A stretch of DNA of 31,091 nucleotides. Source: a virus. The notes below the pieces were generated by a model. That model was not told the origin of the DNA. It made no database searches and worked only from the letters and a program-made list of their open reading frames with translations. The translations under genes were made by a program, and so were the position numbers. Of the stretch, positions 1 to 31,091 are shown piece by piece. The stretch spans positions 1 to 31,091 of the IMG/VR virus record IMGVR_UViG_3300037840_000121. The stretch is one strand, 5' to 3'. Position 1 is the stretch's first letter; every line of letters starts with the position of its first letter.

Positions 1-99
1 TGTCGAGTTGCTGCCTTCTAACGCAGCGGGAGTCTAGTAAAGGTTTTTGCGGTATTTGGTATTTGATTCGGATTCGATTTTGGTTAAGGAGAATTTGAC
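1..99. other. Non-coding leader before the capsid gene
   Basis: This short stretch at the left edge holds no gene that I can support. It is richer in A/T than the genes that follow and contains the short repeat GATTCGGATTCGATT. It ends in a good ribosome binding site, AAGGAG, 10 nt before the capsid ATG. It may carry the end of an upstream head gene or a late promoter, but I see no clear -35/-10 pair. Confidence 0.4.
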
Positions 100-1128
100 A
101 TGGGTCAGCCGACAATCAGTGATGTTCACGTAGACGGGTTACTCACCAACCTATCCCTGCTCTACATGCAGGAAGCCGACGCTTTTGTCGCGTCCCAAGT
201 CTTCCCTGTCATCCCGGTCACCAAGCTGACCGACCGCTACACCATCTTCTCCCGCGCCGACATGAACCGGAACCTGATGCGGAAACGCGCCCCCGGCACC
301 GAGTCGGCAGGCAGCGGGTATCGTGTGGACACAACCCCCACGTATTCCTGCGACGTGTGGGCGCTCCATAAGGACATTGACGACCAGACCCGTGCCAACG
401 CGGACTTTGTCTTCAACCTGGACGCCGAGGCCACCCGCTTCCTGGTCAACCAAGCCCTCATCGCCAAGGAAGTTGCCTGGGCCACGGCCTACTTCGCCGC
501 CAGCCTGTGGACTACCGACTGGACCGGCGTCGCCAGCGCCCCAACCTCTACCCAGGTCCTGCAATGGTCGGACCCGAACAGTTCCCCCATCATCGACATT
601 CGCCGGATGAAGCAGACCATCCAACTGGCAGGCACCTACCGTCCCAACAAACTGGTGCTTGGCCGCCCGGTGTTCGACATCCTCTGCGACCACCCGGATT
701 TCGTGGACCGCATCAAGTATGGCCAGACCCCTGGCAAGCCCGCTAAGGTAACCCTCGAAGCCATGGCTGGCTTGTTCGAGTTGGATCAAGTCCTGGTTAT
801 GGACGCGATCCAGAACACTGGCATGGAGCAGGCGGGGCCGGATTCCGGCGGGGCCACCGGCGCGATCAACGTGCTGGAAACCAACGCTTTCATCGGGAAT
901 AAGGGCGCGATGCTGGTCTACACCCCGTCCGCCCCCGGCCTTGACACCCCCGGCTGCGGCTACACCCCATCCTGGACCGGCTACCTCGGGGCCAATGCGC
1001 TCGGCGGCCGAATCGGGAGCTTCTACCTCGACTGGCTGAAGTCCACCCGGACGGAGATGGAACTGGCCTACACCTACATCCTGGCCAGCAAGGACCTGGG
1101 CGGGTTCATCGCCAGCGTGATTGCATAG
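100..1128 (+). CDS. Major capsid protein (HK97-fold, gpE-like type)
   Basis: The 342-residue product should form the icosahedral shell. The order of motifs fits a widespread phage coat family: an N-terminal stretch VFPVIPV (about 36-42), then RAPGTESAG (63-71), YSCDVWALHKDI (about 82-93), QTRANAD, a central WSDPNSSPIIDIR, NKLVLGRPV, DRIKYGQTPG, a C-terminal TPSWTGYLGA and finally an AYTYILASKDLG tail. There is no large N-terminal scaffold domain, so the scaffold or protease, if present, lies outside the window. The ATG has AAGGAG 10 nt upstream. The genes after it are small head and neck genes, as expected. The family match is from memory of motifs, not from a search, but the position and motifs agree well. 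Confidence 0.85.
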   Translation: MGQPTISDVHVDGLLTNLSLLYMQEADAFVASQVFPVIPVTKLTDRYTIFSRADMNRNLMRKRAPGTESAGSGYRVDTTPTYSCDVWALHKDIDDQTRANADFVFNLDAEATRFLVNQALIAKEVAWATAYFAASLWTTDWTGVASAPTSTQVLQWSDPNSSPIIDIRRMKQTIQLAGTYRPNKLVLGRPVFDILCDHPDFVDRIKYGQTPGKPAKVTLEAMAGLFELDQVLVMDAIQNTGMEQAGPDSGGATGAINVLETNAFIGNKGAMLVYTPSAPGLDTPGCGYTPSWTGYLGANALGGRIGSFYLDWLKSTRTEMELAYTYILASKDLGGFIASVIA

Positions 1129-1146
1129 TCCCGGGCAGGGCGACCA

Positions 1147-1548
1147 ATGATCCGTGTGAACCTCATCCCGTGGCGTCAACTCACCCGTAATGGGGTGCCG
1201 GAGATGGTGGTTGCCCGACGCCCTATGTCCCTGCACGGTTCCATCTACCAACCCGGACATCCTGTATCGCCCCAGGACTTTGTGAATCGGGTGAGGATGC
1301 GGCAGCTTTACGAACAGCGGTTACTAGAGCCACTGCACGCACCGAGGGGTAGTGTGCAGGAGGCCCGCGACCGGATGCAGGTTAAGCGACAACAGCGGCA
1401 GCCAGTGCAAGCCCCTGCGGTTGCCGTCCAGTCGCCTATGGACCCATTGCTGGATCTGGTGGTATCCACACCAGTTCCCCAAGCTACTGCCGCTAAGGGC
1501 TACCAGCCGGGGCGTGTGCTAAGGCAAGCGAAAACGAGAAGCAGATAG
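1147..1548 (+). CDS. Hypothetical protein after the capsid gene
   Basis: This 133-residue basic protein is of unknown function. The middle contains a GSIYQPGHPVSPQDF stretch followed by a charged helix (RMRQLYEQRLLEP). It vaguely resembles small phage proteins with a 'Y-x-P-G' turn followed by a helix, found near head genes (FluMu N-terminal type). The second half is rich in Gln, Pro, Val and Arg and probably disordered. It lies 18 nt after the capsid stop with only a weak SD, so translation may be coupled. The long antisense reading frame over this region is a shadow of GC-rich coding sequence. Confidence 0.6.
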   Translation: MIRVNLIPWRQLTRNGVPEMVVARRPMSLHGSIYQPGHPVSPQDFVNRVRMRQLYEQRLLEPLHAPRGSVQEARDRMQVKRQQRQPVQAPAVAVQSPMDPLLDLVVSTPVPQATAAKGYQPGRVLRQAKTRSR

Positions 1549-1560
1549 GGAGAGAGCATT

Positions 1561-2058
1561 ATGGCTTACGTTAAGGAATATAGTCCGGTTCTACAGCAAG
1601 GTAAACGGGTCCATGCCGGGGCAGGCTCTGCGACAGCCCAGGGCAGCGAGTTCGGCAAGCAAACCGATACCGGCCTCGGCCTTCAACGCTGGGCTCACGC
1701 GATCTTTAACTTTGCCACAGACGGCGGCGCGATCTCCACTATCACCCCGCTCCTCAACGCCACCATTCCGGCCAACGCCATTGTCCTCCCTGCTCAGGCG
1801 GTCATCAATTCCCCCACCGCTGTGACCAGCGCCGGTTCCGCCACTATCGGCATCGGCACCAGCGCCGGCTCCAGCACCACCTCTATCCTGGCCGCTACCG
1901 CCAAAACTGCCTTCAGCACAGAAGCGGTGCAAATCGGCAGCGCCTCCGCTTTCAAAATGACCGCATCCGGCTCAGTTACCCTTACTGTAGCCGTCGCCGC
2001 GCTCACCGCCGGCCTGATTGAAATCTGGGTGCCGTTCGTGGTCGCCGCCAACTCCTAA
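1561..2058 (+). CDS. Small head protein, possible capsid decoration protein
   Basis: The 165-residue product is rich in Ala, Ser and Thr, with alternating short hydrophobic segments (for example IPANAIVLPAQAVI, ATIGIGTSAGSS and a C-terminal LIEIWVPFVVA) that suggest a beta-sandwich. The N-terminus (about 1-45) is polar and Gly-rich. Small beta proteins of this type next to the capsid gene often decorate or stabilise the shell. That role is inferred from position and composition only. The start has GGGAGAGAG about 5 nt upstream. The next gene begins 4 nt after the stop. Confidence 0.6.
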   Translation: MAYVKEYSPVLQQGKRVHAGAGSATAQGSEFGKQTDTGLGLQRWAHAIFNFATDGGAISTITPLLNATIPANAIVLPAQAVINSPTAVTSAGSATIGIGTSAGSSTTSILAATAKTAFSTEAVQIGSASAFKMTASGSVTLTVAVAALTAGLIEIWVPFVVAANS

Positions 2059-2062
2059 CACA

Positions 2063-2503
2063 ATGCAATTGTCCCGTTCCCAATTCGGCTGCCTGCTTGC
2101 CACGCTCCTGTTAGGGGGTGTGTTGCTGGTTACCATCCGCCCGTTGCCAGTGGCTCAAGCTCAAGCCCCAACCAGCCGCCAGTATCACGTCTCCGGCGTC
2201 GGCCTCCCATCCACCCTCGGCTCCCCTACCCCTATCGAAGGCACGGCGCTAACCTCCGCCAACCATTTCAACGGCACAGTGGATCTGCTGGTAATCGCCA
2301 ATCAAGATACCGCCACCCACGTAGTCACTGTCGAGGACTGTTCCGGCACCCCATTCATCCTGTTCAACGGGGCAACCATCGCCGCTTCCGGCACCGCCGG
2401 CTCAACCTGGTTTGCCTATATGCCAGGTACCCGTTTCAATGGGTGTGTGAAATGGTCGTCTGACAGCACGCTCGTGATGGGGACAATCGTAGGCACACGG
2501 TAA
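2063..2503 (+). CDS. Exported protein with signal peptide, in the head gene cluster
   Basis: I place the start at ATG 2063 (146 residues), 4 nt after the previous stop. An upstream ATG at 2018 would only add 15 residues overlapping that gene. The N-terminus is a textbook signal peptide: polar MQLSRSQF, a hydrophobic core (about residues 9-25), then RPLPVAQAQA with an Ala-x-Ala cleavage signal near residue 35. The mature part is a predicted beta protein with two Cys (in EDCSG and NGCVKW) that could form a disulfide outside the cytoplasm. No family is recognised. An exported product among virion genes is odd: it could act at the cell surface, for example in superinfection exclusion, or be a virion protein with a hydrophobic N-terminus. 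Confidence 0.65.
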   Translation: MQLSRSQFGCLLATLLLGGVLLVTIRPLPVAQAQAPTSRQYHVSGVGLPSTLGSPTPIEGTALTSANHFNGTVDLLVIANQDTATHVVTVEDCSGTPFILFNGATIAASGTAGSTWFAYMPGTRFNGCVKWSSDSTLVMGTIVGTR

Positions 2504-2517
2504 CTGGAGAAAGGGGC

Positions 2518-2528
2518 GTAGGACCTAA
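2518..2528. repeat. TAGGWCCTA palindrome, copy 1
   Basis: GTAGGACCTAA, with GGC-like flanks, lies directly before the head-tail joining gene; its AGGA is 8 nt before ATG. Confidence 0.7.
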
Positions 2529-2531
2529 GCT

Positions 2532-2894
2532 ATGGCCTTCTCCGATCTCGTCGCCGCGATGGACCCGGTTGTAACCTCCGTCCTCGCCGATCTCCCCATC
2601 ACTCTACATTTCCAAGGCCAGCCGGGGGCACCCTTCGCTACCGTGATGCTCACCAAGAACCCGGCGATGGAAGAGGACTACACCCCCGGTTCCCAGCAGG
2701 GCACCGCCATCCTCTTGCTGTGGGGCCACTTGTCCGGCTTCCCGACCTACCCCCAGCGTGGGGACACAGCCAGCGTCGGGGTAGGGGCCACTGGCCAGCC
2801 GATAGACTACGATATATTCCAGGTAGACAGCGACCGGGAAGGGGGCGGGACTCTGCGCTTGCGCCAGCGTAGCAAGCCCTGGAACATTGTATGA
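2532..2894 (+). CDS. Head-tail joining protein (lambda gpFII-like)
   Basis: This 120-residue protein has the layout of head-completion proteins: an N-terminal helix (SDLVAAMDPVVTSVLADL), central beta strands, and a C-terminal block with PQRGDTASVG, YDIFQVDSDREGG and a closing TLRLRQR. That last block resembles the gpFII family pattern, in which a Gly-Asp turn is followed by strands ending in an LRLR-like segment. Such proteins bridge the head and the first tail ring. The SD-like AGGA lies inside the palindrome at 2518-2528, 8 nt before ATG. The stop overlaps the next start (ATGA), so the two are translated together. Confidence 0.6.
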   Translation: MAFSDLVAAMDPVVTSVLADLPITLHFQGQPGAPFATVMLTKNPAMEEDYTPGSQQGTAILLLWGHLSGFPTYPQRGDTASVGVGATGQPIDYDIFQVDSDREGGGTLRLRQRSKPWNIV

Positions 2895-3412
2895 TCGACC
2901 CCGATCTGTCCCTAGCCGCTGTCGTCGCCGCTCTCAACGCGATCCCGTCCGTGGTCACCGCTACCAGCTCCATCACCGGCCACCGCTTCAGCTACGGCAC
3001 GGACAATTCGCTCGCCCGCGCCATTTACGAGATGGTGGCTGGACAGGTGATTGTTGCCCAGCTTGACATTATCGGCGGCAACTTCTCCGCCCAGAATGTG
3101 TGGAAGCATCGGTTCGAGGTCTACCTGTGTCCGCAAAACGCCGTCTCTGATCCGACCGCTGTAACCCCAGGTCATTTGTGGGTGATGATGATGAACACGC
3201 CAGTCCCTGCCTACACTGTCCCTTCCATCAACGGCAGCGGAACATTCACCCCTAACACTGGCTCCGGCACGCTCAACTTCCGCCAGTATAGGCTCCTAGC
3301 TGGTTTCGAGCCAGTGGACCCTATGGGACTCAATCTGATCCACCACCAAACCGATACTGGCGATGACCGATTTTGCGGGCATCTGGTATTTACTGAATAC
3401 GGTGACCAATAA
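2891..3412 (+). CDS. Tail completion/terminator-like protein
   Basis: The 173-residue product starts in an ATGA overlap with the preceding joining protein, in the position where siphoviruses encode the tail terminator or tail completion protein. It has an N-terminal helix, then strands including VWKHRFEVYLCPQNA and a late LAGFEPVDPMGLN segment. The strand-helix layout agrees with the neck/terminator fold, but I see no diagnostic motif. The gene order (joining protein, this gene, major tail protein) is the main support. Confidence 0.5.
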   Translation: MIDPDLSLAAVVAALNAIPSVVTATSSITGHRFSYGTDNSLARAIYEMVAGQVIVAQLDIIGGNFSAQNVWKHRFEVYLCPQNAVSDPTAVTPGHLWVMMMNTPVPAYTVPSINGSGTFTPNTGSGTLNFRQYRLLAGFEPVDPMGLNLIHHQTDTGDDRFCGHLVFTEYGDQ

Positions 3413-3457
3413 TGCTACCATCTACCTTAGACCTCTGCCCAAAGGAGAATCGCTTGT

Positions 3458-4492
3458 ATGTCTGTCGGTAATCCAACCCGCATTCAGGGCCTAGCATTCG
3501 GCCTCGGCTCCGCCAAGCAGACCAACATCTCCACCATCTCCCCCACCTTCAACCGCTGGCGCAAGCTAAACATGGATGTGCCTTATCTCCTGGCCCACAC
3601 TGAAACGGACAAGGATGAGATCGGCAAAGGGAACGAGTTCATCACCGAAGTCTTCAAGACCAACAAGGAGCCTGCCAACGGGCGCATTGACAAGTTCGGG
3701 TCGGCGGAGTTCACGCTCTGGGGCTGGGCCTATGCGATGGGTCTCACCGGATTATCCTCCGGCCTCTACACGATCCATGCCCTCGACCCCGGCACCACTA
3801 TCGAGAACCCATACTTCACGGTAGTCGCTCAACTTGGGGCTGGCGGCGGATCAGCCATCGACGAAGCCGAGATCGGATGCACTGTCGAATCAGTCGAGAC
3901 CCAGTTCAAGTATGGCCCTGGCCGCGCCTCCATCCGCACCACAGTCGATTACGTCGGCTCCGGCATTTCCACCCTCCCCTCCGGCGTCGTGCTCCCCGCC
4001 ACCCTCAGCGAGAGCTACATGCTCTCCAGCTCCATGGCGATTTCAGTCAATGGCGTGGATTACGTCTCCAGCAAAATGGCCTTGCAAGGTTCCATGGGCT
4101 GGAAGACCAATGCTATCCTCCCCATGCGTTACTTCCCTGGCTCGGGCACCGACAGCGATGGCTTCCAGATCGGCGGCCGCACGTTCTACGGCAACCGTGT
4201 CCCGACCCTAACCTTCACCGCGTTCCTGGACGAGAACTCGCTTGAATATGCCAAGCTGGTGGCTCAGACCTCCGGCACCGTCGTATTAACCGCAACCTAC
4301 GACTCGACCCATTACGTAACCTGGACCTATCCGCTGGTCACCTTTGAGACAGTGGAGCGCGGGCAGGAGGACGGGATTGTAGCTGTGACGGTGACTATCG
4401 CCCCTCACTACGACCCGACCGTGGTTGGCGGCATCCCGAATGGGGTGCTCATCGTTTCTGGAAAATGCGGCGTGTCCGACATCTGTCAATAA
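3458..4492 (+). CDS. Major tail protein (tail tube)
   Basis: This 344-residue protein is probably the tail tube subunit. It begins MSVGNPTRIQGLAFGLG, contains ETDKDEIGKGNEFITE (about 48-63) and FTLWGWAYAMGL (about 86-97), and has a long C-terminal half rich in beta strands, with a second domain after about residue 200. It is longer than minimal tube proteins (150-250 residues), so it may carry an added C-terminal domain exposed on the tail surface. AAAGGAG lies 11 nt before the ATG. It sits between the terminator-like gene and the tail chaperone gene, the usual place for the tube gene. A late virion protein of another kind cannot be excluded. Confidence 0.6.
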   Translation: MSVGNPTRIQGLAFGLGSAKQTNISTISPTFNRWRKLNMDVPYLLAHTETDKDEIGKGNEFITEVFKTNKEPANGRIDKFGSAEFTLWGWAYAMGLTGLSSGLYTIHALDPGTTIENPYFTVVAQLGAGGGSAIDEAEIGCTVESVETQFKYGPGRASIRTTVDYVGSGISTLPSGVVLPATLSESYMLSSSMAISVNGVDYVSSKMALQGSMGWKTNAILPMRYFPGSGTDSDGFQIGGRTFYGNRVPTLTFTAFLDENSLEYAKLVAQTSGTVVLTATYDSTHYVTWTYPLVTFETVERGQEDGIVAVTVTIAPHYDPTVVGGIPNGVLIVSGKCGVSDICQ

Positions 4493-4502
4493 GGAGAAAT
4501 TT

Positions 4503-4895
4503 ATGGCCATCACCCACAACGTCCTCCGCCAGTACCGGGATCAATCCGGCATCAACATCCAACTCGCCGAAACTCCCACCGCTAATAACGAGATCAATCT
4601 GGATGTGGCTGCTGTCCCTGTTGCCGCCAACAACCCTTACGTCATCAAACTGACCCAGGCCAATCTCCAATCCGTTTGCTTGTACGCAAGCGGCCCAGTC
4701 ACTATCTATACAAACAACCCTAGCGGCGGCTCGCCCCAGGACACCATCCCGCTCGCCGCCGGCCAAACCCTTGTCTGGACCCTGGCCACCGACCTGATCG
4801 CCAAATGCCCGTTCTCCGGCAACATCACCGAGTTCTACATCACCAATGCCGGCTCCGGTGCGGTCGCGTTCAAGTTCCGCTGCACCAGCAATTAG
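4503..4895 (+). CDS. Small beta-rich virion protein
   Basis: The chosen ATG at 4503 has AAGGAG 6 nt upstream; an upstream in-frame ATG at 4425 lies within the tail gene and is rejected. The 130-residue product contains a repeating strand pattern (VCLYASGPVTIYTNN, DTIPLAAGQTLVWT, ITEFYITNAGSGAVAFKF), typical of small phage beta-sandwich proteins that coat heads or tails. Two similar blocks are separated by the AGQTL turn. No exact family is claimed. The gene is the last before a strong hairpin terminator, so it ends the first transcription segment. Confidence 0.6.
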   Translation: MAITHNVLRQYRDQSGINIQLAETPTANNEINLDVAAVPVAANNPYVIKLTQANLQSVCLYASGPVTIYTNNPSGGSPQDTIPLAAGQTLVWTLATDLIAKCPFSGNITEFYITNAGSGAVAFKFRCTSN

Positions 4896-4935
4896 CCGGT
4901 ATCCGCCATCAGGTGTCTTCCTCCGAGCACCTGTT

Positions 4936-4981
4936 AACGCGCCCATGCCCCTCTCTCGCTAAACAAGGGGTTGGGCGCGTT
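4936..4981 (+). terminator. Strong hairpin terminator after the first tail block
   Basis: A perfect 9-bp stem (AACGCGCCC at 4936-4944 pairing with GGGCGCGTT at 4973-4981) is extended inward by CCCCT/AGGGG after a small bulge, around a 13-nt loop. Only a weak T-rich tail (TTCCTCATTTCC) follows, so it may act partly, or as a Rho-assisted site or RNA end protector. It separates the head and tube genes from the AbrB-like gene. Confidence 0.7.
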
Positions 4982-5014
4982 CCTCATTTCCACCACTTGG
5001 TTTGGGATATGTGA

Positions 5015-5020
5015 TACTAT
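5015..5020 (+). promoter_or_regulatory. Possible -10 box of a leaderless promoter
   Basis: TACTAT lies 7 nt before the GTG start of the AbrB-like gene, which has no SD sequence. This fits the TANNNT box of leaderless genes. No good -35 is seen at 17 bp spacing. The position just downstream of a terminator supports a new transcription start here. Confidence 0.4.
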
Positions 5021-5027
5021 CTCTAAC

Positions 5028-5216
5028 GTGAGGGCTATCGTCAAGGTCCGGCGCTGTGGCGGGTGTGCTATCGTCACGCTCCCACTTGGGGTGCTGGCGG
5101 CGACGGGCTGGCGGCATGGGGACTATGTGCTCATGACGGCAACCAAGGCCAAGGTCACGTTGGAACTAGAGAAGCAAGCAAACGAGGAGGAAACCGATGT
5201 ACGGAGAACTGCCTGA
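5028..5216 (+). CDS. AbrB/MazE-type DNA-binding protein
   Basis: The 62-residue product (GTG start) matches the swapped-hairpin AbrB/SpoVT/MazE domain: VKVRRCGGCAIVTLP (5-19), the helix LGVLAATG (20-27), then the turn WRHGDYVLM and the last strand KVTLEL. These domains dimerise and bind DNA as transition-state regulators or antitoxins. No toxin gene is adjacent, so a regulator is more likely. It lies between a terminator and the tail chaperone gene and overlaps the latter by 20 nt. An ATG at 4971 would begin inside the terminator stem and is rejected. The two Cys at 10 and 13 are unusual for this family. Its target sites are unknown; the dispersed TAGGWCCTA palindromes are one candidate, by inference only. 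Confidence 0.65.
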   Translation: MRAIVKVRRCGGCAIVTLPLGVLAATGWRHGDYVLMTATKAKVTLELEKQANEEETDVRRTA

Positions 5217-5856
5217 GATCGAGACAACTGGAGGCCAGAAGGTTCATGGTTGGCCGGTAAAGATTCTAAACCCGGAGAAAGTAGCGGTCCTGCGCCTGCC
5301 GGCCAACGACGAGTTGCTGGCCTACCTGACCGCCCAACGCTCTCTCTACCGGGACTTGGGACGCCGCCAAGGGGAATCTGAAGAAGTCCCTACCCCCGCC
5401 GCCGACCTGAAACTCTTCACTGCCATCCGCATTGACAAAGACGGGGAGCCCTTTGACGAGGCGGAGGCCCTCTACGCCATCGGCATCCTTACCCGCTGGA
5501 AGGTCAACTCCTGCGAGAGGGATGGGGCCACTTTCGTGGTTAAGATCGGGACGGTATTCGGGGAAACGACGCATGTGGTCAATATCCCTTTCCAAAAGGA
5601 CCTGGCCGAGTACCGGCGCTTTGTCTACAAATCCCGCGATATCGGCAACGGGCTGGAGGAGCGGCGCTTCCCTCCCGAGGTCCCGGTCAAGCTCTACGAC
5701 AAAATCGTTGAGTATGTAGAGGGCTATATCGGAACACAAATGGGATCTGGACCGGAGTTCAAGCAGGCAATACCACCTCACCACAAACGCGCCGTGGTCA
5801 TGGAGGTCGTCCAGGCCCTGTCCCTCCTCGACCCATCGCTAGACCCAAACTCCTAG
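5197..5856 (+). CDS. Tail assembly chaperone (G), with -1 frameshift to G-T
   Basis: The 219-residue protein starts at an ATG with AGGAGG upstream. It sits after the tube gene and before the tape measure, the place of lambda gpG-type chaperones, which bind the tape measure during tail assembly. The sequence is charged and helical towards the C-terminus (EYVEGYIGTQMG, KRAVVMEVVQALSLLDP) and has no membrane segment. Near its 3' end the CCCAAAC slippery heptamer (5844-5850) lies directly before the TCC-TAG end. The -1 frame is open from 5712 to 6368, so a minor 390-residue G-T fusion is predicted. The family is identified by context and frameshift architecture rather than by sequence motifs. Confidence 0.75.
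   Translation: MYGELPEIETTGGQKVHGWPVKILNPEKVAVLRLPANDELLAYLTAQRSLYRDLGRRQGESEEVPTPAADLKLFTAIRIDKDGEPFDEAEALYAIGILTRWKVNSCERDGATFVVKIGTVFGETTHVVNIPFQKDLAEYRRFVYKSRDIGNGLEERRFPPEVPVKLYDKIVEYVEGYIGTQMGSGPEFKQAIPPHHKRAVVMEVVQALSLLDPSLDPNS
5844..5850 (+). other. Programmed -1 ribosomal frameshift site
   Basis: The heptamer C-CCA-AAC fits the X-XXY-YYZ rule in the frame of the chaperone gene. After slipping back one base, the Pro and Asn tRNAs would read CCC and AAA. The zero-frame stop TAG follows one codon later. A small hairpin (AGTGG 5866-5870 with CCACT 5877-5881) starts 15 nt downstream; it is weak and further away than usual stimulators. Confidence 0.7.
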
Positions 5857-6368
5857 CGCCGGAACAGTGGCCAACCCCACTCCCCTTCCGGCTTCTAGTC
5901 CATCGCCTGCTACGGGAACGCGACCTGTGCCGGGGTGGGGAGAAGCAACAACGGGAATGCCCGCTCGCCGCCGACGTGCATTGCGATGATTGCGGCTACT
6001 CCTGGCAGCCGGACGATCTAGGGGCGGAAGGGCGCGTGTCGGCGTTTACCGGCGACTGCCCTTCCTGCCAGTCCTCAGCCATAGTCGCTGACAGGTGCTC
6101 TAGCTGCCCGGTGATAATGCTGGACTACATGCGAGGGCACACGGAGGCGGGCCGGATGCTCGACCGGGCGCTAGAGCTACGGTTTGCGACTGAGGCTGGC
6201 GTAGGTCCTACATGGGGAGAGCTGGCTGCTGATGACTTCCTGGCCTTGCAAATCCTGAAGCAAGAGAATGAGAGGTGGGTGCGGGAGGATACGGAGGCGA
6301 GACAGGAGCAGGCAAAGCAGGACCAGCGCATGGCCCAGTTCAAGCAGGGGCGGGGGCGCGGCGTCTGA
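5850..6368 (+). CDS. T extension of the tail chaperone (made only by frameshift)
   Basis: This -1 frame segment adds 172 residues to the chaperone, giving a G-T protein of about 390 residues. There is no good independent start: the first candidate, GTG 5976, has no SD sequence, while the frame is open through the upstream slippery site. The extension begins LLAPEQWPTPLPFRLL and carries three CxxC pairs (residues 263/266, 288/291 and 301/304 of the fusion), suggesting a zinc ribbon, then an acidic-basic helical tail (ENERWVREDTEARQEQAKQDQR). In lambda the T part recruits tail tube protein to the tape measure complex, and the same role is inferred here. One TAGGWCCTA palindrome (6201-6211) lies inside the coding sequence. 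Confidence 0.7.
   Translation, partial: LLAPEQWPTPLPFRLLVHRLLRERDLCRGGEKQQRECPLAADVHCDDCGYSWQPDDLGAEGRVSAFTGDCPSCQSSAIVADRCSSCPVIMLDYMRGHTEAGRMLDRALELRFATEAGVGPTWGELAADDFLALQILKQENERWVREDTEARQEQAKQDQRMAQFKQGRGRGV
6201..6211. repeat. TAGGWCCTA palindrome, copy 2
   Basis: GTAGGTCCTAC, preceded by GGC, within the T extension; it encodes part of VGPT. Confidence 0.7.
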
Positions 6369-6403
6369 CGGCGTGGCGTCTGACGGTTACTTGCGTTACT
6401 TGC
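6361..6403 (+). repeat. Two sets of short direct repeats at a convergent gene boundary
   Basis: GCGTCTGACGG occurs at 6361-6371 and 6376-6386. GTTACTTGC then occurs twice in tandem at 6386-6394 and 6395-6403. The repeats cover the stop of the T extension (6366-6368) and the stop of the opposing membrane gene (6396-6398). They may be scars of insertion or slippage. Confidence 0.6.
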
Positions 6404-6563
6404 CGCCGACGAGTGTTATGAGCGGGGCCGCTCCTACCAACAGGAAAGCCAGTATTCCACAGAATAAGAAGATGTGGCCGACCTCCTTCATGTCCGCATC
6501 CTTGCATTTGATAAACATCAGGAACCCGATGAGGGCGATGAGCAACGGTAAGGCGATAAGCAT
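6396..6563 (-). CDS. Small two-helix membrane protein on the opposite strand (moron-like)
   Basis: The 55-residue product has two hydrophobic helices (about residues 1-18 and 31-51, the first starting MLIALPLLIALIGFLMF) joined by a short charged loop (KCKDADMKEVGH). It is clearly a membrane protein despite its size. Similar two-helix proteins with a 'VGHIFLFCGILAFLL'-like second helix are common in phages and usually have no assigned function. The gene is the only minus-strand gene inside the late plus-strand operon. It has a TATACT box 6 nt before the ATG and no clear SD, suggesting its own leaderless promoter. This makes it a candidate moron, perhaps active in lysogens or in exclusion; a holin/antiholin role is another option. 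Overlapping plus-strand frames look non-coding. Confidence 0.65.
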   Translation of the reverse strand: MLIALPLLIALIGFLMFIKCKDADMKEVGHIFLFCGILAFLLVGAAPLITLVGGK

Positions 6564-6569
6564 GTCTCA

Positions 6570-6575
6570 AGTATA
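6570..6575 (-). promoter_or_regulatory. Possible -10 box of the reversed membrane gene
   Basis: On the minus strand this reads TATACT, one base from the bacterial consensus TATAAT, and it ends 6 nt before the ATG of the 55-residue membrane protein. I see no matching -35 box. Confidence 0.4.
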
Positions 6576-6603
6576 CGCCTGTTTGTAGTATCCTAAATCC
6601 AAC

Positions 6604-6882
6604 ATGACCAAGAACTGGCCCATCGAACCAGTCCTGCTCCTCCTGTTCCTAGGCATCTGCTTCTTCCTCGGCATGGGGGTCTTTGTCGAGTTCAAATTCC
6701 CTAACGACCGCGAACTGTTCACGCTGATCTCCGGGTTGGTCACCGGCTTCGCAGGCGCGTTCCTTATGCGGGTCAAGCCACAGTCCAAGAGTGATGAAGT
6801 TCCTCCCGGCACAACGCAGGTCGAGAGCGTATCCATCGCTAAAACCCCGGTGACTCCCGCTGTCGAAGAGGTTGCCAAGTGA
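6604..6882 (+). CDS. Small membrane protein, holin candidate
   Basis: This 92-residue protein has two hydrophobic segments (about residues 9-27, starting PVLLLLFLGICFFLGMGVF, and about 38-56) separated by a charged loop with EFKFPNDREL. A soluble tail rich in Lys, Pro, Thr and Val follows (to residue 92). Size and topology fit class II holins or holin-associated proteins, but no family motif is seen. It is the first of four consecutive small membrane protein genes. Its stop overlaps the next start (GTGA), so the pair is translated together, as in some dual holin systems. Confidence 0.6.
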   Translation: MTKNWPIEPVLLLLFLGICFFLGMGVFVEFKFPNDRELFTLISGLVTGFAGAFLMRVKPQSKSDEVPPGTTQVESVSIAKTPVTPAVEEVAK

Positions 6883-7148
6883 CCCCTACCAACTGGCCCA
6901 AGTTCATCCAGGAGAACTTCGACAAGCTCCTGCTCGTGTTTGTGTTCCTGTCCTGTGTTGTGCTGGTCGTGCATCTGGTTCATGATTCCCGCGACCAGGA
7001 GCTTGTGTTGTGGGGGAGGGAGATTGCAGACACTGTCCTTGGCGCTTTGCTGGGGCTGATTACCGGCCATGCTCTAGCAGCCAGCCGTACGGTCGCTACA
7101 ACCACTGGCAACCCACCTGCGACTTCGGTGGTGACTGAAACGAAATAG
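6879..7148 (+). CDS. Small membrane protein, holin candidate
   Basis: The 89-residue product starts at GTG in a GTGA overlap with the gene before. It has one strong hydrophobic helix (about 18-34, LLLVFVFLSCVVLVVHLV) and a second, weaker one (about 51-68, with VLGALLGLITGHALA), ending in a polar Thr-rich tail. It closely matches the layout of its upstream neighbour (two helices, polar tail), which suggests an old duplication or a paired function. No catalytic motifs are present. The holin role is inferred from context only. Confidence 0.6.
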   Translation: MTPTNWPKFIQENFDKLLLVFVFLSCVVLVVHLVHDSRDQELVLWGREIADTVLGALLGLITGHALAASRTVATTTGNPPATSVVTETK

Positions 7149-7178
7149 TACCTGAACTCATCCTCATGGTGATGCTGA

Positions 7179-7442
7179 ATGTCTACCCTCGAAACCCGAA
7201 TAACCAGACTCGAAGACAGTCACAGGAGTCTTGTGCAACGGTTAGATCATCTGGATGAGTGCGTGGATAGCGTCAAGGTACAGGCCGCTGAGAACGCGGA
7301 GTTGGTTAGGGCTAACGCGCAAAAATGGGACGGGAGATGGAAGCTGGGGATAGGGATTGTGATCGGAGTTGCATTGGCTACGGGCTCCGGCACGGTCAGT
7401 CTCAAATCTCTCCTGGATCTATTTGGTAAAATCTTTCATTAA
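7179..7442 (+). CDS. Coiled-coil protein with C-terminal membrane helix (XhlA-like)
   Basis: The 87-residue protein starts with an amphipathic coiled coil (ETRITRLEDSHRSLVQRL and on to about residue 50), followed by WDGRWK and one membrane helix (about 55-72, LGIGIVIGVALATGSG), then a short C-terminal LLDLFGKIFH. The order coiled coil, Trp-rich junction, single C-terminal helix is that of hemolysin XhlA-type and related phage proteins often coded next to holins. Its start has only a weak upstream purine run. A membrane-anchored partner of the holins is the best guess. Confidence 0.55.
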   Translation: MSTLETRITRLEDSHRSLVQRLDHLDECVDSVKVQAAENAELVRANAQKWDGRWKLGIGIVIGVALATGSGTVSLKSLLDLFGKIFH

Positions 7443-7455
7443 GGTTTTAACAAAT

Positions 7456-7767
7456 ATGAGTACCAGCGAAATTGCTCCTGAGCAATCTCTAGCTCCTACT
7501 ACAACTACTCAACAGGACATCACACTTGCCGGTCAGCGTAAGGTCAACCTGATCTGGGAGTTCACACAGGCGGCCGTGGCTCTAATGGTGGTTGGAGCCA
7601 ACATCGCGGTGTGGTTACGGATGAGCTTCGTCAATGCAACCAATCCAATTCCTGAAGGGTTGAGCAATGCCTTGTTCCTGATTGTCGGGTTCTACTTTAG
7701 CCGGACGAACCATGCGGCTATTGGCGGGGTCGGGCATAAGCCGAGCCAGCCTTATGAAGGGCGTTAG
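7456..7767 (+). CDS. Conserved two-helix phage membrane protein, holin candidate
   Basis: I use ATG 7456 (103 residues); the longer frame to 7369 overlaps the previous gene. A polar N-terminal tail (1-27) is followed by GQRKVNLIWEFTQAAVALMVV (first helix, about 32-56) and a second hydrophobic segment in LSNALFLIVGFYFSRTNH. The 'NLIWE-TQ' and 'FYFSRTNH' signatures resemble a recurrent family of small phage membrane proteins, often placed in lysis cassettes. Of the four consecutive membrane genes this one looks most like a conserved phage family. AAGG lies about 12 nt before the start. Confidence 0.6.
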   Translation: MSTSEIAPEQSLAPTTTTQQDITLAGQRKVNLIWEFTQAAVALMVVGANIAVWLRMSFVNATNPIPEGLSNALFLIVGFYFSRTNHAAIGGVGHKPSQPYEGR

Positions 7768-7770
7768 CAC

Positions 7771-8232
7771 ATGGCTTCATTTTTCACCACCAAGATCACG
7801 CACGCCCGTCTCACCTTCTCCCCCTTCTCCAGCGAGCAGATGGCCAACCTCGGGCAACTAATGGTGGACACCATCACCAAGCGAATCCGGTTTGCCACCG
7901 ACGCTAACGACAACCGGGCCAAGGATCTAGTCCCGCGCTATGCCGACCGCAAGATCCGGCGCGGGCGCGCTCCCATCCGCGACTGGACCTGGCGCGGGGC
8001 TACCCTCGGCTCGTTCAAAGTCCTACGCGCCAGTGAGGATCGCGTGACCATCGGCTTCACCACCGCCCAAGCCAACCAGATCGTCGCCACCCAGAACGCC
8101 CGCGTGAAGATGTTCGGCAACTCCCCCAAGGATCTGGACACTCTCCACGCCGCCGTCCGTTACATGGTGGAGTTGAAGATTTACAACCGGGCGGCGGCCG
8201 CTCCTATCTCCATACGCCAACTAGTTGCTTAG
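7771..8232 (+). CDS. Conserved phage structural protein (possible tail completion protein)
   Basis: This 153-residue basic protein has helices near the N-terminus (EQMANLGQLMVDTITKRI), an NDNRAKDLVPRYADRK stretch, then IRDWTWRGATLGSFKVL and a late MFGNSPKDLDTL. The order 'RI - ND - AK-L - YA-K - RDW-TG-L - MFG-SP' is one I associate with a phage protein family annotated as tail or neck components. I do not know its exact role. A GAAGGG purine run lies 9 nt before the ATG. It directly precedes the tape measure gene. Confidence 0.5.
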   Translation: MASFFTTKITHARLTFSPFSSEQMANLGQLMVDTITKRIRFATDANDNRAKDLVPRYADRKIRRGRAPIRDWTWRGATLGSFKVLRASEDRVTIGFTTAQANQIVATQNARVKMFGNSPKDLDTLHAAVRYMVELKIYNRAAAAPISIRQLVA

Positions 8233-8234
8233 GC

Positions 8235-8240
8235 TACACT
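8235..8240 (+). promoter_or_regulatory. Possible -10 box before the tape measure gene
   Basis: TACACT ends 7 nt before the tape measure ATG, which has no convincing SD. It fits the TANNNT pattern seen before several other genes here, but the gene lies close behind an upstream gene and may simply be cotranscribed. Confidence 0.3.
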
Positions 8241-8247
8241 GGCTGGT

Positions 8248-11200
8248 ATGACCCCCAGCGGCGGCGACCAAACCCTCTCTTACGAGTTTGACCCACGCTC
8301 CCTCCTCCGTGGATTTGAGCAGGTAAATAAGGCCCGCGCCGATTTTGAGAAGGGGGTCGAGGGGTCGGCTGGTCGCCTTGACAAAGCCCTCACCTCCGTC
8401 TACGACAACCTGATTAAATCCAGTTCTAGGGCTGAGCAAGCCCAACAGCGTTACGTCCGCTCCATCGAGCAGTCTGCCGCCGCTTACGGGCGCACAGGCG
8501 TGGACAAGCTGATCGCCCAACGCGATGCCATCATCAAGCGCTTAGGGGATGAAGAGAAGCTGGTCGCGCGGGTGACTGCCGCTTACTCCAAGATGATCGC
8601 GGTCGAGCGTCAACGTGGGGCAGGCAGTGGGACTGGCGGCGGGTTATCCGGCAATGGGTCAGGCGTGCTGGCCTTACGCGGCATCCGCGATCTATTCGAG
8701 GGTCGCACTAGCTACGGGGAAGTGCAACTGGGCAAGTCCCTGGCCGGTCTGACTGGCACTGCCGCTGTCGTGGGCGGGATCACTGCCGCTTTCGCCGGCC
8801 TCGCCATCGCCGGTTTCAAAGCTACCGAATCCCTCGCTGCCTATGGGACCGAGATTCGCGACATCGAACTCCGCACTGGCCTCACCACCAAAGAAGTCTC
8901 CCAGTTCTCCTACGTAGCCAAAACCGTAGGCATGGACGTGCAGGTTGTAGACCGGATGATGCGGGGGCTATCCGAGGCGGTGGCGGATGTAAGCCCTGCC
9001 GGGCAGAAAGCTCGGGAGACTCTCTCTAGCCTCGGCGTGAGCACCCGTGATCTCGAAGGCAACCTGCGCCCAACCGGGACCATTCTCCTGGAGATTTCGC
9101 AAGCCTTCGCCAAGCTCCCCCCTGGCATCCAGCTCTCCAAAGACGCCATGGACCTGTTCAAGCGGATTGGGATAGAGACGGTGCCGCTGATGAGGGAATT
9201 GTCAAGCGGCGTGAAGGACTTCAACGAGAAAGGGCTACCATCCCCAACCAGTGACGATGTGGAGCGGTGGGCTGGCTACAACAAACAACTGCAAGGGGCG
9301 GCGGCTTGGTGGGCCGAGATCGGGCGGGAGATCAAAGACATTGGGGCACGTGCTTTCATTGGCGTCACTGGCATGTTGTCCGGCGCTCCGTCCCCACGCT
9401 CTAACATTGGCGAGGCTACTGCCGCTGACATTGCCCGCGATTCGCAGGAGGATCGGATCGCCCAAGCCGGCGGCCGGAGCGCCATGTCCGCAGCGGGGGC
9501 GGCATTTGGCAAGTTCTTGTCTGGCGGCCAGGGGATAGAGGGTGCCCAGCACCAACTCACGGATCTGAAGAAGAAGCTGGACGACCTACGCACGTCTGGC
9601 GAGCAGCTAGATCGTAACAACACGCTGCCGGAAGTTTTTGATAAGCAGCGGAAAGCGATAGAGGCTGCCACTGCTGCCTATGACAGGCAGCAACTTGTGG
9701 TCAAGAACCTGAACAAGTCCCAATCCGAGCAACTTGCTATCACCGAAGCTCTTCGCAAACTCCAGATTAGTGAGGCTGATCGGGTCGCCCACCCCTACGG
9801 GATGCTCAAGGCCGACCAGGAACTTCTAACCATGGCCCGTATGCCTGGGATTACACCAGGGCAGGTAGCCACCGCTCAAGGCACTCTCGCCCCGCAACGC
9901 TTGCAGGAGATCCAGCAAAACATCACTAAGGCGATGGACAAGCAACGAGATGAGATGCGGAAGCTGGAAGGGCTACCATCTCTAGAAGCTATCCGCGCCG
10001 AAGCCTTGCCCCAGACCAAATCCACTGGTTTCCTCTCCATCGCCAGCGGCGGACCCGTGTCCGAAAAACAGATGGCGGATCAGCTACACGGGATGGAGGA
10101 AAGTGTTCGGCTCGCCAAGGAACTATTGGATGTGAACCGGAAGAACGATGAGCAAGCGGCTGAAGCGCAGGCGAAAGTCGCCAGCGCCCTCGCCCCCAAC
10201 TCACTCCAAAACCGCCTAGCTACGGAACAGCAGATCGCCAACATCAAGATCCGGGCGGCGGATGAGGAGTATAGCGAGGCTGTGTCGCTGGCCGACAAGC
10301 AAACCGACCAGTTCAACAAGGAGACCGCGCTGTATGTGGCGCGGTTGAAGCATGTCGGGGAAGTGGCCAAGGCCCAGGCCGAGGCTGATGAACAGCACGC
10401 GGGTGAGATCCGCAAGCAGATGGATGAGATACAGAAGGTGGCGGAGTCACTGGCTACGACCCTGTTCCTGCACCCGGACAAGTTCGGTAAGCAGTTACTA
10501 ACCACCATGCGGGACGCGGCCCTCAAACCCATCACCAGCGGGATCGGGGAGATGGCGGCTAGCGCCCTGCACCCGCTCATATTTGGGGCGAGCGGCACAG
10601 CCGGCCTGGCTGGGGCTATGCACGTGTTTGGCAGCGGCACTGGCAAACCCCGGATACTGGCTGACGGCAGCGCGCTTGTCACCGTCACTAACCCTGGCGG
10701 GGGCACGGGCGCCGGGGGCGGGACAGTAAGTTATGGCGGGGGTGGCCCGTGGTATAGTCAACTCGCCGGCCATGCGGCTATGATGCTTGCCCCTGGATTT
10801 ATGCAGGCGGTCGGTGGCGGTGGCGGGGGCGGCAGCCTAACCCCATCCGTCTCCTCTAGCATCGACTGGACTGGGGGTGGGTCTAGCGCCGGAGGCGGGT
10901 CGGTGGCGGGCGGTGTGCCTTATTCCCCCGCCGCGATGGGGACTAGTCTCGGGGCGTTCGGCGGAGGTGGGGGCGGAGGCGGGGCAGGTGCTGAAGCTCT
11001 CGCTGCTGTCATGGGACTTTCCCCTGCCATGCGAAAGTCCATGCTCTCCTCTACTGGCGGTCTGAACAACCCACTCAAAGCCATCACTGGCGCGTTTGGC
11101 GGATCGGCATGGGCCAACTCCCAATCCAGTATTGGTTCTAATGTGGCGGGCTGGCTCAACCCTTCTACCACCGCTGCTGGCCGTAGCACCGCTCTCCAAG

Positions 11201-11940
11201 CCTTATCCCGCGGCCCGTTCACCGGCACCCCGGTTGGCGGACTGGCGGCGTCTGGCGGCATCGCCCTCTCCGAAGCCGGTCTGCTTGGTAACAACCGGGG
11301 GACAGGGGCTGGTATTGCGGAGGGGGCTGCTGGCGGGTTCCTGGTCGCCGGTCCTATCGGGGCGGCGGTCGGCGCGAGCATTGGCCTAGGTGAGATGCTG
11401 GCTGGCGTCCAGTCCCCCCGCAATGAGGCCAAGCAACTCGTCAAGCAAACTTACGGGATTGGGATCTCCAACGCCGAGGCGGATAAGATTGTCGACATCG
11501 CCAACCAGTCTTACGCCGGTCGCGTGTCCATCGCGGTGCGGTCGCCAGAGGTTAGGCAGATGCTGGGGCTATATGCGGCTGGCACCGGGCAGGCGGCAGG
11601 CCAAGCCCGCGCTATGTCCGCCGACACCCCGCATGGGGCCAGTTTCGTGGAGACAGGCGGCCGTCTCACCCAACAATCCACTTACCAGTACGGGGCGGCG
11701 TTCACCCAAGCCAGCGCGTTTCCCGTGATGGGGTCGGTCCCAGGCGGCACGTATCCAGGAGGCGGTGGCCCAAGCCAAGTCTCCCTCAACCTCTCCGGCT
11801 CCTCAGTGGACGCCTTCATCCGTGGCCAAATGGTGACCCCTGATTACGTGGCGAACCAGCAGGCATCCGCGTGGGATTCTAGCACGGGTCGAACATCTAG
11901 CGCCATGACGATGCAAGAGGCTGGCAGTATAGTAAGCTAG
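8248..11940 (+). CDS. Tape measure protein
   Basis: At 1230 residues this is the second-largest product in the window, and it has the features of tape measure proteins, which set tail length and are packed inside the tube. The N-terminal ~160 residues are helical, then a hydrophobic segment (about 166-190, GTAAVVGGITAAFAGLAIAG) leads into the conserved-looking AAYGTEIRDIELRTG and KEVSQFSYVAK region. Long coiled-coil stretches run from about 430 to 730. A Gly/Ser-rich low-complexity region spans about 815-925, and a second hydrophobic stretch (about 1025-1054) lies near the C-terminus. At roughly 1.5 angstrom per residue, a tail of about 180 nm is expected (inference). It follows the chaperone genes, with a membrane-protein block in between. 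Confidence 0.9.
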   Translation: MTPSGGDQTLSYEFDPRSLLRGFEQVNKARADFEKGVEGSAGRLDKALTSVYDNLIKSSSRAEQAQQRYVRSIEQSAAAYGRTGVDKLIAQRDAIIKRLGDEEKLVARVTAAYSKMIAVERQRGAGSGTGGGLSGNGSGVLALRGIRDLFEGRTSYGEVQLGKSLAGLTGTAAVVGGITAAFAGLAIAGFKATESLAAYGTEIRDIELRTGLTTKEVSQFSYVAKTVGMDVQVVDRMMRGLSEAVADVSPAGQKARETLSSLGVSTRDLEGNLRPTGTILLEISQAFAKLPPGIQLSKDAMDLFKRIGIETVPLMRELSSGVKDFNEKGLPSPTSDDVERWAGYNKQLQGAAAWWAEIGREIKDIGARAFIGVTGMLSGAPSPRSNIGEATAADIARDSQEDRIAQAGGRSAMSAAGAAFGKFLSGGQGIEGAQHQLTDLKKKLDDLRTSGEQLDRNNTLPEVFDKQRKAIEAATAAYDRQQLVVKNLNKSQSEQLAITEALRKLQISEADRVAHPYGMLKADQELLTMARMPGITPGQVATAQGTLAPQRLQEIQQNITKAMDKQRDEMRKLEGLPSLEAIRAEALPQTKSTGFLSIASGGPVSEKQMADQLHGMEESVRLAKELLDVNRKNDEQAAEAQAKVASALAPNSLQNRLATEQQIANIKIRAADEEYSEAVSLADKQTDQFNKETALYVARLKHVGEVAKAQAEADEQHAGEIRKQMDEIQKVAESLATTLFLHPDKFGKQLLTTMRDAALKPITSGIGEMAASALHPLIFGASGTAGLAGAMHVFGSGTGKPRILADGSALVTVTNPGGGTGAGGGTVSYGGGGPWYSQLAGHAAMMLAPGFMQAVGGGGGGGSLTPSVSSSIDWTGGGSSAGGGSVAGGVPYSPAAMGTSLGAFGGGGGGGGAGAEALAAVMGLSPAMRKSMLSSTGGLNNPLKAITGAFGGSAWANSQSSIGSNVAGWLNPSTTAAGRSTALQALSRGPFTGTPVGGLAASGGIALSEAGLLGNNRGTGAGIAEGAAGGFLVAGPIGAAVGASIGLGEMLAGVQSPRNEAKQLVKQTYGIGISNAEADKIVDIANQSYAGRVSIAVRSPEVRQMLGLYAAGTGQAAGQARAMSADTPHGASFVETGGRLTQQSTYQYGAAFTQASAFPVMGSVPGGTYPGGGGPSQVSLNLSGSSVDAFIRGQMVTPDYVANQQASAWDSSTGRTSSAMTMQEAGSIVS

Positions 11941-11945
11941 GGATT

Positions 11946-12764
11946 ATGGCTACCCCCTTGATCCACGACCCGGCGAAAGTGAAGCTCGGCAAACTGGCCC
12001 CCGTCCGTTTGCCCCATATGCGGATGTTCGCGGAGTTGCAGAAAGCAGTGGCCCTGCCTGCCCCGCCTCCCGCCGTGGGCTGGTACAAGGGGACACCTGC
12101 CACCAAGTACGGACCTCTACCCGCCGTCACTTCTTTCGACATGGACGGCAATGACACAATCGGCCTGTGCGGAGTGGCTGGCCTCGCGCACTTTGAGCAA
12201 GTCGTCTCTACTGTCGCTGGCTCTCCTGTAGTTCCTACGAAAGCCGATTGCATCGCTGAGTATTCTCGTCTCACCGGCTACAACCCTGACGATCCGTCCA
12301 CCGACCAAGGCTCGGTCCTGTCGGAATTGCTACAAGCCTTTGAGACTGGCGGAGTGTTCGGTCGCAAGATTAGTGGCTTTGTCGGCCTTGACCCGACCAA
12401 CCTGACCCAGATGAAGTCTGGCATTTGGTTCTTTGGGGCTACATACCTCGGGGTGGAGTTGCCTACCGTGGCACAGAGCCAGACAGTCTGGGATGTGACC
12501 GGGTCCACCACTGGCGATAGCGAGCCGGGGTCATGGGGCGGACATTGTGTGCTGGATGTGGCGTTGGATGATACCTACCACGCGCTGGTGACCTGGGGCT
12601 CTATCAAACTGGCCACCATCGCCTGGATCGACGCTTATTGCAGTGAGGCGTATGCACTCCTGTCCCCAGATTGGATCATGAGCAAAGGTCCGCTGGCCGG
12701 TCTGACCCCTGGCGGCGTACCCCTTGCCAGTGTCGCCGCCGACCTGAAACGGATCGCGGCCTAA
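11946..12764 (+). CDS. Papain-like cysteine peptidase-like tail protein
   Basis: The 272-residue protein carries the marks of a phage protein family with a papain-like fold: GNDTIGLCGVAGLAHF with candidate nucleophile Cys75, TDQGSVLSELLQAF, and GSWGGHCVLDV with candidate His200 followed by VTWG (216-218). It ends in the usual YCSEAYALLSPDWI segment. In related sequences that I recall the Cys region reads 'GDC-AAAH'; here the preceding Asp is Leu. The enzyme could cut host cell-wall peptides or other tail proteins during infection, or be an inactive structural relative. It lies between tape measure and tail tip genes, where GTA-like tails carry NlpC/P60 peptidases. Confidence 0.55.
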   Translation: MATPLIHDPAKVKLGKLAPVRLPHMRMFAELQKAVALPAPPPAVGWYKGTPATKYGPLPAVTSFDMDGNDTIGLCGVAGLAHFEQVVSTVAGSPVVPTKADCIAEYSRLTGYNPDDPSTDQGSVLSELLQAFETGGVFGRKISGFVGLDPTNLTQMKSGIWFFGATYLGVELPTVAQSQTVWDVTGSTTGDSEPGSWGGHCVLDVALDDTYHALVTWGSIKLATIAWIDAYCSEAYALLSPDWIMSKGPLAGLTPGGVPLASVAADLKRIAA

Positions 12765-12784
12765 AAGGACTAGGGAGTTGTCAG

Positions 12785-13090
12785 ATGTGGCACCGATGGC
12801 CTTGGGAATGGTTCCGGCGCAAGCATAAGCGACCAGTCAGATTTCTGGTCTATCTACGCAGAAAAGGAAAACGAGAAGGAGATAACGATATGGCAAAAGC
12901 AATGAAGACAGGGATTGATTTCCAGTTGTTGGATAACGGCACTGCCGCCGCAACCCTCACCCCGCTTGACGGCGCAGGGTTGGAAATCACTGTCACCGCT
13001 ACCCTCCCTGGCGGGGCCACCATCTCCGGCACCAGCGAGGGTATTGATGTGGTCGGCAGCGCGGCGGCTGGCTTCAGCATCGCGCTATAG
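12785..13090 (+). CDS. Small beta-rich tail protein with two possible starts
   Basis: Two ATGs in one frame both have good SD sequences: 12785 (GGGAG, 7 nt spacing; 101 residues) and 12890 (AAGGAG, 8 nt spacing; 66 residues). The short form starts MAKAMKTGIDFQ and is a small Ig-like beta protein (ITVTATLPGGATISG, IDVVGSAAAGFS), likely virion-associated. The long form adds 35 residues that are strikingly cationic and Trp-rich (MWHRWPWEWFRRKHKR), unlike the rest. The 12890 start has the stronger SD and I consider it the main one; the longer product may be a second isoform. Confidence 0.55.
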   Translation: MWHRWPWEWFRRKHKRPVRFLVYLRRKGKREGDNDMAKAMKTGIDFQLLDNGTAAATLTPLDGAGLEITVTATLPGGATISGTSEGIDVVGSAAAGFSIAL

Positions 13091-13118
13091 TCACTAGAGA
13101 ATTGGAGGCGGATAGCGT

Positions 13119-13559
13119 ATGGCTTTCGGCAACATCGCCTCCGCCGTCCCCGCTGGCGTCTTCCCCCAGACCCTCTCCACCTCCTTCTCCTTATCCATGG
13201 GCTTCCCGCTGCTCGCTAATCGCTATCACGACGGGACCTACCAGTGCTCGCTGATAACGGATGGCGTCAACCCACCCCGCGCCCCTCGCATCTGGAAACA
13301 GAGCAAGCGGCTACAGACTAGCGACCTCGCCGCCCTGTTTGCCTTCTGGAAGACCACGGTGAACTACGGATTGCTCCCGTTCTACTTCTATGACCCGTTC
13401 GAGCCCTCTCCGGGGCAACCGATTGGGAGCAACTACGACCCGTCCGGGGCCAGCAGCCAGGGGCGGGTGGTGTGCTTTCTGCGTGGCGGGCAATGGAAGC
13501 AGGAGATTACGCTGGGTAGGAATAACGTGCCGGGGCTGGAGTTAGTGGAGTGCGCTTAG
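13119..13559 (+). CDS. Minor tail protein (gpM/DUF2460-like)
   Basis: The 146-residue protein contains the central segment LFAFWKTTVNYGLLPFYFYDPFEPSP and a final strand with QEITLGRNNVPGLELVE, the layout of short distal tail proteins such as lambda gpM and the DUF2460 type ('F-x-F-R-P' region). These sit between the tape measure complex and the tail tip. GGAGG lies 10 nt before the ATG. It directly precedes the large tail-tip fusion, whose first 150 residues look like a diverged second copy of the same module (FTYNAPNPDGSTSPYQVTWE), suggesting a duplication. Confidence 0.6.
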   Translation: MAFGNIASAVPAGVFPQTLSTSFSLSMGFPLLANRYHDGTYQCSLITDGVNPPRAPRIWKQSKRLQTSDLAALFAFWKTTVNYGLLPFYFYDPFEPSPGQPIGSNYDPSGASSQGRVVCFLRGGQWKQEITLGRNNVPGLELVECA

Positions 13560-13572
13560 GGATATGTCATAA

Positions 13573-13578
13573 TATCCT
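13573..13578 (+). promoter_or_regulatory. Possible -10 box before the tail tip gene
   Basis: TATCCT ends 6 nt before the ATG of the 1533-residue tail tip gene, which lacks an SD sequence. It is also part of a weak inverted repeat (GGATAT...ATATCC, 13560-13577). Confidence 0.35.
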
Positions 13579-13584
13579 TAGCCA

Positions 13585-16500
13585 ATGGCCGATCAACTCG
13601 GGCGCATCTCGGTTCCTACCCCGGTAAATTCCGGTCTGACCTTCCCTCTAGTCGGTGATTACCCAGCGGGGATGACTATTGACGCCACGGTGGTTGAGCA
13701 TCGGTATGGCGAATTAGCTACTCTCACCGTCCAACGTTTTGCTGTCGGCCCTGGCACCGTCCGCTTTCTGTTTGTCCGCGAACGGATCTCTATCTCCGAT
13801 CGCGCCTCCCTCATCGCCTTCTACAACGCCATCCAGGGCTCCTACCAATCCTTCACCTACAATGCCCCCAACCCGGACGGGAGCACCAGCCCCTATCAGG
13901 TGACTTGGGAGACTCAACCCCTCTCCGTCACCGACTTCGTAAACGCCTGTCGCACCGGTATCACCTTCGTCCAGTTCGTAGCCACCGGCTCGGCCCCATC
14001 CTATAGCGTGTCCCAAGTCTGTCTCCGGTTTCCGAATAGTGGCCTGCAAACCGCCCTCCAGTCCCAAACCCAGCAAATCATCCCTCTCGTCCACATCCGC
14101 GTCCGCAACACCGCCGTCCCCGACATCTACTTGTCGGATCGCCGATTGACGCTGGCTGGCGTCCCCGGCGCTGCCAACCCTCAGTTGTATTTGCCCCGGC
14201 TGCTCAATATAGGCGAACCCGGCTCGGACGTTATCATGACGCAAACCCTCTCTAGCTCCCAGGATGCGGGCGGCGGGCGGGCGGATAGCGTCAAGTTCAC
14301 CTTCGGCAACGGCGACCGGGCGATGTCGCTGCTACGAAAAGACACATCGCTTTTATACGCCACCATCGACTTCTGCCTTTACCACGTCCAGTCCCAGACC
14401 CTGATCCAATATTGGAAAGGCATCGTCACCACCTTCACCTCCGACGACTCGCCCAATTTCACCATGCAGTGTAGCGACGGGCTCTACCCAGTCACCCTTA
14501 GCTACCCGCGCCGGGTCGTTACGCGCCAGTGCTGGAAGCCCTTCAACCAGCAAATCTATGCAGGCGGCACCCCCACCGGTTACTTCCCCTGCCCTTACTC
14601 CACCCACGGCTCGGGCGGCAATCCAACCTCCTGCGACTACTACTTCGACTCGCCTAACGGTTGCTTGAGTCACGGCATGTCACCCTACTTCGGTGGCCAC
14701 CCGGAGTTCCAGCAGTCGGTCGTGATTAAGGATGATGGGACGGGGATTATCGGCGGGTTCCTACGTTCCACCGTTACTAGTACGAGCATTGTTAGCGACA
14801 GCATCTGGGGCCAGCCCCTGCCCGAAATCTGGTGCAATAGCAACGGCAACCCCCTCAACGCCTTCATCGCCGGCTGCCTGGTCGCCGCCGTCCGCGACGA
14901 ATCGACCTACATGGATGTGTTTGGGATCGTCGGCGTAGGTCCTATCGGCCAGTTCCAGATTGACGACCCGCGCCCAGGCGGCCCACCCACCAACGTGCTC
15001 GGCGGTATCCCTTACCCCCCAGGCCAATCCGGGGTCATTGCCTACACTGCGGACGGGTTGCCGGTACTGGTCGCCCCGCAAGCAGACGGGTTCCCAGCGC
15101 AAGGGTTTAAGGTGAATGTGGCCAACCCCGGCAGCGGCCAGAACAACCCGATCTATGATAGCGATCTGGGGCTGAGACAGGTGCATGGGGAAGATCCGGT
15201 GCTGGCCATCCAACCTTTTGCCGGTATCCGCCAATATGCAGCCGGAGCCTTCAGCTTAGGCCAAGGCACCCCCCAGCATTGGGATGTGCCGGACCCGCCG
15301 GCGGCTGGAGGTTGGGGCGGTTACACCAACATTGACACCGGACAAGTGGATGATATTCTGCCGCTGGCCGCCGGCACTGTCTTTTGTGAGTTGCGGTATC
15401 AGAAGTCGCCATCCGGCGGCCTAGCCCCGACCACTGCCGAATCCCACACAATGTCCGTCCCGATCGCCAAGGGACTCACCGGGATCAGCGACTTGTCTGG
15501 CGGCAAGACGACCGGCCTTACCAACCCGTTCTGGATCGCGGTCAACACCTACCTGCGGGCGCTCGGGCTAGATCAGGCCCCCTGGTCTATCCAGCAACAG
15601 TTCTTTGTCAACTCCAGCCTGTATGTGGGGGATGGAAGCGGGACGGCGGAGATCGCGGCAGCCATCGTCACCCCGCTGGTATACGACTCGACCAACAACT
15701 ACGGGACTAGCGAGACACAGTTCCAATTCCAAGGCACCCTCACCGAATTTAAGCCCTTCCGCGATTGGCTGACGGAGATTCTGGCTTGTGCGTTGGGCTA
15801 CTACACGTTCGAGTTCGGGCAACTCAAGCTCGGGTGCCGCATCAACGCCAGCTCTGTCAACACCTTCACTGTCGGCAACATGCTTTACCAGTCCCTCAGC
15901 CTTACTCCCCTTGACGCCCGCTTCGAGTACCTCCGCATCGACTTCGCGAACATGGCCCTCCAGTACCAGCAGGACATGGTGGAGTATCAGGATAAGGACC
16001 ACGAGACTTACTTTGGCCGGGTCGGGGCTCCTCTCTCTTCCCGCCAGCGGATCGTCGGGCTGGCCACCGCATCCCAAGCCTTGCGGCTAGCTGCTACTCG
16101 GACACGCGAGGAGATCGGCGGCATCCTCCGCCCGGACCAGACCAACCCGTATGTGGAATGGGATAACGCCCTTCGCGCCACCTTCAAATCCACCATCCTC
16201 GCGCTCGGCACAGAGGTCGGGCAGGTGAACTCTATCACTCACCCCGACATCGTCCAATACCCCGGCGCTGCCCCAGGCGGCGACGGACAGCCTCCAGCCG
16301 CTCCCAACACGTGGCCCTTTCGCGTAGAGAAGATTACCCTGCACAAGGACTGGTCCATGACGATCCAGTCCCGCGCGGTCACCGATTCCATGTACGACCT
16401 GGATGTAGGTCCTAAGCCGATCTCCGCCGCTCCTACCCTAGCCCCTGTCTTGTTCTACCCGCAACCGCTCGGGGAGTGGGCACCTTACCAAGTCCAGGCC

Positions 16501-18186
16501 CCAGCTACTGACGCCCTCTTCCCTTCCGAGTACAACTTCGATCTGGCTGTCGGCTACACTGATCTGGCTGATGGAAGTTCTCTCGCTCAAGCCACTGCGA
16601 CCGGTGTGCTCCCTGTCAATTCCTTCATCCCTGGCGTCGGCGCGGTCGGTATCACCGGCAGCCAGATCACCCAATCCACAACCGGGGGACACATCCCTGG
16701 CGGGGCCAGTTACCGGATCGCCATCTGTGCGTCCGACGCTAATGGCGTCCCCACCCCTCCCTCCCAGATCATTATCGTGCCAGTCCCTTACGGCACTAAC
16801 ACCAACACCATCACTATCGGCGGCATGGTATGGCCTTCTGCTACTGGCTTGAAGAATGCGACCGTCTATGTCTCCCCGCAAGACGATCTGATCTGTAGCC
16901 AAGTCACCATCCCGCTTACGGTTTCCGGCACTGGTTACAACCCAACCTCGATTACTTTAACTGGCCCGTTCCTCCGCTCTACCATCGGCCTCCCCAACCC
17001 AACTATCACCACTGTCCGGGCCAAGGGGAAGTGGCTGGCGCATGGAGGTCCGGTCGGTGCCCCTATCACCTCCATCACCGGCAACGTGGTGGTGATGGCG
17101 GAAACTATTGACATCACCGGAGCGGATAATTGGGCTGGCCGCTGCCTGATCCCTATCGGCCGCCCGGACGGAACCTCCATCCCTTTCATATCCTACCCGA
17201 TCTCATCCTTCGATCCCGCTACAGGCTCTTTTACTTTAGGTGAGCCGCCGACTTTGCTCAAGGTCGGTGACGCTTGTGTGGTCACCTTCCTAGGCACCGA
17301 CAATAGCGCCAACCCGAATGTGGTGAGCGACCCCGGCCTCTCCAACGCCACCAACTACGCTAACGACGATCTCTCCGCTTCCATCATCGGCACCTTCACT
17401 GCCAACCCGACTAACAGCCAAACGGTAACGGTCGGCGGTAAGACCTACACCTTCCAAACCGCCCTCACTAATGTAGACGGGAATGTGTTGATCGGAGCCA
17501 GCCCGGAACTCAACCTGATCGCCGCCGTTAACTTGGACCCGTCCGGGGCTGGTGTGACTTATGCCGCCGCCACAACCGCCAACCCATCCGTCTCCTGCGC
17601 CCAACTCTCCCCCTTCTCGCCTCTGTTCCTACTCTTCACCGCCCTTGTCCCCGGCTCTGCCGGCAATTCCCTCACCGCTTCCGGCACCGCTCCCGTAACC
17701 TGGACCAACTCCGGTCACTTCTCAGGCGGGTTTGACGATGGCGAATCCACCCCCCATTCCGGACTAGCCCCTAACACCGAGGTGGGTTACATCATCCGAG
17801 GCATTGCAGGCACCTCACGCGGGCTCACCGTCCATATCATCTCCAACCTAGCCACTAGCTGGCAGACAGACGCCCCCTTCCCAACCGACGCCACCAGCGT
17901 ATGGGTGGTAGAGCAGGGGATCTGGCCCTATTCCGTAGACGCCACCGATGTGAACAACACGATGTCCGAATTGGCCGTGTCCCTGGCTTTAGCCGTGGAC
18001 AACCTAGAAGGCCAACCGATGCTATTCGGCGGATTTACCGTTACCTCTCAGGTGATTGGAGGACAAAACTTCACCCAAGAGTCCCCGGATGGTGATGCGT
18101 GTGTGCGGATGGGGTATGTGTTCGGTGACCCCGGCAGTGTCGGGATAGGGGTTACAATCAACGGGGTCCAGGTAGTTTCTTCTTGA
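13585..18186 (+). CDS. Tail tip fusion protein (gpM/gpL-like parts plus gpJ-like hub)
   Basis: This 1533-residue protein appears to fuse several tail tip modules that other phages encode separately. Residues 1-150 resemble a gpM-like module. About 150-310 contain IRVRNTAVPDIYLSDRRLTL, similar to DUF2163/gpL-like proteins. Four Cys (316, 336, 350, 360) followed by YFGGHPEF resemble the C-terminal iron-sulfur domain of lambda gpL. About 640-980 contain a gpJ-like hub (FQFQGTLTEFKPFRDWLTEIL, GQLKLGC, SSRQRIVGLATASQALRLA). A fibronectin-like stretch follows (985-1150). Residues 1270-1385 match a repeat domain common in tail proteins (VTVGGKTYTFQ, GSAGNSLTASG, FSGGF). It would cap the tube and hold the fibre. 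No SD is seen at the start. Confidence 0.75.
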   Translation: MADQLGRISVPTPVNSGLTFPLVGDYPAGMTIDATVVEHRYGELATLTVQRFAVGPGTVRFLFVRERISISDRASLIAFYNAIQGSYQSFTYNAPNPDGSTSPYQVTWETQPLSVTDFVNACRTGITFVQFVATGSAPSYSVSQVCLRFPNSGLQTALQSQTQQIIPLVHIRVRNTAVPDIYLSDRRLTLAGVPGAANPQLYLPRLLNIGEPGSDVIMTQTLSSSQDAGGGRADSVKFTFGNGDRAMSLLRKDTSLLYATIDFCLYHVQSQTLIQYWKGIVTTFTSDDSPNFTMQCSDGLYPVTLSYPRRVVTRQCWKPFNQQIYAGGTPTGYFPCPYSTHGSGGNPTSCDYYFDSPNGCLSHGMSPYFGGHPEFQQSVVIKDDGTGIIGGFLRSTVTSTSIVSDSIWGQPLPEIWCNSNGNPLNAFIAGCLVAAVRDESTYMDVFGIVGVGPIGQFQIDDPRPGGPPTNVLGGIPYPPGQSGVIAYTADGLPVLVAPQADGFPAQGFKVNVANPGSGQNNPIYDSDLGLRQVHGEDPVLAIQPFAGIRQYAAGAFSLGQGTPQHWDVPDPPAAGGWGGYTNIDTGQVDDILPLAAGTVFCELRYQKSPSGGLAPTTAESHTMSVPIAKGLTGISDLSGGKTTGLTNPFWIAVNTYLRALGLDQAPWSIQQQFFVNSSLYVGDGSGTAEIAAAIVTPLVYDSTNNYGTSETQFQFQGTLTEFKPFRDWLTEILACALGYYTFEFGQLKLGCRINASSVNTFTVGNMLYQSLSLTPLDARFEYLRIDFANMALQYQQDMVEYQDKDHETYFGRVGAPLSSRQRIVGLATASQALRLAATRTREEIGGILRPDQTNPYVEWDNALRATFKSTILALGTEVGQVNSITHPDIVQYPGAAPGGDGQPPAAPNTWPFRVEKITLHKDWSMTIQSRAVTDSMYDLDVGPKPISAAPTLAPVLFYPQPLGEWAPYQVQAPATDALFPSEYNFDLAVGYTDLADGSSLAQATATGVLPVNSFIPGVGAVGITGSQITQSTTGGHIPGGASYRIAICASDANGVPTPPSQIIIVPVPYGTNTNTITIGGMVWPSATGLKNATVYVSPQDDLICSQVTIPLTVSGTGYNPTSITLTGPFLRSTIGLPNPTITTVRAKGKWLAHGGPVGAPITSITGNVVVMAETIDITGADNWAGRCLIPIGRPDGTSIPFISYPISSFDPATGSFTLGEPPTLLKVGDACVVTFLGTDNSANPNVVSDPGLSNATNYANDDLSASIIGTFTANPTNSQTVTVGGKTYTFQTALTNVDGNVLIGASPELNLIAAVNLDPSGAGVTYAAATTANPSVSCAQLSPFSPLFLLFTALVPGSAGNSLTASGTAPVTWTNSGHFSGGFDDGESTPHSGLAPNTEVGYIIRGIAGTSRGLTVHIISNLATSWQTDAPFPTDATSVWVVEQGIWPYSVDATDVNNTMSELAVSLALAVDNLEGQPMLFGGFTVTSQVIGGQNFTQESPDGDACVRMGYVFGDPGSVGIGVTINGVQVVSS
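14935..14945. repeat. TAGGWCCTA palindrome, copy 3
   Basis: GTAGGTCCTAT, preceded by GGC, inside the tail tip gene (VGPI). Confidence 0.6.
16405..16415. repeat. TAGGWCCTA palindrome, copy 4
   Basis: GTAGGTCCTAA, followed by GCC, inside the tail tip gene (VGPK). Confidence 0.6.
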
Positions 18187-18215
18187 AGGTGAATTGAAGG
18201 TGAATTGAAGGTGAT
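18183..18215 (+). repeat. Three tandem copies of an SD-bearing 11-mer
   Basis: TTGAAGGTGAA at 18183-18193 and 18194-18204, then TTGAAGGTGAT at 18205-18215, stand directly before the fibre ATG. Each copy contains AAGGTG, an SD-like core, so the fibre gene has a triplicated ribosome binding site. The first copy overlaps the stop of the tail tip gene (TGA 18184-18186). Confidence 0.85.
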
Positions 18216-20699
18216 ATGAGTACATCTGCTGCCCAGGATTTAGAAAACCTGAAAGGCGACAGGCTTAGTGTCCGCATGTTGGGGGCTAAGGGCGACGGTA
18301 TCACTGACGACACAGCAGCTCTTCAACTAGCTATAAACACAGCCAACAACGCCACTACCGTCACCGGATTTGCCTCAGTATATCTACCTAACGGCAGATA
18401 CCGCATTACCACCCCACTCGTGTTCGACCGTTATGTGACCATGATTGGAGACGGAAACTCTTCAATAATCTGGTGCGATTTTGCACATTGGGTTGGGACC
18501 GACTACACCGCTGTCCAGTTCGCTACCAGCGGAAGTCTGGCAGCGGGCACTGACAAGTTGCTGCGGAGTCCTAACCGTATCTTTGGCAATTTTTCTATCG
18601 TCGGCACAGGCAACGCCACTTTACTTACCACAGCACTTTACATAGGCACTAATGTAGCCACCCTTCAGGCCGCCAATGCCGTACTCTATGCCGTAATCGG
18701 AGCTCGTATCCAGAACATCCACATATTTGGCTTCGACACCGGCTTGCTTATCTCTGAACTTCAATCCGCTACCGTTGAAGATATCCGCATGGATTATGTG
18801 AGGCAAGGGCTCTTAATCTACGGCCTTTGTATCAATACCAAGTTTGACCGGTTGAATTTCGCTAATTTTTACAACAACACCACCGCTACAGCAGCTGGCA
18901 TTACGCCATTCACCTCTTCAACAGGTGGTATGACAGGCTATTATTGCGACTCAATCCTGCCTTCGGGTGGGTTTAATCCCGGTAAGTACTTGAGTGGGGC
19001 CTCGGCAGTAGAAGGCCGTCCGCAATCTATCCAACTTAGCAAAGTCATCATCTACGGAGCCGGCATTGATCTGAGCGTGCAACGGTGCCTCAACTTCGAG
19101 GCCGACATGTGCGTGTTTGACGGTGCCACTGGCAACTGCGTCGAGATTCTCGTACCCGATGGCTGTACGATCACAAAGTCATGGATCTTTACCGCAGGAG
19201 CTTCAAACGCTTGCATTTACATTCCTGCTGTGGGGGCAGGTCACAACAGCCTGAAGTTTGATAAGAACTGGATCATTCAGGCTGGCGGTTCGTCTACATC
19301 GACCGGCATTCTTTTCGTGACGGGCGGCGATCCTTACGACGACGTGCAAATCACCAACAATCGTTTTGAGAACATCCAGAACCCGATCTATTTCGCGACT
19401 GGGCCAACCAATGGGCAAGTGCGCGGCAACTACGGAAGCAATAACACCGGCACATTCTGTCTGTGGGAAACGAATGGCGACAACTCGATTTTTGACGGCA
19501 ACCGTTCGGCGGATTTGTTCGACATCCTGGACCTCGGGAGCGTAGCTGACACCTTATCAATCGGGATGAATTGTAGCCCGACGCAGCAGACCTCCCCGCT
19601 CCAGGCGGGCAAATGGGCGAACACGCAACCGGCGCAGATTTGGCAGAACGTCAACTACAGCGATACCGACACATCCGGCAACGTGTTCACGCAATTCAAC
19701 TATGCGGACGCGGTCGCGGGGTTTGTCCAATTCGCGAAGGTGACCGGGAACGTGTCGATGCTGCAACTGTTCGTGCAATATGGCAACGTCCCTCCATTTT
19801 CGATGTTTGAGTTGAATACGTCTCAGCTTCAGCTTCGATCCGCCGTTTACGGAAGCTCGGACGCTTCCGGTCAATTTACGCTCTACCTTGGCTTCAAGGA
19901 TCACACAGGCCCGTCGATTGTGGCGGTGAAAATAGCGACAAACGAGACTAGTTTGTACTTTTACGTTGAGCAGGGGTTCAACACCGAAGTGCTGGCGCTC
20001 TCAATTGCAGCCGATACGCTCGCAGCTCTATTCGCCGGGACCGTTGCCTCGGCGGGAGCGCTGTTTCCGAACAACACATCGGCGGGGATCTATGCCTTTA
20101 CGGGAGACCCAAACGGTTCCATTGTCGCTTCTCCCGGTGCCCTTGGCATGGACCAGACCGGCAATCTCTGGATCAAAAATACAGGAGTCGCCACGAACAC
20201 TGGATGGGTTCAGGCGGATGCTGGATTTTGGACGCTTTCAGGAACGACGTTGTCTGCTGCGAGCAGTATCACTAAAGTTGTTGTGCCTAATTTGAAGGAC
20301 ACCGGAGTAACGGCGAGCCTTCCGGCTAAATTTGATTCCGGGCAAAACCTCATCGGCGACAAGATCGACATCACTTCATCGAACGACATTGCAGGTGCGG
20401 CGTTGAGTGGCGGCCAGATCCTGCAATGGAGCGGGTCGGTGGTGGATGGCATTACAGGGATAAACGCCGTTGTTGGCAGCGTGACCAATCAGCACAGCAG
20501 CACGTTTGTCAACAGCGTCAGCGACAACACCGGCACGTTCGTAACCAACGTGACACTCACCGGAACTGTACCGCCTGGGTTAGGGATTTCGGTAAGCACG
20601 GCATCGGCGGTAACCAGCACATCCACCTCAACCTCCAGTGCAGTGGATAGCGTGACCGTCGTTGTACGAACTTTTACGAGTGGAGTTTTAACTGCATGA
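18216..20699 (+). CDS. Tail fibre/tailspike with pectate-lyase-like beta-helix
   Basis: The 827-residue protein opens with an N-terminal capsule of about 20 residues, then VRMLGAKGDGITDDTAALQLAI (19-40), VYLPNGRYRI and MIGDGNSSII, the classic start of the pectate lyase 3/SGNH-type beta-helix fold found in tailspikes. The beta-helix continues to about residue 440 (TITKSWIFTAG, DKNWIIQAGGSS, ITNNRFENIQNPI). About 450-690 form a different, Gly/Ser-rich beta region, and the C-terminus (690-827) is Ser/Thr/Val-rich, with a likely trimerisation stem. It should bind, and perhaps cleave, surface polysaccharide. From about 18300 the DNA has more A/T and less C-ended codon use than the structural genes upstream, consistent with exchange of host-range genes. 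Confidence 0.8.
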   Translation: MSTSAAQDLENLKGDRLSVRMLGAKGDGITDDTAALQLAINTANNATTVTGFASVYLPNGRYRITTPLVFDRYVTMIGDGNSSIIWCDFAHWVGTDYTAVQFATSGSLAAGTDKLLRSPNRIFGNFSIVGTGNATLLTTALYIGTNVATLQAANAVLYAVIGARIQNIHIFGFDTGLLISELQSATVEDIRMDYVRQGLLIYGLCINTKFDRLNFANFYNNTTATAAGITPFTSSTGGMTGYYCDSILPSGGFNPGKYLSGASAVEGRPQSIQLSKVIIYGAGIDLSVQRCLNFEADMCVFDGATGNCVEILVPDGCTITKSWIFTAGASNACIYIPAVGAGHNSLKFDKNWIIQAGGSSTSTGILFVTGGDPYDDVQITNNRFENIQNPIYFATGPTNGQVRGNYGSNNTGTFCLWETNGDNSIFDGNRSADLFDILDLGSVADTLSIGMNCSPTQQTSPLQAGKWANTQPAQIWQNVNYSDTDTSGNVFTQFNYADAVAGFVQFAKVTGNVSMLQLFVQYGNVPPFSMFELNTSQLQLRSAVYGSSDASGQFTLYLGFKDHTGPSIVAVKIATNETSLYFYVEQGFNTEVLALSIAADTLAALFAGTVASAGALFPNNTSAGIYAFTGDPNGSIVASPGALGMDQTGNLWIKNTGVATNTGWVQADAGFWTLSGTTLSAASSITKVVVPNLKDTGVTASLPAKFDSGQNLIGDKIDITSSNDIAGAALSGGQILQWSGSVVDGITGINAVVGSVTNQHSSTFVNSVSDNTGTFVTNVTLTGTVPPGLGISVSTASAVTSTSTSTSSAVDSVTVVVRTFTSGVLTA

Positions 20700-20917
20700 T
20701 GTTTGAACTGGATAATGTCGAACTGAAAACTGATAGAGAGTTTCTGATAGCGGAAATCGCTCACGCGCAGGGCTTTCAGCAAGGAGTAGTGCAGGCGATG
20801 CAGCATGTGATTAAGCGACGTTTGATTGCGTTGCAGACTAACCCGACGAACGTGAGCGCAAGTGCAAGCGCGGGCACGAATGTAAGTGCAAGTGCTCCGG
20901 TGAAGCAGGAGGGCTAG
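20696..20917 (+). CDS. Small protein after the fibre gene
   Basis: The 73-residue product starts at ATG 20696, overlapping the fibre stop (ATGA). The first 45 residues form charged helices (DREFLIAEIAHAQGFQQGVVQAMQHVIKRR). The C-terminus contains NVSASASAGTNVSASAP, two copies of an NVSASA motif encoded by an imperfect DNA repeat. It may help fibre assembly or attach to the fibre; this is inferred from position only. Its stop codon TAG overlaps the stop of the lysis gene on the other strand (CTAG). Confidence 0.6.
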   Translation: MMFELDNVELKTDREFLIAEIAHAQGFQQGVVQAMQHVIKRRLIALQTNPTNVSASASAGTNVSASAPVKQEG

Positions 20918-21321
20918 TGGCAGCGTGCCGGGTGCTCAAACCAGCAATCCGCCCCGGCCATAGTCCCAAATCTCCGGTAGCCATCCGCCAGCAGCCTGAC
21001 GCCCGCCCGGATGTTCTGGCTGCTATCCATTGGGTCCACCCCCAGTCCCCGCGCCGTGGCTGGATGAAGCTGGAATATCCCGAGGTCCTGTTGCCCGTCC
21101 GGGTTGGTGCCTACCAGATACACCCCTAGCTTGCTCTCCCTCCACCCCACCGCCAGGGCTAAGGGAGCCAGCACCGGCCCCGCCTCCCGCACAATCCTAT
21201 CCTCTATCCGCCACGGTAGCAGGCGGCTGGCGTCCGGCGTAGGACCTACAGCAACCAACTGGGGTGTTAGCTGCTGCCTTTGAAGAATCGCGGTCAGGAC
21301 TAAGGCCAAGATTATCCGCAT
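20914..21321 (-). CDS. Lytic transglycosylase-like lysis enzyme
   Basis: The 135-residue protein has an SLT/lysozyme-like core: GWRESKLG with candidate catalytic Glu62, GQQDLGIFQLHPATARGLG (77-94) and NIRAGVRLLADGY (103-115), the order of the family's catalytic Glu, 'GL-Q' and 'N-x-AG' motifs. It would cut the glycan strands of the cell wall. The N-terminus (MRIILALVLTAIL) is hydrophobic and followed by RQQ, like a signal or signal-anchor (SAR) segment, so it may reach the wall without a holin. I choose the start at 21321; the ATG at 21357 adds 12 residues. An AGGAGG lies 13 nt upstream, too far for a normal SD; a TACCAT box sits 6 nt before the ATG. VGPT (26-29) is encoded by a TAGGWCCTA palindrome. 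Confidence 0.75.
   Translation of the reverse strand: MRIILALVLTAILQRQQLTPQLVAVGPTPDASRLLPWRIEDRIVREAGPVLAPLALAVGWRESKLGVYLVGTNPDGQQDLGIFQLHPATARGLGVDPMDSSQNIRAGVRLLADGYRRFGTMAGADCWFEHPARCH
20927..20958. other. Possible hairpin at the end of the two converging operons
   Basis: GCCGGG (20927-20932) and TGCT pair with AGCA and CCCGGC (20953-20958), separated by short internal loops. It lies just past the shared stop codons of the plus and minus operons and could stop transcription from one or both sides. No T run follows. Confidence 0.3.
21239..21249. repeat. TAGGWCCTA palindrome, copy 5
   Basis: GTAGGACCTAC, preceded by GGC, inside the lysis gene; read on the minus strand it encodes VGPT. 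Confidence 0.7.
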
Positions 21322-21327
21322 CTGCCT

Positions 21328-21333
21328 ATGGTA
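21328..21333 (-). promoter_or_regulatory. Possible -10 box of the lysis gene
   Basis: On the minus strand TACCAT ends 6 nt before the lysis enzyme ATG. It shares the pattern of other TANNNT boxes here. Confidence 0.3.
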
Positions 21334-21395
21334 TCCTCCTAGCAATGATGTGTGCATGTTGCTTGCTTGTTCGCTGATCCTTCTTGTTGCGCGAT

Positions 21396-21426
21396 CCAGG
21401 GCCAGACCTCAACCCCCTGGCCTTGG
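21396..21426 (-). terminator. Hairpin between polymerase and lysis genes
   Basis: CCAAGGCCAG (minus strand, 21426-21417) pairs with CTGGCCCTGG (21405-21396) over 10 bp with one G-T pair and an 11-nt loop. It begins 8 nt after the polymerase stop. The absence of a T run makes it a weak candidate terminator. Confidence 0.45.
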
Positions 21427-21434
21427 GTTACTTG

Positions 21435-22913
21435 CTACTTCTCCCATCTCTGGCTCGCGTGCCCATCGCTGGTGATCGGCACCCGGAACAGCAACTCCCC
21501 CGTCTCCTGGTCCGTCATGCACTCGTCAAACGCCACCGCCAGCGCCTGATCTACCGCCTCCACCGCATCTTCCTCCACCTCCACCATCTCCGCATCATGG
21601 ATGGTAAGCAACGGCCAGCACCAAACTCCATGCCCGCCATCCCACAATTGTTCCAACAATTGGGCTGACTTCCCCATGACCAACTTCAGTTGACCTGCTG
21701 CCGTTGCCGTGATTGGTAGATTCTGCGCTTGTCTAAGCCCCGCTCCTCTAATCCAGCTATGGCACGACCGGATCTCCGGCACCAGCCTCACCCTCCCGAA
21801 TAGATCCCACACCATCCCGTAGCGCCTAGCTCTGTACCATTGCAACTCGAAGTAAGGTCGCAACTCTTCATAAGCATCTAGCAAGTCTTCAATAAATTTG
21901 TCACACCACTCTTCCGTCAACCATTGAGGCACCGGGATGGCACTCGCTCCATAATCCATGACGAGTTGCATGTACAAGCCACGCCCGGTTGAACCGTTTT
22001 GCAGTGAAAAAATACACCGCTTAGCTGCCATCCGATGCTTTACCTTGTCAGGCTTAACGTCGTCATCCAGGGCAAATACTTTGCGCGAGGTCTGGTCATG
22101 AATGTCACCATTCGCCAGATAGGTTGAGATCATCGCTTGACAGTTTGCAAGATGGGCAAGACAGCGTAATTCAATCTGACTCAAGTCCCGCACCAGCAAC
22201 CTATGACCGGGCGGGGCACAGAAGCAAGCCTGCAACGCCTGTCCATCGTCGGTGCGGGTAGGGATGTTGCCAAGGTTAGGATTCTTGTGGTTAATGCGTC
22301 CCGTCTCCGCCCGCGTGGTCCCCATCTCCCCATGCACGCGCCACTGGTCACTGGCATGTTGCAACTCGCACACCGGACAGCATCCCCCTCTCGGGTGGAA
22401 TCGAGCGAGCACCGGCAGGCGGCTGGTGTATGTAGTCACCAGCTTCTTCAGCTCCCTATGCCTTAGCACCTTGGGTATGACCGGGTGTTCCAGCTTCTTC
22501 AACAACTCCAACTGCCTCTTCCCTGTGCTGATCCTCTTGCCCCCTGCCGTGGTCTTCAGCTTCAGCCCCGCCTCATCCGCTTTACCTTTGAGCCCTAGCA
22601 AATCAAACAGCAGCTTCCCAATCTGCTCGGCGCTAGAGGCGTTAAAGGAGACAGAGCCAGTAACCTCCTCTATGCTGCCGGCCTGGTCGGAGAACTGGTT
22701 CAGGGCTTCAGGCGGGATGTAGCTGGCGATGTCCTTCTCCAACTCGGCGATCTCTAGCCCGAAGCGGTGGCTGAGTTCGTGGCAGGCTTCCCGGTCGATG
22801 CCGATGCCCAGGCGCTGGCAACGGCGGATAAGCGGAATCGCTAAAAGATCCAGCTTCCTGACATTCTCAAGGTCGGGATGCCCAGGAATCTCTATCCCAC
22901 CAAACAAACTCAC
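21435..22913 (-). CDS. Family A DNA polymerase (polymerase domain only)
   Basis: The start is GTG 22913, in a GTGA overlap with the gene before (492 residues); the longer frame to 22988 would overlap that gene by 79 nt. It contains the Pol I fingers/palm motifs: TTRAETGRINHKNPNLGNIP, motif A VRDLSQIELR (Asp near 243), motif B HRMAAKRCIFSLQNGSTGRG and motif C TIHDAEMVEV (Asp440). No 3'-5' exonuclease domain is present; a separate gene provides one. Three positions differ from E. coli Pol I when aligned by eye: Tyr to Leu after the motif A Asp, Tyr766 to Asn in the O-helix, and Ala in place of Glu after motif C Asp. A CCPVC insert may bind zinc. It replicates phage DNA. Confidence 0.9.
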   Translation of the reverse strand: MSLFGGIEIPGHPDLENVRKLDLLAIPLIRRCQRLGIGIDREACHELSHRFGLEIAELEKDIASYIPPEALNQFSDQAGSIEEVTGSVSFNASSAEQIGKLLFDLLGLKGKADEAGLKLKTTAGGKRISTGKRQLELLKKLEHPVIPKVLRHRELKKLVTTYTSRLPVLARFHPRGGCCPVCELQHASDQWRVHGEMGTTRAETGRINHKNPNLGNIPTRTDDGQALQACFCAPPGHRLLVRDLSQIELRCLAHLANCQAMISTYLANGDIHDQTSRKVFALDDDVKPDKVKHRMAAKRCIFSLQNGSTGRGLYMQLVMDYGASAIPVPQWLTEEWCDKFIEDLLDAYEELRPYFELQWYRARRYGMVWDLFGRVRLVPEIRSCHSWIRGAGLRQAQNLPITATAAGQLKLVMGKSAQLLEQLWDGGHGVWCWPLLTIHDAEMVEVEEDAVEAVDQALAVAFDECMTDQETGELLFRVPITSDGHASQRWEK

Positions 22914-23086
22914 GGGTTTGTCCTGCCGCTGAAAAGCTCCCGCCCGTATTGCTGGATCTCCCAAACCTCCGTGTCCTCGGTCAGCCACGTGATCTCCGCC
23001 AGCGAGTAAGCGTGCGGGTAACCGGGCCGCATCTTAGCCAGGAACAAGTTGATGAGGCGGGAGTAGACGGTGGAGGCGTGGTTCAT
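22910..23086 (-). CDS. Small protein coupled to the polymerase
   Basis: The 58-residue product (MNHASTVYSRLINLFL...) begins in an ATGA overlap with the gene before and ends in a GTGA overlap with the polymerase, which decides the start. It combines helices (STVYSRLINLFLAKM) with an acidic segment (TWLTEDTEVWEIQQYG). No family is recognised. Strict coupling suggests a polymerase-associated or regulatory role. Confidence 0.6.
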   Translation of the reverse strand: MNHASTVYSRLINLFLAKMRPGYPHAYSLAEITWLTEDTEVWEIQQYGRELFSGRTNP

Positions 23087-23349
23087 CTTCTTACCAAGGT
23101 TGGTGGGTTGGTCTTCTTCATCCCAGCCAGCAGCCACATGCGGCGCTTCCGGTACGCCTGCCCCGCTCCTCCCGCCGCGTGCAACTGTTCGGTCGCCGCC
23201 CGTGCCAGCCCCGGATCATTCCCCTCATACGCGACCTGCCCTGTGTTCATGTCGTACACGCGATAGGACGGGTCGTGGCACTGGCACTGGCAGCCGCGAT
23301 CCAGGCAGAGCGTGTGATTGGACTGGAGACAGCGAGTGGAGTGATACAT
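23083..23349 (-). CDS. Small Cys/His-rich, probably zinc-binding, protein
   Basis: The 88-residue protein opens with MYHSTRCLQSNHTLCLDRG followed by CQCQCH, a cluster of Cys and His (residues 7, 15, 20, 22, 24, 25) that could bind zinc. Then comes YRVYDMNTGQVAYEG and a basic C-terminus (AYRKRRMWLLAGMKK) that could contact nucleic acid. GGGGGA lies 8 nt before the start; the upstream stop is 3 nt away. The function is unknown. Confidence 0.6.
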   Translation of the reverse strand: MYHSTRCLQSNHTLCLDRGCQCQCHDPSYRVYDMNTGQVAYEGNDPGLARAATEQLHAAGGAGQAYRKRRMWLLAGMKKTNPPTLVRR

Positions 23350-23352
23350 ACG

Positions 23353-23601
23353 CTAGATCCCCCGCCCCGACTCCAGATCCGCCAGCAGCACGGCAGAAGT
23401 CCTGTTCATCGCCTCATCCTCATCCACCGACCGCGTGCCAGTGGCCAGTTGCTCGGCAAACTCCCGGCGCTCGCTGCACAGGGTTGGGTGCCGCTTCAGG
23501 AACCGCGCACGGTATCGTGGGTTATCAGGGACGGTCGCCCCGCAACTGCACGCAATCCAGCCATTGTCGTGTGTCAGATGGTTATCGGTGTCACTCGCCA
23601 T
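23353..23601 (-). CDS. Small zinc-finger-like protein
   Basis: I choose ATG 23601 (82 residues) because GGAGG lies 5 nt before it; ATG 23613, four codons upstream, has no good SD. The protein has ACSCGATVP (Cys at 18 and 20) and, after a basic stretch, KRHPTLC with His38 and Cys42, a C-x-C...H-x3-C zinc site. The C-terminus is acidic (SVDEDEAM). It overlaps the upstream gene by 11 nt. Its function is unknown. Confidence 0.6.
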   Translation of the reverse strand: MASDTDNHLTHDNGWIACSCGATVPDNPRYRARFLKRHPTLCSERREFAEQLATGTRSVDEDEAMNRTSAVLLADLESGRGI

Positions 23602-24124
23602 CGTCCCCTCCATCCCACGCCGGCCTCGGCTTACTCAGATCAACAACCTTCACTGAGGGCTTGACCGGCTTGTCGCTCGCCTTCATGCTCGCCTCAATCA
23701 CTGACGCCTTCACCCCATTCTCAATCAGCAACAGCTTGTTGAGCGTGCGCCGGGGCTTGGGGCTGGGGTTGTAGTACACGGCCAACTGCCCATGCCTCAC
23801 GCCCCCTGCCTTCACCGCCTCCGCGTAGCGATCTAGTATGGGGATGAGGGCCTGCCTCCCTTCTTCCCTCGCGTCCTTGAGCGCCTGCTCTTGCTCGGCA
23901 TACAGCACATCCTCTTGCATGTGGCTCAGGACAGTGTTCATATCCGCCTTGCTCATGATGGAGATGATGGGGAAGCCGTCGCTCTTGTTGGGGGAGCGTC
24001 CGGTGGCCAGCTTCTCCTTTAACCGGGCCAGTTCCGACTCTGCCTCGGATGGTGTCAGTCTATATTTCACCTTCTCGGTCTTCTCGGTCAATTGTTTCCC
24101 CGGTTTGTAACCCATGCCACTCAT
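23591..24124 (-). CDS. Hypothetical coiled-coil protein of the replication operon
   Basis: The 177-residue protein is charged and mostly helical: TPSEAESELARLKEKLATG (24-42) and AEQEQALKDAREEGRQAL form likely coiled coils. A Lys/Pro-rich tail (KASDKPVKPSVKVVDLSKPRPAW) ends in acidic GGDDGE. It starts in an ATGA overlap with the helix-turn-helix gene. Acidic C-terminal tails occur in DNA replication partner proteins, but no family is claimed. Confidence 0.6.
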   Translation of the reverse strand: MSGMGYKPGKQLTEKTEKVKYRLTPSEAESELARLKEKLATGRSPNKSDGFPIISIMSKADMNTVLSHMQEDVLYAEQEQALKDAREEGRQALIPILDRYAEAVKAGGVRHGQLAVYYNPSPKPRRTLNKLLLIENGVKASVIEASMKASDKPVKPSVKVVDLSKPRPAWDGGDDGE

Positions 24125-24303
24125 CCTTTCACTTCTTCTTGCTTCAACCTCTTGTAAATTCCGTGCTTCCTGGCTACTTCGCTAACATACCGTGCATCAA
24201 CTCCTTCGTGTTTGGCGATGCTGGTATAGGTTAAATCGCCAGCGCGGATCAGATCCAGGATACGGGTGATACGGTTGATAGCCGCCAGCTTTTTACTAGT
24301 CAT
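24121..24303 (-). CDS. Small helix-turn-helix protein
   Basis: The 60-residue protein contains ITRILDLIRAGDLTYTSIAK followed by HEGVDARYVSEVARKHGIYK: a three-helix DNA-binding unit with the recognition helix around residues 37-50, like homeodomain-like HTH domains of resolvases and sigma region 4. Both ends overlap neighbours through ATGA, which fixes start and stop. It may regulate this operon or guide a replication protein to DNA. Confidence 0.65.
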   Translation of the reverse strand: MTSKKLAAINRITRILDLIRAGDLTYTSIAKHEGVDARYVSEVARKHGIYKRLKQEEVKG

Positions 24304-25793
24304 TGGTCCCAGTCTGAAGGATCTACCGACCAGCGGCCATCCGCCCGCCCTGCCGCCAGCGCCTCAGCCACTTGCCCAGTAACATCGGCGTCCCCACACC
24401 CGTACTGAACCGCTTGCTCCAGGTCACAATTCCCAATCCCCAGTATCGGCACCGGACCCAACTCACTTTCCAGATACTCGAACTCCCACCCCTCAATCTT
24501 CTTGCCCCGCAAGCCCTCGATCCGCATCCGTGCTAGCGCCTTCCACGGGTCGTACGGCTCATCCTCGTCACTGGTCTTAGCCGTGTACACCAGCACGTGC
24601 TTCAGTATCCCCTCCGCCGCTGACGGCACATGCGTAACCCGGACGGATTGCATGTTGCCCGAGCCACAGTGCTTGCACACGTCTTGTTTTCCCCTCCGCC
24701 CACAATCTAAGCAGGTCCGCATCTTCATCTCCTGCCGCTGGGTATCCTGCAAATTCGTCTGGCATAGGGTTAGCGCGTCCTCCATCCAATCCACTATTTT
24801 AGCCACCGATGCCGGCCAGACCGTATCCGCCCACGACTGCATCGTCACGCCAAAGAGCCGGTACGCCAGTGCCTTGAGACCTTGCGGGAGGTTGCACTGG
24901 TGGTAAGCCTGTTGCAAGGTGTCCTGGAAGCTAGGCGCGTGTAGCCCCATCCGCTCCATCATGTCCAGATCCTGCCCCGCGTTGTGGAGGATAACCTCCG
25001 GCTCCCAGTGCGCGCGGTAGGACTGCAACATCTCCAGACAGGCAGTGTTATCCGCTAGGATCATGCGCCCGGTCCCCGGCCAAAGCGAGAATTGCACTGA
25101 CCATGCTTTAGGTCCGTGACGCTCGGTGTCTACCGCTATCCACTTCCGTTGATAAAGGGCGGTATACCGGCGCAGGTCGTCAATGTCTTCCACCAGTGCG
25201 TAGTCCTTAGTTGCCCACGGCACGTCGTCATCGTCCGGTGCTCTCCACTCCCCCCTTACCCACTCCCCCAAGTGCCGGAAGTCATCCATCAGGTGCGTCA
25301 TCTGGCCGGTGTCCCGCATCCCCAATGCCGGTTCGTATGAGGGCCACACCCACCCGGACCAGCGTCCGTCCATTAGGCTAACGTGCTGCGGCCGCCCGTG
25401 GTGCATGTCCAGACGCAACCTGCTATCGGACAGGCGGCAAGTGGCCCCGCCCATGAGTACCACGACTTCCGGCTTGACCTTGTCCAGGAGTTGAGGCAAG
25501 TGGTGTCGGGCGCAAGCCTGCACACGGGCGTCCGGCGCTGTCTTATCACTGTCATCCCAGCAAAGGGTGGCATTTCCTATCACTACGTCGTCCCTACTGA
25601 TACGGGCCAACGGCAGGTAGGTTTGCTCCAGCTCCTCGCCAGCGCGTCCCGAGTAAGGTGTGTGCGTGCGGGATTCGGTAAGCCCCGGCCCAGCCCCCAG
25701 GAAGAGATACCGGCAGGGCGTAGGTCCTACGGCCTGTATCTGGCTGCAAGGGTGGCCGGAGATGGCGGGGCAGGCAGAGCATCTAGTCATCAT
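24300..25793 (-). CDS. UDG-like domain fused to a DEDD 3'-5' exonuclease
   Basis: With ATG 25793 the protein has 497 residues. Residues 1-165 follow family 4 uracil-DNA glycosylase: Cys5, Cys8, Cys78 and Cys94 spaced as in the iron-sulfur site, GAGPGLTESRTHTPYSGRAG, IGNATLC and PSYEPALGM. The usual GEAPG Glu is Ala and the HP motif reads EP, so glycosylase activity is doubtful. From about 215 comes an exonuclease: WIAVDTERHG (D-x-E), ILHNAGQDLDMM, FQDTLQQAYH and YGCGDADVT, completing a DEDDy set. A CxxC-x8-CxxC zinc ribbon (about 358-375) is inserted. It should proofread for the separate polymerase. The start overlaps the end of a tiny hydrophobic gene. A TATCAT box sits 7 nt upstream. AVGPT is encoded by a TAGGWCCTA palindrome. 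Confidence 0.8.
   Translation of the reverse strand: MMTRCSACPAISGHPCSQIQAVGPTPCRYLFLGAGPGLTESRTHTPYSGRAGEELEQTYLPLARISRDDVVIGNATLCWDDSDKTAPDARVQACARHHLPQLLDKVKPEVVVLMGGATCRLSDSRLRLDMHHGRPQHVSLMDGRWSGWVWPSYEPALGMRDTGQMTHLMDDFRHLGEWVRGEWRAPDDDDVPWATKDYALVEDIDDLRRYTALYQRKWIAVDTERHGPKAWSVQFSLWPGTGRMILADNTACLEMLQSYRAHWEPEVILHNAGQDLDMMERMGLHAPSFQDTLQQAYHQCNLPQGLKALAYRLFGVTMQSWADTVWPASVAKIVDWMEDALTLCQTNLQDTQRQEMKMRTCLDCGRRGKQDVCKHCGSGNMQSVRVTHVPSAAEGILKHVLVYTAKTSDEDEPYDPWKALARMRIEGLRGKKIEGWEFEYLESELGPVPILGIGNCDLEQAVQYGCGDADVTGQVAEALAAGRADGRWSVDPSDWDQ
25720..25730. repeat. TAGGWCCTA palindrome, copy 6
   Basis: GTAGGTCCTAC, preceded by GGGC and followed by GGCC, inside the UDG-exonuclease gene; on the minus strand it encodes VGPT. 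Confidence 0.7.
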
Positions 25794-25854
25794 GCACCAA
25801 ATGATAAAGACACAGCGCCCCGACAATCAGCGTGAAAATAAGGGCTTCAACCAT
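25783..25854 (-). CDS. Tiny 23-residue hydrophobic peptide
   Basis: This short frame reads MVEALIFTLIVGALCLYHLV and ends HDD. Residues 3-19 form one hydrophobic helix. It has one of the best SD sequences in the window (AGGAGG, 5 nt before ATG), and its stop overlaps the start of the UDG-exonuclease gene, so it may mainly couple translation of that gene. It could instead be a small membrane protein. Length alone is no proof of coding. Confidence 0.5.
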   Translation of the reverse strand: MVEALIFTLIVGALCLYHLVHDD

Positions 25855-26144
25855 GCCAGCCTCCTCTCCCACCTATCCCATGCCCGATCCCGCCGTTCAA
25901 TCGCCTGCCGCACGCTCCAAATCCGGTACCCCGGCAACCAATGCGGCGGGCCTTTATGGGTTGGCTGGTAGAGGCAGCCCCCGTTGGGCTCAGGCCGTGG
26001 CGGGGTGTAGGCGCGGATGGCTTCCCGCAGGCGCGGGGACAGTTCCAGGGTGACATCCGGTACGATAGCGAAAGTGGACTGGACAGAGGCCAGATCCAGG
26101 ATGCTCTGGTCCAGATTGGTAACGCTGGTTTTGACGGTTTCCAT
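25827..26144 (-). CDS. Hypothetical protein
   Basis: The 105-residue protein has an acidic N-terminal half (TLELSPRLREAIRAYTPPRPEP), then LYQPTHKGPPHWLPGY and a strongly basic, Trp-rich helix (AIERRDRAWDRWERRLAWLKPL), probably binding nucleic acid or another protein. It overlaps the tiny hydrophobic gene by 28 nt. The SD is weak. No family is recognised. Confidence 0.5.
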   Translation of the reverse strand: METVKTSVTNLDQSILDLASVQSTFAIVPDVTLELSPRLREAIRAYTPPRPEPNGGCLYQPTHKGPPHWLPGYRIWSVRQAIERRDRAWDRWERRLAWLKPLFSR

Positions 26145-26165
26145 AATCGGGTTGCCTGCTATTCG

Positions 26166-26414
26166 CTATTCTACGCTGGCTATTGCGTTTTTGTCAACAA
26201 CTATCTCTCTCCTCGCCGGATCTCCTTTCTTCTCCCCCTTGGTCCACCACTGCCTCGGCACCTCCACCGTCTCCGTGATCTCCACGCTGGCGGTCGGATC
26301 GTCGGCAGCAGCAAGGACTTTGCCTGCCCAAAGTTCCATCTCCGGCAGTGAGTTACTAAAGGCTTTGATGGGCCGGTCTCCCGTGACCGGGATTAGACGT
26401 GCGGTGTATTTCAT
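26166..26414 (-). CDS. Hypothetical small protein
   Basis: This 82-residue protein (MKYTARLIPVTGDRPIKAF...) has a beta-like N-terminal part, a helix (ELWAGKVLAAA), then strands with VEITETVEVPRQWWTKGEKK. It reads as a compact folded protein of unknown function. It lies 11 nt after the ERCC4-like nuclease stop; the start has no near SD. Its family is unknown. Confidence 0.5.
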   Translation of the reverse strand: MKYTARLIPVTGDRPIKAFSNSLPEMELWAGKVLAAADDPTASVEITETVEVPRQWWTKGEKKGDPARREIVVDKNAIASVE

Positions 26415-26426
26415 ATGACTTACGTA

Positions 26427-27245
26427 TTACGCCCCTTCCTCTGCTATCGCCCTGACCACTGCCTTGGCCGTCACCTTCCCAATCCCATCTATGCTCGCCC
26501 ACTCCTTCTCCGTCGCCAGCGCCATCGCCCGCACACTCCCAAAATGCGCCGCCACCTTCTCCGCCCGCCTGTCTATGCCAGGGAACTGCATCGCCACTCG
26601 CCACGCCGTCGTCGGATCGGCTTGCAACACCTTCCCCGTCCGGCCCCTAGCCCCGGCCGCAAACGTGGTGTCATGCCCGTGCTCCCGCGCCCACCCTGAC
26701 CCGTGTCCCTTCTTCGGCACCCCGTTTGCATACACCTGGTCATGGCTGTTGTGTTGATGCCAATCCTTATCCGTGAACCAGTGATACAGGCTAACGTACT
26801 GGGCCGCCGTCTCCCGCTCATTACTTGTTCTTCGGACCACTAGCCCTCCTCTAAGCTCCAGCGTGGTCAGGTAAGAGAGTAGCTGCCGGTAGCTGATCGC
26901 CGCCTTCCCTGCCTGGTGGCTGTAGAACGGACGCCAGTCCCTACCTCTTAGCTCCTCGATCTCTCCCCCGGCCCCCGGCCGCCAGACACCCTCCGCGAAA
27001 AGCAGGCAGTAGTCGTAGGATTGCCACATGCCTCGCAACTGGTGGCCGGACAGACGCCTGTCCTTCATGCTGTTCACCAGATCCGACAGCTTCTTGCGCT
27101 CGCATCCGACCAGACACTCCCCCTGCTCGCCGTTGCCTGTGAAGCAGCAATCCCCGTACTCCAGCCGCTGCACGCTCACCTCGACCCCTAGCTGGGCCAC
27201 CAGCTCGGCGATCCCGCCATGTTCCCGGTCGTCCACGATTAGCAT
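26427..27245 (-). CDS. ERCC4/XPF-type structure-specific nuclease
   Basis: The 272-residue protein has the ERCC4 nuclease signature: VDDREH (residues 4-9), EYGDCCF (29-35) and CERKKLSDLVNSMKDRRL (48-65), corresponding to the GD...ERKxxxD active site. The C-terminal part (about 205-270) carries two helix-hairpin-helix-like elements (MQFPGIDRRAEKVAAHFG, IDGIGKVTAKAVVRAI), as in XPF/Mus81 proteins that cut branched DNA. A role in processing recombination or replication intermediates is likely. The start follows the CTAGGACCTAG palindrome (27251-27261) by 5 nt, with only weak SD-like bases from it. Confidence 0.85.
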   Translation of the reverse strand: MLIVDDREHGGIAELVAQLGVEVSVQRLEYGDCCFTGNGEQGECLVGCERKKLSDLVNSMKDRRLSGHQLRGMWQSYDYCLLFAEGVWRPGAGGEIEELRGRDWRPFYSHQAGKAAISYRQLLSYLTTLELRGGLVVRRTSNERETAAQYVSLYHWFTDKDWHQHNSHDQVYANGVPKKGHGSGWAREHGHDTTFAAGARGRTGKVLQADPTTAWRVAMQFPGIDRRAEKVAAHFGSVRAMALATEKEWASIDGIGKVTAKAVVRAIAEEGA

Positions 27246-27250
27246 TTTGG

Positions 27251-27261
27251 CTAGGACCTAG
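27251..27261. repeat. TAGGWCCTA palindrome, copy 7
   Basis: CTAGGACCTAG between the Sak4-like ATPase and ERCC4-like nuclease genes. It contains the ATPase stop codon (27258-27260) and ends 5 nt before the nuclease ATG. Confidence 0.7.
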
Positions 27262-28187
27262 GCCCAGAAATCCGGGTCACTCTCCGGGTACACCTGCATC
27301 GCCAGATTCTGGAACGTGATCTCCTCATCTGCCAGCAACTCCAGCCCGATGATACTCGCGTTCGCCTGACAATCCTTGGTCTTCAGCACGTAGCGGCCGG
27401 CCCCAAACTCCTGATCGGTGACAATCATCTCGCACGCGACACTGGTGTAGTGCCCGATCTTGCTGAACTTCCCATCCGGCTGCGTCTTGTTGGTCGGCTT
27501 GCCATCCTTCCACACTTCTTTCGAGTGGTGGGTGAGCACCAGATTCTTGGTAGACATGTTGTTCAGCCACTCGCGTATTTCTTTTATCATGTCCTCGCGT
27601 GGGGCAAACCCAAACTCCTTCGGGTCAATAACCCCGGTGATCCCGTAGTTGGCATAGCTCACGTCGTCAACAAAAGCGCCGAAGGTGTCCACGCCAATGG
27701 TCTTGATCCGGTCATCCTCCAGCATCCTGTACCCTGTCTCTTTCGTGCGATTGACCGCCCATCTGAAATAGTGGCGTTGGCAACAGGTTGGGGGTGGGCT
27801 CGTGAGCGTGATCGTCTTGGCAATCTTCTGCATCTCATCCTGGATTGCACCTGCTGTCCAGTTCTTGTGGACCGCGTCCCCCAGCACGATGCAGGTTTGG
27901 GGGAGACTGGCAAGCAGCATCGGGTTAGCGGTACGGTTGAGGGACACGTCCGGCATGACGACTGTTCGCCCGAACTCGGCAGCGGTCTTAATCACAGTCT
28001 GACGCGCCTTGTTCTCTGTCGCCAGCAACCCGACCCCCGGCGCGGTCCCCAGCAGGCGTGACTTGCCCGTGCCTGGGGCTCCGTACACGGAGATAATCAA
28101 GGGCTCCTGGTAGTCAGCCACCGCCTCCACTAACTGGATCGGGCGCGTCGTCTGGTTGCTGGTGACTGGTATGTTGGTTGTCTTCAT
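27258..28187 (-). CDS. Sak4-like RecA-fold ATPase
   Basis: The 309-residue protein contains Walker A GAPGTGKS (36-43), Walker B with Asp167 in IKTIGVDTFGAF, and a LVLTHHSKE segment near 217-224, as in phage Sak4/AAA_24 single-strand annealing ATPases. An unusual insert (about 125-160, with CC at 135-136) separates the two Walker motifs. It likely drives annealing or strand exchange in phage recombination together with the nearby nucleases. The stop TAG lies in the palindrome at 27251-27261. GGAAGG lies upstream of the ATG. Confidence 0.8.
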   Translation of the reverse strand: MKTTNIPVTSNQTTRPIQLVEAVADYQEPLIISVYGAPGTGKSRLLGTAPGVGLLATENKARQTVIKTAAEFGRTVVMPDVSLNRTANPMLLASLPQTCIVLGDAVHKNWTAGAIQDEMQKIAKTITLTSPPPTCCQRHYFRWAVNRTKETGYRMLEDDRIKTIGVDTFGAFVDDVSYANYGITGVIDPKEFGFAPREDMIKEIREWLNNMSTKNLVLTHHSKEVWKDGKPTNKTQPDGKFSKIGHYTSVACEMIVTDQEFGAGRYVLKTKDCQANASIIGLELLADEEITFQNLAMQVYPESDPDFWA

Positions 28188-28190
28188 AAT

Positions 28191-28472
28191 CTAGCCTTCC
28201 GTTGTCTGCCCGTCCGCCTGCATCTGCCGCCTTAGCGCCAGCACTTTCATCTCTTGCACTAACTCCGCCTGCATCTGCATCAGGTCCGCCCCGAACTGGC
28301 GCTCTATCGCGGCTAGATGCTCAGGCGGGTGCTTGCCTCTTAGCTCCGCGTTCTGGAGCGTGAAGAAGGTAATCAGGCACCGCTCGACCCGCATCATGCG
28401 GCGGGTGAGGTTGTGGAGGGTGGTGGTCGCATTGGCGACAGCGGCGGCCTGGGCGTTGCGGGATTCACTCAC
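28191..28472 (-). CDS. Hypothetical helical protein
   Basis: This 93-residue protein is almost entirely helical and charged (HNLTRRMMRVERCLITFF, AIERQFGADLMQMQAEL, MKVLALRRQM), probably a coiled-coil dimer. It starts in an ATGA overlap with the preceding gene. No enzyme motif is seen; it could be an accessory factor for the ATPase coded 3 nt downstream. Confidence 0.55.
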   Translation of the reverse strand: MSESRNAQAAAVANATTTLHNLTRRMMRVERCLITFFTLQNAELRGKHPPEHLAAIERQFGADLMQMQAELVQEMKVLALRRQMQADGQTTEG

Positions 28473-28891
28473 AGCATAATCTCCTGTTCTTCTTTAACCC
28501 GCTTCTTCCATAGTTTGACTCGTGCCGCCTGCGTTTTTTTCTCAAACAACGCGGTAGGGGCGGTTGAGCCACACGCAATCCGTATCATGGATAGAACTTC
28601 CCGCACTGGGTCCGACCCGAGACAGGCTTGCAAGATGATGCGCTCGGAATCTGACAGGCTGCGGTTGGCAGTCAGGTAGACATGTTTGTTGCCGCTTTTG
28701 CTGATTGTGGTCAGACCAACGGACAGTGGCAATCCGTTATCGTTGAGTAGTTGCAGGATACCAGCGTGAAGTTTGGCGTCTTTATCCAGATCCACTTGGA
28801 TCTCGTTGGGTTCAGGCAGGAAGGCTTCCATCCCCAAACTGGTTGCAACCTCATGCACTTCTTCCGCGTTACGCTGGATAACTTCACTCAT
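28469..28891 (-). CDS. Hypothetical protein with acidic N-terminus
   Basis: I choose ATG 28891 (140 residues), with AGGA from the palindrome at 28895-28905 lying 8 nt upstream; an ATG at 28927 would overlap the previous gene more. The protein has acidic regions (PEPNEIQVDLDKDAKLHAGIL), a central beta segment (LSVGLTTISKSGNKHVYLT) and a basic C-terminal helix (RVKLWKKRVKEEQEI). No family is recognised. Confidence 0.55.
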   Translation of the reverse strand: MSEVIQRNAEEVHEVATSLGMEAFLPEPNEIQVDLDKDAKLHAGILQLLNDNGLPLSVGLTTISKSGNKHVYLTANRSLSDSERIILQACLGSDPVREVLSMIRIACGSTAPTALFEKKTQAARVKLWKKRVKEEQEIML

Positions 28892-28894
28892 GAT

Positions 28895-28905
28895 GTAGGT
28901 CCTAC
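28895..28905. repeat. TAGGWCCTA palindrome, copy 8
   Basis: GTAGGTCCTAC between two minus-strand genes. It contains the stop codon of the upstream gene (28902-28904), and its AGGA lies 8 nt before the next ATG. Confidence 0.7.
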
Positions 28906-29099
28906 GCTTTCCCCTTGCCGAATGCACGTTGGATATTTATTTCGATCTTGTCTGCCAGATCGTCACGACGCTGTCTTGCGATGTAACTGCGCTGGGAACT
29001 GACGCCTGCCTGATACCGGAGCGCCCTCACAATATCAACCAAGTCACGCTTCGTCAGGACGCCCTGTGCTTTGGCTTCGTCTGGCATGAGGATCTTCAT
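28902..29099 (-). CDS. Small basic protein
   Basis: This 65-residue protein (MKILMPDEAKAQGVLTKRDL...) starts in an ATGA overlap with the nuclease gene. It is helical and strongly basic in the middle (YIARQRRDDLADKIEIN), a likely nucleic-acid-binding protein. Its stop TAG lies within the palindrome at 28895-28905. Confidence 0.55.
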   Translation of the reverse strand: MKILMPDEAKAQGVLTKRDLVDIVRALRYQAGVSSQRSYIARQRRDDLADKIEINIQRAFGKGKA

Positions 29100-29707
29100 T
29101 CTGGTTGCACTCCGTCTTTGTTGTTGAGAAGCATGTCCCAAGTAGATCTCACCTCATGTGGTGTAAACCGGATGACATACTGCTTGCACACCGGCCCACT
29201 CCCTCTCCAGTCCCCCCGGTAGAACATAATCGTCCACCGCACCGTGTCCAGCCCGTAGCAATGGCAATACGCCCTGCCCTGGTGCATCCACATCCACTCA
29301 TCCGCCATCAGCTCCGGCCCCGTCCGTACCTTCTTCTCCGTACACTTCGTCTCTTCCAGGCACGGGTAATCCCAGATCCCTAACTCCTCATTGAAGTAGG
29401 AGCCTATGCCGTCGGCGTTGACTGAGATCCCGTCCACGGTTAGCTCCCCCGGCTGCCAGTCCACATCTGGGACCAGAGAGAAGTAGAACTCCTCCCACAT
29501 TATCCCGAGGCTGATGCGACCCGGCATGTCCTCTTCAAGCGGTTCCCCCGGCTTCAGCTTGCCAATGCTCCGGGCCACGTGCGCGAGGATCGCGGATTGG
29601 TGCAGGCCAGGGGCTCGCGGGAGCGGGGCTGGCGGCCTGTGTATCGGATGCCTGCGTTGGAGGTCTGCGAACTCCAGCGTAATTACCCGTTCTTCCAGCA
29701 AGCAAGC
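29096..29707 (-). CDS. PD-(D/E)XK nuclease-like protein
   Basis: The 203-residue protein is predicted from ATG 29707, because the upstream in-frame GTG (29782) lies across a terminator hairpin. The core runs RISLGIMWEE (with Glu73/74), VDGISVNADGIG (Asp100) and CLEETKCTEKK (Glu120, Lys122), the E...D...ExK order of PD-(D/E)XK nucleases such as phage exonucleases and Cas4-like enzymes. The Cys pair YCHC near 149-151 could help a metal site, although a full iron-sulfur set is not evident. It probably trims DNA ends for recombination. Confidence 0.6.
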   Translation of the reverse strand, partial: ACLLEERVITLEFADLQRRHPIHRPPAPLPRAPGLHQSAILAHVARSIGKLKPGEPLEEDMPGRISLGIMWEEFYFSLVPDVDWQPGELTVDGISVNADGIGSYFNEELGIWDYPCLEETKCTEKKVRTGPELMADEWMWMHQGRAYCHCYGLDTVRWTIMFYRGDWRGSGPVCKQYVIRFTPHEVRSTWDMLLNNKDGVQPE

Positions 29708-29727
29708 CATTTGTCTAGGTGTCCCTG

Positions 29728-29777
29728 AAAAAATGGCAGCGGGACGGAAGTGGTGCTCTCGCAATTGTCCCGCTGCC
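29728..29777 (-). terminator. Intrinsic terminator
   Basis: On the minus strand GGCAGCGGGAC (29777-29767) pairs perfectly with GTCCCGCTGCC (29745-29735) over 11 bp, around a 21-nt loop, and is followed by ATTTTTTC. This is a textbook Rho-independent terminator. It ends the gene at 29805-30710 and separates it from the nuclease gene. It argues against starting the latter at 29782. Confidence 0.85.
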
Positions 29778-29804
29778 GTCACATCGAGAAGAACTACAGG
29801 CCGG

Positions 29805-30710
29805 TTAGTCGGCGGGAATTTCCACCGAGTCGCCGTTCACCCGCCACCCGAACTCCTCCGCCTTGGCCAGGAAGAACTCATCCGTCTTTACCAGCTTCTG
29901 GATCTGCGTGCTGACCGCTACCGGCACATGGGCCTTGGCAATCACCGTAACCAGCTTGCTGCTGAGCTTCTGCCGTGTCATCGTCTGGCCCTTGCTTGAC
30001 TCCGCCAGCAACGCCAGCATGTTCACGGCTTGGGCTTCCAACTCCTCGCTATCGCCCCCGACCGGGGCCGCACCGTTCGCCTTACCAGCGCCAGCGGCCT
30101 TGGCTGGAACCCCCGGCGCTTTCCCTGTCCCGGACGCTGGCTTGCTTGTGGCCTTGCCACCCCTGGCCGCCGGCCCCATGTCGTGGATCTTCTCCACCGC
30201 CACCAAGCAACTGGGGTCATTCTTCCCGGTGAAGTTCTTCCCTTTCTCCAGCATCTTTTGCATGAACTGGGCCTTGATCCCGATCAGGTTAGGCATGTAG
30301 CCATTCAGCAACGCGGCCGGGAACCCAAGTTTCACCAGACTCTCCCCGAAGATCGCTATCGAGCTTTTCTTATCCACCACTCCCCCCGGTTCGGCATAGA
30401 GGCAGTTGCCCTCAGCGTCCACTTCTGCCGGTAAGGACTCCGCTTCCCCATCGCTATCCGAGGCGTTGCCTGCCCGGAGCGTGTCCAGAGTCTTGCCGAA
30501 CCCTAGTTCCTCATACACCACTTCTGCGTCAGTGGGTTTCAGGTTCTTATCCAACCGCTGAATCCCGATCACCGCCGCCGCGTGCGCTGGATACCCGCCG
30601 AACTCCACGTTCTTCACCGTCGCTTCCACAATCTCCCCGTACCCCGCATCGAACTTAAATAGTCCACCGCCCGCCACTGTCTCTTCCGGGCTAAATCCTA
30701 CTCTTGCCAT
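29805..30710 (-). CDS. Possible DNA-binding replication protein with winged-helix-like end
   Basis: With ATG 30710 (GAGG 8 nt upstream) the protein has 301 residues. The first ~170 residues contain a beta-rich domain (YGEIVEATVKNVEFGG, AAAVIGIQRLDKN, VVYEELGFGK, ESLVKLGFPAALL), a family I recall in phages next to recombination genes. An Ala/Gly/Lys linker (GKATSKPASGTGKAPG) joins it to a C-terminal helical region resembling a winged helix (QKLSSKLVTVIAKAHVPVAV). A single-strand DNA-binding or recombination-mediator function is plausible, not shown. A terminator follows the gene, which suggests it is produced in larger amounts than the genes downstream. Confidence 0.55.
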   Translation of the reverse strand: MARVGFSPEETVAGGGLFKFDAGYGEIVEATVKNVEFGGYPAHAAAVIGIQRLDKNLKPTDAEVVYEELGFGKTLDTLRAGNASDSDGEAESLPAEVDAEGNCLYAEPGGVVDKKSSIAIFGESLVKLGFPAALLNGYMPNLIGIKAQFMQKMLEKGKNFTGKNDPSCLVAVEKIHDMGPAARGGKATSKPASGTGKAPGVPAKAAGAGKANGAAPVGGDSEELEAQAVNMLALLAESSKGQTMTRQKLSSKLVTVIAKAHVPVAVSTQIQKLVKTDEFFLAKAEEFGWRVNGDSVEIPAD

Positions 30711-30826
30711 ATTGCTTGCCTCGCTCCTTTTCTTCTTTCTTGTTGAATTGCCCGGCCGCTTTGGGTCCGGGGTTACCAGCATACCTCACTCGCGGCACGC
30801 CAGGGTTGGTTGCTTGTTGCCTGTTG

Positions 30827-31091
30827 CTACTGGTCGGCATCCGCCCGCGCCAGCAGAATCCGTTCCAGTTGGGTAGCAGTGAGCCACTCCTCGATCATTT
30901 CGAGCGTGCCGCCGTACAGCCGTTGATGTTCCGCCATGTAAGGCTTGTACGTCAGCTTGCCAGTTCCATCCGGCTCCACGGTCAGGTCGATATGGACACT
31001 CTCCCCATCCCGAATCAGTTCCTGGTTGAGTGACTTGAGATGCCGCACGATCCGTTGCAGGGCGTTCTCGCCGACCCCATGCCCATGTCCT
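30827..31091 (-). CDS. Partial gene at the window edge
   Basis: The frame is open to the edge, so only the C-terminal ~87 residues are visible (start outside). It reads LQRIVRHLKSLNQELIRDGE, then strands (VHIDLTVEPDGTGKLTYKPY) and a helical end (TLEMIEEWLTATQLERILLARADADQ). GTG 31048 could be an internal start, but nothing marks it as the real one. No family is recognised. Confidence 0.55.
   Translation of the reverse strand, partial: GHGHGVGENALQRIVRHLKSLNQELIRDGESVHIDLTVEPDGTGKLTYKPYMAEHQRLYGGTLEMIEEWLTATQLERILLARADADQ

What the first reader, a model, noticed from the sequence alone, without database searches (positions are those of the whole stretch)
24300..25793. Inactive-looking UDG domain fused to a proofreading exonuclease
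Four Cys are spaced as in family 4 iron-sulfur UDGs, and the GRAG and N-x3-C motifs are present, but the GEAPG Glu is Ala (GAGPG) and the HP motif is EP. The domain is followed by a complete DEDDy exonuclease. A domain that may bind uracil without cutting, tied to a proofreading nuclease, could sense template uracil ahead of the polymerase, as archaeal family B polymerases do by other means, or protect uracil-containing phage DNA.
Basis: partly seen in the sequence, partly recalled or inferred. Interest (0 to 1): 0.65.

Follow-up and report, generated by a model that had tools for sequence, protein, structure and literature searches.

The report
Disabled uracil-glycosylase on a proofreading subunit
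A bacterial virus carries its DNA-copying enzyme in two pieces, and the proofreading piece starts with a DNA-repair domain whose cutting residues were replaced long ago while the fold was kept, so a repair enzyme appears to have been turned into a non-cutting part of a copying machine.

Summary
The gene at 24300-25793 (minus strand, 497 aa) is a family-4-like uracil-DNA glycosylase (UDG) domain followed by a complete DEDDy exonuclease. AlphaFold plus Foldseek confirm the UDG fold, and all four Fe-S cysteines are present.

New findings. (1) It is the proofreading half of a split Pol I; the polymerase half is a separate gene at 21435-22913. (2) Relative to Thermus UDGa, the three chemistry residues are replaced (E41 to A34, N89 to D83, H155 to E154) while the uracil-contact residues remain (E40, Y47, N74). 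(3) Six phages share the split. Four keep E, N and H; only the window and L011 lost them, both identically. (4) At otherwise invariant sites the UDG domain changed far more often than exonuclease plus polymerase on that branch (odds ratio 19, p = 4e-8), yet window and L011 remain 59% identical there. This is remodelling, not decay. (5) UDG-exo-PolA fusions are already known, but their UDG sites changed at least six times, and T5 polymerase's N-terminal extension looks like an eroded UDG.

Best reading: a non-cleaving DNA-engaging module of a two-subunit replicase. A uracil sensor is possible but unproven. Nothing supports protection of uracil-containing phage DNA.

The parts
24300..25793 (-). 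UDG-like domain plus DEDDy exonuclease, 497 aa (proofreading half of a split Pol I)
25260..25793 (-). UDG-fold domain, residues 1-178
   Evidence: Pfam UDG 3e-14; model block pLDDT mostly above 80 over residues 21-180 and Foldseek to 1ui0 TM 0.78 of target, 4zbx E 2.7e-11
25683..25697 (-). motif 1, GAGPG (A34 in place of E41 of Tth UDGa)
   Evidence: alignments
25572..25574 (-). N74 (N80 of Tth UDGa, contacts uracil N3/O4), retained
   Evidence: role from PMC5387724
25545..25547 (-). D83 (N89 of Tth UDGa, positions water), substituted
   Evidence: role from PMC5387724
25332..25334 (-). E154 (H155 of Tth UDGa, leaving-group stabiliser), substituted: YEP for FHP
   Evidence: role from PMC5387724
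25770..25781 (-). Predicted Fe-S ligands C5 and C8
25512..25562 (-). Predicted Fe-S ligands C78 and C94
24303..25148 (-). DEDDy 3'-5' exonuclease domain, residues 216-497 (D222, E224, D275, Y464, D468)
24666..24713 (-). Cys4 zinc-ribbon-like insert inside the exonuclease (CLDC...CKHC); seen only in window, L011 and L108 among the UDG-exo sequences compared
21435..22913 (-). Separate family A polymerase domain (GTG start aligned with relatives; frame open to 22988)
   Evidence: Pfam DNA_pol_A 5.5e-66; start; 61-64% identical to L011
23353..23613 (-). Small Cys-containing ORF between the two halves; homologue follows the UDG-exo gene in L108 (43% over 54 aa) and a similar frame lies in the L011 gap
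26427..27245 (-). ERCC4/XPF-like nuclease with HhH, conserved upstream neighbour
27258..28187 (-). AAA/Sak4-like ATPase, conserved upstream neighbour

Best explanation
The gene encodes the proofreading subunit of a two-piece phage family A replicase. Its N-terminal domain descends from an intact family-4-type UDG. Its three chemistry residues were replaced on the branch leading to the window and L011, and the domain was then kept under constraint. It most likely works as a non-cleaving module that engages DNA near the fork, holding or orienting template or primer DNA for the exonuclease and helping the separate polymerase stay on, much as the poxvirus UDG D4 is part of a polymerase processivity factor. 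Shown: fold (predicted), residue losses, polarity, conservation, split architecture. Inferred: loss of activity, DNA engagement, and assembly with the polymerase.
For: Fold. All of E41, N89 and H155 replaced in window and L011 but kept in L108, L107, L109 and L110. In Thermus UDGa, H155S lowers k2 by more than three orders of magnitude and E41 substitutions are strongly impaired (PMC5387724). At sites invariant in L108, L107 and L109, window and L011 share 15 changes of 49 in UDG against 4 of 174 in exo plus pol, p = 4e-8 (7e-6 without four sites that match Thermus UDG). UDG internal branch 0.65 against 0.08 in the polymerase tree. Afterwards the UDG is more conserved than the exonuclease between window and L011, 59% against 52.5%. 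Pocket states of fused relatives change at least six times on the PolA tree. T5 polymerase carries a UDG-like N-terminus without the catalytic motifs. The UDG D4 is part of the poxvirus polymerase processivity factor (PMC11142717).
Against: No direct evidence of DNA binding, activity loss or contact with the polymerase. Uracil-contact residues E40, Y47 and N74 are kept, which a pure holding role would not need. Other UDG families tolerate changes at motif 1 or at the motif 2 His singly (established knowledge). Four of the 15 changed sites match Thermus UDG, so part of the signal could be a domain exchange within the clade. The split clade has only six members.
Confidence: 0.47

Rival explanations
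1. Uracil sensor: the pocket still accepts a flipped uracil, cannot cut it, and stalls the replicase or switches it to proofreading.
For: Exactly the three chemistry residues changed while the three uracil-recognition residues stayed (E47=E40, F54=Y47, N80=N74); F54Y largely keeps activity and H155S keeps near-normal Km in Thermus UDGa (PMC5387724; alignment). The poxvirus polymerase stalls at template uracil (PMC11142717).
Against: E41Q showed no detectable binding to U-DNA. A Glu facing uracil O2 may repel it. In other fused phages the recognition residues are lost too (Serbin group N to P and F to G; SPO1 N to S), so reading uracil is not a general function of the domain.
Confidence: 0.3
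2. Rewired active glycosylase: the carboxylate moved from motif 1 to motif 2 (E154) and D83 serves as base, giving an active enzyme for uracil or another modified base.
For: Changes cluster in the pocket and are conserved; other UDG families work without the motif 1 Glu or without the motif 2 His (established knowledge).
Against: No family is known to me that lacks all three; H155 makes the largest contribution in family 4; no nucleotide-modification genes found nearby.
Confidence: 0.16
3. Decaying relic with no function.
For: Loss of catalytic residues; eroded UDG domains occur repeatedly in other phage polymerases.
Against: Window and L011 share 59% identity in the domain, above the exonuclease; all four cysteines kept in both.
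Confidence: 0.05
4. Protection of uracil-containing phage DNA.
For: Only that no dUTPase or thymidylate synthase was found, which a uracil-DNA phage would also lack.
Against: No gene for raising dUTP or inhibiting host UDG recognised; UDG domains with intact residues in L108 and L107 sit in the same split arrangement; the domain sits on a proofreading enzyme.
Confidence: 0.02

Closest known systems
UDG-exo-PolA single-chain phage polymerases (SPO1; Lupandier jumbo phages such as PaBG, PMC7412058; Thermus phage phiLo, PDB 9qhs)
   Same: Same order of UDG, 3'-5' exonuclease and family A polymerase domains
   Different: Single chain there, two genes here; phiLo keeps E, F, N and H; SPO1 keeps E and H but has lost the uracil-contact Asn and the cysteines; none seen shows the A/D/E set
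Family 4 UDG (UDGa), e.g. Thermus thermophilus 1ui0
   Same: Fold, four Fe-S cysteines, E47, aromatic 54, N80, R161
   Different: Motif 1 Glu, motif 3 Asn and motif 2 His all replaced; fused to an exonuclease
Poxvirus D4 (UDG subunit of the E9-A20-D4 polymerase holoenzyme)
   Same: UDG fold used as a polymerase accessory
   Different: D4 is an active UDG of another family, tethered by A20 to a family B polymerase
T5 DNA polymerase N-terminal extension
   Same: Eroded UDG-like domain before a DEDDy exonuclease
   Different: Single chain; catalytic motifs and cysteines gone
UdgX
   Same: Close structural hit
   Different: No KRRIH loop, no GEQPG, no motif 2 His
Archaeal family B polymerase uracil pocket
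   Same: Proposed outcome (uracil sensing during replication)
   Different: Unrelated fold; no evidence here of sensing

Membership tests
Family 4 UDG (UDGa) | UDG alpha/beta fold | tested here: met
   Foldseek of the predicted model to 1ui0 TM 0.78 of target, prob 1.00
Family 4 UDG (UDGa) | Four Cys for a 4Fe-4S cluster | tested here: met
   C5, C8, C78, C94 aligned; cluster itself not tested
Family 4 UDG (UDGa) | Motif 1 GE(A/G)PG | tested here: not met
   GAGPG
Family 4 UDG (UDGa) | Motif 2 HP | tested here: not met
   YEP, E154
Family 4 UDG (UDGa) | Uracil excision activity | not testable with these tools
   needs an assay
UdgX | KRRIH loop and GEQPG | tested here: not met
   loop is WDDSDKTAP, motif 1 GAGPG
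DEDDy 3'-5' exonuclease of Pol I | DxE, D, YxxxD | tested here: met
   D222, E224, D275, Y464, D468
UDG-exo-PolA phage polymerases | All three domains in one chain | tested here: not met
   two genes in window, L011, L107, L108, L109 and L110; no intron family hit in window or L011
UDG-exo-PolA phage polymerases | Homologous UDG, exo and polymerase domains | tested here: met

The most novel reading that the evidence does not exclude
A glycosylase silenced under selection and rewired as a template-uracil sensor acting directly on the proofreading subunit of a two-piece replicase: a bacterial-virus counterpart, by an unrelated fold, of archaeal uracil read-ahead.
Probability: 0.27. Interest if true: 0.75.

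Novelty: new variant of a known kind. Interest (0 to 1): 0.56.

Why it matters
UDG domains on phage family A polymerases tend to be read as repair enzymes. The data here suggest that their cutting chemistry has been dropped repeatedly while the fold stayed on the proofreading side of the replicase, in one lineage by a sharp switch with close relatives that keep the residues. That gives a matched pair (window or L011 against L108 or L107) to test directly what a UDG fold does for a polymerase when it does not cut. It also gives a possible identity to the N-terminal extension of T5 DNA polymerase, a laboratory model enzyme.

Tried and rejected
Intron or trans-splicing as cause of the split: no Rfam hit in the window, L011 or L049, and coding is conserved up to the stop of the exonuclease gene and from the start of the polymerase gene, so rejected for this clade. 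L049 is also split, but inside the exonuclease, so not the same event. UdgX-like covalent trapping: no R-loop or His, rejected. Sequencing error: rejected, same substitutions in an independent contig. Bacterial host or prophage relatives: a genome-contig scan found none, so the host is unknown. dN/dS between window and L011 is near saturation (dS 2.6-3.1) and was not used. Gene neighbourhoods: thymidylate synthase and dCMP deaminase genes are commoner next to altered than intact UDG fusions, but the altered set is phylogenetically clustered and the pattern does not apply to the window. Literature: no open-access paper found on this split form or on loss of UDG catalysis in phage polymerases; a classic UDG superfamily paper and the T5 polymerase paper (Andraos 2004, known only through citations) could not be read, so prior description cannot be excluded.

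Full report
What is there. The window is a whole IMG/VR contig of 31,091 bases with no end repeats, a tailed phage with head and tail genes on the plus strand and replication genes on the minus strand. The gene at 24300-25793 on the minus strand encodes 497 residues. Pfam assigns residues 23-164 to the UDG superfamily (E 3e-14) and 201-318 to the Pol I 3'-5' exonuclease (E 1.4e-8). NCBIfam's type-4 UDG model matches at E 4e-15, far below its membership cutoff. An AlphaFold model made with 23 relatives gives a confident UDG domain (block pLDDT mostly 80-97 over residues 21-180) and a poorer exonuclease. Foldseek returns family 4 UDGs and UdgX first (1ui0: TM 0.78 of target; 4zbx: E 2.7e-11) and, among polymerases, phiLo polymerase 9qhs.

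The polymerase is next door. The gene at 21435-22988 is a family A polymerase domain without exonuclease (Pfam E 5.5e-66). Its likely start is the GTG at 22913, which aligns with the ATG start of the L011 homologue. So the UDG-exo protein is the proofreading half of a split Pol I. A scan with the polymerase found L011 (contig 3300004633_000352; L010 carries the same sequence), 64% identical in the best segment, with the same split and a UDG-exo protein 49.5% identical. Later scans added L107, L108, L109 and L110, all split. The coding sequence is conserved to the stop of the exonuclease gene and from the start of the polymerase gene, and no intron family is found in the window or L011.

The pocket. 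Mapping to Thermus UDGa with the mutational data of PMC5387724: E41 to A34, N89 to D83 and H155 to E154 are the three chemistry positions, all replaced. E47 (thymine exclusion) is E40, F54 (stacking) is Y47, N80 (uracil N3/O4) is N74, all kept or conservative; the Arg after motif 2 (R160) is kept too. In that study F54Y largely kept activity, H155S lowered k2 more than 1000-fold with Km little changed, and E41Q lost three orders of magnitude in k2/Km and detectable U-DNA binding. So strong loss of excision is expected, while retention of uracil binding cannot be predicted either way.

When it happened. L108, L107, L109 and L110 keep E, N and H at the three positions; only the window and L011 have A, D and E. 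UDG, exonuclease and polymerase trees agree that L108 groups with window and L011 against L107, L109 and L110, and L108 shares the Cys4 insert. At sites invariant in L108, L107 and L109, window and L011 share a new residue at 15 of 49 UDG sites, 1 of 56 exonuclease sites and 3 of 118 polymerase sites (Fisher p = 4e-8 for UDG against the rest). Seven of the 15 lie in or beside the pocket motifs (34, 35, 46, 80, 83, 154, 160). The UDG branch to the pair is 0.65 changes per site against 0.08 for the polymerase. After the switch the domain is again constrained: 59% identity between window and L011, against 52.5% in the exonuclease. Caveat: four changed sites (35, 46, 51, 160) equal the Thermus residue, so a domain exchange with an unsampled relative could contribute; without them p = 7e-6.

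The wider family. UDG-exo-PolA chains are known: PaBG and relatives (PMC7412058), phiLo (9qhs) and SPO1, whose polymerase gave old family 4 UDG annotations their name. From phage records and IMG/VR about 40 such chains were collected. Their pocket states range from intact (E F N H) through GQNPG forms to D G P H (Serbin, PMBT14, Lebethron and P744), E M S H (SPO1) and forms with little recognisable. On a polymerase tree this needs at least six changes between intact and altered, with direction not established for every one. T5-like N-termini match the second half of the UDG profile (hhalign probability 94%, score 47 against at most 17 in 60 column-shuffled controls), and a T5 model finds 1ui1 with TM 0.53 of target, prob 1.00, E 2e-3. 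The T5 claim rests on a moderate model and a 51-column match.

Interpretation. Recurrent change of the chemistry with retention of the fold on the proofreading side of family A replicases points to a job other than base excision, most simply engaging DNA. UDG use as a polymerase accessory has a precedent in poxvirus D4 (PMC11142717). In the window lineage the kept recognition residues leave a sensor reading open. No dUTPase, thymidylate synthase, dCMP deaminase or other uracil-related gene was recognised in the window or L011 gene sets, so protection of uracil-DNA is not supported.

Limits. Nothing here measures activity, binding or complex formation. The window is probably an incomplete genome. 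Six sequences define the switch. The host is unknown. The literature search covers open-access papers only.

Noticed in passing
L066:3001-3390 (T5-like DNA polymerase residues 1-130); also L016, L059, L061: The N-terminal extension of T5 DNA polymerase looks like an eroded UDG domain (SPAQ in place of HP): hhalign P 1.2e-7, Foldseek to 1ui1 TM 0.53 of target.
   Followed up: partly
L015:3800-4200 (Gordonia phage Biskit): Gordonia phage polymerase also begins with a UDG-like remnant (APAA in place of HP).
   Followed up: partly
L011:8450-10852 and L107:10571-12403: The family A polymerases of two relatives carry intein-like inserts at two different sites (L011 about 313 aa with a weak LAGLIDADG match, after KNPN; L107 in the O-helix region); the window has none.
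   Followed up: partly
window 21435-22988 (P0002 residues 319-337): In window and L011 the polymerase O-helix has NG where nearly all compared phage polymerases have YG (the template-stacking Tyr), an unusual change at a fidelity residue.
   Followed up: no
L026, L028, L032, L034-L037: A clade of UDG-exo-PolA phages has GQNPG in motif 1, close to the GQDP of family 1 UDGs.
   Followed up: no
L002, L005, L007, L008: Phages of the Serbin/PMBT14 type combine a remodelled UDG pocket (D, G, P, H) with dCMP deaminase, thymidylate synthase or pyrimidine hydroxymethylase and in some dUTPase genes next to the polymerase, suggesting modified thymine DNA.
   Followed up: partly
L049:5839-8223: Another UDG-exo-Pol gene is split inside the exonuclease domain by a short ORF, a different kind of split with GEAPA and HP kept.
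   Followed up: partly
L017:12067-12432: The start of the SP-15 polymerase also matches the UDG profile (E 1e-9), although SP-15 has a separate UDG gene.
   Followed up: no
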